A stretch of DNA of 64,000 nt from assembly GCF_022489035.1 (NCBI RefSeq), contig NZ_JAKVTV010000002.1:310001-374000 (forward strand). The letters run 5' to 3'. Source of the stretch: Christiangramia lutea (lineage in GTDB: Bacteria > Bacteroidota > Bacteroidia > Flavobacteriales > Flavobacteriaceae). Shown here piece by piece: positions 1 to 64,000 of this stretch (positions are counted from its first letter, which is position 1; each line of letters opens with the position of its first letter). A program made the position numbers and the translations under genes. Below the pieces are notes generated by a model that was not told the DNA's origin, searched no databases, and saw only the letters and a list, made by a program, of their open reading frames with translations.

Positions 1-546
1 ATTGGAATCACAGAACTGGCTGTGACCATTATGAGAAAGTGACATATATCTGGCTCCACGATCATAGAATTCCTTGATTCTGCTTAGATCGGTTCCAATA
101 GGGTATGCATTTTCCACACCTATCATCGCTACTTTCTTACCCTCAGAGACCAGTTTTCTAACTTCAGAAGAATTGGTCGCAAGGCCAATTTTATCTGGTG
201 CGAGCTCACTGGTTAGCCTGTGAATGGCTTCAAATTTACTAATGGCGTTCTCGTATGCTTTTTTATATCCTTCAGCATTCAATTCGTCCTGACCAGTATA
301 TACGATCAACCATGAAACATCAATCCCTCCTTTTTCCATTTTCGGAAGATTCACCTGGGTATCCAGGTTCATGGTGTAGTTCTTTTCCTCAGTGAAATTA
401 TTAATATTAATATCGTTATGAGTATCTATAGTGATCGCTTCCTCATGAATTCTTCGGGCTTTTTCGATAAGTTCTTTATCTGAGGTTTGAGCAGAAAGAC
501 CTAAAAGGCCGGTAAATAAAAATATAACGGCTAATTTCGAACGCAT
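1..546 (-). CDS. Membrane dipeptidase, peptidase family M19 (5' part only)
   Basis: The first 182 residues are visible; the gene runs off the left edge. Residues 1-20 form a Sec signal peptide ending near LSAQ. The zinc-site motif DTHND follows at 41-45 (His43 and Asp45 as ligands), and near the cut end there is a GARYMSLSHNGHS stretch typical of M19 enzymes. M19 members are zinc dipeptidases of the renal dipeptidase type, here predicted to be exported to the periplasm. The ATG at 546 is the only start that gives a complete signal peptide. The gene is divergent from a three-gene set of amino-acid/peptide ligases starting at 660, so the two may work on related peptides. The family call is secure; the substrate is unknown. 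Confidence 0.9.
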   Translation of the reverse strand, partial: MRSKLAVIFLFTGLLGLSAQTSDKELIEKARRIHEEAITIDTHNDININNFTEEKNYTMNLDTQVNLPKMEKGGIDVSWLIVYTGQDELNAEGYKKAYENAISKFEAIHRLTSELAPDKIGLATNSSEVRKLVSEGKKVAMIGVENAYPIGTDLSRIKEFYDRGARYMSLSHNGHSQFCDSN

Positions 547-632
547 ATTCGGATAATTTTATATTAAGCTTTGAATTTAAGAATTAATATTAAGCTATAC
601 TTAAAATCAGTCTTTCAGATTATTTTTTAGTC

Positions 633-640
633 TACATTTG
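633..640 (+). promoter_or_regulatory. Putative -7 element TACATTTG for the RimK-like operon
   Basis: The octamer matches the Bacteroidota -7 consensus TAnnTTTG and lies 19 bases before the ATG at 660. No clear -33 TTG is seen at the usual spacing, so this is a sequence match only. Confidence 0.35.
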
Positions 641-659
641 ATGAAACATTTCAATTTGA

Positions 660-2114
660 ATGATTAAATATATAGTTGTAAATAATCCGGAAACCTGGAG
701 CATTTCTTCTGAACACGTTCGGATCATTTCCTCAAAGGATTATCTTACCAATCCTGAATATTCCAAACTTGGTAAAGCGAGGATTTTCAACCTTTGCAAG
801 GACTATTCCTATCAATCTAAGGGATATTATGTTTCACTTCTGGCAGAGGCCAGGGGGCATTTGGCAATTCCAACCGTAAAGAATATAGTAGACCTTGGAG
901 AACCAAAACTTGTGAAAATAGTTTCAGAAGATTTTGATGATCTTCTGCAGAGATCCCTCAAGAATATTAAATCTCAGGAATTCACCCTTAGTATATATTT
1001 TGGTCAGAATGTAGCCGCAAAATACAGGGAATTGAGTGCAATGTTTTTCAGGTATTTTCAGATTCCTTTTTTAAGGATAAAGTTCAACTTTACTTCACGA
1101 TGGAATATTAAGAGCATAAAGGCAATATCTGAATCGGAAATTCCGGAAGACCATAAAGAGTCTATGCTGGTGTTTGCAGAACAGTATTTTTCCAAGAAAC
1201 GCTATGATACTCCCAGGACGAACAGTTTTGAGCATGACCTGGCCATCCTTGTCCAGCCAAACGATATAGCTCCACCAAGTAATCCTAGAGCCCTTAAGAA
1301 ATTTACCGATCTCGCCGAAAAAATGGGTTTTTATACCGAGATTATCTCTCCGAAAGAACTTTCCAGGCTTTCTGCTTTTGATGCCCTGTTCATTAGACAA
1401 AGTACCGAGGTGAACAACGAAGCTTATGCCTTCGCCAGGAAAGCTCAGCAGGAGGATATCGCTATTATTGATTATCCCGATGCAATATTAAAGTGTTGTA
1501 ATAAGGTTTTTATGGCGGAAGCACTTGAGAATGCAGATATCCCGACGCTTAAAACTATTATTGTTCATAAGGATAATAAAGACCTTGTACTTAAAAAAAC
1601 CGGACTCCCGGTTGTATTGAAATCACCAGATTCTACCTTTTCTTTCGGGGTAAAAAAGGCTGAAACAGAAGAAGAGTATTTTGAAGTTGTAAACTCTATG
1701 CTTAAAAAATCTGACCTGGTAATTGCCCAGGAGTTCTCGCCGTCAGAGTATGATTGGAGGATAGGTGTCCTTGATGGAAAACCTATTTATGCCTGCAGGT
1801 ATTATATGGCCAAAGGTCATTGGCAGATCTACAACTGGGAAGCAGAGAAAAAAGATGATCAGGATGGAAACGCAGATTGCCTTCCTATTGAAAAGGTTCC
1901 GGAAAAGATCCTTAAAAACGCCATTAAAGCTGCGAAGCTAATGGGAAAAGGGCTTTATGGAATCGATATAAAAGAAGTGAATTCTAAAGCCCTGGTAATA
2001 GAGATCAATGATAATCCTAATATCGATGCAGGGGTAGAAGATGAATATTATGGTGACCAGGTATACATTGAAATCCTGAGCGCCTTGAAAAATAGATTGG
2101 AAAACAAAATATAA
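660..2114 (+). CDS. RimK-family ATP-grasp ligase with RLAN N-terminal domain
   Basis: The 484-residue protein has an N-terminal half of the RLAN type (about 1-190) and a C-terminal ATP-grasp domain (about 285-484). The ATP-grasp part shows VVLKSPDSTFSFGV in the ATP-binding region and ends with the metal-binding EINDNPN motif. RimK-like enzymes join an amino acid, often glutamate, to a carboxylate using ATP. The stop overlaps the next start by one base at 2114, and that gene is a GCS2-like carboxylate-amine ligase, so the two are certainly co-translated. No signal peptide is seen, so it should be cytosolic. The combination with GCS2-like and formylglutamate amidohydrolase-like genes suggests synthesis or processing of a small glutamate-containing peptide. 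That product is inferred, not known. Confidence 0.85.
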   Translation: MIKYIVVNNPETWSISSEHVRIISSKDYLTNPEYSKLGKARIFNLCKDYSYQSKGYYVSLLAEARGHLAIPTVKNIVDLGEPKLVKIVSEDFDDLLQRSLKNIKSQEFTLSIYFGQNVAAKYRELSAMFFRYFQIPFLRIKFNFTSRWNIKSIKAISESEIPEDHKESMLVFAEQYFSKKRYDTPRTNSFEHDLAILVQPNDIAPPSNPRALKKFTDLAEKMGFYTEIISPKELSRLSAFDALFIRQSTEVNNEAYAFARKAQQEDIAIIDYPDAILKCCNKVFMAEALENADIPTLKTIIVHKDNKDLVLKKTGLPVVLKSPDSTFSFGVKKAETEEEYFEVVNSMLKKSDLVIAQEFSPSEYDWRIGVLDGKPIYACRYYMAKGHWQIYNWEAEKKDDQDGNADCLPIEKVPEKILKNAIKAAKLMGKGLYGIDIKEVNSKALVIEINDNPNIDAGVEDEYYGDQVYIEILSALKNRLENKI

Positions 2115-3334
2115 TGGCCTATCACCTATTTGAAGTTTACGGAATAGAACTGGAATATATGCTAGTTCAAAGATCAGACATGAAGATCAACCCTATTGTA
2201 GATAAACTTCTAACTAAAAAGAATGGATCGCTTACTTCAGATATTGAGAACGGAAAAATAGAATGGAGTAACGAGTTGGTATCACATGTCGTCGAAATTA
2301 AGACCAATGGACCTACGAAAGATCTAAGATCTTTAGATAAACTCTTTCTTGAAAATGTACAGGAGATCAATACTCTTTTGGAAGGTTTCGACACCTGTCT
2401 TTTACCTTCTGCCGCTCATCCATTGATGGATCCACTTACTGAAACCCAGTTATGGCCACATAATTACAGTAAGATCTATTCTCTATATAACCGGATTTTT
2501 GATTGTAAGGGGCATGGTTGGAGTAATGTTCAGAGCATGCATATAAACCTGCCATTCTTTGATGATACTGAATTTGAAAAACTTCACGCGGCTGTGAGGA
2601 TCTTACTTCCCATAATTCCAGGTCTCGCGGCAAGTTCACCAGTTCTGGATGGCAGTTTTACCGGTTTCAAGGATACCAGGATGCATTATTACAAAACCAA
2701 TCAAAAGGAAATTCCACATATGACTGGGAAGGTTATACCAGAACAGGTTTTTAATAAGAAGGATTATGCCAATCTGATCTTTGATCCAATTACCGAAGCA
2801 ATTAAACCCTTCGATACAGAAAAAATTCTTGATCATCATTTCCTGAATTCCAGGGGAGCCATCTCTAGATTCGACAGGAATGCGATCGAGATTAGGGTAA
2901 TAGATACGCAGGAAAATCCTTCGGCAGATATTGCTATTGCAGCTCTAATTGTTGAAGTATTGAAATTACTGGTTAGTGAGGAACTTGTTTCACTGGAAGA
3001 CCAGAAATCCTGGCATGAGAATGATCTTTTCGATATTTTCAATGATGTTATTAAAAATGCTGAAAACACCTTAATCGTCGATCAAAAATACCTTGCCATT
3101 TTTGACCTTCATAAAGAATCTGATGTGAAGATCATTTGGAAGCGATTATATGAAAGGGTTGGAGATAAGCTGTCGGAAAATCAACAGAAACACATTGAAT
3201 TTATTCTTCAAAATGGCAGTCTGGCCACACGAATCCTGAAAGCCCTTCGAAATGATTTTAGAAGGGAAAACATTCAAAGGGTTTATTTTAGACTTGGGGA
3301 TTGTCTGCAGGAAAACAGGATGTTCAGGCCATGA
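2114..3334 (+). CDS. Glutamate-cysteine ligase (GCS2)-family carboxylate-amine ligase
   Basis: This 406-residue protein starts with YGIELEYML, the glutamate/ATP-site opening of the GCS2 superfamily. It continues with a histidine-containing AAHPLMDP stretch near residue 100 and an ISRFDRNAIEIRVIDTQE segment near residue 255, both matching the glutamine-synthetase-like fold of this family. Members form gamma-glutamyl or other amide bonds with ATP. Its ATG overlaps the RimK-like stop, and its TGA overlaps the next ATG at 3331, so three genes form one translationally coupled operon. True glutathione synthesis is unlikely, because no glutathione synthetase is present and the partner is RimK-like. 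The actual substrates are unknown. Confidence 0.8.
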   Translation: MAYHLFEVYGIELEYMLVQRSDMKINPIVDKLLTKKNGSLTSDIENGKIEWSNELVSHVVEIKTNGPTKDLRSLDKLFLENVQEINTLLEGFDTCLLPSAAHPLMDPLTETQLWPHNYSKIYSLYNRIFDCKGHGWSNVQSMHINLPFFDDTEFEKLHAAVRILLPIIPGLAASSPVLDGSFTGFKDTRMHYYKTNQKEIPHMTGKVIPEQVFNKKDYANLIFDPITEAIKPFDTEKILDHHFLNSRGAISRFDRNAIEIRVIDTQENPSADIAIAALIVEVLKLLVSEELVSLEDQKSWHENDLFDIFNDVIKNAENTLIVDQKYLAIFDLHKESDVKIIWKRLYERVGDKLSENQQKHIEFILQNGSLATRILKALRNDFRRENIQRVYFRLGDCLQENRMFRP

Positions 3335-4017
3335 GACTGGTGTTAACTTGCGAACATGCATTTCCGGAAATTCCTGAAGATTATCGGTATTTATTTAGGC
3401 ATGATCTGCAGGTCTTAAGAACGCATGAGGCTTATGATCTTGGGTCTTTCGATCTATTTAAAGCTTTAGAGCCTTTGGCCGATTTTAGCCATTTCCAGAA
3501 TATAAGCAGGTTACTCGTGGAATGCAACAGGTCTGTAAGGAGTAAAAATCTTTTCTCCCGCTATAGTGCAGAACTTGGGAGTTCAGATAAAAGCAGGATT
3601 CTCGACAATTATTACTGGCCCTACAGAGAAATCGTAGAGAAAAATATTCATAGTTTAATTGAGGATGGGCAGGAGGTAATACATGTCTCGGTGCACAGTT
3701 TTACCCCGGTGCTTCATGGCATGGTGAGAAATGCCGATATCGGGTTACTGTATGATCCTCGTCGTTTAAAGGAAAAAGAAATTGCGAATTTCTGGAAGGA
3801 GTTACTGGCTATAAATTCCGATTTTAAATTAAGATCAAATTACCCGTACTTGGGAAAAGCAGATGGATTTACTACCAGCCTGAGAAAGCTATTTCCGGAA
3901 AATTATTCAGGAATAGAGATTGAGGTCAATCAGAAATGGGTTAATGAGGAGAAGATGAATAATATTCTGAAATCCAGCATTTTTAATGCCTTACAGGAAT
4001 TAAAAAACAAGGCCTGA
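3331..4017 (+). CDS. N-formylglutamate amidohydrolase-family protein
   Basis: The 228-residue product begins [15 protein letters not shown], the CEH metal-ligand motif of the N-formylglutamate amidohydrolase family. It later has a second histidine motif [10 protein letters not shown] (about 120-130) and an LLYDPRR stretch. The ATG at 3331 is preferred over a TTG at 3301, because it makes a four-base ATGA overlap with the upstream ligase stop and removes an unalignable N-terminal extension. Family members hydrolyse N-acyl-glutamate-like amides using zinc. In this operon it could trim or recycle the product of the two ligases. The end of the gene runs into a hairpin that serves the opposing osmC-like gene. 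Confidence 0.8.
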
Positions 4018-4036
4018 GAATTTTTGTTCCCAGGCC
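4003..4036 (-). terminator. Intrinsic terminator for the OsmC gene
   Basis: GGCCTG at 4011-4016 pairs with CAGGCC at 4031-4036. Read on the minus strand, the stem is followed by TTGTTTTTT, a good poly-U tail. It overlaps the last codons of the opposing amidohydrolase gene. Confidence 0.6.
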
Positions 4037-4047
4037 GTTATAAAATT

Positions 4048-4458
4048 TTATTTCAGATCGTATTCCAGAGTTACCTCAGCATTTAGAAGTTTTGATAATG
4101 GGCAATTCTCTTTTGCTTTGTTCGCAATCTTATCGAACTTATCTTTATCAATTCCAGGCACCGAAGCATCCAGGATCAAGTGTGATTTGGTGATCTCACC
4201 ATCTTCAAAAGTGATTTCAGATGTAGTTTCCAGCTTGTCTGGTGTAAAACCGTCTTCAGTAAGAAATGCAGACAATTGCATGCTAAAACAGCCGGCATGG
4301 GCAGCTCCAACAAGCTCTTCCGGATTTGTACCTTTACCATTTTCAAAACGTGTTTTAAATGAATATTGAGCATCTTTTAAAACACCGCTTTCAAGGCTAA
4401 CAGTACCATTTCCTTCTTTTAGTGAGCCATTCCAAACGGCCGATCCTTTTCTTATCAT
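4048..4458 (-). CDS. OsmC/Ohr-family peroxidase
   Basis: The 136-residue protein has the two reactive cysteines of the OsmC fold, Cys57 in HAGCFSM and Cys119 in ENCPLSKLL, at the expected spacing. OsmC-type proteins reduce organic hydroperoxides through these thiols in the cytoplasm. The opening [20 protein letters not shown] and the full length match the OsmC subgroup better than Ohr. It is a single-gene unit with a hairpin terminator at 4003-4036, convergent with the amidohydrolase operon. The reading is straightforward; the subgroup assignment is less sure than the family. Confidence 0.92.
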
Positions 4459-4551
4459 AACTTAATTTTTTTAGTGATTTCTTTCTAAGGTAATAAGCAG
4501 GAGTTGAAAAGGAAAACAATTATAAAAACCTTAACCAATGAAAATACTGCA

Positions 4552-4586
4552 TAAAAAAAGCCTGGAATCATTTCCAGGCTTTTTTA
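4552..4586 (-). terminator. Bidirectional hairpin, terminator for the SlyD-like gene
   Basis: A run of A bases precedes GCCTGGAA, then a TCAT loop, then TTCCAGGC and six T bases. The symmetric A and T tails allow termination on both strands. The minus-strand FKBP gene ends 20 bases away, so it is the likely user. Confidence 0.8.
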
Positions 4587-4605
4587 AATATGATATAAAT
4601 GGTAA

Positions 4606-5037
4606 TTACTTGATCTCAACAACTTCAAGGTCGAAAACAAGATCTTTACCAGCTAATGGATGGTTTGCATCTACAACGATACTTTCATCTTTAACTTCGG
4701 TTACTACGAGGTTGATCTCACGCCCATCAGGACCTTTAGATACAAGTGGCATTCCAACCTCTGGCTTAAGTTCTTCTGGTAACTGGCTTTTTTCAACTTC
4801 CTGGATAAGCTCAGCCTTAGGCTCACCATAAGCCTCTTCTTTTGGTATATTGATGGTCTTTTTTTCGTTTACTTCCATACCGATAAGACCTTCTTCAAAA
4901 CCTGGGATAAGCTGACCCTGTCCTAGAGTGAACTCTATTGGCTCTCCGCGCTCTACTGAACTATCGAAAACCTGACCGTCTTCTAACTTTCCTGTGTAAT
5001 GTACCTTAACGGCGTCATTTTGCTTTACTTGACTCAT
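4606..5037 (-). CDS. FKBP-type peptidyl-prolyl isomerase, SlyD-like
   Basis: The 143-residue protein opens VKVHYTGKLEDGQVFDSS, the FKBP signature, and continues with IEFTLGQGQLIPGFEEGLIGM, where the FKBP loop carries the insert-in-flap arrangement typical of SlyD. The flap segment ends in VVDANHPLAGKDLVFDLEVVEI, also SlyD-like. Unlike enterobacterial SlyD it has no histidine/cysteine-rich tail. SlyD proteins are cytosolic prolyl isomerases and chaperones. The ATG at 5037 was chosen over an upstream TTG at 5055, because residues from MSQVKQND match the usual family start. Confidence 0.92.
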   Translation of the reverse strand: MSQVKQNDAVKVHYTGKLEDGQVFDSSVERGEPIEFTLGQGQLIPGFEEGLIGMEVNEKKTINIPKEEAYGEPKAELIQEVEKSQLPEELKPEVGMPLVSKGPDGREINLVVTEVKDESIVVDANHPLAGKDLVFDLEVVEIK

Positions 5038-5237
5038 AAAAAGTATTTTTTTCAATTTTAATTTTGGCTATAAACTAATTTTCAGCCATTTAATGCCAAT
5101 TGGTGCAAGTACCCTGCCGAAAACAAGACAACCCGACAGAATAACCGATGATGACGCATTTTGTCATATTTTGATTAAATTGGAAGAGATTTTAAATGTA
5201 ATTCACTTCAAATCTGTCAAACTAACTTATTAATCCT

Positions 5238-6701
5238 ATGAAAGACTCCTCCAATAAATTTAAACAGAATTCCCGAAGAGATTTTATGAAGAAATCTGCC
5301 ATTGCCGCAACTGGCTTTATGATAGTACCTCGTCATGTATTAGGAGGACCCGGATTTATTCCTCCAAGTGATAAACTATTAATAGCTGGTATTGGAGTAG
5401 GAGGAAAGGGCGCATCTGATCTTAAAAGTTTTTATGAAAGTGGAAAAGCAGAGATAGCTTTCCTATGTGATGTAGACGACAGAAGAGCCGCCGCATCCAG
5501 GGAGCGTTTTCCAAAAGCTAAATATTATAAGGATTATAGAGAGCTGTTTGATAAGGAATCCAAGAATTTCGATGCCGTTTCGGTTTCAACGCCAGATCAT
5601 AACCATGCCGTTCAAACCATGGCCGCCATGGAGCGTGGCAAACATGTTTATGTTCAAAAACCTTTGACTCATGATATTTATGAAGCTAGAAAACTTACCG
5701 AAGCAGCAAATAAATATAAAGTTGTAACCCAAATGGGTAACCAGGGAGCCTCTGGCGACGGCGTAAGAAAAATGAAAGAATGGTATGATGCGGGATTGAT
5801 AGGGGAAGTAAATGAAGTATATGTCTGGACCAATCGTCCTGTCTGGCCTCAGGGAATTCCATGGCCTAAAACTTCAGCTTCAGTTCCACCAGAATTAGAT
5901 TGGGATCTCTGGTTAGGGACCGCACCTCAAAAGGATTATGTAGATGGGCTTGTACCTTTCAATTGGCGTGGCTGGTGGGATTATGGTACCGGTGCCCTTG
6001 GAGACATGGGCTGTCATTTAATTGAACCACCTTTTAGTGTATTAGGATTAAAGTATCCGAAAGAAGTAGAATGTAGCGTGGGAAGTGTTTATGTTGATGA
6101 ATTTCAGCGGGGCTATTTTCCTGAAAGTTGTCCGCCTTCAAGTCACGTGATCATGAGTTTTGAGGGTAAAGACACAGGCTCAAAAGATATAACGCTACAT
6201 TGGATGGATGGCGGCATAAAACCAATGCGTCCTGAAGAATTGGGTGCAGAAGAGACCTTTGGAGATGGTGGCAATGGAGCTTTGATCATTGGTAGCAAAG
6301 GGAAAATGATGTGTGGTACTTATGGCCTAAACCCTCAGTTGCTCCCAACTTCAAAAACCGATGAAGTAAGTGTCCCTCAAAAATATACAAGGGTACAAGG
6401 AGGGATGGACGGCCATTATGCCCAATGGGTAGAAGCTGCTATCGCTGGTTACGGGAACATGGAATTGAGTTCTCCTTTTGATATTGCTGGGCCGTTAACT
6501 GAATCCTTGCTTATCGCTAACCTTGCAATTCGAGGATATGATATACAGAAAACCAGGAAAGATGAAAATGGAGAGGAAAGAATATATTATCCGGGAAGGG
6601 ATATCAAAATGATCTGGGATTCTGAAAATATGAAGGTGACCAATTTCGACGAAGCTAATCAATTTGTAAGAAGGGATTACCCAGACGGCTATTCATTATA
6701 G
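5238..6701 (+). CDS. Tat-exported Gfo/Idh/MocA-family oxidoreductase
   Basis: The 487-residue protein carries a twin-arginine signal (SRRDFMKKS, arginines 13-14, hydrophobic stretch AIAATGFMIV). A Rossmann NAD(P) site follows (IAGIGVGGKG, about 49-58), and a family-type lysine at 141 in a QKPLTHD motif replaces the usual EKP. The C-terminal half contains GTGALGDMGCHL, the conserved substrate-domain motif. Such exported Bacteroidota members act on sugars or sugar derivatives outside the cytoplasm, with tightly held NAD. The exact sugar cannot be read here. A 3D-domain lipoprotein begins eight bases after its stop and is probably co-transcribed. Confidence 0.9.
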   Translation: MKDSSNKFKQNSRRDFMKKSAIAATGFMIVPRHVLGGPGFIPPSDKLLIAGIGVGGKGASDLKSFYESGKAEIAFLCDVDDRRAAASRERFPKAKYYKDYRELFDKESKNFDAVSVSTPDHNHAVQTMAAMERGKHVYVQKPLTHDIYEARKLTEAANKYKVVTQMGNQGASGDGVRKMKEWYDAGLIGEVNEVYVWTNRPVWPQGIPWPKTSASVPPELDWDLWLGTAPQKDYVDGLVPFNWRGWWDYGTGALGDMGCHLIEPPFSVLGLKYPKEVECSVGSVYVDEFQRGYFPESCPPSSHVIMSFEGKDTGSKDITLHWMDGGIKPMRPEELGAEETFGDGGNGALIIGSKGKMMCGTYGLNPQLLPTSKTDEVSVPQKYTRVQGGMDGHYAQWVEAAIAGYGNMELSSPFDIAGPLTESLLIANLAIRGYDIQKTRKDENGEERIYYPGRDIKMIWDSENMKVTNFDEANQFVRRDYPDGYSL

Positions 6702-6709
6702 AATATTAT

Positions 6710-7147
6710 ATGACAAATAGCTGTTTTGGTTATAGGAATAGGATCTCGATCCTTGGATTTATTATTCTTGTCGGTTTAATTTCCTGTAAAAAGGATGGTC
6801 ATGCTGATGAAGAGGATTGGGTTACCATCTGTGTTACCGCGACAGCTTATAATTCCCTTGGCTATCAAACTAAAGGCAATCCAAAATTAACGGCCTGGGG
6901 CGACACCCTTAAACCGGGAATGAATGCTATTGCCGTCTCGCGAGACCTTTTAGAATTAGGTCTGGATCACAATGCCGAGATCAAAATTGAAGGCTTTGAC
7001 AGTATCTATCTGGTTAAGGATAAAATGCATTATCGTTGGCGTAACCGAATTGATATCTACATGGGAGAAGATGTAGATAAAGCCAGGGAGTTTGGTAGAA
7101 AAAAGTTGAACATATCTTATGTGTTCCGGAAAACAAACGCCCATTGA
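6710..7147 (+). CDS. 3D-domain lipoprotein (MltA C-terminal-like barrel)
   Basis: The 145-residue protein has a lipoprotein signal ending LISC (Cys near residue 26). A 3D domain follows, named for its three aspartates: VTATAYN, AWGDTLKPGMNAIAVSRDL, LVKDKMHYRWRNRIDIYMG. The three acidic residues are in WGD, VKDKM and RIDIY. The fold is the double-psi barrel also found in lytic transglycosylase MltA and in Gram-positive resuscitation factors, so a role in peptidoglycan cleavage is plausible. The stand-alone, lipidated form suggests an outer- or inner-membrane anchor facing the periplasm. It follows the Tat-exported oxidoreductase closely. The next gene starts 49 bases later. Confidence 0.85.
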   Translation: MTNSCFGYRNRISILGFIILVGLISCKKDGHADEEDWVTICVTATAYNSLGYQTKGNPKLTAWGDTLKPGMNAIAVSRDLLELGLDHNAEIKIEGFDSIYLVKDKMHYRWRNRIDIYMGEDVDKAREFGRKKLNISYVFRKTNAH

Positions 7148-7196
7148 AGAAGGTATTCTTGCAACTTTATTATATTCGAGAACTAAAATTCTATCA

Positions 7197-8270
7197 ATGC
7201 TATTTTTCCAAAAGTCTTTGTTCTTCCTAATTTTCCTTTTTTGCAGCCTATCTCTTATATCACAGGAGAATGATTCAGTTCCTTTTCAAAAAAAGCTGAT
7301 CATAGGAATAACCGAAACCCCACCTTTTGTAGAAAAAGGTCCACATGGGTATTCCGGTTTAAGCATTACTTCGTGGAAAATGGTCAATGAGCGGCTACAG
7401 GCTTCTTATGAATTTAAAGAATATCGAAACCTAGGAAGTTTATTGGAGGCAATAGAAAGTGGAGAGGTGGATTTTAGTGTAAATCCAATTACGGTTACCG
7501 ATAACCGGATGAAAAGAATGGAATTTTCCCAGCCATATTTCATCTCGCATACTAGTATCGTTAAAAGAAAGGAGTCAAACTTTTTGAAACATTTAAAGAA
7601 CTTTTTTAGTTGGGACTTTTTTTCGGTGATCGCATTGTTACTTTTTGTAATTCTTATTTTTGGGATCCTGGTTTGGGTCTTTGAAAGAAAGAAGAACAAG
7701 GAAGAGTTTGGAGGTAATCTAAAAGGGATCATGCAAGGATTTTGGTGGAGTGCCGTTACCATGACCACCGTAGGTTACGGAGACAAAGCTCCAAAGACAA
7801 CAGGAGGAAGGGTTGTAGGACTTATTTGGATGCTCATGGGTGTTATCATTATTTCCAGTTTTACTGCCGGTATCGCATCATCTTTAACTGTGAAAAGTAT
7901 CAATGAAGAAATTACCAATATTCAGGACCTGGAAAGATTCGACGTGACCACGGTGCAGAGTTCGAGTTCAGAGGAATTACTGGATCTTTATAATATTGAA
8001 AAAGAACTGGTGGCTGATGGCAGGGAGGGTCTGGAATTTTTAATGGCTGAAAAAACAAATCTTTTCGTTTATGATGAACCTATTTTGAAATATGAGATAA
8101 ACAGGATGGATTTTTCTAACGACCTGGAAATTCTGGGGCAGAGCCTGAAAAAAGATTATTATAGTTATGCTTTTCCAAAGGGCTCTGATCTTCGCATAAA
8201 GATAGATCCAATTTTGGTAAGGACTTTAAAAACTATGGAATGGAGTAGTCAGGTTAAGGATTATAATTAG
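7197..8270 (+). CDS. Prokaryotic ionotropic glutamate-receptor-like potassium channel (GluR0 type)
   Basis: The 357-residue product has a signal peptide (about 1-23) and a first half-lobe of a periplasmic solute-binding domain (KLIIGITETPPFVEKG). A membrane helix follows (about 140-162), then a re-entrant pore with selectivity filter TVGYGD at 191-196, a second helix (IWMLMGVIIISSFTAG), and the second half-lobe ending the protein. This split ligand-binding domain around an inverted pore is the GluR0 architecture, and the TVGYGD filter predicts potassium selectivity. The ATG at 7197 was preferred over 7119, because it gives a clean signal peptide and avoids overlap with the previous gene. The ligand, probably an amino acid, is not determinable. 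Its last four bases overlap a small opposing gene. Confidence 0.9.
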   Translation: MLFFQKSLFFLIFLFCSLSLISQENDSVPFQKKLIIGITETPPFVEKGPHGYSGLSITSWKMVNERLQASYEFKEYRNLGSLLEAIESGEVDFSVNPITVTDNRMKRMEFSQPYFISHTSIVKRKESNFLKHLKNFFSWDFFSVIALLLFVILIFGILVWVFERKKNKEEFGGNLKGIMQGFWWSAVTMTTVGYGDKAPKTTGGRVVGLIWMLMGVIIISSFTAGIASSLTVKSINEEITNIQDLERFDVTTVQSSSSEELLDLYNIEKELVADGREGLEFLMAEKTNLFVYDEPILKYEINRMDFSNDLEILGQSLKKDYYSYAFPKGSDLRIKIDPILVRTLKTMEWSSQVKDYN

Positions 8271-8398
8271 CCTAAACCCAGGTAACCTAAGAGGATCCAG
8301 AGAATAATAAAAACGATTATTATTCCAAAACAGCCACATCCACCGCCTAATTTTTTGGCTCCCCATCCGGCCAGGATCGCCCTGAGTATATTTTTCAT
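8267..8398 (-). CDS. Small Gly/Cys-rich membrane protein, 43 aa
   Basis: An ATG at 8398 opens a 43-codon frame reading MKNILRAILAGWGAKKLGGG, then CGCFG, then a strongly hydrophobic helix (IIIVFIILWILLGYLGLG). The product would be a single-pass membrane protein with two cysteines just before the helix. The start lies in an A/T-rich context with AAATATG. The stop overlaps the end of the opposing channel gene by four bases. I do not recognise a named family. The amphipathic start, GGGCGC motif and perfect helix argue that it is real, though no homology search was possible. Confidence 0.6.
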   Translation of the reverse strand: MKNILRAILAGWGAKKLGGGCGCFGIIIVFIILWILLGYLGLG

Positions 8399-8537
8399 AT
8401 TTGAGTTTTTTAGCCAATTAAAATTATAGATTCAGGATATATGAGTTGGTGTTTTAAGAAATATTTAAGACTATGTTATTCTAAGTAGTTGGTTTTTAGT
8501 ATATTCATTTCCGCTTTCGAAATAAACCATGTAAATT

Positions 8538-8690
8538 ATGAGCAATCGTGACCATTCGGAAAGAAAATCTGAAATAGATTTTTTGAAGGCAGCCCAGAAA
8601 ATTAATAACAATATGATCTTTATAGCAATTACAATCATCGTGGTGGTTGCCTTAATTGCCATGACTGGTGTATACTATGAATACTGGTAA
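8538..8690 (+). CDS. Small single-pass membrane protein, 50 aa
   Basis: The frame opens MSNRDHSERKSEIDFLKAAQ, a charged cytosolic head, followed by a 20-residue hydrophobic helix (MIFIAITIIVVVALIAMTGV) and the short tail YYEYW. The TAA at 8688-8690 directly abuts the stop of the convergent ACT-like gene at 8691. The context AAATTATG is a normal A/T-rich start for this genome. No named family is recognised; a small regulatory or structural membrane protein is possible. Confidence 0.6.
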   Translation: MSNRDHSERKSEIDFLKAAQKINNNMIFIAITIIVVVALIAMTGVYYEYW

Positions 8691-9335
8691 TTATTGCTTG
8701 ATCTCGTTCAAGAGCAGAAAAGCCTTATTGATATAATCCTTCTCCAGGAATAAAGCGAAATAGTTCGAGGTTGATATCATTTCAAAAACCGGTATACCTT
8801 CATAAGCCAATAATTTGAATAAATAAAAATACAGCCCAACCGTTTGCGAACTGTTTTTAGGCAATCCTATCGTTATTGAAGACAGTTCTTCCTTTACAGA
8901 AACGCGAACCTCATTTCTAAAACATTTTTCTACCAGGTCTGTAAGGCTGGAAGAAACCAGGATGTTACTCTCCTGATAATTACTTGAATAATTCAGGTAT
9001 ACTCCGGTTTGATCTTTTACTGCTTCAAGCAACCTTGCCTTATTAGAGATAATCGTTTTGGAATTTAAAAAAGTATATTCGGTAATGCCAGACCTCACTA
9101 TGATATCCCCAAGCTCCCTTAAACTGCGCATATTGATCTTAGTTCGGGTAGGAGCATAACGTCTTAAGGCCATGATTATACTTCCCTGCTTTACAGGTTT
9201 GTGCATTTCTTTTTCAACCTGAGGTTGTATATCGGCAGCCAGGCCACTAAAATTCACAATATCCCTTGCGATGGCATCATCTAAAAATGGCTGGTGACGT
9301 ATGATATCATGCACACAGGTAGTTATAGTCTTCAT
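8691..9335 (-). CDS. ACT-domain-like protein paired with aspartate kinase
   Basis: The 214-residue protein has an N-terminal region resembling a small helical domain (DDAIARDIVNFSGLAADI, PVKQGSIIMALRRYAPT). Two regions with the beta-alpha-beta pattern of ACT domains follow, the clearest being ITIGLPKNSSQTVGLYFYLFKLLAYEGIPVFEMISTSNYFALFLEKD. That segment closely mirrors the regulatory ACT domain of aspartate kinases, as in the neighbour at 9437. No kinase motifs are present. It is transcribed divergently from that aspartate kinase, 101 bases away. A role as an amino-acid sensor for the same pathway is an inference. No characterised family name is recognised. Confidence 0.7.
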   Translation of the reverse strand: MKTITTCVHDIIRHQPFLDDAIARDIVNFSGLAADIQPQVEKEMHKPVKQGSIIMALRRYAPTRTKINMRSLRELGDIIVRSGITEYTFLNSKTIISNKARLLEAVKDQTGVYLNYSSNYQESNILVSSSLTDLVEKCFRNEVRVSVKEELSSITIGLPKNSSQTVGLYFYLFKLLAYEGIPVFEMISTSNYFALFLEKDYINKAFLLLNEIKQ

Positions 9336-9358
9336 TGTTAAATATTGAACATTTTGTG

Positions 9359-9366
9359 CAAATGTA
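9359..9366 (-). promoter_or_regulatory. Putative -7 element TACATTTG for the ACT-like gene
   Basis: On the minus strand this octamer fits TAnnTTTG and lies 24 bases upstream of the ATG at 9335, inside the 101-base divergent region shared with aspartate kinase. No convincing -33 element accompanies it. Confidence 0.3.
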
Positions 9367-9436
9367 TATAAAATGAAATATATTCTTTGGCAGCCCTCAA
9401 TTAAATAATACTTATGCAGCCTAGATTTAAAGCGAT

Positions 9437-10771
9437 ATGAAAGTATTAAAATTTGGAGGTACCTCAGTAGGCTCGGCCGCCGGGATCAGGAATGTGAAAA
9501 AGATCACTCTAAGTGAGTCCGGGGGTAAGATCCTGGTACTATCTGCTATGTCTGGAGTGACTAATATGCTTGTGGAGCTATCAGAAAAGGTTAAAAATGA
9601 GCAGCTAGAGGAAATTGATGAAATCATAGATCAGGTAAAAATTAAACACTTTTCGTTGATCGAGGAATTATTTACCGGTGGAGTTGAAACAAGCTCGATT
9701 AAGAATAATATTAATTCCCAGGTAGAAACTTTAGGTGAAGTCTGTAATTCTTCGTGGAACAAACAGGTAGATGCTAAAATTCTTACTACCGGAGAAAGCC
9801 TCCTTACTTTTATTTTTAGTGCTTATTTGAAGCATCAAGGGGTTAAAAATACCCTTCTGGATGCAAAGCAATTCATGCATATTAGTAATCTGGAAAACCC
9901 TGATACGCTTCAAATTGGAGAACTTCTCAATGATTACCTGAAAGAATTGCCGCAAAATGATATTCTTATTACACAGGGATTCGTTAGAATTGATGGCGAT
10001 TCCGAAGTGAATACCTTGAAAAGGGGAGGAAGTGATTATACGGCTACCATTCTTGGTGCGGCGATTAGAGCTTCTGAAGTCGAGATCTGGACAGATATTA
10101 GCGGACTTCATAACAATGATCCAAGATATGTACAGAACACCCATCCGGTTTCCCAATTAAGTTTTGAAGAGGCGGCTGAACTTGCTTATTTTGGTGCTAA
10201 GATCCTTCATCCTCAAACAATTTCTCCGGTAATAGGAAAAAATATTCCGGTATACCTTAAAAATACATTTACTCCTGAAGCTACTGGAACCTGTATTAGT
10301 GCCCTGGCAGAGAGAAAAGGTCTTAAAGCAATTTCAGCAAAGGATGGTATCACCGCTATCAAGATAAAATCTAACCGAATGCTAATGGCACATGGTTTTC
10401 TAAAAAAGATCTTCGAGATTTTCGATAAATATGAAACTGCCATAGACATGATCACCACTTCAGAAATAGCGATTTCTCTAACTATTGATGACTGTTCTTC
10501 TTTAGATTCTATTGTAAGCGATCTTCATAATTATGGCGAAATAAGCGTGGATACCAACCATAGCATTATTTGCGTGGTAGGTGAGGGGCTCATCGAAGAC
10601 AGGGGAACTTCCAGATTATTTGAAATACTGCAGGATGTACCGGTGAGAATGATCTCATATGGGGGTAGTAACAATAACATATCGCTACTGGTAGATACCA
10701 GAAACAAAATTGAAGTACTTCAAAAATTAAATAAAAAGCTATTTGCTGAACAGTTCAGCAGTACTATCTAA
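9437..10771 (+). CDS. Aspartate kinase
   Basis: The 444-residue enzyme starts with KFGGTSVGS (4-12), the nucleotide-binding motif of aspartate kinases. It continues with the aspartate-site segments TTGESLLT and RGGSDYTATILGAA, then EIWTDISGLHNNDPR and the helix LSFEEAAELAYFGAKILHP. Residues from about 300 on form two ACT domains (ITAIKIKSNRMLMAHGFLKKIFEIFD and the C-terminal VPVRMISYGGSNNNISLLV). It makes aspartyl phosphate for lysine, threonine and methionine synthesis. This is a monofunctional form with no homoserine dehydrogenase fused. It is divergent from an ACT-like protein and followed by a strong terminator. The ACT domains predict feedback control; the effector cannot be named from sequence alone. 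Confidence 0.95.
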   Translation: MKVLKFGGTSVGSAAGIRNVKKITLSESGGKILVLSAMSGVTNMLVELSEKVKNEQLEEIDEIIDQVKIKHFSLIEELFTGGVETSSIKNNINSQVETLGEVCNSSWNKQVDAKILTTGESLLTFIFSAYLKHQGVKNTLLDAKQFMHISNLENPDTLQIGELLNDYLKELPQNDILITQGFVRIDGDSEVNTLKRGGSDYTATILGAAIRASEVEIWTDISGLHNNDPRYVQNTHPVSQLSFEEAAELAYFGAKILHPQTISPVIGKNIPVYLKNTFTPEATGTCISALAERKGLKAISAKDGITAIKIKSNRMLMAHGFLKKIFEIFDKYETAIDMITTSEIAISLTIDDCSSLDSIVSDLHNYGEISVDTNHSIICVVGEGLIEDRGTSRLFEILQDVPVRMISYGGSNNNISLLVDTRNKIEVLQKLNKKLFAEQFSSTI

Positions 10772-10801
10772 AACTAAATAAACCATTTTTTTGTGTAGTG
10801 A

Positions 10802-10836
10802 AAACCGTCGTGACTTTATAGAACCGGCGGTTTTTT
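10802..10836 (+). terminator. Intrinsic terminator after aspartate kinase
   Basis: AAACCGTCG at 10802-10810 pairs over nine positions (one G-U) with CGGCGGTTT at 10825-10833 and is followed by a run of T. The convergent glycosyltransferase gene ends at 10835, inside the tail. Confidence 0.75.
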
Positions 10837-12073
10837 AGTTTTTATTCCTGTTTTTCTCCTCGATGAACCTGGACATAAAGTAGGTGCTTTTATGCAAATG
10901 ATGTTTCAACATTTTCCCGGTGAAGTTTAAATTTCGCTGAGCCTGAAGGTTTTCAATGACTTGATTAATTTTTTTCTCAAATCTTTGGAAATGTATCTCT
11001 TTATTGAATCTCTCATTAAATATTTCAAATCCCGATTCTTGTGATGTATTCCAAAACTCTTTATCCCGGTAAAGTCTCACCGCCGAATCTATGAAATTCT
11101 CAGTTTCGTTAATGATGAATCCATTCCATTTTTCTGAATTATTAATACCTTCAGCACCGATGGTGGTGGTAACGGAAGGAGTTCCATTATACATGGCTTC
11201 CACTAACTTTCCTTTTAATCCCGCACCAAATAGTATTGGAGCAAGGCAGATTCTGGAACTTGCCATGACCTTGTTCGAATCTTTTACCCAGCCGTGAACC
11301 ATAAAACCATCCAGGGATTTATTTAGATCCAGGACTTTCTTGGAAGGATAGGCTCCGTAAATATGTAGATTGACTCCTGGTAATACCTTTCTAATTTTAG
11401 GCCAGATTTTCTTTTTCAGGTTTAAAACTGCATTCCAGTTAGGCTCATGAAGAAAATTCCCGATACTTATAAAATCCTTCCTCTCATCAAAATTTGGTAA
11501 TTCTGATCTTTTTTCTTTCGAAATTGGGTTGAACATGAATGGTAAATAGAAAAGAATATACCCAGGGATTTGAAATTTTGACATCAACAACTGAAGTTCA
11601 ACCTCAGAGATAATAAGGCTAAGATCACATCTGTACATAGCTGCTATCTCCCTTTTCGCCAGTTCTGAATCCAGGTAAAAATATTCCGGATCTTTATTTT
11701 CTTTAAATGCTCTCTGGCGGGCGTTCCTTAGAAAATGCAGGTCTTCAGTATCAAGTATTTTAAGTGCATCTGGACAGATATCATCTACGCGCCAGCCAAA
11801 CTGTTCTTCCATCATAAAACGATCAAAAAGTACCATTTCAGGCATCAGGGATTCAAGGAAAACATCAAATTCAGGATCATTCAACCTGATTCTCGCCAAT
11901 TTAACGCCAATTTCTTCAAGCCTGGCCATATTATCGGTTTCCCGTGCAGTGGTGGCGAAGGTTATTTCATAATCCTGTTTAAGAAAAAATTCTATCAATT
12001 GCATCATCCTGGCTCCTGCGGCGGAGGAAGCAGGTTCGGGCCAGACGTAACCAATAATTAAAAGTCTAGACAT
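10835..12073 (-). CDS. GT-B glycosyltransferase (group 1 / GT4-like)
   Basis: The 412-residue protein has an N-terminal sugar-acceptor half starting MSRLLIIGYVWPEPASSAAGAR. The C-terminal donor half contains FISIGNFLHEPNWNAV, the VHGWV segment, and a GAGLKGKLVEAMYNGTPSVTT motif corresponding to the E-x7-E-type nucleotide-sugar site of GT4 enzymes. It has no membrane helix. Its stop sits in the terminator of aspartate kinase, and its start is 25 bases from the upstream SLC13 gene, so the two may form one minus-strand unit. The acceptor could be a surface glycan or lipid, but no other glycan genes are nearby. Confidence 0.85.
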   Translation of the reverse strand: MSRLLIIGYVWPEPASSAAGARMMQLIEFFLKQDYEITFATTARETDNMARLEEIGVKLARIRLNDPEFDVFLESLMPEMVLFDRFMMEEQFGWRVDDICPDALKILDTEDLHFLRNARQRAFKENKDPEYFYLDSELAKREIAAMYRCDLSLIISEVELQLLMSKFQIPGYILFYLPFMFNPISKEKRSELPNFDERKDFISIGNFLHEPNWNAVLNLKKKIWPKIRKVLPGVNLHIYGAYPSKKVLDLNKSLDGFMVHGWVKDSNKVMASSRICLAPILFGAGLKGKLVEAMYNGTPSVTTTIGAEGINNSEKWNGFIINETENFIDSAVRLYRDKEFWNTSQESGFEIFNERFNKEIHFQRFEKKINQVIENLQAQRNLNFTGKMLKHHLHKSTYFMSRFIEEKNRNKN

Positions 12074-12098
12074 TCATTTTATTTTCAAAAGTACGGCT

Positions 12099-13910
12099 TT
12101 AAAGTTTTCCTGAAAGCAGGATAGTGGCGACGATCCAAAGGATAATTGAAACTGCTCCTCCAATAATGAAGAAGTGTTTGAACCTGTAAATACCCATACC
12201 ATATATTATAGTATTGGTCTGGTAGCCTACCGGAGTGAAAAAGCTGAAATTCGATGCAAACAAAACAGCCAGTATAAAGGGTTTAGGATCCATGTTAAGA
12301 TCGGCGGCAATGGTTATGGCTATTGGGGTGATAATGATGGCAGTTGCATTATTGGAAATAAATCCACTAAGAAACATGGTGACAAAGAATAACAGGCCAA
12401 TGATAAGGAAGTTTTCCTTATTGCTGAATAGTTTTAAAAGGTTTTCAGATATCCATTGATCGGCTCCGGTATTACTCATGGCTACTCCTAAAGGAATCAT
12501 TCCAGCGAGCAGGAATATGATCTGCCAGTTGATCTGTGAGTAGATCTTACCAAGATCAATACATTTAAAGAGTATCATTAGAAAACATCCTACTAATGCA
12601 CTTTTTAAGATAGGGAAGATCGAAAAAGCAGATAGCCCAATTACCAATAGCAAAATTCCCAGGGAAAAATTTCTTTTGAATTTGGTAGAAACATTTATAT
12701 CCTGATATTGGTGAAGAATACTAATATTATCCATTTTACGAAGTTGTTCCAGGTCATTTTCGGTCACCTCTACCAAAAGTCGATCACCAACTCTTAATTC
12801 GATATCATCAGACTTTTGATCGAAGATCCGTCTTCCAGGCTTTATAAAACTTCTCCTTTTCCGAATTGCAAGAGGTATTGCGCCATGTAGATCGTACCAA
12901 CCTACAGATTTAATGCTTTTCCCTATAAGTGGTGAGTTAGGTAACATTAGGATCTCTATAAGTTCAATGTTTTCTTCGATGTTTTCAGCTTCTGTATCTA
13001 ATGGAGACTCTATTCGGTTTTCAGAATTTTTAATGATGATAAAGTCACCTGAATTCTTTAATTCCAGAAGATGTTCCATTTTACATCTTAGAAGAAGCTG
13101 GTCATTTTCCTTTAGAGTCGTAAACGGTCCGGGGTGATCATTGATCACTCCTTTTCTTTTTAATCTAAGAACCTCTATACTATCTTCATCCCTGCCAAAA
13201 ACGTCTCCTAAATTACGTCCTATTAGAGCGGAATCTTTTTTAATGATGATTTTAGTTATGAATTCGTCAAGGTCATAATCCGTCCCAAGACTATTTCCCT
13301 TTTTCCTGGGAAGAAATCGTATCATTAGACTTACCACGATAATGGTAATGGCCATGAAAATGAAGCCGTACCAACTAAACTCAAAAAAGCCAAACCTGTC
13401 TACGCCTCTTTTCATGGCTTCTGCATTTACGATAAGGTTTGTAGATGTTCCCATTAAAGTACAACTCCCGCCAATGATCCCGGCAAAGGATACAGGGAGT
13501 AATAATTTCGAATCAGAAACGTCATATTTTGCACTTAGTTCATCAATTATTTTCACAAATACCAAAACAACAGCAGTAGTGTTTATGAAAGCTGAGATGC
13601 TTCCGGCTATAAACATAAAAACTGGTACCATTAGAAAAAGAGGAAGCCCTCGTAATTTCCTTAAACCTCTTGCCAGCCAGTCAATCACACCATTATCTTC
13701 CAGGCCAATAGCCATGATCATTAAGGCTAGTACCGTAATAGTTGCCGGACTAGAGAAGCCTGAAATAGCCTCTTCAGGAGTTATTAGGTTTGCCAGCAGT
13801 AAACTTACCATTATGAAAAACGCGATCTTGTCTACCGGAAATATTTCCAGTGCAAACAACAGGATCACCATTACAATGATCACGAATAGGATAATGATTT
13901 CCAGAGTCAT
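12099..13910 (-). CDS. SLC13-family permease with central TrkA_C (RCK_C) domains
   Basis: The 603-residue protein has hydrophobic segments at both ends (about 1-195 and 405-603), flanking a hydrophilic centre with two TrkA_C-type repeats (DSALIGRNLGDVFGRDEDSIEVLRLKRKG and NSPLIGKSIKSVGWYDLHGAIPLAIRKR). The membrane halves carry the SLC13/DASS signatures SFAGIIGGSCTLMGTSTNLIVNA and NNATAIIITPIAI. Members import dicarboxylates or sulfate with sodium. The RCK_C pair may sense an ion or nucleotide. It likely shares a transcript with the glycosyltransferase downstream. The family is clear; the substrate is not. Confidence 0.92.
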   Translation of the reverse strand: MTLEIIILFVIIVMVILLFALEIFPVDKIAFFIMVSLLLANLITPEEAISGFSSPATITVLALMIMAIGLEDNGVIDWLARGLRKLRGLPLFLMVPVFMFIAGSISAFINTTAVVLVFVKIIDELSAKYDVSDSKLLLPVSFAGIIGGSCTLMGTSTNLIVNAEAMKRGVDRFGFFEFSWYGFIFMAITIIVVSLMIRFLPRKKGNSLGTDYDLDEFITKIIIKKDSALIGRNLGDVFGRDEDSIEVLRLKRKGVINDHPGPFTTLKENDQLLLRCKMEHLLELKNSGDFIIIKNSENRIESPLDTEAENIEENIELIEILMLPNSPLIGKSIKSVGWYDLHGAIPLAIRKRRSFIKPGRRIFDQKSDDIELRVGDRLLVEVTENDLEQLRKMDNISILHQYQDINVSTKFKRNFSLGILLLVIGLSAFSIFPILKSALVGCFLMILFKCIDLGKIYSQINWQIIFLLAGMIPLGVAMSNTGADQWISENLLKLFSNKENFLIIGLLFFVTMFLSGFISNNATAIIITPIAITIAADLNMDPKPFILAVLFASNFSFFTPVGYQTNTIIYGMGIYRFKHFFIIGGAVSIILWIVATILLSGKL

Positions 13911-14043
13911 ATAAAAAGCCTTATTCTATATAAATTTAAATCTAAGTTAGGTTGCCCCGAATGTTTTCTGAAATATTTATGATTATAGAATTGTTGCAGA
14001 GACTTAGTATTTCTAAATTCTTAAGAAAATTTTTATTTGAATT

Positions 14044-14544
14044 ATGAGTAGAGGATTTGTGAAAGAAGAAGATCAGGAAGAACCGGTATTGGTTCCGCCA
14101 AGGGCAGCATTGCCGGAAGGAGTTACAAATTATGTAACCGAAAATGGCTTGCAAGAGCTAAAGACAGAATTGAAACAACTCGAAAAAAGCAGGGCAGAGG
14201 TAATAGGTGAAAATGAAACTGAAAAAAGAAGAACGCAAAGTCTTATTGATGGTAAGATAAATCTGTTAACTGAAAGATTAAATACTGCCCGACTATTAAC
14301 TCCTGAAGAATTACCTAAAGATGAAGTACGCTTTGGAGCGAGATTGCAATTTCAGAATATAACTACAAATCAGAAACAGGAATTTCAAATTGTTGGTGTA
14401 GATGAGGCCAACGTTAAATTGAAAAAGATCGCATTTGTAGCTCCCATCGCCAGGGCGGTAACCGGAAAGAAAGAAGGAGAAATCGCAGAATTTAAATTAG
14501 GTGAGGAAGTTAAAAAGTTGAAAATACTTAAGGTAACATACTAA
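14044..14544 (+). CDS. GreA/GreB-family elongation factor
   Basis: The 166-residue protein begins MSRGFVKEEDQEEPVLVPPRAALPEGVTNYVT, the usual opening of the GreB-like subgroup in Bacteroidota. A coiled coil follows (NGLQELKTELKQLEKSRAEVIGENETEKRRTQ, about 36-70), then the FKBP-like C-terminal domain (RFGARLQFQN through GKKEGEIAEFKL). Gre factors enter the RNA polymerase secondary channel and stimulate transcript cleavage in backtracked complexes. The coil tip holds several acidic residues (GENETE) but not the classical D-x-x-E spacing of E. coli GreA, so activity could differ. It stands alone between divergent and co-directional neighbours. Confidence 0.85.
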   Translation: MSRGFVKEEDQEEPVLVPPRAALPEGVTNYVTENGLQELKTELKQLEKSRAEVIGENETEKRRTQSLIDGKINLLTERLNTARLLTPEELPKDEVRFGARLQFQNITTNQKQEFQIVGVDEANVKLKKIAFVAPIARAVTGKKEGEIAEFKLGEEVKKLKILKVTY

Positions 14545-14669
14545 TCTATTCTGCTTAATTTTTTACTTGAAATTGATTTAAGATTCTTCTCAGGATCATT
14601 TTCCTACATATTTTATTTCGGGATATTTAACTGAAGTCTTCCTGAACCTCTGATTTATAGAATTTTATT

Positions 14670-14701
14670 TGATTACATTTAAAGGAAATTAAATGTAATC
14701 A
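14670..14701. repeat. Perfect 13-bp inverted repeat abutting the doxX start
   Basis: TGATTACATTTAA at 14670-14682 and its exact reverse complement at 14689-14701 flank the six-base spacer AGGAAA, and the ATG of the DoxX gene starts one base later. There is no T-run, so it is not a typical terminator. It could be an operator for the gluconate operon. As RNA, it is a hairpin that places an AGGA-containing loop just ahead of the start codon. Confidence 0.6.
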
Positions 14702-14702
14702 C

Positions 14703-15116
14703 ATGAATTCTTACAGAACCAACCTAAATTTGATGAATACAGATATTGGTTTGCTCATTTTTAGAGTTTCTATATCAGTATTAATGCTAACCCATGGCTA
14801 CCCAAAACTTTTAAGATTTTTTGGTCCCGAGGAGATTAACTTTGCAGATCCCTTTGGATTAGGTCAAACTTTGACTTTTGGTTTGGCCGTTTTTGCTGAA
14901 TTCGTTTGTTCAGTTTTTGTTCTATTTGGTTTTCTAACGAGGTTTTCGGCAATTCCTATAGTAATAACAATGGCCGTTGCTGCCTTTTTTATACATGCTA
15001 CAGATGGATTTGGAAAACAGGAATTGCCCATAATCTATATGATAAGTTTCTTATTTCTTGTTTTTAGTGGAGGCGGGAGGTATTCCCTTGATTTTTTAAT
15101 TCAGAATAAAAAATAA
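14703..15116 (+). CDS. DoxX-family membrane protein
   Basis: The 137-residue protein has four predicted membrane helices (about 13-35, 55-78, 82-100, 110-128) and the family motifs FRVSISVLMLTHGYPKL, FAEFVCSVFVLFGFLTR and GGGRYSLD. DoxX proteins are poorly characterised quinol-linked or redox-associated membrane proteins. It is the first gene of an operon with gluconokinase and gluconate permease genes, with six bases to the next start. A perfect inverted repeat lies directly before its ATG. Its specific job in gluconate use is unknown. Confidence 0.85.
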   Translation: MNSYRTNLNLMNTDIGLLIFRVSISVLMLTHGYPKLLRFFGPEEINFADPFGLGQTLTFGLAVFAEFVCSVFVLFGFLTRFSAIPIVITMAVAAFFIHATDGFGKQELPIIYMISFLFLVFSGGGRYSLDFLIQNKK

Positions 15117-15122
15117 GTTCTA

Positions 15123-16112
15123 TTGAATAAGGTCTATGTTTTAATTGGTGTTTCCGGGGTAGGTAAAACTACTCTTGGTAGATTACTGGCTGAAAAATTG
15201 TCCTTAGCTTTCCATGATGCCGATGATTTCCATTCTGAAGCTAATAATGAAAAATTGAAGGCAGGAATTCCTTTAAATGATAAAGATAGAGAATCCTGGT
15301 TGACATCGCTTTCTAGATCTATTGAGAAATGGTCTGAAAGCTCTGGCGCTGTTCTGGCCTGTTCTGCTTTAAAAGAAAAACATCGGGAAGAATTATCTAA
15401 AAATATAGGCGATAAGATAGTGTGGATCTATTTATACGAAGACTTTGAGACTATCTCTGAAAGGTTAAAAGCCAGAAAATCTCATTTTTTTGATCCAACG
15501 TTATTAAGGTCACAATTCGATATTCTTGAGCCACCCAGGTATGGAATTCAAATAAAGGTTGAAGATAAACCGGAAGTTTCACTAGATAAGATCCTAAATA
15601 CGTTGAGTAAACCACGAATAGGATTAATAGGGCTTGGAGTTATGGGCCGAAGCCTGGCATTAAATATCGCCCGTAATGGTTTTCCTGTTTCTGTATATAA
15701 TCGAAAAGAAGGAGAAAAGCATCAGAATATTGCCAAAGATTTTTCGAGCACCCATTCCGATAAATATGAGATACCAGCTTTTGATGATCTCAAGAGTTTT
15801 ATTTCAGCATTAGATACGCCCAGGAATATTCTGAACCAGGAAAAAGCAGACCACCTATTACTGAATCCTGCTATTGCTGAAATTTTGAATGAAAATAAGG
15901 GATTTTTAAAATCTATAACTTCAAGAGCTCTTGATGCAGGATGTCCTATGCCGGTGAGTTCTGCGGCCCTGAATTATTTCCTGAATTTTGTAAGAGGAAA
16001 TACTTCAGCGAATATTATCCAGACGCAAAGAGATTATTTCGGTGCACATACTTACGAACGGTCAGATAAACCACATGGTGAATATTTTCATACTAAATGG
16101 AATTCTGAATAA
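15123..16112 (+). CDS. Gluconokinase fused to an internally deleted 6-phosphogluconate dehydrogenase
   Basis: Residues 1-160 form a complete gluconokinase: P-loop GVSGVGKTT (9-17), HDADDFHS (31-38), PLNDKDRESWL (50-60), CSALKEKHRE (80-89) and RLKARKSHFF (114-123). Residues 163-234 are the start of a 6-phosphogluconate dehydrogenase (RIGLIGLGVMG Rossmann motif). From 235 the sequence jumps to that enzyme's last 95 residues (LLLNPAIAEIL, QRDYFGAHTY, FHTKW). About 300 residues, including the catalytic lysine and histidine and most of the substrate domain, are missing in frame near base 15825. The kinase should work; the dehydrogenase should not. The start is TTG, six bases after doxX, with no ATG nearby. 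The stop overlaps the permease ATG by one base. Confidence 0.88.
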   Translation: MNKVYVLIGVSGVGKTTLGRLLAEKLSLAFHDADDFHSEANNEKLKAGIPLNDKDRESWLTSLSRSIEKWSESSGAVLACSALKEKHREELSKNIGDKIVWIYLYEDFETISERLKARKSHFFDPTLLRSQFDILEPPRYGIQIKVEDKPEVSLDKILNTLSKPRIGLIGLGVMGRSLALNIARNGFPVSVYNRKEGEKHQNIAKDFSSTHSDKYEIPAFDDLKSFISALDTPRNILNQEKADHLLLNPAIAEILNENKGFLKSITSRALDAGCPMPVSSAALNYFLNFVRGNTSANIIQTQRDYFGAHTYERSDKPHGEYFHTKWNSE

Positions 16113-17458
16113 TGGATCTACAAATTTTAATTGCGGTCTTATTGGGAATTTCTATTCTTCTTTTCCTGATCCTAAAGTTAAAGATCCAGGCTTTTCTGGC
16201 TTTACTTATTGTTTGCATTCTGGTAGGAATTCTGGCTGGATTACCTGCTGAAGATATTCTTTCCACCATGCAGGAAGGGATGGGCAGTACCCTGGGATTT
16301 GTGGCTACCGTGGTTGGACTGGGGGCATTGTTTGGAGGGATTCTGGAACAATCTGGTGGGGCGAAGAATTTAGCCAGGTATTTACTTGAAAAGACAGGAG
16401 AAAAACGTTCACCCTGGGCTATGATGTTCACTGGTTTTATTGTTGCCATCCCGGTGTTTTTTGACGTAGCTTTTATAATCCTCGTTCCAATAACCTATGC
16501 TTTGAGTAAAAAGACAGGCAAATCTTTGCTTTTATATGCTTTGCCTTTGCTGGCCGGTCTCACCATCACCCACGCCTTCATTCCTCCGACACCGGGACCC
16601 ATTGCTGTTGCCGACATTCTTGGAGCAGACCTGGGTTGGGTGATCTTGTTTGGAATAATTACTGGAATTCCGGTAGCTATCATCAGCGGACCTATTTTCT
16701 CAAAATATATTTCAAAGAAGATTTATATCGAACCACAGGATTTCACAAAATCATCAGGTATTAGCGAAGAAGACCTGCCTGGTCCTGGTTTGATCTGTGC
16801 TATAATTTTCGTTCCTATTGTCCTTATTGTAACTAACACAATTTTGAACAGCCCTCTTTTTCAGGATAGGTCGATACCATCAATTTTATTGTACCTGATA
16901 AATATTTTAGGACATCCCTTTACCGCCCTGATCATTGCCAATTTGCTAGCCTGGTATTTTCTTGGAGTTAAACGTGGAATGGGAAAGCAATTTCTGAATA
17001 AAACGGCATTGAAATCTTTTGAGGCAGCAGGGATCATTATTTTGCTCACTGGGGCAGGAGGTGCCTTTAAACAGATATTGATAAGGACCGGGGCCGGTGA
17101 AATGATCGCACAGTCTCTCAATCAAACCTTTTTCAATCCATTGATTTTCGGATTTTTAATTGCTTTGATTGTAAGGTTGCTTCAAGGATCTGCTACCGTG
17201 GCAATGATAACCGCAGCGGGAATAACGGCGCCCGTACTTTCATCGACAACCCAATCTTCCGCAGAAATATCCCTGGTTGTAATTGCAATTGCCGCTGGTG
17301 CATCGGGCTTTTCTCACGTAAATGACAGTGGTTTCTGGTTAGTAGGAAAATATCTTGGGCTAACCGAAAAGCAGACTTTTAAAACCTGGACGGTTATGAC
17401 AGGCATCATCTCTGTTCTTGGACTTTTCGTAAGTTCTGTAATCTATTCAATCTTATAA
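16112..17458 (+). CDS. gntP: GntP-family gluconate permease
   Basis: The 448-residue protein has about twelve hydrophobic helices and GntP motifs: GMGSTLGFVATVVGLGALFGGILEQSGGA, HAFIPPTPGPIAVADILGADLG, and near the end RLLQGSATVAMITAAG and GFSHVNDSGFWLVGKYL. The family imports gluconate or related sugar acids with protons. Its ATG overlaps the last base of the gluconokinase fusion stop, so import and phosphorylation are coupled. The product, 6-phosphogluconate, would need an intact dehydrogenase or an Entner-Doudoroff route from elsewhere in the genome. Confidence 0.93.
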   Translation: MDLQILIAVLLGISILLFLILKLKIQAFLALLIVCILVGILAGLPAEDILSTMQEGMGSTLGFVATVVGLGALFGGILEQSGGAKNLARYLLEKTGEKRSPWAMMFTGFIVAIPVFFDVAFIILVPITYALSKKTGKSLLLYALPLLAGLTITHAFIPPTPGPIAVADILGADLGWVILFGIITGIPVAIISGPIFSKYISKKIYIEPQDFTKSSGISEEDLPGPGLICAIIFVPIVLIVTNTILNSPLFQDRSIPSILLYLINILGHPFTALIIANLLAWYFLGVKRGMGKQFLNKTALKSFEAAGIIILLTGAGGAFKQILIRTGAGEMIAQSLNQTFFNPLIFGFLIALIVRLLQGSATVAMITAAGITAPVLSSTTQSSAEISLVVIAIAAGASGFSHVNDSGFWLVGKYLGLTEKQTFKTWTVMTGIISVLGLFVSSVIYSIL

Positions 17459-17473
17459 GGTCATTGAAATAAA

Positions 17474-17497
17474 AAAGGAGCGCATTGGCGCTCCTTT
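17474..17497 (-). terminator. Hairpin terminator shared by gntP and the OmpA gene
   Basis: AAAGGAGCGC and GCGCTCCTTT form a ten-base-pair stem around ATTG. On the minus strand it is followed by a run of six T, so it should end the OmpA-family transcript. It lies just after the convergent gntP stop. Confidence 0.75.
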
Positions 17498-17519
17498 AAA
17501 TTTGAGAAAGAAATATAGT

Positions 17520-18365
17520 TTAATTTTCAACTACGGCTGCATCACCTTCCAGCATCGCGAAGAATTTATCCAGGTTAGGGATAATTACGATTCTGGTTCT
17601 ACGGTTTTTAGCCATATTTTCTTTGTTGGTATTTTCTACCAATGGTTGGTAACTACTTCTTCCGGCAGCAATAAGCTTGGATGGTTCAACATCATATTTG
17701 TCCTGAAGTAATCTTACAATAGAAGTTGCTCTTCTAACACTAAGATCCCAATTATCCTTAAGATATGAATCCTTAACCATTGTACGGTCATCAGTATGTC
17801 CTTCGATCATTACCTCCATGGCAGGCTCACTATTGATCACCTCTGCAAGTTTTTTAAGTAGTGGTTGTGCTTCGTTAGTTACTCTATAACTACCGGTTCC
17901 AAAAAGTAATTTATCAGATACATTGATCATAACCACAGTTTCATCTACGCTAATATCAATATCATCCTCATCTGCACCTTCTGAAATGTTCTGTTTTAGA
18001 TTATACGAAACCGCCAGGTTAATTGAATCTTCCAGAGTTTTTGCTCCCTGAACTTTTTCAGGATCCATTTTAGCGATTGTGCTACGCATTCTGTCCTTAG
18101 TATTCTTAGACATCACCGTTAGATCATTCATCTCCATCATACCTTCATTCTCGGTTCTTAGAGAATTGATCTTGGCGTTATATTCTGCTACTCTCTTTTC
18201 GATTGCAGCATATTTATCTTCAATCTCTTCTTTTTCAACTCTAGTTTTCTGTAATGTACTTCTGGTGTCATTTAACTCTCCTTCCAGTGCTACATATTTC
18301 TTTTTAGAAACACAAGAGGTTAGCATGGTAGCTGCCAATACTGTTACAGTTATTACTCTTTTCAT
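17520..18365 (-). CDS. OmpA-family lipoprotein with coiled-coil linker
   Basis: The 281-residue protein has a lipobox LTSC (Cys about residue 18) and a long coiled coil (about 25-95, KYVALEGELNDTRSTLQKTRVEKEEIEDKY). A C-terminal OmpA/MotB domain follows (about 145-265) with the peptidoglycan-binding motif MIEGHTDDRT, the DLSVRRATSIVRLL helix and the closing KNRRTRIVI. It should be anchored in the outer membrane and hold peptidoglycan non-covalently. It is a single-gene unit ending in a terminator shared with gntP. A 399-base gap separates it from tamB. Confidence 0.92.
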   Translation of the reverse strand: MKRVITVTVLAATMLTSCVSKKKYVALEGELNDTRSTLQKTRVEKEEIEDKYAAIEKRVAEYNAKINSLRTENEGMMEMNDLTVMSKNTKDRMRSTIAKMDPEKVQGAKTLEDSINLAVSYNLKQNISEGADEDDIDISVDETVVMINVSDKLLFGTGSYRVTNEAQPLLKKLAEVINSEPAMEVMIEGHTDDRTMVKDSYLKDNWDLSVRRATSIVRLLQDKYDVEPSKLIAAGRSSYQPLVENTNKENMAKNRRTRIVIIPNLDKFFAMLEGDAAVVEN

Positions 18366-18764
18366 AAATCGGATTTTTAAAGTTTATGTTTGATTATTTA
18401 GTTTTCTAATCGACTATTAAAAAGCGATTATAGTGCCATCTCACCAGGATATTGCTCAATATTGGCTCTCTGCGGTCAGGTTTTTAATTAAAAAAATGGG
18501 TTTTAAAGCTTTAATAGCAGGGAATTAGCCTGGTTTTTTGTAAAAAAAATCCTTATAAAAGTTGAAAATATTCTTTTAGAGATTGCCAGGTTGATTTGCT
18601 AAAAACTGTGGAATTTGAACCGAATTGTGTAAAATTAATCCACACTTTTTTGTTGCTGGAACATGAAAAGTATCCCTTCAAAAGCCTTGGTAGCGCCTAT
18701 TTTAACACAAGATTACCAGAAATATATCTTATTGATTTCGTGATATAGTTGGTAAACAATAACT
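18366..18764. other. 399-base divergent intergenic region before tamB
   Basis: This A/T-rich region separates the OmpA gene from tamB. I find no credible coding frame, tRNA or strong terminator in it. It must contain the OmpA promoter on the minus strand. On the plus strand its last bases belong to a TAACTTTG element that runs into the tamB start. Confidence 0.5.
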
Positions 18765-18767
18765 TTG
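18760..18767 (+). promoter_or_regulatory. Putative -7 element TAACTTTG overlapping the tamB start
   Basis: The octamer fits TAnnTTTG exactly, but its last three bases are the TTG that opens the longest tamB frame. If it is used as a promoter, transcription would begin downstream of that TTG, and translation would have to start at the in-frame TTG at 18789. The nearest upstream TTG is 25 bases away, longer than usual. Confidence 0.3.
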
Positions 18768-21700
18768 AGAAATCCAAAATCAGCTTCATTGGCGAAGAAT
18801 AAGCAAATACTTTTTAAGGCCTTAAAAATTCTGGGTAAGATATTCCTGGGAATCCTTATTTTTCTCCTTCTCGTAATCTTATTTGTTCGTAGTCCCTGGG
18901 GGCAGGGAATCATTAAGGACAAGTTTATCTCATCTATCGAAAAGAAAACCGGTGGCGAAATAGAACTTGAAAAACTATTCATCACTTTTGATGGAGATAT
19001 TGAAATAAATGAACTTTATATAGAAACCCCGGAAGGAGATTCTCTGGCATACGCTAAAAGGCTCTCTGCCAATATTGGATTGTGGGCGCTTATCAAAGGA
19101 AACAGTTTCGATCTTAACCAACTTGAGGCAGATGATCTACGGGCTAGGATAATCAGAAAAGATAGTATCAACGGTTTTAATTTTGGGTTTCTTACCAGGG
19201 CCTATGCCTCAGACACTACTCAAACTCAAACTCCTGCCGATACAACTACGGCGCCAATGGGATTTAATATTGGAGATATTAATCTTGAAAAAATCGATAT
19301 ACTTTATAAGGATCAGGTTAGTGGAATAGATTCAAAAATAAAATTCGGCCTGTTAGAATTGGAATTTGAAGAAACCAACCTGGAAAATATGATCTTCAGG
19401 ACTCAGGATGCAATTCTTAGTGATGCTGAAATAGATTACGAGCAAACCAAACCTTTTCCTGAAAGCGATGCAGAACCAGCTCCCATGCCCGTAATTGAAA
19501 TTCAGAATCTTGAATTTTCTAATGTTTCCGGAAGCTATGCATCTGTTCCCGATTCAATATCTACAAATGTTCAGGTCTACAAGCTAAAACTGGATAATAC
19601 AAAATTTGACCTCAAACAAAATTCGATCTTTAGTAATTCTATTGAGGTTCAGAATTCTAAATTTGGATTAGCCTTAATCCAAAAAGCAAATACTTCTCAA
19701 GTACAGGAAAAACAATCTCAGAATTTTGAATGGCCAGATTTTAATATTGAGATCGCCAAAATTGACCTCGAGAACAATTCGATTAATTATAAAGTAAATG
19801 ATGAAACCGTTAGAAAAGGGACTTTCAATCCTAATGCGGTCAAATTGGATAGTCTTATTTTCAAAGCAAGCAATATAGCTTATGAGCCTGGGAATGTAAA
19901 TTCAGAAATCAATGAGTTGAAATTCCAGGAGGCTTCTGGAATTGAGATCAATAATTTCAATTTTAAGGCACAAATAAATGAAGAGGCAATTAGAGTTGCA
20001 GATCTTGAGGCCGGAGTAAATAATAATAGACTTTCGGGCAGGGTAGAAATGACTTACTCGAGTTTGAATGAATTTATTCAGAATCCAGGAACCGCAGGGT
20101 TGAACATTAATATAGATCAACTAAGGCTGAGTATTAAAGATATATTTCGTTTTCAACCTGAACTGGAGGAAAATGAATATTTAAAGGCATTGGCAGCATC
20201 ACCGGTTCGGGGAAATCTCAATGCTACCGGTACAGTTAACGATATCAACCTTAGTTCACTTGCCCTTTCCTGGAGCGATTCCCAGATTTCTGGAAATGGA
20301 TACATCCGGAATAGTCAGGATCCTGAAAACTTGAAATTTAACCTTCCACAGGTCAGGGTGAGCTCAAAACGAAGTGATATTTTGAAATTTGTAGCCGAAG
20401 AAGACCTGGGTATGAGTCTACCGGAAGAATTTGTTCTAGCCGGAAGTTTTTCCGGCGATGCCAATGCTATAAATACGAATTCACTTCTTCAAACCACTTC
20501 GGGCAATATTGAAATTGAGGGAGAATTCCAGTCTGGAGAGCAGATTGCTTTCGATACGGAGATCAAAGGAGATAGTATTGCTCTGGGAAAATTACTTCAA
20601 AACGAAGCTCTTGGAAACATCAGTTTAAAACTAAAGGCTTCAGGTGAAGGAAAAACGATGAATGACCTTGATGCAGAGCTCGAAACTGTAATTTCTTCTT
20701 TTGATTATAACGGCTATGAATTCAGAGAAATTCAGATAACAGGTGACCTTGAGAACGGTAAGGGACCAGTTACGCTCGATTATAAAGACAATAACCTTAA
20801 TATGACTTCGGAAACCAGGGTGCAACTGGATTCAGTCTCACCAAAATTCGATGTTAACCTGAATATTAAAGGAGCTAACCTGGAAGCCCTTGGAATAACC
20901 AAGAAAGAGATCAAAACAGGTTTTGTATTAAATGGTTGGTATGAAGGAAATGCTGAAGGTTATGAATTAGAGGCAGAGATCATCGATGGGGTAGCGGTTT
21001 ACAACAATCAAACATATTTACTAGGAAGCCTGGACGCTTCAGCCTTTGTCAGGGAAGACACTACTTCGGTAAAAATTAAGAACAGGATCCTAGACCTGGA
21101 TTTGCAGTCTAACGCCAGTCCGGTTGCTTTTTCCAACGCCATCAACAGGCATTTTAAAAGGTATATCACCGAAGGTTTTACTGAAGACAGCTTGGTAAAT
21201 CCAGTTAATCTTAAACTGGATGTCAGAATAAGTCAGTCTCCCATACTTAATGAAGTTTTCCTGGTAAATCTGGAGGAACTGGACACTATAGATGTAAATG
21301 TTGATTTTCAGGAAGCGGAACGAAAAATGGATGCATCGGTATCTATTCCATTCGTAAATTATTACAATAGTAAGATCGATAGTTTAAAGCTTGAAATGCG
21401 CTCAGATCCAAAAAATCTGAATTTCAATTTTGCCTTTAATGAATTGAATTCGGGGCCTCTGGCTATTAAAGAAACAGTTATAAAAGGTGAAGTGCTGGAC
21501 CGCAAACTAAACCTTGATTTTTCTTCGACCAATGAAGATACTTTGCTGGTTCACGTAAACTCTGAATTAAATTTCCAGGGAGACACCCTCAAGTATCACA
21601 TTAATCAAAAGGATCTTATTCTCAACAAAAAGGCCTGGGAAGTCGATGAGAATAATACTGTAAGTTATGCTACAAACTATATTGATTTTCAGGATTTTCG

Positions 21701-23780
21701 AATATACCGCAATAATCAGGAATTAAAGCTTACCAATGATGAACCAGGGGTCGAAAAGGAGCATTTGGGGCTTAGCTTTAAAAATTTCAAACTGGAAGCT
21801 TTATTAAACTATCTGAATCCTGAGAACCAACTCGCATCAGGCGAACTGCAGGGTAAATTTATATACGAAGAACCTTTCGGTGAAACCGGATTACTGGCAG
21901 ATATGGAAATTAATCAGTTTAAAATACTGGACGTAGATCTGAATACATTAAGTCTGAAGGGAGAATCTGCAGGTTTCAGTACTTACGATTTCGATATGGC
22001 AGTAAAAGGAGGCGAGGTAGATCTGGACCTAACAGGTTCGTATACTGCAGCAGAACCTTCTGCGCAACTAGATCTTGAACTGGCTCTGAACCAAGTGGAA
22101 ATGACGGCTCTGGAAGGTTTTTCGAGGGGTGAGATTAAGAATGGAAGTGGTAGTTTTTCTGGTAATTTCAGGTTGAATGGCACCTTGTTGGAACCGGAAT
22201 ATAGCGGGAATTTACAATTTGATAATGCTGGTTTTAATATTGCGATACTGGATGCCGGTTTTGTTTTACCTAATGAAAATTTGAGACTCGATAATCAGGG
22301 GGTCTATTTTGAAAATTTCAATATTAACGATGCAGAGAATAATTCTATAATAGTGAATGGAGAGGTGACGACCGTAGATCTTTTAAACCCAGGTTTCAAC
22401 CTCGATGTGCAGGCTCAGGATTTCAGGCTTTTAAATTCTGAGGAAGAAGACAATGAATTGTTCTATGGGACTGCGGTTGTAGATGTGGATGCTCAGATTA
22501 AAGGCGATCTTAATTTACCCGAGGTGGATATGAACCTGGATATTAAAGAACGTACAGATTTCACCTATGTGGTTCCCAAGGCCAGTCTTCAGATAAATGA
22601 ACGTGATGGAGTGGTGATCTTTGTTAATAAGGAGAATCCGGATGCAATTCTATCTCAGACCGAAGAAGAATCTTATGTGGTTTCGGGTTATGATATTTTT
22701 ACCAGGATTTCTGTAAATGAAGATGCAAAATTTAACGTGATAATAAATCCTGACACGGGTGATAAATTCCAGGTTCAGGGGGAAGGAGACCTGCTTTTTA
22801 ATATGTATCCTAATGGACGTACAGCCTTAACTGGTGTCTATGAGATCAATGATGGATTTTATGAAATGAGCCTTTATAACCTGGTAAAGCGTAGATTTGA
22901 TATCGCTAATGGCAGCAGGGTTTCCTGGGCTGGAGATCCTTTTGATGCACAACTAGATGTTACCGCGATTTACAGAGTGGAGACTTCAGCATCTTCACTC
23001 ATGGCCTCTCAAACCTCAAGTACAGATAATAATGATATGGATGCATACAGGCAAAAATTGCCATTTCTGGTTTATCTTAATATAGACGGGGAACTTATGT
23101 CGCCAAAGATAACTTTTGGGCTGGATATGCCAGAGGAGGAGCAGGGCGTTGCTGGGGGAGAAATCTTTGGTAGAGTACAACAGCTAAATAACCAGGAACA
23201 GGAACTTAACAAACAGGTATTCTCATTATTAGTACTTAACAGGTTCTTTCCAGATTCTGGAAGTGATGGAAGTAGTGGAGGAACCCTGGCAGTGGCGAGG
23301 GATAATCTGAATTCTGCTTTATCAGATCAGTTGAATATGCTTTCGAGTAAAATACTTGGAGAAAGTGGGGTTCAGTTAAATTTTGAGGTAGATAGTTTTA
23401 CAGATTACCAGGGGGAGAATCCTGAGGATCGTACACAGCTAGGGATTAATGCCCAAAAAGCTTTTCTTGAGGACCGCTTGGTAGTAGAAGTTGGTAGCGA
23501 AGTAGATATTCAGGGTGGAAATGAAGCAGGGCAGGCTAACAGCCCTTTAATTGGTAATGTTAGTATATCTTATCTTTTGAATAAAAGTGGTATGTGGAGG
23601 ATTAAAGGATTTAGTAAGACCCAGTATGAGAATGTGGTTGACGGGCAGTTAGTTGTTAGCGGAATAGCACTAATCTTTACCAAGGAATTTAATAAGTTCA
23701 AGAATATGTTCGAAAAGGCGGTAATGGAAAATGTAAAGGATGAAGAGGCCGAAAAAGACAAGAAGAAAGATGAAAAGTAG
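18765..23780 (+). CDS. tamB: TamB-like translocation/assembly protein
   Basis: The 1671-residue protein has a cytosolic N-terminus, one membrane anchor (about 27-47, ILGKIFLGILIFLLLVILFV) and a very long periplasmic part of repeated amphipathic beta strands, as in AsmA/TamB lipid-transfer grooves. The final 450 residues form the conserved TamB domain (INDGFYEMSLYNLVKRRFDI, SWAGDPFDAQLDVTAIYRV, KTQYENVVDGQLVVSGIALIFTKEF). Such proteins bridge the inner and outer membranes and move phospholipids or assist outer-membrane assembly. The start is TTG at 18765 or 18789; no ATG exists near the N-terminus. The stop overlaps the next start by 11 bases, coupling it to a lipidated TamA/BamA-like barrel protein. 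Confidence 0.93.
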   Translation: MRNPKSASLAKNKQILFKALKILGKIFLGILIFLLLVILFVRSPWGQGIIKDKFISSIEKKTGGEIELEKLFITFDGDIEINELYIETPEGDSLAYAKRLSANIGLWALIKGNSFDLNQLEADDLRARIIRKDSINGFNFGFLTRAYASDTTQTQTPADTTTAPMGFNIGDINLEKIDILYKDQVSGIDSKIKFGLLELEFEETNLENMIFRTQDAILSDAEIDYEQTKPFPESDAEPAPMPVIEIQNLEFSNVSGSYASVPDSISTNVQVYKLKLDNTKFDLKQNSIFSNSIEVQNSKFGLALIQKANTSQVQEKQSQNFEWPDFNIEIAKIDLENNSINYKVNDETVRKGTFNPNAVKLDSLIFKASNIAYEPGNVNSEINELKFQEASGIEINNFNFKAQINEEAIRVADLEAGVNNNRLSGRVEMTYSSLNEFIQNPGTAGLNINIDQLRLSIKDIFRFQPELEENEYLKALAASPVRGNLNATGTVNDINLSSLALSWSDSQISGNGYIRNSQDPENLKFNLPQVRVSSKRSDILKFVAEEDLGMSLPEEFVLAGSFSGDANAINTNSLLQTTSGNIEIEGEFQSGEQIAFDTEIKGDSIALGKLLQNEALGNISLKLKASGEGKTMNDLDAELETVISSFDYNGYEFREIQITGDLENGKGPVTLDYKDNNLNMTSETRVQLDSVSPKFDVNLNIKGANLEALGITKKEIKTGFVLNGWYEGNAEGYELEAEIIDGVAVYNNQTYLLGSLDASAFVREDTTSVKIKNRILDLDLQSNASPVAFSNAINRHFKRYITEGFTEDSLVNPVNLKLDVRISQSPILNEVFLVNLEELDTIDVNVDFQEAERKMDASVSIPFVNYYNSKIDSLKLEMRSDPKNLNFNFAFNELNSGPLAIKETVIKGEVLDRKLNLDFSSTNEDTLLVHVNSELNFQGDTLKYHINQKDLILNKKAWEVDENNTVSYATNYIDFQDFRIYRNNQELKLTNDEPGVEKEHLGLSFKNFKLEALLNYLNPENQLASGELQGKFIYEEPFGETGLLADMEINQFKILDVDLNTLSLKGESAGFSTYDFDMAVKGGEVDLDLTGSYTAAEPSAQLDLELALNQVEMTALEGFSRGEIKNGSGSFSGNFRLNGTLLEPEYSGNLQFDNAGFNIAILDAGFVLPNENLRLDNQGVYFENFNINDAENNSIIVNGEVTTVDLLNPGFNLDVQAQDFRLLNSEEEDNELFYGTAVVDVDAQIKGDLNLPEVDMNLDIKERTDFTYVVPKASLQINERDGVVIFVNKENPDAILSQTEEESYVVSGYDIFTRISVNEDAKFNVIINPDTGDKFQVQGEGDLLFNMYPNGRTALTGVYEINDGFYEMSLYNLVKRRFDIANGSRVSWAGDPFDAQLDVTAIYRVETSASSLMASQTSSTDNNDMDAYRQKLPFLVYLNIDGELMSPKITFGLDMPEEEQGVAGGEIFGRVQQLNNQEQELNKQVFSLLVLNRFFPDSGSDGSSGGTLAVARDNLNSALSDQLNMLSSKILGESGVQLNFEVDSFTDYQGENPEDRTQLGINAQKAFLEDRLVVEVGSEVDIQGGNEAGQANSPLIGNVSISYLLNKSGMWRIKGFSKTQYENVVDGQLVVSGIALIFTKEFNKFKNMFEKAVMENVKDEEAEKDKKKDEK

Positions 23781-26109
23781 ATTTATATATATTCTATTTG
23801 CTTTTATAAGCCTTATCCAGGCCTGTAGTGTGGAGAAATTCATTCCAGAAGATGAATTTCTTTACACTGGTTCAGAGATCCAGATAGAATCAGATTCAAC
23901 CATTACCGATAAAACTCAGCTAAAAACAGAACTCAATAAAGTAATAAAACCAGATCCAAATTCAAAGTTTTTAGGGATGAGGCCTGGTTTATATTTCTAC
24001 TATAAGGCCCAAAGAGAAAAACCTGGTTTTATTAATAAATTCTTGAATAATAAAATAGGAGAGGAGCCGGTTTATTTGTCTGATATTGACCTTTCAGGAA
24101 CCGAAGATCTTTTGCTCAACCGGTTGGAGAACAGAGGTTTCTTTTACAGCAGAGTTGCATCAGATTCTAAAAAGGATGAGGAAGCGAAAACGGCCACTAC
24201 CTCTTTCGAGCTTATGCTACCCGAGCCATACAGAATGGAAACCTATCAGCTAGACTCAGATTCCCTCATAATTTTTCAGGAGGTCGCTAAAAACATGGAT
24301 GAAACATTACTTGAAAAAGGAATGCGCTTTGACCTCCCAGAACTAAAAGACGAGCGAGAACGTATAGATTCGCACTTGAAAAGAGATGGTTATTATAATT
24401 TCAATCCCGGGTTTCTGCTTTTTGAGGCAGATACCAATCAATATTCTCAGAAAAAATTTGATCTTTTCCTTAGGCTGAAGAAAGATGTACCTCCTAAATC
24501 TGTGATCCCATATAAAATATCGAATGTAAATGTATACCCAAACTACAATATAGATGAGGATTCCCTAACCAGGAATTTCGAGCGTTGTGGAAATAAAAAT
24601 TACCTTCAGGACGAACTTTTCTTTAAGCCTAAATATCTCGATCCTTATATCTTAATCGAAACCGGTGAACTATATGATCCTGAAAAGTCAAGGAATACCA
24701 GCAGAAGACTTGGAACAATTGGGGTCTACAAATTTGTGAATATAAGGTATGATGAAGTAGATAGCCTGGCCACCGATAGTATTGGGTTGCTTGAAGCCAA
24801 CATATTTTTGTCACCCTTAAAGAAAAGAGCAATTAGAGCAGAACTACAGGCACTTACTAAATCAAATAGTTTTGCCGGACCCAACCTGGCATTGACTTTC
24901 TCCAACCGAAATCTTTTTCAAGGGGGAGAGATTCTGAATATATCTGCAAACCTTGGATATGAAGTCCAGCTTGGCTCTGGTAACAATGCCGGTAGAAACT
25001 CTCTTCAGTTAGGAATCTCCAACGACCTGATAATACCCAGGCTATTATTTCCTTTAAAGTTTAATACCAACTTTTTCAAATATGATATCCCTAAGACAAA
25101 GATAAGCCTGGGAGCAGATTATTTAAGAAGGAGCCAGTTATTTACCCTGGCTTCCATCAATTCGTCATTTGGGTATTTCTGGAATGCCAACCGATATGTG
25201 ACCCACGAATTTAATCCTATAAACCTGAATTACGTTAGCCTAACCGATGTTACCGAGGAATTCCAGGATATACTTGATGAAAACCCTTTTCTGGAAAGCA
25301 GTTTTGAACAGGAATTCATCGCCGGGCTTACTTACGGTTTTACCTACAACGGCCTTATAGATTCGCAAAAGCAACATGCATTTTACTTTCATGCCAATTA
25401 TGATATGGCCGGGAATGTTATGAGTTTATTCGGAAAGGAAGGAGATGAAGGGAAAAAAGAGATCCTGGGATTGGAATATGCCCAGTATGCCAAACTAGAT
25501 TTTGATTTTAGTTACCACTTAAGGTTAGGTAATCAACAAGTGATCGCAACCCGTTTATTTGCAGGTTATGGTCTTCCTTATGGGAATTCAGATGTACTGC
25601 CTTATAGCAAACAGTATTTTTCGGGTGGGCCTTATAGTATAAGAGCATTTAGAACCCGATCATTAGGTCCGGGGACTTTTGATCCTACAGCACCAAACCT
25701 GGTGACAGACGATTCTGGAAACCCTGATGACCCAGAAGACGATCCTAATGATATTGGATACAGGGATCAAACCGGGAATATTCGTCTTGAAGCCAATATG
25801 GAATATAGATTTCCTATCGTTACCTATTTAAATGGAGCTTTCTTCGTAGATGCTGGTAATATATGGACCTCTGAAGAACAGCCTGAAACTACCAATTTAG
25901 AAGGTGATGGCTCTGGAAAATTCACCTCAGATTTTATGCGGCAGTTGGGGATTGGTACCGGTGTTGGTTTAAGGATCGATATCCAGAGTTTCGTAATTAG
26001 GTTCGACCTGGCATTTCCATTACACGATCCAAGACAACCGGCAGGGGATAGATGGGTAAACGATTTTGGAAACCCGGTCTTTAATTTCGCGATTGGATAT
26101 CCTTTTTAA
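23770..26109 (+). CDS. tamL: TamL: lipidated TamA/BamA-like outer-membrane barrel protein
   Basis: The 779-residue protein begins with a lipoprotein signal ending IQAC (Cys near 20), followed by POTRA-like repeats (about 25-380) and a C-terminal 16-strand barrel. The barrel contains GGPYSIRAFRTRSLGPGTF (the BamA-superfamily R-G-F/Y-like loop) and ends in an aromatic residue, FAIGYPF. Lipidation of a TamA-like protein is a known Bacteroidota variant called TamL. The ATG at 23770 is chosen because it gives a proper signal peptide; a frame from 23740 would add a basic tail. It overlaps tamB by 11 bases, so the two form a TamB-TamL pair. The stop overlaps that of the convergent upp gene. Confidence 0.9.
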   Translation: MKSRFIYILFAFISLIQACSVEKFIPEDEFLYTGSEIQIESDSTITDKTQLKTELNKVIKPDPNSKFLGMRPGLYFYYKAQREKPGFINKFLNNKIGEEPVYLSDIDLSGTEDLLLNRLENRGFFYSRVASDSKKDEEAKTATTSFELMLPEPYRMETYQLDSDSLIIFQEVAKNMDETLLEKGMRFDLPELKDERERIDSHLKRDGYYNFNPGFLLFEADTNQYSQKKFDLFLRLKKDVPPKSVIPYKISNVNVYPNYNIDEDSLTRNFERCGNKNYLQDELFFKPKYLDPYILIETGELYDPEKSRNTSRRLGTIGVYKFVNIRYDEVDSLATDSIGLLEANIFLSPLKKRAIRAELQALTKSNSFAGPNLALTFSNRNLFQGGEILNISANLGYEVQLGSGNNAGRNSLQLGISNDLIIPRLLFPLKFNTNFFKYDIPKTKISLGADYLRRSQLFTLASINSSFGYFWNANRYVTHEFNPINLNYVSLTDVTEEFQDILDENPFLESSFEQEFIAGLTYGFTYNGLIDSQKQHAFYFHANYDMAGNVMSLFGKEGDEGKKEILGLEYAQYAKLDFDFSYHLRLGNQQVIATRLFAGYGLPYGNSDVLPYSKQYFSGGPYSIRAFRTRSLGPGTFDPTAPNLVTDDSGNPDDPEDDPNDIGYRDQTGNIRLEANMEYRFPIVTYLNGAFFVDAGNIWTSEEQPETTNLEGDGSGKFTSDFMRQLGIGTGVGLRIDIQSFVIRFDLAFPLHDPRQPAGDRWVNDFGNPVFNFAIGYPF

Positions 26110-26765
26110 TGCTGAAGTTTATTTCCGTAGCATAGATCCCCGGCGTCCCCGAGACCAGGAACTATATACCCGTTCTTATCTAATTCATGATCTATGGTAG
26201 AGATCCATAGTTTCGAATCTTTGGGAAAAACAGTTTTAAGATATTCCACACCTTCGTCTGAGCCAATCACCGAAACCAGATGAATTTTTTCTGGAGTCCC
26301 CATGGGTTCAAGAGCTTTCAGGACGTTGCTAAAAGACCTTCCTGTCGCGAGCATTGGATCGGCCAGGATAAGGGTTTTTCCTTCTAAAGATGGAGAGGCG
26401 AGGTACTCTACAAGTATCTCAAAATTCTCGTCATTATCTGGATGGTGTCTATAGGCCGAAATAAATGAATTCTCTGCATCATCAAAATAGTTCAAAATTC
26501 CCTGGTGAAGGGGTAAACCTGCACGAAGTATAGAACAGATCACGAGTTCATTTTTTGGAAGATAAACGTGGGATTTCCCAAGAGGGGTTGTGATTTCCTT
26601 CTTTTCGTATTCAAGTTCTTTACTCAGTTCATAAGCCATGATCTCACCAAGCCTTTCTATATTCCTTCTAAACCGCATCCTGTCACTTTGAATGCTGGTA
26701 TCTCTTAATTGAGAAATGAACTGGTTTGCGACAGAATTTGTTTCTGATATTTCCTGGACTTCCAT
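26106..26765 (-). CDS. upp: Uracil phosphoribosyltransferase
   Basis: The 219-residue enzyme has the PRPP-binding loop LILADPMLATGRS (132-144) and the uracil-site signature YIVPGLGDAGDLCYG close to the C-terminus. It also has the N-terminal motif SILRAGLPLHQGIL. It salvages uracil to UMP in the cytoplasm. The length and motif order are normal. Its stop shares four bases with the convergent tamL stop. A TAAATTTG -7-like element lies 22 bases before its ATG. Confidence 0.96.
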   Translation of the reverse strand: MEVQEISETNSVANQFISQLRDTSIQSDRMRFRRNIERLGEIMAYELSKELEYEKKEITTPLGKSHVYLPKNELVICSILRAGLPLHQGILNYFDDAENSFISAYRHHPDNDENFEILVEYLASPSLEGKTLILADPMLATGRSFSNVLKALEPMGTPEKIHLVSVIGSDEGVEYLKTVFPKDSKLWISTIDHELDKNGYIVPGLGDAGDLCYGNKLQH

Positions 26766-26787
26766 ACGAACAATAAATTTAAAGAAT

Positions 26788-26795
26788 CAAATTTA
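26788..26795 (-). promoter_or_regulatory. Putative -7 element TAAATTTG for upp
   Basis: On the minus strand this octamer matches TAnnTTTG and lies 22 bases ahead of the upp ATG, a normal position for a short leader. No clear -33 TTG is seen at the usual distance. Confidence 0.35.
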
Positions 26796-26944
26796 CACTT
26801 TTCATTACAGAAATAAATAGGTTCTCCTCAGTACATTTCACATTATAAATATGTCTTTTACAGGCCAATACTTCGTTAAAGGAATTCCAAAATTTTAAAA
26901 ATATTAGTGTAAATTTATGAGTCAATCACCTTAATATCAGTCTT

Positions 26945-27325
26945 ATGCTTAAAAATTGTGACGCATTCTCCACCTATTCTACCAATGATATGAGCCAAAC
27001 CAAAGAATTCTATGGACAGGTGCTGGGCCTTCCATATAAAGAAAACAATATGGGGATACTGGAATTAGACCCGGAACATTGTTCGGTATTAATTTATCCG
27101 AAGCCAGACCATAAACCTGCAGAATTCACGGTACTTAACTTTTACGTTTCAGATATTGAACGGCAGGTGGATGAGCTAGCTGAAAAGGGTGTAGCATTTG
27201 AAAGTTATGAAGGAAAAATAAGGACAGATAGTAAGGGAATACACCGAGGGCCAGACTCCCCGGCAATAGCCTGGTTTAAAGACCCTGCAGGAAATATACT
27301 TTCACTGTTAGAACAAAAAAATTAG
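26945..27325 (+). CDS. VOC-family (glyoxalase/bleomycin-resistance fold) protein
   Basis: The 126-residue protein shows the paired beta-alpha-beta-beta-beta modules of the VOC fold: DAFSTYSTNDMSQTKEFYGQVLGLPYKENN in the first half and LNFYVSDIERQVDELAEKGVAF with a closing AWFKDPAGNILSLLEQ in the second. The last motif contains the usual DPxGN metal-side turn. VOC proteins include lyases, dioxygenases and drug-binding proteins, and nothing here decides the activity. It is followed four bases later by an NTF2-like gene, so they are probably co-transcribed. Confidence 0.88.
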   Translation: MLKNCDAFSTYSTNDMSQTKEFYGQVLGLPYKENNMGILELDPEHCSVLIYPKPDHKPAEFTVLNFYVSDIERQVDELAEKGVAFESYEGKIRTDSKGIHRGPDSPAIAWFKDPAGNILSLLEQKN

Positions 27326-27329
27326 GATC

Positions 27330-27701
27330 ATGAAGGACAGGGAAAAACTATTGAAGCAACTAAATGATGCATTTGCAAATTGTGATACGGTATTTCTCAA
27401 TAACAGTGTTACCGATGATATTATCTGGGAAATTGTAGGAGAAAAGAAGATTGCCGGAAGAAAGGATTTTGAAAATTCCCTGGATAGAATGAGCCATGGC
27501 GGTCCTACGAAAATTATTGTAAATGAAATTCTTTCGTCGGGAAACAGAAGCGTTGTGGAAGGTATTGTAGAGTTTTTTGTTGAACCTGGTAAAAAGAGAA
27601 AATATGCTTTCTGTGATGTATATATCTTTTCTGAAACAGAAGAGAATAAATTCAACGAATTAAGAACCTATGTTGCACAGCTGAAACATAAGAAAAAATA
27701 G
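27330..27701 (+). CDS. NTF2-like / SnoaL-like small protein
   Basis: The 123-residue protein has the NTF2-like pattern: an N-terminal helix (REKLLKQLNDAFANCD), then TDDIIWEIVGEKKIAGRKDFENSL, then three long strands (TKIIVNEILSSGNRSVVEGIVEFF, RKYAFCDVYIFSE). The conserved I-W-E-I-V-G and G-R-x-x-F segments are typical of SnoaL-like pocket proteins. It probably binds a small ligand, but no catalytic set can be named. It is four bases downstream of the VOC gene, with no terminator between. Confidence 0.82.
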   Translation: MKDREKLLKQLNDAFANCDTVFLNNSVTDDIIWEIVGEKKIAGRKDFENSLDRMSHGGPTKIIVNEILSSGNRSVVEGIVEFFVEPGKKRKYAFCDVYIFSETEENKFNELRTYVAQLKHKKK

Positions 27702-27752
27702 GGATCCTAAGCAGTTGTAAATTATAATTACGAATATTTAAAAACATTAATT

Positions 27753-28391
27753 ATGAAGATTCTAGTAAGCTTTTTAGTACTTGCATTTTTCAGTTCGGAA
27801 TATGAATTGAAACCAAATTGTGGCTCATTTACGGTGGAAAATGAAGTGAGAACCGAGAACGCAACCAATAAAACCGATGCTTTCAAATATTTAAAAGAAA
27901 CCAGAAAAAGCCTTGAAAAAAGCGTTAAGGGGTTGTCTGAAGAACAAATGACCTTTAAGCCTGAGGATGGAGGATGGTCAGTCGCTGAAATAGTAGAGCA
28001 TATAATTATAGTAGAAGGGGCACTTAAAGGAATGCTTGAAGGAAAAATAAAATCCGGTGAGAATCTCGATCAGAAAGCTGAAGTAAAAATGACCGATGAC
28101 CAGGTAGTAAGCCTTATTACCGATAGAAGTTCATCGATACAAACACAGGACCAGTTTCAACCAACAGGAAAATTTTCAGGATCTGAAGAAGCTATCAATG
28201 CTTTTGATACTCAGCGGGAAAGTATAGTATCCTGGTTGAAGGATTCTGATGCCGATATGAGAAATTATGTAAATGAATTTCCTTTCGGAAAGATAGATGC
28301 ATACCAGACGGTTCTTTTTATGGCTGGTCATACCGAAAGACATACGGCACAAATTAAAGAAATTAAATCAGCTCCAAATTTTCCTGGATAA
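27753..28391 (+). CDS. Exported DinB-superfamily protein
   Basis: The 212-residue protein has a short hydrophobic signal-like N-terminus (MKILVSFLVLAFFSS). A four-helix DinB domain follows (about 45-205): TRKSLEKSVKGLSEEQMTFKPEDGGWSVAEIVEHIIIVE and the C-terminal FMAGHTERHTAQIKEI. The conserved histidines, one in VEH and two in GHTERH, fit the metal site of the family. Most DinB-like proteins are cytosolic thiol transferases or damage-induced proteins, so an exported version is notable. A terminator follows at 28421-28454. Confidence 0.82.
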   Translation: MKILVSFLVLAFFSSEYELKPNCGSFTVENEVRTENATNKTDAFKYLKETRKSLEKSVKGLSEEQMTFKPEDGGWSVAEIVEHIIIVEGALKGMLEGKIKSGENLDQKAEVKMTDDQVVSLITDRSSSIQTQDQFQPTGKFSGSEEAINAFDTQRESIVSWLKDSDADMRNYVNEFPFGKIDAYQTVLFMAGHTERHTAQIKEIKSAPNFPG

Positions 28392-28420
28392 ATTAATTTT
28401 TATAAAACTATAAAATCTGA

Positions 28421-28454
28421 AAGGACCGGTATATAACCGGTTCTTGTTTTTTTT
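28421..28454 (+). terminator. Intrinsic terminator after the DinB-like gene
   Basis: A ten-base-pair stem centred on ACCGGT-ATATA-ACCGGT is followed by a run of eight T bases. It lies 30 bases past the stop at 28391. Confidence 0.8.
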
Positions 28455-28538
28455 GGTTACGGAAGATGGAAAACCATAAAATAGGTTGATCTTTATTTTA
28501 TAAGAATTATTGATTTCCAGAATTTAATTTTTTGGCTG

Positions 28539-28546
28539 TATTTTTG
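28539..28546 (+). promoter_or_regulatory. Putative -7 element TATTTTTG
   Basis: The octamer fits TAnnTTTG and is 27 bases before the ATG at 28573. An upstream TTG at 28510-28512 is 26 bases away, slightly longer than usual, so the -33 assignment is uncertain. Confidence 0.35.
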
Positions 28547-28572
28547 ATATATTAAGAACTCAAGCTCTTATT

Positions 28573-29193
28573 ATGAAAATCAAACTACTTTTCATTTCCT
28601 TTTTCTGCTTTGGTCTTGCAGCACAGGCACAGATAGAGATCCCTCGAACAACCAATACGGGGCCTATACTCAAGGCAGAAGAATCTAATTCTACAGGTTT
28701 TCCTATCCTAAAAAGAGAAGAGACCAATACTGATAGTAAGTATCTGAAGGATAAACCTAAACCTATAGATCTTCGGGAAAATCCAAATGGTCTAATGACT
28801 GAAGCAGATGTTATCAAGAAGAAATGGGAAAAAGACAAGGAGATAAGAGAAGAATATAGAAGTGATCAAAGCCTGGGAAACGTTGTAACTAAAGGAAGGT
28901 TCGTAGAGGTTTATTGTCGGGATCATCAATATATAGATGGAGATAAGGTGAAGATCTTTGTGAACGGTCAGCTTGTTGCTGCCAGTGTAACCCTTCACGC
29001 GGGATTTCAGCCAATTCTGGTCAATCTACAGGACGGTTTCAATAGCATTCAATTCGTAGCGCTCAACCAGGGCAGTTCGGGACCAAATACTGCAGAACTA
29101 AGAGTTCTTAGTGAAAAAGGAGAACAACTGGCAAAAAAGGAATGGAACCTTCTAACCGGAGCAACTGCTGAACTGATCGTTGTAAAAAATTAA
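28573..29193 (+). CDS. Secreted protein of unknown function
   Basis: The 206-residue product has a clear Sec signal peptide (MKIKLLFISFFCFGLAAQAQ). A low-complexity linker rich in Pro, Lys and Thr follows (about 21-70), then a C-terminal all-beta domain (about 95-206: RFVEVYCRDHQYIDGDKVKIFVNGQLVAASVTL, FNSIQFVALNQGSSGPNTAELRVL). This domain resembles an immunoglobulin-like sandwich. I do not recognise a named family; similar proteins occur widely in Flavobacteriaceae. It is monocistronic, with its own -7-like element and no close downstream gene. Confidence 0.75.
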   Translation: MKIKLLFISFFCFGLAAQAQIEIPRTTNTGPILKAEESNSTGFPILKREETNTDSKYLKDKPKPIDLRENPNGLMTEADVIKKKWEKDKEIREEYRSDQSLGNVVTKGRFVEVYCRDHQYIDGDKVKIFVNGQLVAASVTLHAGFQPILVNLQDGFNSIQFVALNQGSSGPNTAELRVLSEKGEQLAKKEWNLLTGATAELIVVKN

Positions 29194-29306
29194 TTTTACC
29201 TTCAGATCACAAGAATCATAGATAATAGAATGATCCTTTACTCAAAAAAGGTTCATTTTTTAATATCAACCTATTCATTCAGAATTGCTTATTTTATTCT
29301 TTAAAT

Positions 29307-29794
29307 TTACCCCTCAAGATCTTCAAGGATGGATATCTGTTTCAGCGTTTTTTGGATCTTATCCCTATGGTCTACCAGTAAATTCTTTACAGCCGGAGTA
29401 AGATGATTTTTATTTTTTCCAGTTTCTCTTCGTATTCTTTCCAGCTGGCTTTTTCTCCTCGAAGGCATTCTTCTAGAATATGCTTATCGCTCATCTTTGC
29501 CCATGAGCCTTTAACTTCTATTCAAAAGCGGTGAATACTGGCTAAAGTACTCCCACTAACTTTCTCTTTAGGATGCTCATTGAGCAAATGTATCTGTTTA
29601 TCCAGCTCTGTGGCGAAGTGATTTCTTTGTACAGCCTGCTTCTTCAAAAAACTCTTAAGATCAGGGTTTTCCGTATGCTGCAAAGCCTTCTTGTAACCTT
29701 TCTCAGCATCATAATTCTTTTCAAGAAGATCTGATAGAACGTGAAAAAGGTTTTTATGACTAGCTTCTCTTGCCGATTCTCTTGTTGTTTTCAT
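29307..29794 (-). pseudogene. Broken DUF2383 / PA2169-type four-helix-bundle protein
   Basis: The first part, from ATG 29794, reads MKTTRESAREASHKNLFHVL through GSTLASIHRF and then hits TGA at 29522-29524. In the same frame the expected sequence continues (IEVKGSWAKMSDKHILEECL, GEKASWKEYEEKLEK). After a one-base deficit in an A-run it resumes in another frame (HLTPAVKNLLVDHRDKI through ILEDLEG, TAA at 29307-29309). Together these fragments make one complete ferritin-like DUF2383 protein. The damage is therefore one nonsense change (Trp TGG to TGA is the simplest) and one single-base deletion. The family is linked to envelope stress in Bacteroidota and pseudomonads. No other gene occupies the stretch. 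Sequencing error remains possible for the homopolymer. Confidence 0.8.
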
Positions 29795-30006
29795 AACTAA
29801 GCTTTTTTTGATTTTAACTACATAAAGATACTTCAAATACATAATTTTAACCTATTGATTATCAGTAAAAAACAAGATAAAATGTAAAGTAGCTGCAAAA
29901 TAGATTCAGGAAATTATACTGAAAACCACCTATAGCCCAGATTATTTAAAATCTTTAACTTTTTTTCTTATACCAATTAATTATCAACCAACTAAATTCA
30001 AACAAA

Positions 30007-30480
30007 ATGGAAACTTCAAAGAGTATTTTGATCAACTCTCTCTTCTTTTCGTTAATTCTACTTGGTTTTGGTCATCAAACCTATTCCCAGGCTGGTATGA
30101 GCAATGAAAACTCTGTAGCTGTAAATATTATAGATGGAGATCTGGAGTGGGGGGACTGTCCAGAATTAATTCCCAATGGATGCAATGTGACCATCATTCA
30201 TGGAGATCCAAGTAAGCCAAATGCAGATGCTGTCTTTAAATTTCAACCTGGCACAGATATACCCGAACACTGGCATAATTCAGCTGAACGAATGATTCTT
30301 GTTCAGGGTGAGATGACGGTTTCTTATGAAGATGAAGCAACGAAGACCCTGAAAGCAGGTTATTACGCCTATGGACCATCAAAGAAGCCTCATACCGCAA
30401 AATGTACCGGTTCAGAACCATGTCTGTTGTTTGTTGGTTTTGAAAAACCTGTAGATGCATTTGCAGGAAAGCCTGAATAA
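30007..30480 (+). CDS. Exported cupin-domain protein
   Basis: The 157-residue protein has a signal peptide (about 1-28, ending TYSQ) and a single cupin barrel. The first cupin motif is PGTDIPEHWHNSAERMILVQGEMTV (His-x-His and Glu ligands). The second is the strand PSKKPHTAKCTGSEPCLLFVGF with its histidine. It is likely a metal-binding periplasmic protein of the ChrR-like or general cupin type. A universal stress protein gene follows after 52 bases. The ligand and reaction are unknown. Confidence 0.85.
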   Translation: METSKSILINSLFFSLILLGFGHQTYSQAGMSNENSVAVNIIDGDLEWGDCPELIPNGCNVTIIHGDPSKPNADAVFKFQPGTDIPEHWHNSAERMILVQGEMTVSYEDEATKTLKAGYYAYGPSKKPHTAKCTGSEPCLLFVGFEKPVDAFAGKPE

Positions 30481-30532
30481 AACCTAATCTTATTTTGATT
30501 AAATTAGAAGGATCAATCATCATTGTACATTC

Positions 30533-30997
30533 ATGAAAAAGGTTTTAATTGGAGTAGATTACAATCCCCGTTCAGAAAAAGTGATCAAAGAAGGTTATGC
30601 ACTCGCCAAGAAATTGGGAGCTGAAGTCTGTTTAATTCATGTTCTTGCAGATGTGAATTATTATGGAGTGAATTATCCCACTTTTATGGGTTATGAAGGA
30701 TATAATGAAATGCAGGTAGATTTGAATGTGATCTCTGAATTACGTGAGGTAGCAAAAAAGTTCCTTGAAAAGGCTGCAGAACATCTTGGCGATCCTGGAG
30801 TGAGTGCTCATCTTGCAGAAGGCCCTACATCTTCAGTTATTCTAGAATATGCCCGGAATTGGAATGCCGACATGTTGGTACTTGGGACTCACAGTCATTC
30901 TGTTCTAGAGAAAGTGTTAATGGGAACTACGGCCAGCCATATCCTGGAACGAACTAAAATTCCAGTTTATATGATCCCAATTAAGGATAAGAAATAA
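30533..30997 (+). CDS. Universal stress protein, UspA family
   Basis: The 154-residue protein starts KKVLIGVDYNPRSEKVIKEGYALAKKLGAEVCLIHVL. It has the ATP-binding G-x2-G-x9-G-T/S signature GTHSHSVLEKVLMGTTASH near residues 121-139 and ends TKIPVYMIP. It should be a cytosolic ATP-binding dimer induced by stress or starvation. It lies between a cupin gene and a dodecin gene. A full promoter for dodecin begins right at its end, so dodecin is probably separately transcribed. Confidence 0.92.
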   Translation: MKKVLIGVDYNPRSEKVIKEGYALAKKLGAEVCLIHVLADVNYYGVNYPTFMGYEGYNEMQVDLNVISELREVAKKFLEKAAEHLGDPGVSAHLAEGPTSSVILEYARNWNADMLVLGTHSHSVLEKVLMGTTASHILERTKIPVYMIPIKDKK

Positions 30998-30999
30998 TA

Positions 31000-31030
31000 T
31001 TGCTAAAAGATTACACCCATTATAATTTTG
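31000..31030 (+). promoter_or_regulatory. Bacteroidota-type promoter for the dodecin gene
   Basis: A TTG at 31000-31002 is followed after 20 bases by TAATTTTG at 31023-31030, matching the TTG-N(17-23)-TAnnTTTG consensus. The ATG of dodecin is at 31106, giving a leader of roughly 69 bases. This is the best-spaced promoter I found in the window. Confidence 0.5.
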
Positions 31031-31105
31031 TGTTAATCATTTGATATGCAGTTTCTTATTAGGTACTTTCAAAAGCAATAGATTAATCAATTTAAATTTT
31101 AAATT

Positions 31106-31309
31106 ATGGGAATTATAAAGGTTATTGAAGTTATAGCGACTTCTGAAAAAAGTTTTGATGATGCAACTAGAAATGCTGTAAAGGAAGCTGCAAAATCTAT
31201 TAAGAATATCAAATCTGTTTATGTTAAGGAAATGAAGGCCCATGTATCTGGGGATTCTATTACTTCTTACGCAGTGAACGCTAAAATATCTTTTGAGAAA
31301 AATGCTTGA
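31106..31309 (+). CDS. Dodecin
   Basis: The 67-residue protein reads VIEVIATSEKSFDDATRNAV, then a helix, then VYVKEMKAHVSGDSITSYAVNAKISF. This is the beta-alpha-beta-beta layout and length of dodecins, which assemble into 12-mers that store flavins or other cofactors. The bacterial flavin-binding tryptophan position is occupied by Tyr/Val (SVYVKEM), so ligand preference may differ. It has its own promoter and a strong terminator at 31331. Confidence 0.9.
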   Translation: MGIIKVIEVIATSEKSFDDATRNAVKEAAKSIKNIKSVYVKEMKAHVSGDSITSYAVNAKISFEKNA

Positions 31310-31330
31310 TCAGGAAATTTAAAGTGAATA

Positions 31331-31360
31331 AAAAAGCCAGGATTTACCTGGCTTTTTTAT
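31331..31360 (+). terminator. Intrinsic terminator after dodecin
   Basis: AAAAAGCCAGG and CCTGGCTTTTT form an eleven-base-pair stem around ATTTA, followed by further T-rich sequence. Confidence 0.85.
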
Positions 31361-31412
31361 TTTTTAACTATAAGTCGTAATTACCGATGGTTAGCGAGAC
31401 TTTAAAAAGTTT

Positions 31413-31449
31413 CCAGAATCTGGATAGATTTATCTTATTCAGATTCTGG
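31413..31449. repeat. Long inverted repeat upstream of a cold-shock gene
   Basis: CCAGAATCTG at 31413-31422 is exactly complementary to CAGATTCTGG at 31440-31449, and the pairing extends inward by four or five weaker pairs. It sits in the 356-base gap between the dodecin terminator and the ATG at 31667, about 220 bases before that start. It could be part of a structured cold-shock leader RNA or an operator. No strong T-run follows. Nothing else is recognised in this gap. Confidence 0.5.
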
Positions 31450-31666
31450 TTTAAAACTGAATTATTTTCTCAATGGTCACATTATGTTTTTAATATCGGT
31501 TTCCTATGACTATCTTTACAAAAATTTTGATGCAGGTCTAAATAGACCATGGCTCTCTCTGAATTAAACCTTCAAAAGATAATCTTACACATTAAATTTT
31601 TCTGGTATTCGTTTAGTTGGTTCAAAGCATTGAAATTGGAAACGAATAGTAATTAAAATTTAGTGA

Positions 31667-32125
31667 ATGGCAAGATCCGGACAAACCCAAAACAAAAGAG
31701 AAAAAGAGAAAAAGAAACTCAAAAAGCGTAAGGAAAAAGAAGCTAAACGCCTTGAGAGAAAAGAGAATTCGAACAAAGGAGGATCTTTTGAAGATATGAT
31801 CGCCTATGTTGATGCTGATGGAAATCTTACAGATACCCCACCAGATCCATCGCAAAAAGTAGAAGTAGAAGCCGAAGACATAGAGATCGCTATACCCAAA
31901 AAAGAGGATAGGGAGGAGGAAGAAGTGGTTACAGATACCGAAGGTAAAGTTTCATTCTTCGATCATTCTAAAGGTTTTGGTTTCATTATTGGGAGTACAA
32001 CCGGAGAAAAATATTTTGTTCATGTAAGTGGTCTTATTGATGAGATCGATGAAAATGACAAAGTAAGTTTTGAATTAGAGCAAGGCATGAAAGGCCTTAA
32101 TGCGGTTAGAGTAAAAAAGATATAA
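31667..32125 (+). CDS. Cold-shock-domain protein with long charged N-terminal extension
   Basis: The 152-residue protein has a very basic N-terminus (about 1-40, rich in KREKEKKKLKKRKEKE), an acidic middle (about 65-90), and a C-terminal cold-shock domain (about 88-152). The domain carries RNP1-like KGFGFI and RNP2-like YFVHVS motifs. Cold-shock domains bind single-stranded RNA. The added charged region probably contacts RNA or the ribosome. It leads a cluster with a fatty-acid desaturase and two more cold-shock genes, which suggests low-temperature response. A long 5' gap with an inverted repeat precedes it. Confidence 0.88.
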   Translation: MARSGQTQNKREKEKKKLKKRKEKEAKRLERKENSNKGGSFEDMIAYVDADGNLTDTPPDPSQKVEVEAEDIEIAIPKKEDREEEEVVTDTEGKVSFFDHSKGFGFIIGSTTGEKYFVHVSGLIDEIDENDKVSFELEQGMKGLNAVRVKKI

Positions 32126-32234
32126 TCTTTCTTAGGCTTTGATTTTTAGACCTATAATAGTATTTAAATGATCCTGAAAGGTAAATAATTGAAAATTAAT
32201 AGATTATTGTAGTGTATACGGAATATTTTAAATG

Positions 32235-32242
32235 TACATTTG
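32235..32242 (+). promoter_or_regulatory. Putative -7 element TACATTTG before the desaturase
   Basis: The octamer fits TAnnTTTG and lies 97 bases before the proposed ATA start at 32332. The nearest upstream TTG (32207-32209) is 25 bases away, longer than usual. Confidence 0.35.
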
Positions 32243-32331
32243 CAAAGTTCAAATAGTTTAGTTCTTCACTTAAGTTATTCCATTCAGGATATTTAGAGTT
32301 TTGTTCACTTCAGTATTTAGACAGTAAAAAA

Positions 32332-33444
32332 ATAAAAAGTACCAGTATCAATAATCCAAAATTTGCCCAGAAAAGGGCCTCTGATTTTTCCAAGACTTTA
32401 AGAAGTCGTGTAAATTCATATTTCAAGACCAATAATATCAGTAAACATGCCAATGGAAGTATGATCGTTAAGACCGTACTCATGTTACTGGTTTTTATTA
32501 CTCCTTTGGTTATCGTTAATACAGGAATAATTTCCAGTGTTTGGCTAACCTTTGCCCTTTATATATTAAGTGGATTTGGAATGGCAGGAATAGGGATGGG
32601 AATTATGCATGATGCTATACATAATTCATATTCCAAAAATCAAAAGGTTAATAAATACCTGGGCTACACTTTAAACCTTATTGGCGCTAATGCCAGTATC
32701 TGGAGGATACAACATAATGTTCTTCATCATACATTTACCAATATAGAAGAGGCTGATGATGATATTAACCCTCCCTTTTTTCTAAGGTTCACTCCTCACA
32801 CAAAGTGGTATTCCATCCATAAGTTTCAGCATATTTACTCTTGGTTCTTTTATGGCCTATCAACTGTATCCTGGGTTACCGCCAAAGATTTTGTGAGGAT
32901 GGTAAAATTCAAAAAAATGGGTTTCTTTAAAGGAGGAACTGCTTTTAATAAAGAATTATCGAAAGTCATTCTCTGGAAAGTAATCTCGTTCGGTTTTGTA
33001 CTTGTGCTCCCTATGATCATGTCTCCGGTAGCCTGGTGGATCATTTTACTGGCTTTTATAAGTATGCATTTTGTGACCGGCCTTATGATCACTACGATCT
33101 TTCAGCTTGCACATATAGTGCCTACAACTGAATATCCATTACCTAATGAAGAAGGAATAGTAGAGGGAGATTGGGCAAGCCACCAGTTATTTACAACCAG
33201 TAACTTTTCACCTAAAAGCAGGTTGTTTTCCTGGCTCATAGGCGGATTGAACTATCAAATTGAACACCATTTATTACCGAATATATGTCATGTTCATTAT
33301 CGAAAGATTTCACATATAGTTGCGGAAACCGCTAAAGAATACGGTTTACCCTACCATAACAAACACAGTTTTTTCTCAGCCGTAGGCCAGCATTTTAAAA
33401 TGCTACGTCACCTAGGAACTAGAGATAAACTTAGTGTTGGATAA
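32332..33444 (+). CDS. Membrane fatty-acid desaturase with a non-standard start codon
   Basis: The protein has the three histidine boxes of membrane desaturases: HDAIHN, HNVLHHTFTN and QIEHHLLP. It has four hydrophobic helices and the usual family C-terminus. The first ATG at 32461 would give 327 residues, but in-frame sequence upstream is clearly coding and desaturase-like (KSTSINNPKFAQKRASDF, LRSRVNSYFKTNNISKHANG). The normal start position falls on ATA at 32332, behind an A-rich leader, where other members have ATG. Either ATA is used, or a point change forces translation from 32461 and loses 43 residues. The enzyme introduces double bonds into acyl chains; its place among cold-shock genes fits membrane adaptation to cold. 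Confidence 0.8.
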   Translation: MKSTSINNPKFAQKRASDFSKTLRSRVNSYFKTNNISKHANGSMIVKTVLMLLVFITPLVIVNTGIISSVWLTFALYILSGFGMAGIGMGIMHDAIHNSYSKNQKVNKYLGYTLNLIGANASIWRIQHNVLHHTFTNIEEADDDINPPFFLRFTPHTKWYSIHKFQHIYSWFFYGLSTVSWVTAKDFVRMVKFKKMGFFKGGTAFNKELSKVILWKVISFGFVLVLPMIMSPVAWWIILLAFISMHFVTGLMITTIFQLAHIVPTTEYPLPNEEGIVEGDWASHQLFTTSNFSPKSRLFSWLIGGLNYQIEHHLLPNICHVHYRKISHIVAETAKEYGLPYHNKHSFFSAVGQHFKMLRHLGTRDKLSVG

Positions 33445-33510
33445 TAAAGATTGGATGCCGTACGATCTATAAACAAAGACGGTACATATAAATTAATAAC
33501 AAGTATAGTA

Positions 33511-33705
33511 ATGCAAGAAGGTAAAGTAAAGTTTTTCAATAATACCAAAGGATTTGGTTTTATAAAAGCTGACGATTCAAATGAGGACATCTTTGTACAC
33601 TCAACCGGACTTATTGACGAAATTCGTGAAGATGACAGAGTTCAGTTCGAGGTTGAGCAAGGTAAAAAGGGTCTAAATGCGGTAAACGTAGAGGTGATCG
33701 ACTAA
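33511..33705 (+). CDS. Cold-shock protein, CspA family (first tandem copy)
   Basis: The 64-residue protein MQEGKVKFFNNTKGFGFIKA has RNP1 KGFGFI and RNP2 DIFVHST, with the normal length of single-domain CspA proteins. The ATG at 33511 is chosen because longer frames upstream add unrelated sequence. It is closely related to the copy 93 bases downstream, differing at a minority of positions. It should bind single-stranded RNA and act as an RNA chaperone in the cold. Confidence 0.95.
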   Translation: MQEGKVKFFNNTKGFGFIKADDSNEDIFVHSTGLIDEIREDDRVQFEVEQGKKGLNAVNVEVID

Positions 33706-33797
33706 TTAATTTAGTTCACCATTAGATTTTAAATTAAAATGATCGTTGCCGGCCGATCTCAAACAACGGCAATTTTGTAACAATTAATAATAAAGTA

Positions 33798-33992
33798 ATG
33801 CAAGTAGGTAAAGTTAAATTTTTCAATAATACCAAAGGATTTGGTTTTATTCAAACCGAAGATTCTAACGAAGACATTTTTGTTCACTCAAGTGGACTTA
33901 TCGATGAAATTCGTGAGGACGATAAAGTTCAGTTTGAAACTGAGCAAGGTAGAAAGGGGCTAAACGCTATTAACGTTGAAGTAATCGACTAA
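33798..33992 (+). CDS. Cold-shock protein, CspA family (second tandem copy)
   Basis: The 64-residue protein MQVGKVKFFNNTKGFGFIQT has the same RNP motifs and ending (GLNAINVEVID) as the copy just upstream, so the two arose by tandem duplication. A strong terminator follows directly, which may end a transcript covering both genes. The 92-base spacer carries a GC-rich patch (GTTGCCGGCCGATC) that may be part of a leader. Confidence 0.95.
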   Translation: MQVGKVKFFNNTKGFGFIQTEDSNEDIFVHSSGLIDEIREDDKVQFETEQGRKGLNAINVEVID

Positions 33993-34014
33993 TTAGCTTT
34001 TTCCTTTAAAAAGC

Positions 34015-34044
34015 AAAAGCCATCTGATTCAGATGGCTTTTTTT
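34015..34044 (+). terminator. Intrinsic terminator after the tandem cold-shock genes
   Basis: AAAAGCCATCTG pairs with CAGATGGCTTTT around a three-base loop and is followed by seven or more T bases. Confidence 0.88.
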
Positions 34045-34137
34045 ATACTCAAAGATCAATAAGAGTGGTCTCATTTTAAGTCACTGTTATTATTTACAAA
34101 TTTTAACCGTCAACAAATCTATTTTAAAGTGTCCTTC

Positions 34138-34365
34138 GTGAAAAACTCCTTAAGCTTCTTTTGCATATTTCTTTTCTCGGTTTTTCCATGCCTTCAGGGA
34201 TTCTGTCAATCAAATATTAATTAATCAGAATTAGATAATCATGACAAACCAAATATTATATGGATAGTAGCTGAAGACCAGAGTGCCTATATTCCCACTT
34301 ACGGAGATTCTACCATAACAACAAAAATGTTTAGAACTACATCCTCAAAATTTAATTATCAGTAA
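34138..34365 (+). pseudogene. Remnant of an exported sulfatase (N-terminus only)
   Basis: One frame from GTG 34138 gives a signal-peptide-like segment (KNSLSFFCIFLFSVFPCLQG) interrupted by TAA at 34222. The same frame then reads DNHDKPNIIWIVAEDQSAY followed by IPTYGDSTITT. This is the opening of sulfatases, including the first metal-site Asp region (the usual KPNILWIxxEDxxP pattern). It stops at 34363 without the Cys/Ser-x-P/A-x-R active-site motif or the rest of the enzyme. The following 140 bases to 34505 show no coding signal. This is a decayed gene fragment, probably left by a deletion. Its presence suggests the lineage once degraded sulfated polysaccharide here. Confidence 0.75.
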
Positions 34366-34505
34366 TTCCAGGTGAGACCATAGAACAAATAACTTTTATT
34401 GGTATTTCTATTATATTTCCCCCTTTGATGGTCTTTTAGATTTCTTTAATAGATAATGAGAAAACATTTCCGATATTGAGGTTTGATCAACCAAACCTAA
34501 AAAAA

Positions 34506-35558
34506 ATGTTCAAGAATAAGAACCTGATACTATATCTGGCAGCATCAATTCTGGCTTTATACTTTTTATTTCTTGGCCTTAGTAAGGCAAAAGGATTTTT
34601 CGCTCCACTCGTAACTGCTACCATCCTTAGTCTGGTTGTTTTACCTCTTTCCAATAAAATGGAAAAGTTTATGAAAAGGAACTGGGCCTCCCTTATAAAT
34701 AGTCTTTTACTTTTTGGAATATCTATAGGTTTGATCGCTCTGGTATCTTTTCAAATAAGAAGTTTCGTAGAAGACTGGCCTCAGATTAGTGAGACCATGA
34801 AACCAAAAATTGAACAGGTTAAAGACTTTGCTTTAAGACACACTCCATTAGATAAGGAAGATATAAAGGAGGCAAAAAATGACTCTTCAGAATCTGGTTC
34901 TAAAACAGGTAAGAAAATCGCCAGCTTTATGAGCGGTTTATCGAGTTTTATGGCGAATTACCTGCTAACTTTTGTGTACGTTTTCTTTCTCCTGAACTAT
35001 CGCCATATTTTTCGTGACTTTTTAATGAATGTTTTTCCAGATAGAAAAAGAGATACGATCAAAACCATTATCTCAAAATCGGTTAAAGTGGCTCCCCAAT
35101 ACCTGCTTGGGAAATTAACCTTGATGGGATTGCTGGCAATACTTTATTCCGTTGGCTTAGGAATTTCCGGAGTTAATAATTTTATACTGGTAAGTGTTAT
35201 TGCAGCGGTTTTAACTCTAATCCCCTATGTGGGAAATATAATTGGTTTCACCATGGCCGTAGCCTTTGGGTTTCTAACCTCCGGAGAAACTACGGTTCTT
35301 GTGGGAATTGGATTAACCTTTATGATCACTCAGTTTGTGGAAAGTTATGTACTTCAACCTTATGTGGTTGGTGAAAGAGTAGATGTTCATCCTTTTTTTG
35401 TTATTGTCTCGGTCATTATAGGTAATATGGTTTGGGGAATTATTGGGATGATTCTGGCCATTCCTATTATGGGAATTATTACGGTAGTACTGTTGAACAT
35501 AAAAAAGCTGGAGCCTTTAGGAATTTTGTTCAGCAAAAAGCAGTTTTCAGATAATTAA
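34506..35558 (+). CDS. AI-2E family transporter (PerM-like permease)
   Basis: The 350-residue protein has about seven to eight membrane helices with the family layout: two N-terminal helices, a soluble segment (about 90-140), and a C-terminal bundle. The bundle contains ILVSVIAAVLTLIPYVGNIIGF and the conserved VESYVLQPYVVGERVDVHP motif. The ATG at 34506 follows an A-rich stretch and is preferred over a TTG ten codons upstream. Family members export or import varied small molecules, and the AI-2 name is historical. It stands between a sulfatase fragment and an EF-G-like pseudogene. Confidence 0.92.
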   Translation: MFKNKNLILYLAASILALYFLFLGLSKAKGFFAPLVTATILSLVVLPLSNKMEKFMKRNWASLINSLLLFGISIGLIALVSFQIRSFVEDWPQISETMKPKIEQVKDFALRHTPLDKEDIKEAKNDSSESGSKTGKKIASFMSGLSSFMANYLLTFVYVFFLLNYRHIFRDFLMNVFPDRKRDTIKTIISKSVKVAPQYLLGKLTLMGLLAILYSVGLGISGVNNFILVSVIAAVLTLIPYVGNIIGFTMAVAFGFLTSGETTVLVGIGLTFMITQFVESYVLQPYVVGERVDVHPFFVIVSVIIGNMVWGIIGMILAIPIMGIITVVLLNIKKLEPLGILFSKKQFSDN

Positions 35559-35720
35559 AAGCGGAGCTTGCATTAAATTGAAATGACTATTTGATTCAGC
35601 TGAAAAAATACAAGATTTATTTTTTATAATTCTTATCTTTAAAAGGCAGGTCCTGCACATTCTCTGTCCCTTTATCTATTTGCTTTCCTGCTTGTCGCGA
35701 AACCTTCAAAATAACAAGCG

Positions 35721-37825
35721 ATGAAAGTTTACGATGATAAGCACATAAAGAACGTGGTTTTTGTAGGTGCTCACAATAGCGGCAAAACAACCCTTGCCGA
35801 AACTATGCTCTTTGAGGCCGGACTAATTAACAGAAGAGGTAGCGTAGAAAATAAAAATACAGTTGCAGATTACCACGAAATTGAACTTGAGAAGTCCAAC
35901 TCAATTTTTGCTACTCCTTTACATACAGAATGGAGGAATTACAAGATTAACATTATCGATACACCAGGGCTGGATGATTTCATCGGTGAAGTTATTTCCT
36001 CAATCCGTGTAGCAGATACCATTGTAACCCTTATTAATGGGCAACAGGGAGTGGAGGTAGGAACAGAGATTATCTGGAATTACATTGATAAATACAGGAA
36101 ACCTACATTATTTGTGATCAACCAAATAGATCATCCGGGTTTCAATGCTGAGAAAAATCTAAATTCCATCAGGAATCTTGTGGGAAATAATGCTGTACAA
36201 ATACAGTATCCCATTAAAAAAGATGGAGCTCAATGCATTATTGATGTTTTAAAAATGAAGATGTATAAATTTTCTTCGGAAGGAGGGAAACCTGATAAAC
36301 TGGAGATTCCGGAAGATCAGAAAGAAAAAGCCGATTATCTCCATAATGAACTGGTTGAAAAAGCTGCTGAGAACGATGAAGACCTCATGGAAAAGTTCTT
36401 TGAAAACGGTAGTCTTACCGAAGATGAAATGAGAAAAGGAATAAAGGCCGGGATGCTGAATCATGAACTCTTCCCTGTTTTTTGTGTTTCAGCCCTGAAT
36501 GATATGGGAAGTGGAAGACTCATGGGATTTATTGACAATGTTTGTCCTGCCGCAGCTGATGTAAAAATAGGGGAGAGTACCGCCGGGCAAGACATTAATC
36601 CGGTAAGAGATGAGCCAACAATTTTATTCGTGTTCAAAACAGTACACCAGCCAAACCTGGGCCAGGTTTCGTTTTTTAAGGTAAAGAGGGGAGAAATAAA
36701 GCTTAATGACAAACTGGTGAATTCACGCACAGGTGAAACCGAAACCCTAAACCAGCTTTTTATAATGGACGGCAAACAGCGTATCTCGGTATCCCGTCTT
36801 ACGGTAGGAGATATTGGTGCCAGCCTCAAATTAAAGTCAACCGAGACTAATGATACCCTTCACACCCTGGAAAAAGAAACGATTGTTAAACCTATCCAAT
36901 ATCCTCAACCCAGGTTTAAAAAAGCAATTATGGCGGTTAATAACAAAGATGAAGAAAAACTAAGTGAAGCCTTAAAAAAGATCCATAGCCAGGATCCTAC
37001 AGTTGAAATAAGTTATTCGAAAGAGGGAAGACAGCTTATCGTTGCCTGCCAGGGAGAATTACATTTGGCCATAGTGGAATGGATCCTGAAAAATGTTTAC
37101 GGAGTTGAAGTTAACTTTGACAAGCCGAAAATATCATTCAGGGAAACCATACAGAGATCGGCCAATGCAAATTATAGACATAAGAAGCAATCTGGTGGCT
37201 CTGGTCAGTTTGCCCAGGTGCATATTAAAATTGAACCCTTCTATGAAAATATGCCTGAACCTGAAGGATTTAATATCCGAGGAAAGGAAGAAGTAAAACT
37301 TCCCTGGGGAGGTAAGCTCATTTTCTATAACTGTATCGTAGGTGGAGCATAGATCAGCGATATTTGCCTTCTGTGATGAAGGGTGTACTTGAAGTTATGG
37401 AAGAGGGACCATTAACGGGTTCTTATATAAGAGATGTAAGGGTAATGGTATACGATGGAAAGATGCACTCTGTAGATTCTAATGATATTTCTTTTAAGAT
37501 CGCGGGTGCACATGCATTCAGAGAAGCTTTTCTGAATGCGCAACCTAAACTCCTGGAACCAACCATGGAATTATTTGTGAAGGTGCCTGAGGATATGGTT
37601 GGAAATGTAATGACCGATCTGCAATCGCGAAGGGCTGTTATACAAGGTATAGATAGCGACGCAAACTACCAGATATTAAAGTGTATCGCTCCGGAATCTG
37701 AACTTTACGGTTATTCCACCGATCTTAGGTCACTAACTCAGGGTAGAGCGACATTCAGAACCAGCTTTTCTGCTTACCAACCGGTACCAAATAATGTTCA
37801 AAAAAATATGGTTAATTCTTCCTAA
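35721..37825 (+). pseudogene. EF-G-like translational GTPase paralogue split by a frameshift
   Basis: Codons from 35721 encode an EF-G-like protein with G1 GAHNSGKTT, G3 DTPG, G4 NQID, domain II (IKLNDKLVNSRTGE) and the start of domain IV (SGGSGQFAQVHI). The frame stops at TAG 37350-37352 right after FYNCIVGGA. Adding one A there restores IDQRYLPSVMKGVLEVMEEG and continues through domain V to the stop at 37825, for about 700 residues in all. There is no obvious slippery heptamer, so a single-base deletion, real or from sequencing, is the best reading. The G1 sequence and length mark it as a paralogue of the EF-G2 type, not the main elongation factor. Confidence 0.8.
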
Positions 37826-38004
37826 CAAAAATTATATTAGAAATATAAAATAAGATTTAACACAGTAAGATGTTTACTTACAGTTATTTAGGTTTAAATT
37901 TAACCTGCGATTTATTTAGCTAACCCTCCCACAGAACCACCTCATTTATTTAACCTATCTCGCTTTAGATTTAAATATTTAGATAACCAATCAATTTTAA
38001 TATT

Positions 38005-38385
38005 ATGAGTAATGCAGTAATTATTACCGTGGCATTAAAGAATTCAAATGATAATCCACCAAAATTAAAACTAATAGATTCGTTAGGAGGTTCTGGCGAT
38101 AACAATTTGAATACCGAGGTAGCTCTGGGTGCAAATGTCACCTGGGTACCAGATCTAGCATCAGGAATACAGAGTATCGAAATTGTACCAAAGGAAAATG
38201 AAACCAGCATATTTTCTACAAATCCTCATAATACAGGAAATGGAAATTATGAGGCTAGCATCGTAGAAAAGGAACCGGAAAAGAACGGGAAAAAGATCAA
38301 AAGTGAAGATTACTCCATTAAGTTTTATATAGATGGTGATCCGCAAAATTATACAGATGACCCAAAACTATCGATCAAAACCTGA
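38005..38385 (+). CDS. Small beta-rich protein of unknown function, module copy A
   Basis: The 126-residue protein opens SNAVIITVALKNSNDNPPKL and ends in YSIKFYIDGD, then a DDPKL motif. Alternating strands and turns predict a small beta sandwich. It has no signal peptide or membrane segment, so it should be cytosolic. A clear paralogue lies at 40487 (SSNAIIITVSLKNSNSNPPKL, ending YQIGFKIYGD, SDPVL). Each copy is followed immediately by a TPR adenylate cyclase gene, here 27 bases later. The strict pairing suggests joint function, for example sensing or output for the cyclase, but this is inference. I do not recognise a named family. Confidence 0.75.
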   Translation: MSNAVIITVALKNSNDNPPKLKLIDSLGGSGDNNLNTEVALGANVTWVPDLASGIQSIEIVPKENETSIFSTNPHNTGNGNYEASIVEKEPEKNGKKIKSEDYSIKFYIDGDPQNYTDDPKLSIKT

Positions 38386-38412
38386 TAAATCTTAAAGAAA
38401 ACTGAATTCCCT

Positions 38413-40278
38413 ATGTTCAGCAAACAAAAGGTCTGCTTAGTTATAGGCTTAATTCTTCATTTGCAAATTTCTGTATTGGCACAGGATCAAAAACTGGCCG
38501 ATAGCCTGAGATATGCTTATGATGAAGGAAATTTTGAGAATGAACTGGAAGTTCTACAGAAAATTTCGGAATACGAAAGCGACCCCAGTATTGCCTTGAA
38601 CTATTCTGAAATTTTAATTGAAAAAGCAATAAAGAGATCGGAATATGGATTTGCCCATTCCGGATTTTTACAAAAAGGGAATCATTTACAATCACTTGGT
38701 AATTATACCGAAGCTTTGCAGGCTTACTTCGAAAGTGAAAAGCAGGCCGATTTAGCAGATGATAACCTTGGGAAAGCTGGGGTTTTGATCTCTATTGCCG
38801 ACACCTATTCTGAAATGGGCAATTCCAGGAATGCAAAATCATATTATCGCCGTGGGCTAAAGGAAATTAGGGTGCTCAATGATTCAATCGTGCTGGGAAC
38901 AACCCTGTTGAATGCTGGAGATGAATATCTCAAGACAAAGCATTATGATAGTGCTATGCATTATTTTGAAGAGTCTAAATTGATTTTTCAAAAACTGGAG
39001 ATTCCCATAGGATTGGCTTATAATTATGGAAATTCCGGAATGGTTTACGCCGAAACAGGCCGGGATTCTCTCGCTGAAAAGAATATACTTGCTGCCATAG
39101 ATATTCTGGAAGAATTAGAAGATTATCATCCCATAGCCGTATATCTCACATATTTGTCCGACATCTATATACGGAAGAATAATACGGAAATGGCATTTTA
39201 TTATGCTGATAAAAGTTTAAGCCTGGCCAGGAAACAGGATCTAAAAAAGGAAATTAGCGCTGCACACCTGAAGCTGGCACAATTAAATAAAGCTGTTGGA
39301 AATTTTGAAGAAGCTTATGGCCATTATGAAAACTATGTAGTTTATAGAGACAGCATAAAAAATATTACAGCCGTTCAGGAAATGGCGCGCTTACGTACCG
39401 AAAATGAAATTGCAAAAAAACAAAATGAGGTAGATCTCCTCGCTCAAAAAGAAAAAACACAAAAGGCGGTGATGATCGCAACTGGAATAGCCCTGCTTCT
39501 AATTGGATCGATCGCTTTTGGTTTATTCAGAAGAAATAAATTCATTTCCAGAACCAAAGAGATCATTGAAAAAGAGCGAAACAGGTCAGATCAATTATTG
39601 CAGAATATCCTGCCAGAAGAAACCGCTCTGGAATTAAAGAATTCCGGGAAAGTGAAATCCAAAAGGTTCGATTCTGTAAGCGTACTTTTTGCCGATTTTG
39701 TTGGCTTCACCAAATATTCTGAACAGCTAAGCCCGGAAGAGGTTGTGGACAGTGTAGATTTCTATTTTTCCAAATTTGACGAGATCATTGAAAAATATAA
39801 GCTTGAAAAGATCAAGACCTTAGGTGATTGTTATATGTGTGCCGGTGGATTGCCTTTTCCGGTAAAAGACCACGCCCAAAGGCTGGTACTCGCGGCATTT
39901 GAAATGATCGAATTCGTTCGGCACTTTAAGGCTAAATCTGAAATAGACAGTAAAGAGGTGGTCTTTAATATGAAAATCGGAATCAATTCCGGACCGGTAG
40001 TAGCCGGGGTGGTAGGAACGAAAAAATTCGCCTATGATATTTGGGGCGATACCGTAAATATTGCTTCCAGGATGGAATCACTGTCAGAACCGGGACAAAT
40101 AAATATTTCTGATAGCACCTGTAATTTGATCAGGGAAGATTTCATCTGCGAATATAGAGGCGAGATGGAGGTAAAGAACAGGGCGGTAATGAAGATGTAT
40201 TTTGTGAAAGGGGTAAAAGAAAAATCAAGAAAATCTATTCTTGCCGAAGCCAACAGTAGTAATCAAAAGGGAATTTAG
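38413..40278 (+). CDS. Membrane TPR-containing class III adenylate cyclase, module copy A
   Basis: The 621-residue protein has a signal peptide (about 1-23). TPR repeats follow (about 65-325; SYSEMGNSRNAKSYYRRGL and similar), then a membrane helix (about 352-372, MIATGIALLLIGSIAFGLF), a linker with NILPEET, and a C-terminal class III cyclase domain (about 415-605). Catalytic residues are visible: metal Asp428 (FADFVGFT) and Asp472 (KTLGDCY), base-selecting Lys468 and Asp542 (YDIWGD), Asn549 and Arg553 (NIASRM). The Lys/Asp pair predicts cAMP rather than cGMP. The TPRs should be periplasmic and the cyclase cytosolic, a sensor design. It is 27 bases after a small unknown protein gene and has a full paralogue at 40899. 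Confidence 0.9.
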   Translation: MFSKQKVCLVIGLILHLQISVLAQDQKLADSLRYAYDEGNFENELEVLQKISEYESDPSIALNYSEILIEKAIKRSEYGFAHSGFLQKGNHLQSLGNYTEALQAYFESEKQADLADDNLGKAGVLISIADTYSEMGNSRNAKSYYRRGLKEIRVLNDSIVLGTTLLNAGDEYLKTKHYDSAMHYFEESKLIFQKLEIPIGLAYNYGNSGMVYAETGRDSLAEKNILAAIDILEELEDYHPIAVYLTYLSDIYIRKNNTEMAFYYADKSLSLARKQDLKKEISAAHLKLAQLNKAVGNFEEAYGHYENYVVYRDSIKNITAVQEMARLRTENEIAKKQNEVDLLAQKEKTQKAVMIATGIALLLIGSIAFGLFRRNKFISRTKEIIEKERNRSDQLLQNILPEETALELKNSGKVKSKRFDSVSVLFADFVGFTKYSEQLSPEEVVDSVDFYFSKFDEIIEKYKLEKIKTLGDCYMCAGGLPFPVKDHAQRLVLAAFEMIEFVRHFKAKSEIDSKEVVFNMKIGINSGPVVAGVVGTKKFAYDIWGDTVNIASRMESLSEPGQINISDSTCNLIREDFICEYRGEMEVKNRAVMKMYFVKGVKEKSRKSILAEANSSNQKGI

Positions 40279-40486
40279 ATGCTCTATATCAACATTTTCA
40301 ACCTTTGGTTTTCTTTAACTCAATGAATGTATGACCTTGTAAGTCAACGAATTATATATATTCTAATTCGGGAAATCTAAAAATTTCTCCTAAATTTACA
40401 AATCCCTGAAAACCAGAACGAAACCCTCTTTGGTTTTAATTTGTCTCATCTCTTTTTGTCGTAATCAACCAATTCAAATAAATAAA

Positions 40487-40897
40487 ATGGAAACCAACCA
40501 AAATTCAAAAGTCATGAGTAGTAATGCAATAATTATTACAGTTAGTTTAAAGAACTCTAATTCCAATCCACCAAAACTGAAATTAAAAGATTCAAAAGGT
40601 AAAAACCCTAAAAATGAAAATTTAACTACAGATGTTTTTCCTGGTAATGTAATAACCTGGATTCCAAATGATAGTTCCGGTGTTAGCGAATTAACCGATA
40701 TCAAATTAAAGAATAAGGATGGTACAAACCTTCTGGAGGGTTCCATTTCCAGATTAGGAAACAAACTGCAGGGGAAAGTAATAGGGGAACCACTTACTCC
40801 TCCAGGTAAGGACAGAATGGTTTATCAAATTGGATTCAAAATATATGGAGATGATAATGAATATTGGAGCGATCCGGTATTACAAATGAATTATTAG
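40487..40897 (+). CDS. Small beta-rich protein of unknown function, module copy B
   Basis: The 136-residue protein is the paralogue of the gene at 38005. Shared features include the opening NAIIITVSLKNSNSNPPKLKL, a central TWIPNDSSG, and the end YQIGFKIYGDDNEYWSDPVLQ. Spacing and loops differ, so the duplication is not recent. The ATG at 40487 follows an A-rich leader (AATAAA); an inner ATG at 40514 aligns better with copy A and is possible. It has no signal peptide. The cyclase gene starts two bases after its stop, an even tighter link than in copy A. The function is unknown. Confidence 0.75.
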   Translation: METNQNSKVMSSNAIIITVSLKNSNSNPPKLKLKDSKGKNPKNENLTTDVFPGNVITWIPNDSSGVSELTDIKLKNKDGTNLLEGSISRLGNKLQGKVIGEPLTPPGKDRMVYQIGFKIYGDDNEYWSDPVLQMNY

Positions 40898-40898
40898 T

Positions 40899-42773
40899 AT
40901 GAGGAACCCGCCCAAGTTTTTTTTATTTAAATCTTTGATCATTCTTCTTTTCGCAATTTCATTTGCTTCAGCTCAAAATACTAAAGCTTTAGATAGCCTT
41001 ATTGAACAATATGAATTGGGAAAAGTTGAGGGGGATAATTTGCCAATTTTAAAGCAAATAGCCGAAAAACTACAGAATCCTGAGCGTAAAAAGAAGTATG
41101 CCGATTTGCTTATTCAGGAAGCGGCGAAGGATACTAACTATTTATATCTCATAAGTGGATATCTTCAGAAAGGACATGCTTTTCAATTAAAAGGCGATTA
41201 TGCTGATGCCTTGGAGGCCTACTTTAAAAGCAGGGATCTTTCCGTTAAGAGTGATGATGACTTAGGTGTTGGAGCAGCTACAATCTCTATTGCCAACACT
41301 TATGCAATGAGCGGAAACTTTAAAACTGCTAATGACTATTATGATAATGGTATAGAATCACTAAGAAAAATTGGAGATAGTGTTCGTATCGCTACAGCCT
41401 TGCAAAATGCCGGTGATTTTGCGTTTAAGGCTGGATTTTATGATGAAGCCCTGGAATACCTGGAAGAATCCAAAGAGATTTTTTCGAGAAAAAATTTTCA
41501 ATTAGGCCTGGCATATTCGATAGGGACCATAGGTATGGTATATGCCGATCAAAATAAAGAGGAATTAGCCAGGGAGAATATGAATCAGGCTATTGGTATG
41601 CTCGAAGAACAAAAGCAGTACTATCCTATATCTGAATTTCTGATGAGTTTCTCCAATATATATGCAAAGCAGGATGAATTAGATCTGGCAATTTCCTATG
41701 CAAACAGAAGTTTAATCCTGGCCAAAGAATATAATTTGAAAGACCAGATAAGTGAAGCAAATCTTCAGCTTTCTGAACTCTATAAACAAAAAGCTAATTA
41801 TCAATCAGCTTACGAATATTATAGGGACCATATTAAGTTCAGAGATAGTATTACCAATGTTGGGGCCGTTCAGGAAATGGCTAGAATACGTACAGATAAT
41901 GAGATCGCCCGAAAACAGGTGGAGATCGATCTTATGGAGCAACAAAGAAGAACCCAGAAATTTATTGGAATTGCCACTGCCGTTGCTCTGCTATCTATTA
42001 TAATAATTGCCATTGGTCTTTACAGAAGAAATAAATACATAAATAAGACTAAAAAGATCATTGAAAATGAGAGAAACAGGTCAGATAAACTTTTATTGAA
42101 TATTCTTCCGGAAGAAACCGCCAGGGAATTAAAATTTGCCGGTAGGGTGAAATCCAAAAAATTTGAAATGGTCAGCGTGCTTTTTGCGGACATAGTGGGA
42201 TTTACAAAAATATCGGAAACCTTCTCACCTGAAGATCTGGTAAAAAAAGTGGATAATTACTTTTCAAAATTCGACCAGTTAATGGAAAAATATTCCCTCG
42301 AAAAGATTAAAACCATGGGCGATTGTTACATGTGTGCCGGAGGTTTGCCTTTTCCTTCAAAAGAACACGCTGTGAATATTGTTCTTGTAGCTTTTGAGAT
42401 GATGGACTACATGCATGAAATGAGGAGAAGAAATGAAGAATTATACAATTTCCATTTAAGAATTGGAATAAACTCGGGACCTGTAGTAGCCGGGGTAGTG
42501 GGTAGTAAAAAATTCAGTTATGATATTTGGGGTGACACTGTAAATATCGCTTCAAGGATGGAATCCAGTTCAGAAATGGATAAAATAAATGTTTCTGCCA
42601 ACACCTATGAATTAATTAAAGATGATTTTGATTGCGAATACAGGGGAGAGATAGAGGTTAAGAATAAGGGATCTATGAGGATGTACTATGTAAAGGCAAT
42701 TAAGAACAAAACACTTCTGAATGACCTAAAAGCCAGAATTGGTAAAAAGGAGCTATTGAAGGAATCTGGTTAG
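40899..42773 (+). CDS. Membrane TPR-containing class III adenylate cyclase, module copy B
   Basis: The 624-residue protein repeats the architecture of the gene at 38413: signal peptide (about 1-25, ending ASAQ), TPRs (about 70-330), a membrane helix (about 355-375, IGIATAVALLSIIIIAIGLY) and a cyclase domain. Catalytic residues are Asp431 (FADIVGFT), Asp475 (KTMGDCY), Lys471, Asp542 (YDIWGD), Asn549 and Arg553, again predicting adenylate cyclase activity. Two complete catalytic copies side by side, each behind its own small partner, suggest two inputs feeding cAMP rather than redundancy. Its stop overlaps the convergent GNAT gene by four bases. Confidence 0.9.
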   Translation: MRNPPKFFLFKSLIILLFAISFASAQNTKALDSLIEQYELGKVEGDNLPILKQIAEKLQNPERKKKYADLLIQEAAKDTNYLYLISGYLQKGHAFQLKGDYADALEAYFKSRDLSVKSDDDLGVGAATISIANTYAMSGNFKTANDYYDNGIESLRKIGDSVRIATALQNAGDFAFKAGFYDEALEYLEESKEIFSRKNFQLGLAYSIGTIGMVYADQNKEELARENMNQAIGMLEEQKQYYPISEFLMSFSNIYAKQDELDLAISYANRSLILAKEYNLKDQISEANLQLSELYKQKANYQSAYEYYRDHIKFRDSITNVGAVQEMARIRTDNEIARKQVEIDLMEQQRRTQKFIGIATAVALLSIIIIAIGLYRRNKYINKTKKIIENERNRSDKLLLNILPEETARELKFAGRVKSKKFEMVSVLFADIVGFTKISETFSPEDLVKKVDNYFSKFDQLMEKYSLEKIKTMGDCYMCAGGLPFPSKEHAVNIVLVAFEMMDYMHEMRRRNEELYNFHLRIGINSGPVVAGVVGSKKFSYDIWGDTVNIASRMESSSEMDKINVSANTYELIKDDFDCEYRGEIEVKNKGSMRMYYVKAIKNKTLLNDLKARIGKKELLKESG

Positions 42774-43234
42774 AACTCATTTTTATTAAGCGTTTTCGCA
42801 AAACAGAGGCTGTTTTCCATATTCTCGTATGGACTGTATTTATTGATTCTTTTATAATTATTCCTGGTATATAGACCTATTGCTTCTGTTTGTCTTTTCC
42901 CGGTTTCCAGTATACATTTGGTATAACCCAATTCTGAAGCCCATAATTCAAGGATTCTGAGTATTTTACTCGCATAACCTTTATTGCGCTCACCGGGAAG
43001 TACAAACATTCTTTTGATCTCCACTATGCCTTCAGAATATTTTTTGATCGCTCCGCAGGCAACCGGAGTGTTCTCTTTATATAAAAGGACCACGTGTTTT
43101 ATTTTATCTAATTTGTTGAACTGATCATAAAAATCATGTTCATCTCCATCACATACGGCAAGATATTCATCAAGCTTCTTTACCAGGTGTATAAAATCCT
43201 GGTCATCTGAATTTGTTCTTTTTATTCTTATCAT
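42770..43234 (-). CDS. GNAT-family N-acetyltransferase
   Basis: The 154-residue protein has the GNAT core: VACGAIKKYSEGIVEIKRMFVLPGERNKGYASKILRILELWASELGY. The acetyl-CoA pyrophosphate-binding R/Q-x-x-G-x-G/A pattern appears as RNKGYA. Strand 4 (EIKRMFVLP) and the following helix are typical. The acceptor is unknown. It is a single gene facing the cyclase operon, with four bases of stop overlap. There is a 133-base gap upstream to the divergent PepSY-like gene. Confidence 0.9.
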   Translation of the reverse strand: MIRIKRTNSDDQDFIHLVKKLDEYLAVCDGDEHDFYDQFNKLDKIKHVVLLYKENTPVACGAIKKYSEGIVEIKRMFVLPGERNKGYASKILRILELWASELGYTKCILETGKRQTEAIGLYTRNNYKRINKYSPYENMENSLCFAKTLNKNEF

Positions 43235-43367
43235 TTTGGAAAGAATTTGGACTTTTTAAAGTATAAATACTTTCTGAAATATGAATGCCTAAAGCAAAAT
43301 TAAAATTTATGATTTCATTGGGGGCTAAACATTCCGGTGCTTTTTAGTTTTATGGAAAAGTAAGAAT

Positions 43368-43808
43368 ATGAGAAAAATATCTGTTTATATAGCCTTTTGT
43401 TTTAGTATTGGCTTACTTAGTTGCCAGGAGAAAAATCAAAAGGATGGAGAGGTTCCAGAGGCTGTAAAAATTGCCTTTCAAAAGAAATACCCGGGAGAGA
43501 ATGATCCTGACTGGGAACAGGATGATCATGGTTACTGGGAGTCTCATTTCAAAAAAGATGGAGAGAAATATAGGGCCGATTTTAATGCTGATGGTACCTG
43601 GATAGAAACTGAAAACGATATAAAGAAAAAAAATTTACCTGAAGCAATAAAAAAGGCAATTAAGGAAAAATATTCGGAATATAAGATCGCTGAAGTAGAA
43701 CATGTTTTAAATGCCGAAAAGGGGGAATTCTTTGATGTTGAATTTAAACAAAAAGGCAAAAATAAAGACGTAATGTTTCGTGCAGACGGTTCTGAGATCA
43801 AGGAATAA
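43368..43808 (+). CDS. PepSY-like (DUF2874-type) lipoprotein
   Basis: The 146-residue protein has a lipobox LLSC (Cys about 19) and two PepSY-like repeats (VPEAVKIAFQKKYPGENDPDWEQDDHGYW and LPEAIKKAIKEKYSEYKIAEVEHVL). Each repeat is followed by strands of the form YRADFNADGTWIETE or DVMFRADGSEIKE. Such periplasmic proteins are thought to inhibit proteases or bind cell-envelope components. It starts an apparent operon with a metallo-hydrolase and an MsrA-like gene, with spacers of three and six bases. Confidence 0.85.
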   Translation: MRKISVYIAFCFSIGLLSCQEKNQKDGEVPEAVKIAFQKKYPGENDPDWEQDDHGYWESHFKKDGEKYRADFNADGTWIETENDIKKKNLPEAIKKAIKEKYSEYKIAEVEHVLNAEKGEFFDVEFKQKGKNKDVMFRADGSEIKE

Positions 43809-43811
43809 GGT

Positions 43812-44852
43812 ATGAGAAGGCAATTTGGAGCAAAACCCAGAAAAGAAGATCTTGAAAAATATACCAGATCTAATAACTGGCAGGTAAATAAGTTCCAGAA
43901 CCTCGAGGACACCAGTATGAATATCAATATTCAGGATCTCCCGAAATTGCTATACAAACAATTCTGCCAAAAACAGGGTCGAGAACCTGAGAAGCCAATT
44001 CCTATTGAACCTTTCGATAAGGCTGATTTTTTGAAAGAGTCCAGTGATTCTAAACTCATTTGGTACGGACATTCGGTTTTGCTTTTAAGGCTGAATTCTA
44101 AAACCATTCTTATAGATCCTATGTTTGGCCAGGATGCCGCACCAATCTCTCCCTTCGGTATAAAACGCTTTAGTAATGACACACTAAATATTATCGATGA
44201 TTTACCCGAAATCGATCTTGCCTTGATATCTCATGATCACTATGACCACCTGGATCTTAATAGCATTCAAAAATTGATTCCAAAAGTCAGGAAATTTGGT
44301 ATGGCCCTTGGTGTTGCCAGGCATCTTAAAAAATGGGGTGTTCCGGAAAATAAAATGGTAGAATTAGACTGGTGGGAAGATCTTAATTTTAATGACATTA
44401 AGATCACATTTACTCCAACCAGGCATTTTTCAGGGAGAGGACTCATGGACCGTTCAAGATCTCTCTGGGGAGGATGGGTTTTAAGAACACCTAAGGAAAA
44501 TATCTGGTTTAGTGGAGATAGTGGATATGGAAATCATTTTAAGGAAATAGGAGAGAGGTTGGGTCCTTTTGATTTTGGGATCATGGAATGCGGTCAGTAC
44601 AACGAGAAGTGGCATCAGATACATATGTATCCTGAAGAAAGTATTCAAGCAGCTTTAGACGTGGGATTGAAAAAGATTATGGCAGTACATTGGGCGGGAT
44701 TTGCACTGGCACAACACCACTGGAAAGATCCAATTCGAAGGTTTATAAGCGCTGCAGCCGGTACCAGTCTAAAATTAAGCCATCCGAAACCTGGAGAAAT
44801 TTTTACTGTTAAACAATTAAAAGATCATTCCTGGTGGGAAGCATTTAAATGA
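43812..44852 (+). CDS. Metallo-beta-lactamase-fold hydrolase, NAPE-PLD/UlaG-like
   Basis: The 346-residue protein has the metal motif HDHYDH (His141, His143, Asp145, His146). Further ligands are in RHFSGRGLMDRSRSLWGGW, FSGDSGYG (Asp) and VHWAGFALAQHHW (His). The LIWYGHSVLLLRLNSKTILIDP strand is typical of NAPE-PLD-like phospholipid hydrolases. It has no signal peptide. It follows the PepSY-like lipoprotein by three bases and precedes an MsrA-like gene by six. Cleavage of a phosphodiester lipid is likely by family, but the substrate is not known. Confidence 0.9.
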   Translation: MRRQFGAKPRKEDLEKYTRSNNWQVNKFQNLEDTSMNINIQDLPKLLYKQFCQKQGREPEKPIPIEPFDKADFLKESSDSKLIWYGHSVLLLRLNSKTILIDPMFGQDAAPISPFGIKRFSNDTLNIIDDLPEIDLALISHDHYDHLDLNSIQKLIPKVRKFGMALGVARHLKKWGVPENKMVELDWWEDLNFNDIKITFTPTRHFSGRGLMDRSRSLWGGWVLRTPKENIWFSGDSGYGNHFKEIGERLGPFDFGIMECGQYNEKWHQIHMYPEESIQAALDVGLKKIMAVHWAGFALAQHHWKDPIRRFISAAAGTSLKLSHPKPGEIFTVKQLKDHSWWEAFK

Positions 44853-44858
44853 TTTCTT

Positions 44859-45344
44859 ATGAACGATTTAGTGAGAATTGGATTAGGTGGAGGTTGTCAT
44901 TGGTGTACCGAGGCAGTTTTTCAAAGCCTGAAGGGAGTTAAAAAGGTTGATCAAGGCTATATTTCCGCGAGTAATGATACAGATACTTTTTTTGAAGGCG
45001 TGATTGTCCATTTTAATCCAGAGATTATAAATCTGGAAATTCTTATTGAGATTCATTTGAAAACTCACCAGAGTGCTAAAAATCATAGTTTGCGTTCCAG
45101 ATATCTTTCAGCGATCTATGCCTTTGATAAACTTCAGTATGCTGAAGCGAAAAATAAATTAAAACGACTCTCAGAACAGAGCCTAGATTTTATTACTCAG
45201 GTTCATTTCCTTGGAGAATTTAAGGCTTCTCGTGAACAAATAACCAATTATTACAAAACAGACCCTGAAAGACCATTTTGTAAGAAGTATATAGTTCCGA
45301 AGTTGGAACTCATTCAGAATGATTTTGTAAATTACATCAAATAG
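44859..45344 (+). CDS. Divergent MsrA-like peptide-methionine sulfoxide reductase
   Basis: The 161-residue protein keeps the catalytic motif GGGCHWCTEAVFQSLKGV, aligning to GGCFWCxE of MsrA, and the GYISASNDTDTFFEGVIVHFNP region with the conserved Glu. The segment that carries an Asp and the sequence GTQYRS in standard MsrA reads KNHSLRSRYLSAIY here, so one catalytic acid is missing. It may reduce methionine sulfoxide less well or act on another substrate. It ends a three-gene operon with a PepSY-like lipoprotein and a metallo-hydrolase. Confidence 0.8.
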   Translation: MNDLVRIGLGGGCHWCTEAVFQSLKGVKKVDQGYISASNDTDTFFEGVIVHFNPEIINLEILIEIHLKTHQSAKNHSLRSRYLSAIYAFDKLQYAEAKNKLKRLSEQSLDFITQVHFLGEFKASREQITNYYKTDPERPFCKKYIVPKLELIQNDFVNYIK

Positions 45345-45446
45345 GCAGTTTACACCCTATAGAAAGTTGTTTCGATTGCATCCCCAAAGCATATTCTAAT
45401 TGGTACCCTGTAGATTTTTGTTATTCACTAAACTCATTAGCCTGGT

Positions 45447-46637
45447 ATGTTACAAAATGTATTGTTAGAACGCGAAATTTATTCTTCTGAAGAACATAAA
45501 ATGACCCGTAAGATGATCCAGGATTTCATCAAGAATGAAATGATGGATAAGTTAGAAGAATGGGAGAAAAATGGCATGGTAAGTCGAAGAATATGGGAAC
45601 GTGCTGGTGAATTAGGTTTATTGTGTATGGATATTCCTATGGATTTTGGTGGAGGAGGATTGGATTTTAGTTTTAACGCTTTATTTATTGAAGAACTTGG
45701 TAAAAAAGGCGTTAGCGGCCCCGGATTTTCTCTTCATTCAGATGTGGTTGCTCCATATATTCTGAAATATGGAACCGAAGCTCAAAAGATAAAATATCTT
45801 CCTCAAATGGCTTCCGGTAAAATGATCACATCTTTAGGAATGACCGAGCCAGACTGCGGTAGTGATCTTCAGGCGATCAAAACAAAAGCGGTAGATAATG
45901 GTGATCATTATCTTGTAAATGGTCAGAAAACCTTTATAACGAATGGTTTTATGAGTGATATGTCGTTGGTTGCCGTTAAAACAAACCACGGAATAGAAAA
46001 TGAAGGTATATCTCTGTTGTTGATTGAAAGTGGATCTAAAGGTTTTGAAAAAGGAGTTCCTTTTAAAAAAATTGGGATGAAAGCCCAGGATACTTGTGAA
46101 TTGTTTTTCGACGATGTAAAGGTTCCGAAAGAAAATTTACTGGGACAGGAAGGATCAGGTTTTAAAATAATGATGACGGAGTTAGCCAGGGAGCGTTTAA
46201 TAGTCGCTTTAAACGCTATCGGCGGTGCTGAAGGCGCTATAGAAAATACCATTGAATATACTTCAACAAGAACAGCCTTTAAACAACCAATTGCCGGATT
46301 CCAGAATACCCAATTCAAACTTGCCGAATGTGCATCTCAACTACAGATACACCAGGCATTTCTGGATCGCTGTATAAAATTATTGTCGGAACATAAACTG
46401 ACTGCCGAAAGTGCTTCCATGGCAAAATATTCCGCAACCGAAATGTATAATAAAGTTGTAGATGAATGCCTGCAGTTATTTGGTGGATACGGTTATATGT
46501 GGGATTATCCAATTGCGCGGATGTATGCAGATAACCGTGTGGCAAGAATTTATGCCGGTACCAATGAGATCATGAAGGTTTTGATCGCACGGGGTTTATT
46601 CAGGGAGTTGTTTCAGGGAATAAAGAATAAGAGCTGA
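45447..46637 (+). CDS. Acyl-CoA dehydrogenase, long-chain (LCAD)-like
   Basis: The 396-residue flavoenzyme shows SLGMTEPDCGSDLQAIKTKA (FAD and substrate region), FFDDVKVPKENLLG, and ECLQLFGGYGYMWDYPIARMYADNRVARIYAGTNEIMK. The site normally carrying the base in medium-chain enzymes reads YAGTNEI with Ala, as in LCAD and isovaleryl types. Their base Glu lies earlier, and AIENTIEYTSTRTAFKQ near residue 260 offers candidates. It opens the double bond in acyl-CoA beta-oxidation. It has a 102-base spacer from the MsrA-like gene. Substrate chain length is not certain. Confidence 0.92.
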   Translation: MLQNVLLEREIYSSEEHKMTRKMIQDFIKNEMMDKLEEWEKNGMVSRRIWERAGELGLLCMDIPMDFGGGGLDFSFNALFIEELGKKGVSGPGFSLHSDVVAPYILKYGTEAQKIKYLPQMASGKMITSLGMTEPDCGSDLQAIKTKAVDNGDHYLVNGQKTFITNGFMSDMSLVAVKTNHGIENEGISLLLIESGSKGFEKGVPFKKIGMKAQDTCELFFDDVKVPKENLLGQEGSGFKIMMTELARERLIVALNAIGGAEGAIENTIEYTSTRTAFKQPIAGFQNTQFKLAECASQLQIHQAFLDRCIKLLSEHKLTAESASMAKYSATEMYNKVVDECLQLFGGYGYMWDYPIARMYADNRVARIYAGTNEIMKVLIARGLFRELFQGIKNKS

Positions 46638-46940
46638 GTAAAGGCCTAAATAAACTTATTAGTAAGTGAAAATATCACATTTCCATAAATATTAATAAAC
46701 CGCAATATGAACTATAATTTATATTATGTAAAATAGAAAATATTATAGTAAAGAATGATATAATGATTTAGCCACTCCTATTATTGATTCAATTGAAACT
46801 TTAACGTTCCCCTCTAAGGAAAATATTTGCAAGTTCACATAATCATATCAGTTACAACATTAAAAAAACACTATAAATTACTGTAAAACAGGTTTTTAGA
46901 TGTTATTTTTGTCGAATATTCTTTGTAATTCAAAATTAAG
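46638..46940. other. Gene-free A/T-rich region with one -7-like element
   Basis: These 303 bases hold no convincing frame. TATTTTTG at 46904-46911 fits the Bacteroidota -7 consensus 30 bases before the ATG at 46941, but the expected -33 TTG is absent (CTG at 46881). No hairpin terminator with a T-run is seen after the acyl-CoA dehydrogenase stop. Confidence 0.4.
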
Positions 46941-47363
46941 ATGACAATTCATCCAAATTCAGTTATTAACTTTCTGCCACCAGAATTCATCAAGGAAATT
47001 CATCAGCTTGAGTTTGGAAATATAATATTCCTGGATAAAACAATAGTAACCGAAATTAATGAAGGAATTATATATGGCTGGGAATATGGTAGTAAAGTTA
47101 TTGCCCTTGCTGAAAAGTATTACGGGAAAGATTTTTATGTTAATTATATGGCTAACCGTATTTATGATTATTCCGTAGTCGCCCAGGATTGGTCCAAATT
47201 CTTTGAAGAAAACAGGCGGCTAAGGAGTTTTTGCATCGTAACCCACAGCATGATTGGTACTACCAATATTGCTATAGAGCGGTTATTCTACAAAAAAGGA
47301 AAAATAATGCATTTTACAGACCTAAAACTGGCGTTGGAATACACTGGCAATTTGCCTGGTTAA
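46941..47363 (+). CDS. Conserved flavobacterial protein, possible STAS/SpoIIAA-like fold
   Basis: The 140-residue protein has no signal peptide or membrane helix. The pattern IIFLDKTIVTEINEGIIYGWEYGSKVIALAEKYYG, then VNYMANRIYDYSVVAQDWSKFFEENRRLRSFCIVTHSMIGTTNIAIERLFYKKGKI, alternates strands and helices as in SpoIIAA-like/STAS-SEC14 proteins. The ANRIYDYSV segment recurs in uncharacterised Flavobacteriaceae proteins. A single-gene unit is likely, with a -7-like element upstream. Its stop overlaps a convergent DUF4251 gene by four bases. The fold assignment is tentative and the function unknown. Confidence 0.65.
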   Translation: MTIHPNSVINFLPPEFIKEIHQLEFGNIIFLDKTIVTEINEGIIYGWEYGSKVIALAEKYYGKDFYVNYMANRIYDYSVVAQDWSKFFEENRRLRSFCIVTHSMIGTTNIAIERLFYKKGKIMHFTDLKLALEYTGNLPG

Positions 47364-47911
47364 AGATCTTCAGAACTTCTGTATTTACCTTCATACGAAA
47401 TCGGGGTTCTTTGTGTACTAACTACACGGGTTCTGGCCTTTTTATTAGGATATAGGGTAACGTCGAAATTCATGATTTCTCCATTTCTCATTCCCCTGAA
47501 TTTGATCAAAATAATGCCTTTGGTCTCATTTACATCTTTCTCAAGGTCATTTAAAGGTCCTGAATAGACAATTCCACCCTCGGTATCGGCATAGTTCCCT
47601 CCTGCGTGTCTTACTCCAAAATATGGAAGAAAAATATCTACACTATCATTCTTAAAAATTAAATGATTTGGATTCCCTATTAGATTAATATTGTTGGAAT
47701 TGTTTGGAAAGGCCCAATCATTTTGAATCTCAAAATCACCAGATTCTACCAGCTCTTTTAATTCTGAAAAATCACCTTCATCAGAAATATTTTTATTCCC
47801 TCCACATGCAACAATACTGAACAATATAAACAGGTAAATCGCAGAATAAAACCTATATGGTATAAATTTATAGAATAGAAAATTATGCATATTAGAAAAT
47901 TTAAGCATCAT
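47360..47911 (-). CDS. DUF4251-domain lipoprotein
   Basis: The 183-residue frame has a hydrophobic segment ending IVAC, a lipobox Cys at about 36. A Bacteroidota DUF4251 domain follows: NINLIGNPNHLIFKNDSVDIFLPYFGVRHAG, then GGIVYSGPLND, then ARTRVVSTQRTPISYEGKY. A second ATG at 47890 gives a more normal signal length (29 residues) and may be the true start. The domain probably folds as a beta sandwich in the periplasm; no function is known. It is convergent with the STAS-like gene. Confidence 0.85.
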   Translation of the reverse strand: MMLKFSNMHNFLFYKFIPYRFYSAIYLFILFSIVACGGNKNISDEGDFSELKELVESGDFEIQNDWAFPNNSNNINLIGNPNHLIFKNDSVDIFLPYFGVRHAGGNYADTEGGIVYSGPLNDLEKDVNETKGIILIKFRGMRNGEIMNFDVTLYPNKKARTRVVSTQRTPISYEGKYRSSEDL

Positions 47912-48083
47912 AAATTACGAATTTAAAACCTGCGTGAAAGATCCTTCTGAAAATTTTTAAATAAAAAATTTTAAAGTGAACGTCGTTACTCTGTTCATAA
48001 TCCGTCTTCCATATACTAATTCAGCTTATTTTAGTTTATTAGTCTTCAATAAGAAATTGACCTGTATATTTTAAATTTGTGAT

Positions 48084-48111
48084 AAAAAATCCGGTAATTT
48101 AATTACCGGAT
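48084..48111 (-). terminator. Terminator after the small hydrophilic protein gene
   Basis: ATCCGGTAA and TTACCGGAT form an A/T-flanked stem of about nine base pairs. On the minus strand it is followed by TTTTTT. It lies about 30 bases past the stop at 48142. Confidence 0.75.
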
Positions 48112-48141
48112 AGATCATAAATTAATTCACAGTAACTATTC

Positions 48142-48342
48142 TTACTCGTCAGAACCACTAATAGATTTTAATGTATCCTGAATGGCCTCATCTTCCTCTT
48201 TAGTAACTCTTTTGTCATCGCCCTTTACTTTTAAATTTCCATCTCCATCCTTTTTTAAGCTATCATCTTTTTCATGAAAGTTAGAAGGTCGGCCTGAATT
48301 TTTCTGCCAGTCTGCCTGTTCTTTTTTATTTTCTTCTGCCAT
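48142..48342 (-). CDS. Small highly charged hydrophilic protein, 66 aa
   Basis: From ATG 48342 the product is MAEENKKEQADWQKNSGRPS followed by repeated Lys/Asp/Gly stretches (KDGDGNLKVKGDDKRVTKEEDEAIQDTL). It has almost no hydrophobic residues and should be largely disordered, like stress-protective hydrophilic proteins. A longer frame adds MRKRRI from 48360, but the ATG at 48342 has the better context. It has its own terminator. It stands 72 bases downstream of an FNT channel gene. No named family is recognised. Confidence 0.7.
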   Translation of the reverse strand: MAEENKKEQADWQKNSGRPSNFHEKDDSLKKDGDGNLKVKGDDKRVTKEEDEAIQDTLKSISGSDE

Positions 48343-48414
48343 AATTCTTCTTTTTCTCAATTTAAGAATTGAATTTGTTGTTGCATGATCATTTAGATAT
48401 CATTTAACAACCAA

Positions 48415-49272
48415 TTAGGGCATTTTTACATTGAAAACGAACGCACGGTATTTTAATAAGGCTACAAAAATTGTCGCTCCAAGGGCATTACCAACTAATG
48501 CCGTAATTAAAACCTTTAAATAGCTTAATAGGTTTATTTCAGGAGAAACCAGCATTCCTGCAAATATTTCAATATTTCCAATAATACTGTGATGCAAACC
48601 GGCAAAACCCATTACCGCGGTGATTATATATATAATGAGTATCTCTGAAGTAGTTTCTTTTGAGGATGTAACCAGCCAGCTAAGTAACCCCATAAGCCAG
48701 CCCGCAAGGATGGCACTTACCAAAATAGTGGGCAGGTCATAATTTGCGTAATGTTCACCGATTTTTGCAATAACTCCTTCATCAAAAATGTTAAGGTTCG
48801 GACCTATCCAGGATAAAGTCAATGCGATTAGAATTCCTCCAATCAAATTACCCAGGATAACGATTCCCCATATCTTCAGCATACTTAAAATACTTCTTCC
48901 ACCACTAAGAACCGGTAGCGCTAATAGAGATGTTTGTTCAGTAAATAGAATAGACTGCCCAAGTACAACCAGGATAAATCCTAGAGGATATACCAGAGCG
49001 ATTAATTTAAAAAGAGTATCCTCCTCTACTCTGCCTTCAAAAAAACCAAATATTGAACATATCATCAGGAAACTGAATCCAATCTCTAAACCTGCCGTAA
49101 AGGAACTTAAGAGTATGCTTCTGCTGCTTCTATCATAAGTTTCACATCCTTCTATGATCTGTTCCCTAAGAATCTCTCCATGGGTTTTGGTCCTGGTTTG
49201 ATCTTTAGATTCAGAATTGTCCATTTCTTTATCAACGATCTTGTCTCCTTTTTTTTCTTTTTCTGAATCCAT
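48415..49272 (-). CDS. Formate/nitrite transporter (FNT) family channel
   Basis: The 285-residue protein has a charged N-terminus (about 1-45) and six membrane helices. The family motifs are FTAGLEIGFSFLMICSIFGF, the NLIGGILIALTLSW half-helix and a late HHSIIGNIEIFAGMLVSPEI with the conserved His-Ser-x-x-N pattern. FNT channels move formate, nitrite, hydrosulfide or lactate. The substrate cannot be read from these residues. A small hydrophilic protein gene follows downstream on the same strand. Confidence 0.9.
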   Translation of the reverse strand: MDSEKEKKGDKIVDKEMDNSESKDQTRTKTHGEILREQIIEGCETYDRSSRSILLSSFTAGLEIGFSFLMICSIFGFFEGRVEEDTLFKLIALVYPLGFILVVLGQSILFTEQTSLLALPVLSGGRSILSMLKIWGIVILGNLIGGILIALTLSWIGPNLNIFDEGVIAKIGEHYANYDLPTILVSAILAGWLMGLLSWLVTSSKETTSEILIIYIITAVMGFAGLHHSIIGNIEIFAGMLVSPEINLLSYLKVLITALVGNALGATIFVALLKYRAFVFNVKMP

Positions 49273-49306
49273 TTAATCAATGTTGGTTATTTACCCGTAA
49301 AATTAA

Positions 49307-49338
49307 AGAATCCGAAGAAGTAACTTCCTCCGGATTCT
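49307..49338 (-). terminator. Terminator after the nucleoside deaminase gene
   Basis: AGAATCCG pairs with CGGATTCT, with an inner GAAG/CTTC stem around TAA. On the minus strand it is followed by a moderately T-rich stretch. It sits between the deaminase stop (49360) and the FNT start (49272). Confidence 0.6.
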
Positions 49339-49359
49339 ATGATTATAAAATTTTTAATA

Positions 49360-49836
49360 TTATACGTGTAATTGTTCTTTAGGTACCTGATCCCAGATTT
49401 TTAGTGCTTCATTCCGGCAAAGCTGTATCATTTTGAATTCATTATGCCTTTCTTCCTTGTCTGAATTATAGAACATGTTACAATAAGTAAAACCATATTC
49501 CTTTGCATCCCGGGCTGAAGCTCCATAGTATATATAATCTATTCCTGCCCAATGGGCAGCTCCAAGGCACATCATACAGGGTTCGCAACTTGCGTAGAGT
49601 ACGCAGCCCTCTAAACTACGACTACCAAGTTGCCTACATGCTCTTTGTATGGCCCTGGTTTCAGCATGCTGAGTACAATCACCCTTGCATAAAACCTCGT
49701 TTCTAGATTCAGCAATGATCTCATCACCTTTCGAGATCACTGCACCAAAAGGACCTCCATTATCCATATCTCTTCCCTCACGAGCCAATTTTAAGGCCCT
49801 ACTCATCATTTTCTTCTGTACATCCTTTGTTTCCAT
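49360..49836 (-). CDS. Nucleoside deaminase, guanine-deaminase-like (GuaD type)
   Basis: The 158-residue protein has the cytidine-deaminase-fold zinc site: His57 and Glu59 in HAET, and Cys87 and Cys90 in EPCMMC. The ending WDQVPKEQLHV and the GGPFGAVI opening fit guanine deaminases better than tRNA adenosine deaminase TadA. It should convert guanine to xanthine in the cytoplasm. It is a single-gene minus-strand unit. The subgroup call is probable rather than proven. Confidence 0.88.
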   Translation of the reverse strand: METKDVQKKMMSRALKLAREGRDMDNGGPFGAVISKGDEIIAESRNEVLCKGDCTQHAETRAIQRACRQLGSRSLEGCVLYASCEPCMMCLGAAHWAGIDYIYYGASARDAKEYGFTYCNMFYNSDKEERHNEFKMIQLCRNEALKIWDQVPKEQLHV

Positions 49837-50026
49837 AACAACTTAAAGCTACGGAAATAATAATGGCTCAGAGACTATTTTAGAAATTTTACGGCGAGAT
49901 TATGCTGAATTTAAGGTATGCACCATAAACTCTAAAAATAGTGCTAAATGTTTGCTAATTCTAGCCTAAGATGCTTTGCCCCTCATCAGATTTTAGGTTT
50001 ATTTAAATAAATAAAAATTACAATAT

Positions 50027-50326
50027 ATGGAAGCTATTTTTGAATTCGTAAACATAGAAAAAAGTGATAATCTTGAAGCTTTTACACAAAAGAAACTAGA
50101 TAAAGTCGAAAACAAATATGACTGGGTGGTTAGAGCAAATGTTTATTTCAAAAGAGACGAGAATCAAAAACCAAACGGTTACATTACAGAAATCAGACTA
50201 AGTGCTCCAGGACCTGAAATTTTCGCACAGTCTAATGAAAATTCCTTTGAAGCATCAATAGCACAAACCGTTAACGATGTGGAAAGACAGTGTAGTAAGC
50301 GAAAGGCAAAAATGAGTACACACTAA
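50027..50326 (+). CDS. Ribosome hibernation/HPF-RaiA family protein
   Basis: The 99-residue protein has the beta-alpha-beta-beta-beta-alpha HPF layout: AIFEFVNIEKSDNLEAFTQKKLDKVENKYDW, RANVYFKRDENQK, ITEIRLSAPGPEIFAQS, FEASIAQTVNDVERQCSKRKAK. The basic C-terminal helix matches 30S binding by short HPF/YfiA proteins. It should inactivate or protect ribosomes in slow growth. It is monocistronic, with a very strong terminator at 50349. Confidence 0.9.
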   Translation: MEAIFEFVNIEKSDNLEAFTQKKLDKVENKYDWVVRANVYFKRDENQKPNGYITEIRLSAPGPEIFAQSNENSFEASIAQTVNDVERQCSKRKAKMSTH

Positions 50327-50348
50327 TTTTGGAAAATAATTAAAATTG

Positions 50349-50380
50349 AAAAGCCCTTTCAAATTTGAAAGGGCTTTTTT
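50349..50380 (+). terminator. Strong bidirectional terminator after the HPF gene
   Basis: AAAAGCCCTTTC and GAAAGGGCTTTT form a long perfect stem with T-rich tails on both strands. The convergent beta-propeller lipoprotein gene (50396-51409) can also use it. Confidence 0.9.
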
Positions 50381-50395
50381 GGTTTAGTTAATGAA

Positions 50396-51409
50396 TTAAA
50401 AGGTAGTAGTAACAGCACTAGCCCCCGGAACATCATCTGAATATACAGGTGCATAATTTCCACTATCTATTGGAAGTTCAAAAACAAGGAATTTCTGTTG
50501 AGCTCGCTCTGCCACGAAAATCGCGTTTTTAGAGTTGCTGAAATCAACATCTACTGGGTTACCCAACTCCGTTTGATCTCCCGCTATTCTAATTTGATCC
50601 TCCATAGAGATTATTCCATCACTATTTACAGCCGCCATGAATTTTGTAGTAAAAGATGATATTATAACTATAGCACCATCATCTGCGCTACCCGCATCAC
50701 CAATATCAGTCAATACCATGGTATCTGAATAAGCATCATATTTTAAACCATGGGTTCTAACGAGGCCTTCAATCGCAACTTCAGCTGTAGGATCAAGATC
50801 TCCACTTTTTGCTCTGAAAAAATCCTGAAACCATGCCAGCTTATTCGTGGCATCCTCAATTGCCCAAAGATCCTTACCTACTATCTGAATTCCCCATACC
50901 TGAAAGTCGACATTGAACTCGCGATAATCGGAAATATTTTTTTCGTTTACATGGTAACTGACTAGTCTTCCGCCTTCGGCTAAATCATCGGCAATAACAA
51001 CTTTATTGTTATAAAAAGTTGCCTCTCGACCATTACTAAAAGTTGATGGTCCTGTTGCGGTAGTCATTAACATATCCCCATCTGAAGCTTTATCATATCC
51101 TCCATACGCAACCAACTCAGAATCTGTTCTGTTAACTTGATAAATCGCATCTCTTTTTTGATCATAAACTATTCCATCTGCGTCTGCATAAGGAACTTCA
51201 AAACTCAATCTTTGTGGATTGGAAATACCATTCACCACATCGTAGTAATTAATCACACCAGAAGTATTGGAAGAAACCAGAACCCCATAATTATTACTTT
51301 TTGTTACCGATTTTAAATCTGCCGTAGAATTGGTGATCTCCTGAGGTTCTTTTTCACATCCCGTAATTGCCATTGCTATTACCAGAATGGCTAAAAAATA
51401 ATTTTTCAT
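50396..51409 (-). CDS. Beta-propeller-like lipoprotein of unknown function
   Basis: The 337-residue protein has a lipoprotein signal ending ITGC (Cys about 18). Repeated strand motifs follow, each with an acidic turn (YDQKRDAIYQVNRTDSELVAYGG, KVVIADDLAEGGRLVSYHV, LKYDAYSDTMVLTDIGDAGSADDG, VDVDFSNSKNAIFVAERA). These resemble blades of a six- or seven-blade propeller. The ATG at 51409 is used because the preceding frame adds unrelated residues. Binding of a carbohydrate or protein at the cell surface is plausible but unproven. No close partner gene lies on its strand. Confidence 0.8.
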   Translation of the reverse strand: MKNYFLAILVIAMAITGCEKEPQEITNSTADLKSVTKSNNYGVLVSSNTSGVINYYDVVNGISNPQRLSFEVPYADADGIVYDQKRDAIYQVNRTDSELVAYGGYDKASDGDMLMTTATGPSTFSNGREATFYNNKVVIADDLAEGGRLVSYHVNEKNISDYREFNVDFQVWGIQIVGKDLWAIEDATNKLAWFQDFFRAKSGDLDPTAEVAIEGLVRTHGLKYDAYSDTMVLTDIGDAGSADDGAIVIISSFTTKFMAAVNSDGIISMEDQIRIAGDQTELGNPVDVDFSNSKNAIFVAERAQQKFLVFELPIDSGNYAPVYSDDVPGASAVTTTF

Positions 51410-51540
51410 AATTAAAACTTTAATTGGTTTATATAAATACATACGAACACCTGTAAATCAAAGTTTTACAAAAGAAGAGATTTAATAAAGTTTAGGTTTA
51501 ATTTCACATTTATACCATTCTATAGGTTAGATATATCGAT

Positions 51541-51577
51541 AAAAAAAGCCCCTTCAGTTTTTTTATGAAAGGGCTTT
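51541..51577 (-). terminator. Terminator after the aconitase-family gene
   Basis: AAAGCCC pairs with GGGCTTT, and TTCA with TGAA after one mismatch. On the minus strand the stem is followed by seven T bases. It lies about 40 bases past the stop at 51620. Confidence 0.8.
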
Positions 51578-51619
51578 CCTATTTATTAAATTTTGTTCTT
51601 CAAAAAATAAAATCGAATA

Positions 51620-53605
51620 TCAGGCCTTTAGGTCCTCTTCTTCAAGTCGATCTTTGAATTCATTTATGATCCCACCTTTTAGAAGAACATCGATCTGGCG
51701 ATCACTCATTGAATGCTTGGTTTCAAACTCTTCTCTTTTACCATCCTCATTTTTTACGATTACTTTGATGTTATTTCTGTTTCTAACATCTTCTCTCAGG
51801 TTTCTGAAGTAAACACTATCCCCCTGCTCTATTTTATCGTAATCTTCAATGTTTATAAATTCTAATGGCAGGATTCCGAAATTCACGAGATTTTGCCAGG
51901 CGATACGAGCATAAGAATTTGCAATTACAGCAACCTGTCCTAAATATTTAGGAGCGATCGCAGCATGCTCCCTACTGGAACCCTGAGCATAATTATCTTT
52001 AGCTACCACAATATGTCCTCCATGGATATCCTTAGCCTCCATAGCTCTATCGTAAAAACTTTCATCTATTACCGTGTAGGAATATTTACTTATTTCTGGA
52101 AGGTTACTTCTGAAAGGCAAGACTTCTGCCCCAGCCTTTAGGATTTCATCTGTAGATATATTGTCTCCCATTTTTAATAGTACGGGTACAGAATATTTTT
52201 CCTGCATAGGCTCAATGTAGGGTAATGATTTAATATTTGGTCCCTTCTGAAGTTCTATTCCCGTTCCATCCTCTGGCGGTGCCACTAACATCTCAGTGTT
52301 AATAATTTCAATTTCGGGATGCTCAAATTTTGGATATTTCATATCGTAGATCTTTTCAAGATCTCTTGGATCTGTGATTTTTCCGGTAAGTGCTGAAGCT
52401 GCCGCTGTTTCCGGGCTACATAAATGCACTTTGTCATCCTTGGTTCCAGATCTATCTGGGAAATTTCTTGGCATTGTACGTAAGCTAATAGTTCCTGAAG
52501 CCGGTGCCTGCCCCATTCCTATACATCCCATGCAACCAGATTGATGGAACCTTGCTCCTGCCTTGATTAAATTGGCAAAAGCCCTGTTATCTATCATGTT
52601 CTGGATCATTTGCCTTGAAGTTGGGTTTATATCGAAGGAAACATCATTATTTACAGATTTACCTTCAACGATGGCACCTGCTATCCAGAAATCCCTCAAT
52701 CCCGGATTTGCAGAAGATCCTATAACTACCTGACTTATTTCTTTACCTTCTACTTCTCTAACGGGAACAACATTTCCCGGGCTGGTTGGAAGGGCGATCA
52801 AGGGAACAAGCTCATCCAGTATAATCTCATCTTCAAAATCATAGGTACAACCTTCATCAGCTTTTAATTCAACCCAGTCATCTTCACGTTTCTGTGATCT
52901 TAAAAATCTCTTAGTTTCCTCATCACTAGGGAAAACAGTGGTTGTCGCTCCCAGCTCAGCCCCCATATTAGCAATTACATGACGATCCATGGCACTAAGG
53001 TTTTTTAAGCCCTCACCATAATATTCGATAACCTTTCCTACCCCACCTTTTACATCGTATCTTCTTAACATCTCCAGGATCACATCCTTAGCACTAACCC
53101 AATCTGGCAATTTACCTGTAAGCTTTACTCCCATGACTTTAGGCATTTTCACGAAGTATGGCTGCCCGGCGATAGCTGCGGCAACATCAAGCCCGCCGGT
53201 ACCTATTGCCAACATACCTAAAGATCCTGCGGCTGGTGTATGGCTATCTGAGCCAACCATAGTTTTTCCTGGTTTCCCAAATCTTTGCATATGAACGGGA
53301 TGGCTTACTCCATTTCCGGGTCTACTGTACCATAATCCAAATCTTTGTGCTGCAGAATGGAGAAATAAATGGTCATCGGCATTTTTAAAATCGGTTTGAA
53401 GCAGGTTGTGATCTACATATTGTACCGCAACCTCGGTTTGGGCTTTTTTTAATCCCATTGCTTCAAGTTCAAGCTGTACCAGGGTACCCGTCGCATCTTG
53501 TAAGAGAGCCTGATCTATTTTGATCCCGATCTCCTTTCCAGGTTCCATTTCTCCTTTTAATAGGTGTTCCTTAATTAGTTTTTGTGTGACATTGAGTTTT
53601 GACAT
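51620..53605 (-). CDS. Aconitase-family hydratase (Aquifex-type) with one Fe-S cysteine replaced
   Basis: The 661-residue protein has aconitase motifs: GSDSHTPAAGSLGMLAIGTGGLDVAAAIAG (about 118-147), GCMGCIGMGQAP with Cys358 and Cys361, and the swivel-domain QGSSREHAAIAPKYLG and NLVNFGILPLEF segments. The third cluster ligand, normally Cys in GSCTN, is Ser298 in IGSSAN, so a classic three-cysteine [4Fe-4S] site is incomplete. This may be a trait of the shorter Aquifex-type group, where related GSS motifs exist, but it could change activity. Citrate/isocitrate isomerisation is the family reaction. It is monocistronic with its own terminator. Confidence 0.85.
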   Translation of the reverse strand: MSKLNVTQKLIKEHLLKGEMEPGKEIGIKIDQALLQDATGTLVQLELEAMGLKKAQTEVAVQYVDHNLLQTDFKNADDHLFLHSAAQRFGLWYSRPGNGVSHPVHMQRFGKPGKTMVGSDSHTPAAGSLGMLAIGTGGLDVAAAIAGQPYFVKMPKVMGVKLTGKLPDWVSAKDVILEMLRRYDVKGGVGKVIEYYGEGLKNLSAMDRHVIANMGAELGATTTVFPSDEETKRFLRSQKREDDWVELKADEGCTYDFEDEIILDELVPLIALPTSPGNVVPVREVEGKEISQVVIGSSANPGLRDFWIAGAIVEGKSVNNDVSFDINPTSRQMIQNMIDNRAFANLIKAGARFHQSGCMGCIGMGQAPASGTISLRTMPRNFPDRSGTKDDKVHLCSPETAAASALTGKITDPRDLEKIYDMKYPKFEHPEIEIINTEMLVAPPEDGTGIELQKGPNIKSLPYIEPMQEKYSVPVLLKMGDNISTDEILKAGAEVLPFRSNLPEISKYSYTVIDESFYDRAMEAKDIHGGHIVVAKDNYAQGSSREHAAIAPKYLGQVAVIANSYARIAWQNLVNFGILPLEFINIEDYDKIEQGDSVYFRNLREDVRNRNNIKVIVKNEDGKREEFETKHSMSDRQIDVLLKGGIINEFKDRLEEEDLKA

Positions 53606-53778
53606 AGTTGGAAATTTTGAACTTTAAATTACCAACTTTTAAAGGAAAACTTCCCCCATTTAACAGAACCTTAGCCTTAAAACAAGTTTTTTTGATGGAA
53701 TCGATGAGCTTAAAAAATTGTTTAAATCAATTTTATTAATTTGGATAACTGAACCTTAACTAAATACCGAATTTTCAA

Positions 53779-54357
53779 ATGAATCCCATAGTAAAAAGGG
53801 CTATCGTAGGTGGAATTGTTTCAACAATGGTTATGGCTAGTGGAACTATTATCCTTGGACAAATTTCAGGTTATAAAGCCATGGATCTTTTACAACATTC
53901 CATGTCTGGGATAAATATGTTATGCAATACCGTTATTCTGGGTTCCACTACTATTCTTGCCTTAATGCTTACCTTACTTGGTTTAAGCCGATCTTCAGAT
54001 TCCAGGTTAACCAAGAGACATTATAAAGACGTATTAATGATCGCTAAATCTGATACCATACTTATCGTAATAGCGGTTATAACCTTTTTAATGTTCAACT
54101 TACCAATAAGCGAATCAGAACAGGTAGGCAAATCCTGGTATCAAATGATCTATTATTCAAGTTTAGGAATGGCCTCAATACTTGGAGGTGGATTCGTAGC
54201 TGTAGTGATGATGCTTTACGGTACAATAACAAATGTGATCCTTATCGTGGGGCTGGGAAAAAAGGATCACCCATTGATTTCCGATAAGGGTGCAGAACAG
54301 GCAGAGAAAAAAGACAAAGAGATGGAAGAAGAAAAGAAGCAGGCTCAAAATGCATAA
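53779..54357 (+). CDS. Four-helix membrane protein of unknown function
   Basis: The 192-residue protein has four predicted helices (about 8-28, 47-68, 88-108, 128-155) and a charged C-terminal tail (about 170-192, rich in EKKDKEMEEEKKQ). The first helix (AIVGGIVSTMVMASGTIILG) and GGFVAVVMMLYGTITNVILIVGLG are the strongest. No signature identifies a family. Similar small membrane proteins occur in flavobacteria without known function. It stands alone between the aconitase-family gene (divergent) and a convergent gene ending at 54470. Confidence 0.75.
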   Translation: MNPIVKRAIVGGIVSTMVMASGTIILGQISGYKAMDLLQHSMSGINMLCNTVILGSTTILALMLTLLGLSRSSDSRLTKRHYKDVLMIAKSDTILIVIAVITFLMFNLPISESEQVGKSWYQMIYYSSLGMASILGGGFVAVVMMLYGTITNVILIVGLGKKDHPLISDKGAEQAEKKDKEMEEEKKQAQNA

Positions 54358-54469
54358 AAAAGAAGGGCTCTTTAGAAGTAATTATTTGAAGGATCTACTG
54401 AATTCAAGGTAATCATGTTCAAACAAAAAGCTTTCTAAACAGCCCTCGGTAATTTAATTCCGGATAAAT

Positions 54470-55186
54470 TTAGCTTTTGCCAAGCTTATTCAGAATATCG
54501 ATCTGTTCTCCTTCTTCCAGGTTAAAACCAGGTTTTCCTTTTCTTGGGAATAGAAAACTGAAGGGAGTATCGAAAGCTGCCCAGCTTTCAGCCAGGCCAA
54601 AATCATTATTTTCGTTTTTCTTTTCGGGACGTATGAAGGTATTTAATTCTGAATCGTAATCAGATCCTACAGCGTCTTCTCCCGGAAATAACATTCCATC
54701 ATTTATTTCAGTATAAACTACAACAGATGCACCTTCGCTTCCTGGAAGATCGAAAATGTTGATATCGAAACTATCCAGGACTTTGTCTTTTGCTGTAATA
54801 TCTTTTGTTTTAAAATCGTCCTTAAAATTATTTCTAGGATGTGCATAAACTGGTGCACCACCGGCATCTTCAGAAATGGTTTTTAGATCGGCATAGGCAG
54901 ATTTTAAAACTCCGTCACAAGTGATAAGAATACCTTTTATATTGTATCCTTCTTCTACCAGCCTTTTAATCGCATCTTTAGAAGATTTTTCAACCACATC
55001 TATTAGCAACATATCTCTTCTGTTAAGATGTCTAATTGCATATCCCTGGTTAAATACACCATTCTCTTCTTCCCCTTTTATTACAAAAGTATCTGGGATT
55101 AATTTCAAAAATTTGCCGGTTTCACCTTGCTGAATATACTCAGCCGTCTGGCTATGAATCACCTCCATCTTATCTACTGTCTTCAT
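54470..55186 (-). CDS. Metallo-beta-lactamase-like protein lacking the metal motif
   Basis: The 238-residue protein follows the order of an MBL fold: MLLIDVVEKSSKDAIKRLVEEGYNIKGILITCDG, then APVYAHP and IFDLPGSEGASVVVYTEINDGMLFPGEDAVG. The position of the usual HxHxDH reads ITCDGVL, with no histidines. The later TPGHT and FTGD motifs are reduced to LPGSEG and FPGED. It is probably not a metal-dependent hydrolase and may be a binding or regulatory relative. It lies 84 bases downstream of the phosphopantetheinyl transferase of the polyketide operon, but the gap makes co-transcription uncertain. Confidence 0.7.
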   Translation of the reverse strand: MKTVDKMEVIHSQTAEYIQQGETGKFLKLIPDTFVIKGEEENGVFNQGYAIRHLNRRDMLLIDVVEKSSKDAIKRLVEEGYNIKGILITCDGVLKSAYADLKTISEDAGGAPVYAHPRNNFKDDFKTKDITAKDKVLDSFDINIFDLPGSEGASVVVYTEINDGMLFPGEDAVGSDYDSELNTFIRPEKKNENNDFGLAESWAAFDTPFSFLFPRKGKPGFNLEEGEQIDILNKLGKS

Positions 55187-55269
55187 ATAAATTTATTTTT
55201 TGAATTGATCATTGAAGATACAAAACAAGCCTAAGTAGGTCAATGCAGTTTTTAAATGTTTAACTGCTT

Positions 55270-55815
55270 TTAGCAGTTAATTAACGGAATAACAATGGCA
55301 GTAAATTTTCCGTGATGGCTAAGCGAAAAAGGAATGGTTTCTGAATTTGTTTTGTCCAGGATCGAAGGTATTCCATACCTGTTCTTTACAACACCGATCT
55401 CATCATGCCTGAATATGTTTTGTTCCCTAAGATCTGTGAGGAAATTTTCAAAAAGGAATTCCAAGGAAGGATAAATATAACTTTGCAGATTATCCTGAGT
55501 AGTCGAACAATGTATATAATGTTCATTCCTGTCAACTTCGACCTTATATTTCCATTCTCCGATATTGACAATAGATTCTGAGTCGCATTCGTAATCCAAG
55601 GGATTGATCTTTCGAGCTAAATTGAAACGTCTCTGGTGAGCTTTATAGGCTGTTTCCTTCATCGCCCAAAGTGTCCATAACATTTTTTCCTTATCTGATT
55701 CGGCTTCGATAATATCCCTTTCCTTACCGGTAAAAACTTTCTTGCAATACCTGGGGTTGTTTGTTTTATTTTCTAACCTGGCTATACTAAGATCTATGAT
55801 ATCATTTCCTATCAC
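55270..55815 (-). CDS. 4'-phosphopantetheinyl transferase superfamily protein
   Basis: The 181-residue protein has the AcpS/Sfp-like motifs NDIIDL at the N-terminus and WAMKETAYK at 50-58 (Trp50, Lys53, Glu54, Lys58), which bind CoA and magnesium. It adds the phosphopantetheine arm to a carrier protein. Its start overlaps the upstream acyl carrier protein gene stop by four bases, so it almost certainly activates that ACP. It is the last gene of the type III polyketide operon. Confidence 0.9.
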   Translation of the reverse strand: MIGNDIIDLSIARLENKTNNPRYCKKVFTGKERDIIEAESDKEKMLWTLWAMKETAYKAHQRRFNLARKINPLDYECDSESIVNIGEWKYKVEVDRNEHYIHCSTTQDNLQSYIYPSLEFLFENFLTDLREQNIFRHDEIGVVKNRYGIPSILDKTNSETIPFSLSHHGKFTAIVIPLINC

Positions 55816-56066
55816 GGATGCTTTAATTTATTCTGAATTATAGATTTGGCGTCTCCCACGGTAAGCATACCTTCCATAGAATCGTTGTCTATTTCAATAT
55901 TGAATTCATCTTCAACATCCAGGACTACATCTACAAGATTTGCCGAATTGATCTCCAGGTCATTTATAAAATCTGTTGATTCCTCGAAATTATCAAGTCC
56001 TTCCTGTCTTTGTGCATAAGGCTTTACAATGGACTTAAGCCTGTCCATAATTTCTTTTTCACTCAT
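55812..56066 (-). CDS. Dedicated acyl carrier protein
   Basis: The 84-residue protein has an ACP helix bundle with the attachment serine at Ser41 in LEINSANLVDVVLDVEDEF, matching the usual DSL/DS-x-x pattern in a variant form. It carries growing acyl chains for the neighbouring ketosynthase, dehydratase and reductase. It overlaps the phosphopantetheinyl transferase gene by four bases and starts six bases after the ketosynthase stop. Such a separate ACP suggests a chain-building line apart from primary fatty-acid synthesis. Confidence 0.92.
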   Translation of the reverse strand: MSEKEIMDRLKSIVKPYAQRQEGLDNFEESTDFINDLEINSANLVDVVLDVEDEFNIEIDNDSMEGMLTVGDAKSIIQNKLKHP

Positions 56067-56071
56067 TTTTT

Positions 56072-57346
56072 TCAGGATTTATATCTTTTAAATATAGCTA
56101 CTGCATTTACATCGCCAAAGCCAAAACTTGCCTTTGCCAGTACGTTTATTTTTTGTTCGATCGTATTATTTGGAATTTTATCAGGATTGATTAGATCCAG
56201 AATCTCAGGGTGTTTATCTTCACAATTCAGATTACCGAAAATATATTGATTATATATCTGAAGTACAGAAGCAACACATTCAATAGACCCGGCGGCGCTT
56301 AGACAATGTCCCGTCATACTCTTTAATGAATTAATATAAGGGAAATCATTGGCTGTTCGACCCAGTGCTTTAGTCCAGTTTTCTACTTCAACTGAATCTC
56401 TTGTTGTTGCGGTTAAATGACCGTTTATAACATCAATATCCGAAACCTCAATTTCAGAATTTTCCAGTGCCTTTGAGATACACCTGATCACCGCCTCACT
56501 ATTGGCAGCGGTCATACTACCTTCTCCCCTTTGTCCACCACTATTTATATCTCCACCTAAAACTTCACAGTAAATTCTTGCACCTCTATCAATGGCCGAA
56601 TCAAGTTCTTCCAATAACAAAGCTCCTGCCCCACTTCCGGGTACAAAACCTGAGGCAGTTTCACTCATGGGGCGTGAAGCCTGTCCTGGCTCCTTATTGT
56701 ATTTAGAAGGTAAAATTCGCATGGCATCAAATCCTCCCCAAACATAGGGGCCATGATCACTACAGCTACCAACCAGCATTCTTTTAGCTTTACCATTTTG
56801 TATTCTTTCAAAACCCATTAATAAAGCCTCGGTACCTGTGGTACAGGCCGAAGAATTAGTAGTTACCTGGTTACCACAACCAAGAATTCCACCAAGATAG
56901 GCACTAATCCCGCTGGCCATTGTTTGTACCACACTGGTGCTTCCCAAACGTCTGGTCTTTCCTTGATCTATCAATTGAATCGCTTCACGGAATTTATCCA
57001 CACCAAGAATCCCTGTACCAAAAATGATCCCTGAATCCCAGTCTGGAGAACCGTTTTCCTGAATTTCAAGCCCGGCATCCAACCATGCATCTGTACCTGC
57101 GACCACACCGTAAACGATGCCGCTACTATTTAATCCTCGAAGTTGAAGCGGAGTGAAATAATTACTTAGCAAATCTTCTGAAATTTCTGGCTTTCCTCCT
57201 ATCTGGCAACTGAACTTCAACTTTTCTAGTTCAGGAAAAAACCGAATCCCGCTTTTCATTTCCCTTAAGGCAGACCCGAAATCTCGCAAGCCTACGGCAT
57301 TAGGTGCGACTACTCCCATTCCCGTAATTACTACACGTTTTTTCAT
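56072..57346 (-). CDS. Beta-ketoacyl-ACP synthase (FabF/KAS II-like) of the polyketide operon
   Basis: The 424-residue enzyme has catalytic Cys168 in SSACTTG, a first histidine His310 in NGHLTATT (standard NAHGTST altered) and a second His347 in SMTGHCLSAAG with Lys342. The Cys-His-His triad is intact, so condensation of acyl-ACP with malonyl-ACP is expected. The altered first His loop marks a specialised subgroup. It overlaps the dehydratase gene by four bases and precedes the ACP by five. It probably extends the chain supplied to the type III polyketide synthase. Confidence 0.9.
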   Translation of the reverse strand: MKKRVVITGMGVVAPNAVGLRDFGSALREMKSGIRFFPELEKLKFSCQIGGKPEISEDLLSNYFTPLQLRGLNSSGIVYGVVAGTDAWLDAGLEIQENGSPDWDSGIIFGTGILGVDKFREAIQLIDQGKTRRLGSTSVVQTMASGISAYLGGILGCGNQVTTNSSACTTGTEALLMGFERIQNGKAKRMLVGSCSDHGPYVWGGFDAMRILPSKYNKEPGQASRPMSETASGFVPGSGAGALLLEELDSAIDRGARIYCEVLGGDINSGGQRGEGSMTAANSEAVIRCISKALENSEIEVSDIDVINGHLTATTRDSVEVENWTKALGRTANDFPYINSLKSMTGHCLSAAGSIECVASVLQIYNQYIFGNLNCEDKHPEILDLINPDKIPNNTIEQKINVLAKASFGFGDVNAVAIFKRYKS

Positions 57347-57792
57347 TTAAACACAGCTTTTTTGGAAAGGATCATTCCTGCTATAACTCCACGACATACA
57401 ACCTCATTTTTCGAGTTTCGCATCTCAATCCGGCATTTTAATTTATTAAACCTGAAATATTCCTTTTTTGAAATGACCTTTACAGATTCTCCGGGGAAAA
57501 CAGGTTTGAAGTATTCAATTTCACTTGAACTAAGTGCGATATTTGGCTGGTTAACCAGATCACCGGTCTTTTTCAGAAGGTAAATTCCGAGGCAAACCAC
57601 ACCAATCTGAGCCATACATTCTGTCAAAATCACCCCAGGTGTTACAGGATTATCCTTAAAATGTCCTTTGTAAAAATCAAGATCAGCAGAAAATCGATAG
57701 GTTCCTTCAATTAAATTCTCATCAATTTTCAGGATCTCATCAACGAAAAGAAATGGCTTAGAATATGGTAGGTATTGAAAAATTTCCTGCAT
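57343..57792 (-). CDS. FabZ/FabA-like 3-hydroxyacyl-ACP dehydratase
   Basis: The 149-residue hotdog-fold protein has the motif KGHFKDNPVTPGVILTECMAQIG, with catalytic His44 and Glu58 at FabZ spacing. It dehydrates 3-hydroxyacyl-ACP to enoyl-ACP. The start directly abuts the upstream reductase stop, and the stop overlaps the ketosynthase ATG. With no separate ketoreductase in the operon, the 3-hydroxy substrate must come from the neighbouring SDR or from primary FabG. Confidence 0.9.
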   Translation of the reverse strand: MQEIFQYLPYSKPFLFVDEILKIDENLIEGTYRFSADLDFYKGHFKDNPVTPGVILTECMAQIGVVCLGIYLLKKTGDLVNQPNIALSSSEIEYFKPVFPGESVKVISKKEYFRFNKLKCRIEMRNSKNEVVCRGVIAGMILSKKAVFK

Positions 57793-58587
57793 TTACATCA
57801 AATGTTCTCCTCCATTTACAGGAATAATAGTGCCGGTAATCCAGCTTGCTTCATCTTTGCTCAATAGATACACCACATTGGCCACATCATCTGGAACCGT
57901 AAGTCTTTTAAACGGATTATGTTTTAAGGCATGAACCCTAAGAGTTTCATTTCCAGGGATCATTTGAAAAGATCTGGTAACGGTAATTCCCGCCTGTATA
58001 CAATTGGCTCGTATCCCATGGCGTGCAAATTCAAGCGCCATACTTCTGGTTAAAGCTTCCAGAGTAACCTTAGCCGCAGAGACAGCAGCATAATTCTTCC
58101 ATGCCTTTTTATTGCCGTCACTGGTAAAGGAGATCACGCGGGCATCTTTTGCAAATAGCCCATTTTTGAAAATAGCTTGGGTCCAATCATAAAGGCTTAA
58201 CGCCATCGCGTCTATAGTAAGCTGAAAATCGAGGTTTTCCAGAAGAGCCTCCTCTCCTATCATAGGTTTAAGATTACCCTTCGCAATACTATGAAGTAAT
58301 GTTCTAATCTTGCCTTCCTCTCCAAGCAATACTTTTATTTTTTTAACCAGTTCCTCTCTTTTTTCTTTGTTAACCGCATCGGCATTAAAGCTTTCAAACT
58401 TCACACCCGAATTACGAATATCATCAAAGGCTTCTTCAATATCAGGAATTTCACTTCGACGGTCGCGGTGAATAATGAGGATATTCATCCCGTGTTTGGC
58501 AAGTTTCTTTGCACTGGCATACCCAAGGCCACTACTTCCGCCCAGAATAAGCGCCCAGTAATTCTGATCTTTAAATTCTACTACCAT
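57793..58587 (-). CDS. SDR-family reductase, enoyl-ACP-reductase-like
   Basis: The 264-residue protein has the NAD(P) glycine motif GGSSGLG (16-22), the LLHSIAKGN segment, and a Tyr166-x6-Lys173 pair. The Y-x6-K spacing is that of FabI/FabL enoyl reductases rather than Y-x3-K ketoreductases. It likely reduces enoyl-ACP, or serves both steps. Its ATG overlaps the type III polyketide synthase stop by seven bases, and its stop directly precedes the dehydratase start. The enzyme call is inferred from spacing and context. Confidence 0.82.
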   Translation of the reverse strand: MVVEFKDQNYWALILGGSSGLGYASAKKLAKHGMNILIIHRDRRSEIPDIEEAFDDIRNSGVKFESFNADAVNKEKREELVKKIKVLLGEEGKIRTLLHSIAKGNLKPMIGEEALLENLDFQLTIDAMALSLYDWTQAIFKNGLFAKDARVISFTSDGNKKAWKNYAAVSAAKVTLEALTRSMALEFARHGIRANCIQAGITVTRSFQMIPGNETLRVHALKHNPFKRLTVPDDVANVVYLLSKDEASWITGTIIPVNGGEHLM

Positions 58588-59633
58588 TCTATTAAAATTC
58601 GTTGTGCTGAAAATCCCGGACCGAAACTTAGCATTATTCCCTGCTCCCCTTTGGGAATATCCTTATTGAGAAATCTTTCGAGAACATACAAAACTGTTGC
58701 GCTACTCATATTGCCATATAAACGTAGAACTTCCCGGGTATCATCTATATTATTTCCTAAGTTACCAAAAAGATCAGAAACCGTCTGAACTATTTTTCGG
58801 CCACCAGGATGAAATATCAAGTGATCTACATTTTCAATAGAAGTGTGGTATTTCTCTAGAAATGGATGAATGATATCTGGGAAATTTTCTGATATAGTAT
58901 TGGGAACTTCAGGATCCAGTATCATTTGCAGGCCACTGTTCTTCAGGTCGAATCCCATTAAATGTGTGGCGTTGTAGAAATGATACATTTCCTCACCAAT
59001 TATTCCAGGACCTTCACATTCTTCTTCCGAAGATAATAGGACACACGCTGCGCCATCACCAAAAATGGCCGCGCTAACCATATTGGCCATGCTGTAATCT
59101 TCCAGCTGAAAGGTTGCCGACGGGCTTTCAACAGCTACCACAGCAGCCCGTTTCCCTGGATTTGCCTTTAAAAAATTATACGCATAGATCATTCCTGAAA
59201 TACCTGCAGCACAACCCATCTCTGTAACCGGAAGCCTGGTAATATCTTTTTTTAAGCCCAGTTCATTAATCAGGTATGCATCGAGAGAGGGAATCATGAT
59301 CCCTGTACAACTTACCGTAATTATAAAGTCTAAAGAATCAGGCGACCATTGAGCTTTTTCTAAAGATTTATCCAAAACCTGTAAACCGAGTTTTTTTACT
59401 TCACGAGTATATATATCATTTTTATCCTCAAAGGAGGTGACCGTGAAGACTTCTTCCGGAGACATGATCGAATAACGCTTATCTACCCCTGCACTTTCAA
59501 ATATCTTGAGGATTTTCCTTCTGAACCTTTCCTCCTGCCCAGATAGCCATTCTTCAACAAAGGGAAGAATATCTTTAGTTTCTCTGGAGTAGGCTGGTAA
59601 TTGTTTTTGGGCTGATATAATTTTTACACTCAT
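58581..59633 (-). CDS. Type III polyketide synthase (chalcone/alkylresorcinol synthase type)
   Basis: The 350-residue protein has the Cys-His-Asn triad of type III synthases: Cys141 in TEMGCAAGISG, His275 in LIFHPGGRK, Asn308 in YGNMSSATVL. The Gly-rich FGPGFSAQ loop lies near the C-terminus. It condenses a starter acyl chain with several malonyl-CoA units and cyclises the product. It sits between a methyltransferase and a dedicated fatty-acid gene set, so long acyl starters and a resorcinol- or pyrone-type lipid product are likely. It overlaps the reductase gene by seven bases. Confidence 0.93.
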   Translation of the reverse strand: MSVKIISAQKQLPAYSRETKDILPFVEEWLSGQEERFRRKILKIFESAGVDKRYSIMSPEEVFTVTSFEDKNDIYTREVKKLGLQVLDKSLEKAQWSPDSLDFIITVSCTGIMIPSLDAYLINELGLKKDITRLPVTEMGCAAGISGMIYAYNFLKANPGKRAAVVAVESPSATFQLEDYSMANMVSAAIFGDGAACVLLSSEEECEGPGIIGEEMYHFYNATHLMGFDLKNSGLQMILDPEVPNTISENFPDIIHPFLEKYHTSIENVDHLIFHPGGRKIVQTVSDLFGNLGNNIDDTREVLRLYGNMSSATVLYVLERFLNKDIPKGEQGIMLSFGPGFSAQRILIEW

Positions 59634-59637
59634 GTAA

Positions 59638-60357
59638 CTATTGTTCCTTTTTAATTATCCATTGATACCTGAATGCCCATTTCCAGCTGATCTTGAAAGA
59701 AGAACAGGAAATATCTTCTTGATACCTTAACAGGTCTGATCTCTTAAATCCTCGAAGAATAGAGGTTAAACCATCTTTTCGGGCGATTTCATTATTTACG
59801 AAAACCGAACAAAAGGCCTGAAAAAGAATGTAAGCGGAATTACTTCGATGCAGGTCATTTATCACAATTCCCAACTTAGCCTGTGTATATAACTGGTTAA
59901 GTAAACTTATGATCTCCTTATCCTTGAAATGGTGTAGGGTTAGGGTGCATAAAATGATGTCGTATTGATTTGACTTAAAACTGTCACTGAAGATATTGAG
60001 TTTTTCAAAGCTCAAATTCTCAAATTTCTTTGATTTTTCCTTAGCTATTTGAATGGCATGTTCGTTCGCATCAATTCCAATAAGTATGAACTCCCTTTTT
60101 TGCGATTTCCCCCAGGCGGCTACTTTCCTTAAAATTGAACCATTTCCACAGCCTATATCTACTATTTTGATCTTCTTATTTTTTGAATGGCCCTTCAATA
60201 ACTCCTTTATTCCATCCAGGGTGATTTGATTTCCGCCAAGCCAGGAATTGATATTGTCGAGATCACTTAGAGTTTTACGCAACTCAGGCCCCTTAAGATC
60301 AAAGTCGTCCATGATTTCTGTTTTATCGGTTCTTCGAGAGATATCCTGTTTAAGCAT
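59638..60357 (-). CDS. Class I SAM-dependent methyltransferase
   Basis: The 239-residue protein has SAM motif I VDIGCGNGSILRKVA, an acidic strand end at IGIDANEHA, and ILCTLTLHHFKDKEI as motif IV. It belongs to the Methyltransf_25/UbiE-like group. In actinomycete alkylresorcinol operons, a methyltransferase beside the type III PKS modifies the ring, so a similar role is inferred. Its ATG overlaps the flavoprotein stop by eight bases, and four bases separate it from the polyketide synthase. A later Met (about residue 16) could also be the start. Confidence 0.9.
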   Translation of the reverse strand: MLKQDISRRTDKTEIMDDFDLKGPELRKTLSDLDNINSWLGGNQITLDGIKELLKGHSKNKKIKIVDIGCGNGSILRKVAAWGKSQKREFILIGIDANEHAIQIAKEKSKKFENLSFEKLNIFSDSFKSNQYDIILCTLTLHHFKDKEIISLLNQLYTQAKLGIVINDLHRSNSAYILFQAFCSVFVNNEIARKDGLTSILRGFKRSDLLRYQEDISCSSFKISWKWAFRYQWIIKKEQ

Positions 60358-61480
60358 AAACTTTCTTTCCGTGGGTTCGTTTTATGATCTGCGGCAATAG
60401 ACCGGGAATTCTATTAATTAATTTTAGAGATACTTCCGAAGCCGTTTGGTTAAGCAAAAGCCTTTGTAATATTCTTCCCGATCTCAACCTTATTGCAAAT
60501 TCCTTTCTCCATTCTTCTTTATAACTTTTCTCAACATCTAAACGGTAAAAATGTTCATTTGAATAAAACTGAAGGATTTTCTCAGATGCTATCTTAGCGC
60601 TATGAATAGCCATCGCCATTCCGTTTCCGCATAGCGGATGTATTAGTCCTGCAGAATCGCCAAGCATTAAAATATGATCCTCGATGAGTGACTTTTTTTC
60701 AAAAGAGACCTGGCCTATACTTAATTCTCTTGCCATGGCTATTTCAGAGGTAACGAAGAATTCCCTTAGATGAGGATTTCTCATTAGAACCTCTTCTCTG
60801 AAATCATCTGTACTTCGATATTCTTTAAAACTTGAATAGGTCGCCAGGTAGCAAACATTAATTGTATTGAGTTCGGTCTTTGAAAGTCCACAATAGCCTC
60901 CTTTAAAATTATGCAGGTACACTTTATTGGAAGGGAAATCAACGGATTTCGTTTTATAATGAGCCTTTACAGCAAGCCATCCCGATCGGTTTTCAACAAA
61001 ATCCCTTTTTAATGATTTGTCCAGATTCGATCTTTTTCCGAAGGCTCCGAGTACAAATTCTGAAGAATAATTTTCATCTTGAGTAAAGACCATAAAATGA
61101 TCATTTTTAAACTTCACAGATGTAACTGTTGCCTGAATAAATTTACATCCTAATGCTTTAGTCTTTTCAAATAAGTAATTATCCATGGAATAACGACTTA
61201 TACCAATTCCGCCCATTTCCAATTCACAGGAAATCGAATTTCCCGAAATCGAGGAGAATTCAAGATGGTTTATCTCCGGCGGTCTAAAAGTTGCAAGATT
61301 AATTTCAAGAGAATTTAAGTAGGGAAAAACCTCTGACGATAGATATTCTCCACATACTTTATGATGAGGATAGCTTTCTTTTTCTATTAGAATCACTTCA
61401 AGGTTGTGTTGGCTTAAATGAATAGCGGCTGTTAAGCCTGCTAATCCACCTCCAATAATTATTACCTGAGCTTTTCTCAC
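60350..61480 (-). CDS. FAD-dependent oxidoreductase (geranylgeranyl reductase/monooxygenase-like)
   Basis: The 376-residue protein starts with QVIIIGGGLAGLTAAIHL (FAD dinucleotide motif), has an ESYPHHKVCGEYLSSEV motif typical of geranylgeranyl-reductase-like flavoproteins, and later MLGDSAGLIHPLCGNGMAMAI for FAD ribityl binding. It is the first gene of the operon and may hydroxylate an aromatic lipid to a quinone or reduce a lipid chain. The analogous SrsC flavoprotein of Streptomyces acts on alkylresorcinols. The start ATG at 61480 gives the usual position of the FAD motif. Confidence 0.9.
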   Translation of the reverse strand: MRKAQVIIIGGGLAGLTAAIHLSQHNLEVILIEKESYPHHKVCGEYLSSEVFPYLNSLEINLATFRPPEINHLEFSSISGNSISCELEMGGIGISRYSMDNYLFEKTKALGCKFIQATVTSVKFKNDHFMVFTQDENYSSEFVLGAFGKRSNLDKSLKRDFVENRSGWLAVKAHYKTKSVDFPSNKVYLHNFKGGYCGLSKTELNTINVCYLATYSSFKEYRSTDDFREEVLMRNPHLREFFVTSEIAMARELSIGQVSFEKKSLIEDHILMLGDSAGLIHPLCGNGMAMAIHSAKIASEKILQFYSNEHFYRLDVEKSYKEEWRKEFAIRLRSGRILQRLLLNQTASEVSLKLINRIPGLLPQIIKRTHGKKVYA

Positions 61481-61508
61481 CCTATGAAGGTAAATAAAAG
61501 AATAAAAA

Positions 61509-61532
61509 AATCCCGGAATATTTTCCGGGATT
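61509..61532 (-). terminator. Terminator after the OmpA-family gene (upstream of the polyketide operon)
   Basis: AATCCCGGAA and TTCCGGGATT form a stem with a short loop; on the minus strand it is followed by seven T bases. It ends the OmpA gene transcript (stop at 61560) and separates it from the polyketide operon. Confidence 0.85.
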
Positions 61533-61559
61533 CTTCAAAATTGTTTTGAGAATAGAAGA

Positions 61560-62267
61560 TTAGTTGTCAGCAGTTTGTTTATCTGCTTCCTGCTTAGCTT
61601 GTTCTTTTAATTCTTCGTTAGCAACAATGGCAATCTCTACCCTACGATTTTTAGATCTTCCTTCAGCGGTAGTATTATCATATTTAGGCTGTGATTCTCC
61701 ATACCACTTAGTGGTAAATCTACCTTTCTCAATTCCAGAATCTACAAGGTAACCAGTTACCGCTTGTGCTCTGTTCTTGGAAAGAGTTAGGTTATAACTA
61801 TCACTACCCGTATTATCGGTATGCCCTTCCACAAGAATATTGGTTTGAGGATATTCCATGAATATATCAGCTAGTTTATTTAGCGTAGCCTGTGATTTGT
61901 CATTGATATTATACTTTTCAGTATCAAAGTATACACCGCTGGATTCATCAAAGGTCACATTAATACCTTCTCCCACACGTTCTACTTCGGCTCCAGGAAT
62001 CTCCTGTTCAATTTCCTTTGCCTGTTTGTCCATTTTATCCCCAATAATCGCACCAGCAGCACCACCAACTACGCCTCCAATTATCGAACCTAAAGCAGTA
62101 TTTCCGTCTCCAGTATTATTACCAATAACACCACCTATTACGGCTCCGCCAGTTGCACCTATCACGGCTCCTTTTTGCTTGTTATTGGCATTCTTTGTCG
62201 CTTCGCAACCAACCACGAGGCTGGAAATAAGCAGTATCGTGAACATTTTATTAAAAACTGTCTTCAT
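61560..62267 (-). CDS. OmpA-family lipoprotein with glycine-zipper region
   Basis: The 235-residue protein has a lipobox VVGC (Cys about 21). A glycine-zipper stretch follows (about 33-75: GAVIGATGGAVIGGVIG, GSIIGGVVGGAAGAIIG), then an OmpA-like domain (about 108-215) with VEGHTDNTGSDSYNLTLSKNRAQAV and KNRRVEIAI. The domain binds peptidoglycan from the outer membrane, and the zipper may span or associate with membrane. It has its own terminator. A lipocalin-like lipoprotein gene lies 13 bases upstream on the same strand, so the two may be co-transcribed. Confidence 0.93.
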   Translation of the reverse strand: MKTVFNKMFTILLISSLVVGCEATKNANNKQKGAVIGATGGAVIGGVIGNNTGDGNTALGSIIGGVVGGAAGAIIGDKMDKQAKEIEQEIPGAEVERVGEGINVTFDESSGVYFDTEKYNINDKSQATLNKLADIFMEYPQTNILVEGHTDNTGSDSYNLTLSKNRAQAVTGYLVDSGIEKGRFTTKWYGESQPKYDNTTAEGRSKNRRVEIAIVANEELKEQAKQEADKQTADN

Positions 62268-62280
62268 AGCTATTTACATT

Positions 62281-62763
62281 TTATTGTTTAGAAAAGTTCA
62301 TTCTTATGGTAAATGGTGAGCCTTCGAGGCTAACTGTTTGTTCCCAAACCATATTGGTATCAGTTAAACTTTTAAGATTCAATCTGAATCCCTGATTACC
62401 AGTTGTAGATTTATAACCATCATTTGTTGGTTTCAGCAGGAAGTCATATATGCCTGCAGGGGTATTTTCCTCGTCAATAGACCATATAAAATAATTTGTA
62501 TCAGCATTACAATCCATACCACTAACACTATATGTGCCACGATTGTTATTTGATACAAAATCCCAGGTACTGTTTTCAAAACAGGAAGCAGAGGCTTCAT
62601 TAAAAAGAGTCACATTAAATTCTCCTGAATTATTAGGATAGGTTACGCTGGTAAGTCTCCAGCTACCATCAAAAGTTTTACGAGCTTCCTTGGCCACTTT
62701 ACTGGTCCCACCACATGAAGCCATTAATACGGCTAGGGTAAATAATAATAAATACTTTTTCAT
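62281..62763 (-). CDS. Lipocalin-like lipoprotein
   Basis: The 160-residue protein has a lipobox MASC (Cys about 17). A domain of the flavobacterial lipocalin-like type follows: FDGSWRLTSVTYPNN, then SCFENSTWDFVSNNNRGTYSVSG and TNMVWEQTVSLEGSPFTIRMNF. The G-x-W near the first strand fits the lipocalin signature. The ATG at 62763 is preferred over 62811 because it starts the signal peptide. It is 13 bases upstream of the OmpA-like gene on the same strand, probably in one transcript. The ligand is unknown. Confidence 0.85.
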   Translation of the reverse strand: MKKYLLLFTLAVLMASCGGTSKVAKEARKTFDGSWRLTSVTYPNNSGEFNVTLFNEASASCFENSTWDFVSNNNRGTYSVSGMDCNADTNYFIWSIDEENTPAGIYDFLLKPTNDGYKSTTGNQGFRLNLKSLTDTNMVWEQTVSLEGSPFTIRMNFSKQ

Positions 62764-62845
62764 TGTAGATTTGATTTGAACTAAAAATCCAATGCGCATT
62801 ATGTATACCATAAAAACACATTGGATTCTCGAAATGGATTATTTT

Positions 62846-63007
62846 TTATCTTCTAAACAATCTGCTAAGTAGAGAAATTACAAGCAGCACTAAGAAAATG
62901 TAAAAAATTATCTTCGCAATATCGGCTGCTCCTTCTGCAATCCCGCCAAAACCAAAGATGGCTGCAATAATTGCGATAATCAGAAAAATAACGATTAAAC
63001 GTACCAT
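62846..63007 (-). CDS. DUF1328-family small membrane protein, 53 aa
   Basis: The short frame from ATG 63007 encodes [20 protein letters not shown] followed by [30 protein letters not shown]. It has two hydrophobic helices and the [14 protein letters not shown] motif of the DUF1328/YtjA family, at the normal length. The family consists of small stress-related membrane proteins without a known function. It is a single gene between lipoprotein and E1 dehydrogenase genes. Confidence 0.9.
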
Positions 63008-63138
63008 AATTTATAGATTTAATTGATTAGTCAAGTCTAAATTACAGTAGGGATGCACCTTCAGCAAAAGATTATTATTAATTTAACAATGTGATTGTTA
63101 AGGATTCTTAATTAAAATATCCTAATTACCTTTTCATA

Positions 63139-64000
63139 TTAATATTCTATTAAATCTTGTAGTTTCATCCTGAATCTTTGCTTAGGTAGATATTGATCTT
63201 CCAGTTGTTGAGCAAAAGGGATGGGAGTGTCCAGGCTACCTACCCTCATTATCGGGGCATCAAGGCTTTTAAAGCATTTTTCAGAAATTAGCGCAGAAAT
63301 TTCTGAAGCAAAACTTCCGGTAAGTGAATCCTCTGTTAGCACGATGGCCTTTCCGGTTCGGTTAACCGACAAACATATGCATTCCAAATCCAGAGGCTGA
63401 AGACTACGTAAGTCTATAAGGTCTGCTCCTTTATAATCCATTTCATCCAGAATTTCCATGGCCCAGTGAACCCCGGCACCATAGGTAATAATAGTTATTT
63501 CAGAACCTTCTCTTAATTTGGAGGCTTTACCAAACGGTAAGGTGTAATAATCTACCGGAACTTCCTGTCTTACACTTCTATAGAGAGCTTTGTGTTCAAA
63601 AAAAAGAACCGGATTAGGATCATTAAAGGCTGTATTAAGCAAACCTTTAGCATCGTAAGGAAATGCTGGATAAACTACTTTTAAACCTGGCACTTTGGTG
63701 AACCAGGCTTCATTCGTCTGACTATGGAACGGCCCTGCTCCTACTCCACCACCACAGGGCATTCTAACCACTACATCGGCATTTTGTCCCCATCGGTAAT
63801 TTATTTTAGCCAAATAATTTACAATTGGATTAAAACCCGAACTCACAAAATCACTAAACTGCATTTCCACCATGGCTTTCATACCATTGATAGATAAACC
63901 CATAGCTGCTCCTATAACTGCTGATTCACAGATAGGTGTATTGCGAATCCTGTCCTTCCCAAATTCTTCTATGAACCCTTCAGTGATCTTAAAAACACCA
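63139..64000 (-). CDS. 2-oxoacid dehydrogenase E1 component, beta-type C-terminal part (cut by right edge)
   Basis: 287 codons are visible up to the right edge, and the frame continues beyond. Motifs include EGFIEEFGKDRIRNTPICESAVIGAAMG, RMPCGGGVGAGPFHSQTNEAWF (with the active-site His), VLFFEHKALYRS, and the C-terminal transketolase domain ending DTPIPFAQQLEDQYLPK. This is the E1 beta half of branched-chain or general 2-oxoacid dehydrogenases. In Bacteroidota it is often fused to the alpha half, which would lie to the right. It uses thiamine diphosphate to decarboxylate 2-oxoacids. Confidence 0.93.
   Translation of the reverse strand, partial: GVFKITEGFIEEFGKDRIRNTPICESAVIGAAMGLSINGMKAMVEMQFSDFVSSGFNPIVNYLAKINYRWGQNADVVVRMPCGGGVGAGPFHSQTNEAWFTKVPGLKVVYPAFPYDAKGLLNTAFNDPNPVLFFEHKALYRSVRQEVPVDYYTLPFGKASKLREGSEITIITYGAGVHWAMEILDEMDYKGADLIDLRSLQPLDLECICLSVNRTGKAIVLTEDSLTGSFASEISALISEKCFKSLDAPIMRVGSLDTPIPFAQQLEDQYLPKQRFRMKLQDLIEY

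What the first reader, a model, noticed from the sequence alone, without database searches (positions are those of the whole stretch)
38005..42773. Tandem duplicated module: small unknown protein plus TPR adenylate cyclase, twice
Two paralogous small cytosolic beta-rich proteins (38005-38385, 40487-40897) each precede a membrane TPR class III cyclase (38413-40278, 40899-42773). The cyclases keep both metal aspartates, the Lys/Asp pair for adenine, and the Asn/Arg pair at near-identical positions. The small proteins share the opening NA-IITV-LKNSN-NPPKLKL and a closing DP-L motif. Keeping the pair together through duplication suggests the small protein is a partner of the cyclase or a target of its cAMP. 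I know of no described system with this pairing. A kinase or CRP-like reader of cAMP is not in the window.
Basis: partly seen in the sequence, partly recalled or inferred. Interest (0 to 1): 0.85.

Follow-up and report, generated by a model that had tools for sequence, protein, structure and literature searches.

The report
PixA-fold partner of TPR cyclases
In marine flavobacteria a small beta-sandwich protein is nearly always encoded beside one type of membrane enzyme that makes a cyclic-nucleotide signal, and relatives often add a Pycsar-type membrane protein that could read the signal, so this looks like an undescribed signalling cassette whose trigger protein can now be tested.

Summary
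In detail: two small proteins (S1, S2) each precede a TPR class III cyclase (C1, C2). The pairing reaches far beyond the window. In 395 Flavobacteriaceae genomes, 77 of 79 full-length cyclases of this type have S within 1.3 kb, and 88 of 94 S places lie at a TPR cyclase or TPR kinase. It is not a recent tandem duplication: S1-C1 matches the single pair of five congeners, S2-C2 is a distant extra pair. S has the PixA/MakC-MakD/DP-EP beta-sandwich fold with a near-invariant C-terminal Asp-Pro; no curated family model matches it confidently. Two results place S on the input side: in two genomes S precedes a TPR histidine kinase, and sister cyclase clades carry a RiPP-precursor-like or subtilase-like gene in S's place. 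For output, short PycTM (Pycsar effector) genes lie within 3 kb of 20 of 79 cyclases (0.19 expected), long-form PycTM genes of none; this genome encodes a short one elsewhere. The cyclases keep adenine-type residues. Best reading: S is the input partner of a TPR-sensing adenylate cyclase whose messenger acts on PycTM. Binding, product and effector are untested, and S1 and S2 lack an export signal although the TPR half looks periplasmic.

The parts
38005..38385 (+). S1: small PixA/MakCD-fold beta-sandwich protein, 126 aa, no signal peptide found (hydropathy rule)
   Evidence: ORF; AF2 pLDDT 92.8; Foldseek: SO1698, MakD; orthologues beside the cyclase
38359..38364 (+). Asp119-Pro120 codons of S1, near-invariant in the family; place resembles Asp116-Pro117 of SO1698
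   Evidence: Pro invariant in 35 rows, Asp at least 90%; DP in 76 of 82 by script, 78 by eye
38413..40278 (+). C1: N-terminal signal/TM, TPR sensor, one TM helix, class III cyclase, 621 aa
39469..39525 (+). C1 predicted transmembrane segment, residues 353-371
   Evidence: hydropathy only
39652..40212 (+). C1 cyclase domain, residues 414-600; adenine-type Lys468/Asp542
40487..40897 (+). S2: second S protein, 136 aa; 1 nt between it and C2
40871..40876 (+). Asp129-Pro130 codons of S2
40899..42773 (+). C2: second TPR class III cyclase, 624 aa
42147..42695 (+). C2 cyclase domain, residues 417-599

Best explanation
S is the dedicated input-side partner (ligand or sensor subunit) of a membrane receptor: a periplasmic TPR domain joined by one transmembrane helix and a signalling helix to a cytoplasmic class III cyclase. 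S, once engaged by the TPR domain, changes cyclase activity; the product, most likely cAMP, is read by a PycTM membrane effector, encoded beside the module in many relatives and elsewhere in this genome. Shown: the S-C pairing across genera and families, its persistence with a TPR histidine kinase in two genomes, the S fold (by prediction), the intact adenine-type active site, and PycTM linkage in relatives. Inferred: physical S-TPR contact, direction of regulation, cAMP as product, PycTM as reader.
For: Pairing: 5 of 5 congeners that have an S1-type hit; 5 of 5 further loci in Gillisia, Mangrovimonas, Xanthomarina; 11 of 13 non-own places in 199 Flavobacteriaceae genomes found with a Christiangramia-only profile, the other 2 weak (E 0.072 and 0.097) with no module; 15 of 15 cyclases above 700 bits in 392 Bacteroidota genomes, own three included, one of the S (L054, 94 aa) very divergent; 77 of 79 of at least 600 bits in 395 Flavobacteriaceae. 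Input side: S before a TPR-HisKA-HATPase protein in L073 and before a TPR histidine kinase in L176, there with a response regulator (by eye) behind; the L176 S models as the same fold. The cyclase tree splits by upstream gene: S, NHLP-type (TIGR03793 over cut-off in 2 of 3 scanned), subtilase-type (one, L185, domain-scanned, and not itself in the tree). Early-branching S lineages carry signal peptides, on forks of 81-94 support. Partial correlation of S with TPR distances 0.34, with catalytic 0.16 (52 pairs). Output: short PycTM within 3 kb of 20 of 79 and 8 of 23 cyclases, 0 of 50 long PycTM within 5 kb of any; own short PycTM 56-60% identical to module-linked ones of six relatives, 33-45% to the rest.
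Against: 50 of 82 unique S ORFs, S1 and S2 included, show no signal peptide by a hydropathy rule (one flagged case, S2, counted as unsignalled because the flag rests on a TTG start), while the cyclases keep an N-terminal hydrophobic segment: S and TPR may be in different compartments. One S has a C-terminal TM segment and no signal (by eye). In the 15 exported pairs the partial correlations do not favour TPR (0.30 against 0.39). Six of 94 S places have no TPR cyclase or TPR kinase beside them, two of them domains of large lipoproteins. Two cyclases of at least 600 bits have no S (L178, L179), and only 2 of 23 cyclases of 400-600 bits have one. 18 of 23 congeners gave no S1-type hit. 59 of 79 cyclases have no PycTM within 3 kb, the window included; some S-C genomes (e.g. 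G016, G030) have only the long form. Described Pycsar signals are cUMP and cCMP, not cAMP.
Confidence: 0.5

Rival explanations
1. S acts in the cytoplasm on the linker or catalytic half of the cyclase (inhibitor, activator or assembly factor).
For: S1, S2 and 50 of 82 unique S ORFs lack a signal peptide (hydropathy rule); S is translated just before C (27 and 1 nt between them in the window; median offset 7 nt in 52 pairs, which were selected to lie under 400 nt apart); one S carries a C-terminal TM segment; in the 15 exported pairs S distances follow the catalytic half slightly more (0.39 against 0.30).
Against: S also precedes two TPR histidine kinases, which lack the cyclase half; S distances follow the TPR half in the 37 unsignalled pairs (0.38 against 0.11); 32 of 82 S ORFs look exported.
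Confidence: 0.17
2. S self-cleaves at the conserved Asp-Pro, as I recall SO1698 (DP-EP) to do, and frees a short C-terminal peptide that the TPR domain senses, a membrane analogue of RRNPP peptide-TPR pairs.
For: The best Foldseek match of S1 is SO1698, an aspartic peptidase by its PDB titles (self-cleavage recalled); Asp-Pro sits near the C terminus as there and is near-invariant; TPR receptors of peptides encoded next door are known (recalled).
Against: PF08985 finds nothing in this genome at E<=10; by sequence profile the nearest solved structures are MakD and MakC, and their paper does not hold the terms 'self-cleav' or 'peptidase'; at least one S has Ser-Pro (L054) and one Glu-Pro (L170); the SO1698 catalytic residues were not mapped.
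Confidence: 0.1
3. The cassette is an anti-phage system of the Pycsar kind, S being the part that detects infection.
For: Strong linkage of short PycTM, a published anti-phage effector family, to these cyclases; PADLOC PycC models hit C1 at 46 bits; patchy presence.
Against: Nucleotide-pocket residues are of adenine type, unlike the three PycC types described in the paper I read in part; defence-island context was not searched for; HD-domain genes and sister clades with subtilase-type genes suggest general signalling; PADLOC hits on C1 may reflect only the common class III domain.
Confidence: 0.13
4. S is an output: a target or product of the pathway controlled by cAMP.
For: Operon membership alone does not separate input from output; in two genomes S follows the cyclase (L168, L169).
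Against: S stays with TPR sensors whose output is a histidine kinase, so cAMP cannot be the general link; no cyclic-nucleotide-binding domain was recognised in S.
Confidence: 0.06

Closest known systems
PixA/AidA inclusion-body protein family (PF12306; structures 4lzk, 4pib)
   Same: Beta-sandwich fold (Foldseek hits for the L176 S model); weak profile matches (2 of 35 S, best E 0.0037).
   Different: No confident profile match; shorter than the 173-191 aa given for PixA in PMC9060813 in most members; tied to a TPR sensor; part of the members look exported.
MakC/MakD of Vibrio cholerae (NF049870; 6tct, 8rqy)
   Same: Closest solved structures by profile and, for the L176 S, by fold; small proteins at the head of an operon; most S unsignalled, MakC and MakD cytosolic.
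   Different: Mak proteins accompany a tripartite pore-forming protein set; S accompanies a signalling receptor. Profile matches are weak (4 of 35, best E 0.0096).
SO1698, DP-EP family (PF08985)
   Same: Top structural match of S1 (E 5.3e-6, TM 0.62); C-terminal Asp-Pro.
   Different: No profile match in this genome; self-cleavage of S unknown.
Pycsar (PycC + PycTM)
   Same: Class III cyclase with a short PycTM gene within 3 kb in 20 of 79 relatives.
   Different: TPR receptor architecture, adenine-type pocket, extra S gene, and no PycTM in the window itself.
TPR sensor histidine kinases of Bacteroidota
   Same: Same N-terminal hydrophobic segment, TPR and TM layout by eye; two carry S as well.
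   Different: Output is a kinase in place of a cyclase.
NHLP-type gene plus TPR cyclase loci
   Same: 7 of 7 rows of a sister cyclase clade have a 102-113 aa gene upstream that looks NHLP-like; 3 were scanned, 2 over the TIGR03793 cut-off.
   Different: The upstream protein is of RiPP-precursor type, with no S fold shown.

Membership tests
TPR-linked class III adenylate cyclase | Guanylate_cyc domain over cut-off, TPRs, TM | tested here: met
   (TM by hydropathy)
TPR-linked class III adenylate cyclase | Two metal Asp, adenine-type Lys/Asp, Asn/Arg | tested here: met
   (56 of 57 S-paired cyclases; L137 has His for Arg; the L073 row, a histidine kinase, was dropped)
TPR-linked class III adenylate cyclase | Makes cAMP | not testable with these tools
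   needs an assay
PixA (PF12306) | Profile score over the curated cut-off (21 bits) | tested here: not met
   2 of 35 S at E<=1, best 0.0037 (bits not shown there, about 18 judged from other rows); none in the own genome at E<=10
PixA (PF12306) | Jelly-roll/beta-sandwich fold | tested here: met
   (4pib and 4lzk, E 2e-5 to 6e-4, for the L176 S); for S1 the best of the PixA-like entries seen is 4q52 at 9.4e-4
MakCD (NF049870) | Profile score over the curated cut-off | tested here: inconclusive
   4 of 35 S at E<=1, best 0.0096; bits and cut-off were not shown, but this is no confident match
MakCD (NF049870) | Fold of MakC/MakD | tested here: met
   6tct E 1.9e-5 for S1, 1.8e-7 for the L176 S
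DP-EP (PF08985, SO1698) | Profile match | tested here: not met
   0 matches in the own genome at E<=10, 2 candidates scored; not among the families hit by 35 S at E<=1
DP-EP (PF08985, SO1698) | C-terminal Asp-Pro (scissile bond in SO1698, recalled) | tested here: met
DP-EP (PF08985, SO1698) | Self-cleavage and catalytic residues | not tested
   no coordinates were available to map SO1698 residues; needs mass spectrometry
Pycsar | Pyrimidine-cyclase pocket residues (Y50/D94/R97, F100/R142/Q144 or F60/K104/F109 types) | tested here: not met
   Phe426 corresponds to F100/F60 by its distance from the first metal Asp, but Lys468 with Asp542 is of adenine type (mapping by my arithmetic)
Pycsar | PycTM or PycTIR gene beside the cyclase | tested here: inconclusive
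   not in the window; in 20 of 79 cyclases of relatives within 3 kb; own PycTM genes unlinked; PycTIR not searched
Pycsar | cUMP/cCMP signal and phage protection | not testable with these tools
   needs experiments
RRNPP peptide-TPR receptors | Cytoplasmic TPR with HTH or phosphatase output bound by a processed peptide (recalled) | tested here: not met
   TPR behind an N-terminal hydrophobic segment, output cyclase

The most novel reading that the evidence does not exclude
A protein-gated, cAMP version of Pycsar: each genome encodes its own fast-diverging S protein (PixA fold) as a private ligand for its periplasmic TPR receptor. S that is exported, or set free when kin cells lyse, or its Asp-Pro-cleaved C-terminal tail, switches on the cyclase, and cAMP gates the PycTM membrane effector. 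NHLP-type peptides and secreted subtilases are the alternative inputs in sister clades.
Probability: 0.18. Interest if true: 0.87.

Novelty: new variant of a known kind. Interest (0 to 1): 0.68.

Why it matters
What TPR receptors of Bacteroidota sense, and what cAMP does in flavobacteria, are to my knowledge open questions. A receptor with a genetically fixed partner makes both testable. If PycTM answers to cAMP here, the effector family reaches beyond cUMP/cCMP. It would also give the PixA/AidA/MakCD fold, called poorly understood or of unknown function in the two papers I read in part (PMC9060813 passages; PMC11484084 abstract and two sections), a concrete role as a receptor partner. I found no paper that describes this pairing in the held open-access library: searches listed 0 papers; one search listed 5, of which I looked at passages of one, on Pycsar, listed 5 and 3, of which I read one in part. 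The library lacks most subscription journals; the original Pycsar paper is not held under the DOI I recalled.

Tried and rejected
Chance hits set aside: L008 (E 0.008; it overlaps a frame that looks like fructose-bisphosphatase), L025 and L026 (E 0.072 and 0.097). S2-C2 as a recent tandem duplicate of S1-C1: rejected. S1 in plasmids: no match. A curated name for S: no confident match (phrog_1194 matched 2 of 35, best 1.6e-4, no function given). PF12306 and PF08985 in the own genome: none. A roughly 160-aa third gene (beside modules such as L019, L020, L024, L028, L182, L183) and squalene-cyclase-like neighbours (L016, L017) are local additions, not general. A covariation analysis finer than distance correlation was not attempted: too few pairs. 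In the tree the row L073 later proved a TPR histidine kinase; its long branch is an artefact of that.

Limits: the A3 profile was built partly from genomes that and some search again, so those recalls are not independent; the Christiangramia-only profile is. The cyclase profile A2 was built from nine S-paired cyclases, so a high score favours their clade; S there was recognised by eye and by the A3 profile. The first look scored at most 3 cyclase candidates per genome, so cyclases are undercounted. Some of the 81 S matched by coordinates have another S or another small gene between them and the cyclase, and two (in G677 and G214) were judged from coordinates alone. Signal peptides were called by a hydropathy rule only. 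Neighbour scans rest on loci of limited length (about 1.5 kb each side for many). No structure coordinates were available, so no interface was examined.
Full report
What is there. The window lies in a 3.47 Mb genome; one search lists 23 other species of its genus, and titled contigs of the same length as those of three of them name Christiangramia (Flavobacteriaceae). S1 and S2 are 39% identical, C1 and C2 52%. The cyclases have an N-terminal hydrophobic segment, TPR repeats, one TM segment near residue 355 and a Guanylate_cyc domain over cut-off. In the same genome a third TPR cyclase (L041:4902-6749) follows a third S, this one with a signal peptide, so 3 of 3 TPR cyclases found here carry S. 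The fourth class III cyclase of the genome is of another kind (L042:5845-7173; no TPR seen by eye and no S in front).

The pairing is general within one cyclase clade. A Christiangramia-only profile found 13 places outside the own genome in 199 Flavobacteriaceae genomes; 11 are S with a TPR cyclase as next gene, 2 are weak hits. Searching from the other side, 95 of 392 Bacteroidota genomes have some cyclase match at E<=1e-40; the 15 places above 700 bits all have S in front (3 are the own genome's; the S of L054 is short and divergent). In 395 Flavobacteriaceae genomes coordinates were matched: 79 cyclases of at least 600 bits, 74 with S within 1.3 kb upstream. The five left were read: one has an S that the profile missed (L180, by eye), two have S just after the cyclase (L168, L169), two have none in the stretch read (L178, L179). 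That is 77 of 79. Of 94 S places, 81 matched a listed cyclase; of the 13 others, read, six lie beside a cyclase in reversed order or one not listed or not scored, one precedes a TPR histidine kinase, and six are elsewhere: L167 and L174 without a sensor, L171 just after a 580-aa protein with TPR matches, L175 between two unscanned proteins that resemble it by eye, and two as C-terminal domains of large lipoprotein-like proteins, one of them in the own genome (L173; L177). Cyclases scoring 400-600 bits mostly lack S: 2 of 23 have it. Tandem S-S-cyclase arrangements occur. Of the 23 congeners 18 gave no S1-type hit at E<=0.01.

Not a recent duplication. Five congeners have a single pair at the same place; in four of these the GNAT gene follows within 3-54 nt of the cyclase. 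S2-C2 sits between C1 and that gene. S1 is nearer to S of Gillisia and Mangrovimonas (51-56%) than to S2 (39%); the best hits of S2 outside the genome are Mangrovimonas and Xanthomarina (50%), of C2 a Christiangramia MAG (57%). The second pair is therefore an old duplicate or a lateral arrival, and it came or stayed as a pair.

What S is. AlphaFold2 with 35 S sequences gives a confident beta sandwich (pLDDT 92.8, pTM 0.86). Foldseek against solved structures: SO1698 (E 5.3e-6), MakD (1.9e-5), and 4q52 (9.4e-4). The S profile against PDB sequences ranks MakD first (E 0.0029) and 8rqy second (0.052); one search shows 8rqy to belong to the MakC/MakD study. PixA (2 of 35, best 0.0037) and MakCD (4 of 35, best 0.0096) are the only families of Pfam and NCBIfam hit by more than one S at E<=1. 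These are weak matches, so S is placed in this fold class and not filed in any of these families. MakC and MakD are described as cytosolic accessory proteins of unknown function (PMC11484084: abstract, sections 3.2 and 4 read). PixA proteins are called poorly understood (PMC9060813: passages read). SO1698 is named an aspartic peptidase in PDB titles; that it cuts its own Asp-Pro bond is from my recall of a paper that I could not open. S keeps Asp-Pro near its C terminus in 76 of 82 unique ORFs by script, 78 by eye (the two added are L137, which the pattern missed, and L042, whose tail is).

Why the input side. First, S in L073 precedes a TPR-HisKA-HATPase protein and S in L176 a TPR histidine kinase with a response regulator (by eye) after it; the L176 S is only E 2.6e-5 by profile, but its model (pLDDT 79.6) finds MakD at 1.8e-7 and PixA structures. 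So S stays when the cyclase is replaced, in two cases. Second, in a quick tree of 44 rows the cyclases separate by upstream gene: 33 with S (SH-aLRT 100), 7 with an NHLP-type gene (100), 3 with a subtilase-type gene (one group, support 47) and one with neither (L073 there is the kinase). NHLP: two of three scanned proteins pass TIGR03793, one falls short, four were not scanned. Subtilase: L185 has Peptidase_S8 and a T9SS tail; large, secreted-looking proteins sit in front of the eight cyclases L185-L192, in seven within 12 nt and in L190 at 373 nt (of these only L185 was domain-scanned, and these eight are not in the tree). Third, S distances correlate with the TPR half given the catalytic half at 0.34, and with the catalytic half given TPR at 0.16, over 52 pairs; for the 37 unsignalled S 0.38 and 0.11, for the 15 exported S 0.30 and 0.39, so this line is weak.

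The compartment puzzle. By hydropathy 33 of 82 S have a signal; one (S2, through a TTG start) I set aside, leaving 32 against 50. Exported S belong mostly to early branches of the S clade of the cyclase tree, on forks of 81-94 support. S1 and S2 have none, yet the TPR half should be periplasmic. Unconventional release, or a shift of S to the cytoplasmic side, are both open. This is the main gap in the model.

The output. Some neighbours are PycTM proteins over the Pfam cut-off, others HD-domain proteins. In the 61 genomes with these cyclases one search lists 107 PycTM genes: 57 short (169-234 aa frames) and 50 long (about 400 aa; the one scanned, L203, is HD-PycTM). Within 3 kb of a cyclase of at least 600 bits: 20 of 79 have a short PycTM where 0.19 would be expected by simple density; none has a long one. 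Of the short ones 28 of 57 lie within 5 kb of a listed cyclase, of the long ones 0 of 50. Among 16 non-redundant cyclases of at least 440 bits without a profile-detected S (one of them, L180, has an S by eye), 6 have PycTM and 12 an HD gene within 1.6 kb. The own genome has one short PycTM (L204), 56-60% identical to module-linked PycTM of six relatives and 33-45% to the others, and one long (L203), neither at the module. Known Pycsar cyclases make cUMP or cCMP and use other pocket residues (PMC11224242: passages and section 7 part 1 read); here Lys468 and Asp542 point to ATP (the Lys/Asp rule is recalled). A cAMP-PycTM pair would be new to me.

Verdict. Mechanism beyond that is inference.

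Noticed in passing
window 35721-37825: An EF-G-like gene lies in two frames (543 and 153 aa) while three congeners have one open frame of 701-704 aa: broken by a frame change, or an assembly error.
   Followed up: partly
L042:5845-7173 (own genome, contig C27): A fourth class III cyclase whose N-terminus looks like a 2Fe-2S ferredoxin and whose C-terminus looks like a globin (by eye); no S in front.
   Followed up: no
L042:10358-11749 (own genome); L177:107-2143: Large lipoprotein-like proteins that end in an S-like domain, away from any TPR cyclase in the stretch read.
   Followed up: partly
L070, L072, L077-L081: NHLP-like genes in front of TPR cyclases in 7 of 7 rows of that clade (3 scanned); in L077, L079 and L080 a ThiF/E1-like gene lies further upstream (by eye). 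Possibly peptide-sensing cyclases.
   Followed up: partly
L185-L192, L075, L085, L086: Large secreted-looking proteins, subtilase with a T9SS tail in the one scanned (L185), in front of TPR cyclases; in L185-L192 HD or PycTM genes follow.
   Followed up: partly
L019, L020, L024, L028, L182, L183: A roughly 160-aa gene, no Pfam family over cut-off in the four scanned, is a third member of some S-cyclase operons, in L182 and L183 between S and the cyclase.
   Followed up: partly
L009:9777-12623: In one congener a 948-aa protein that looks like an M16 peptidase (by eye) occupies the spot where the window has S2-C2.
   Followed up: no
window 33451-33992: Tandem copies of a 64-aa small protein (cold-shock-like by eye), two in the window and two or three in four congeners.
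   Followed up: no
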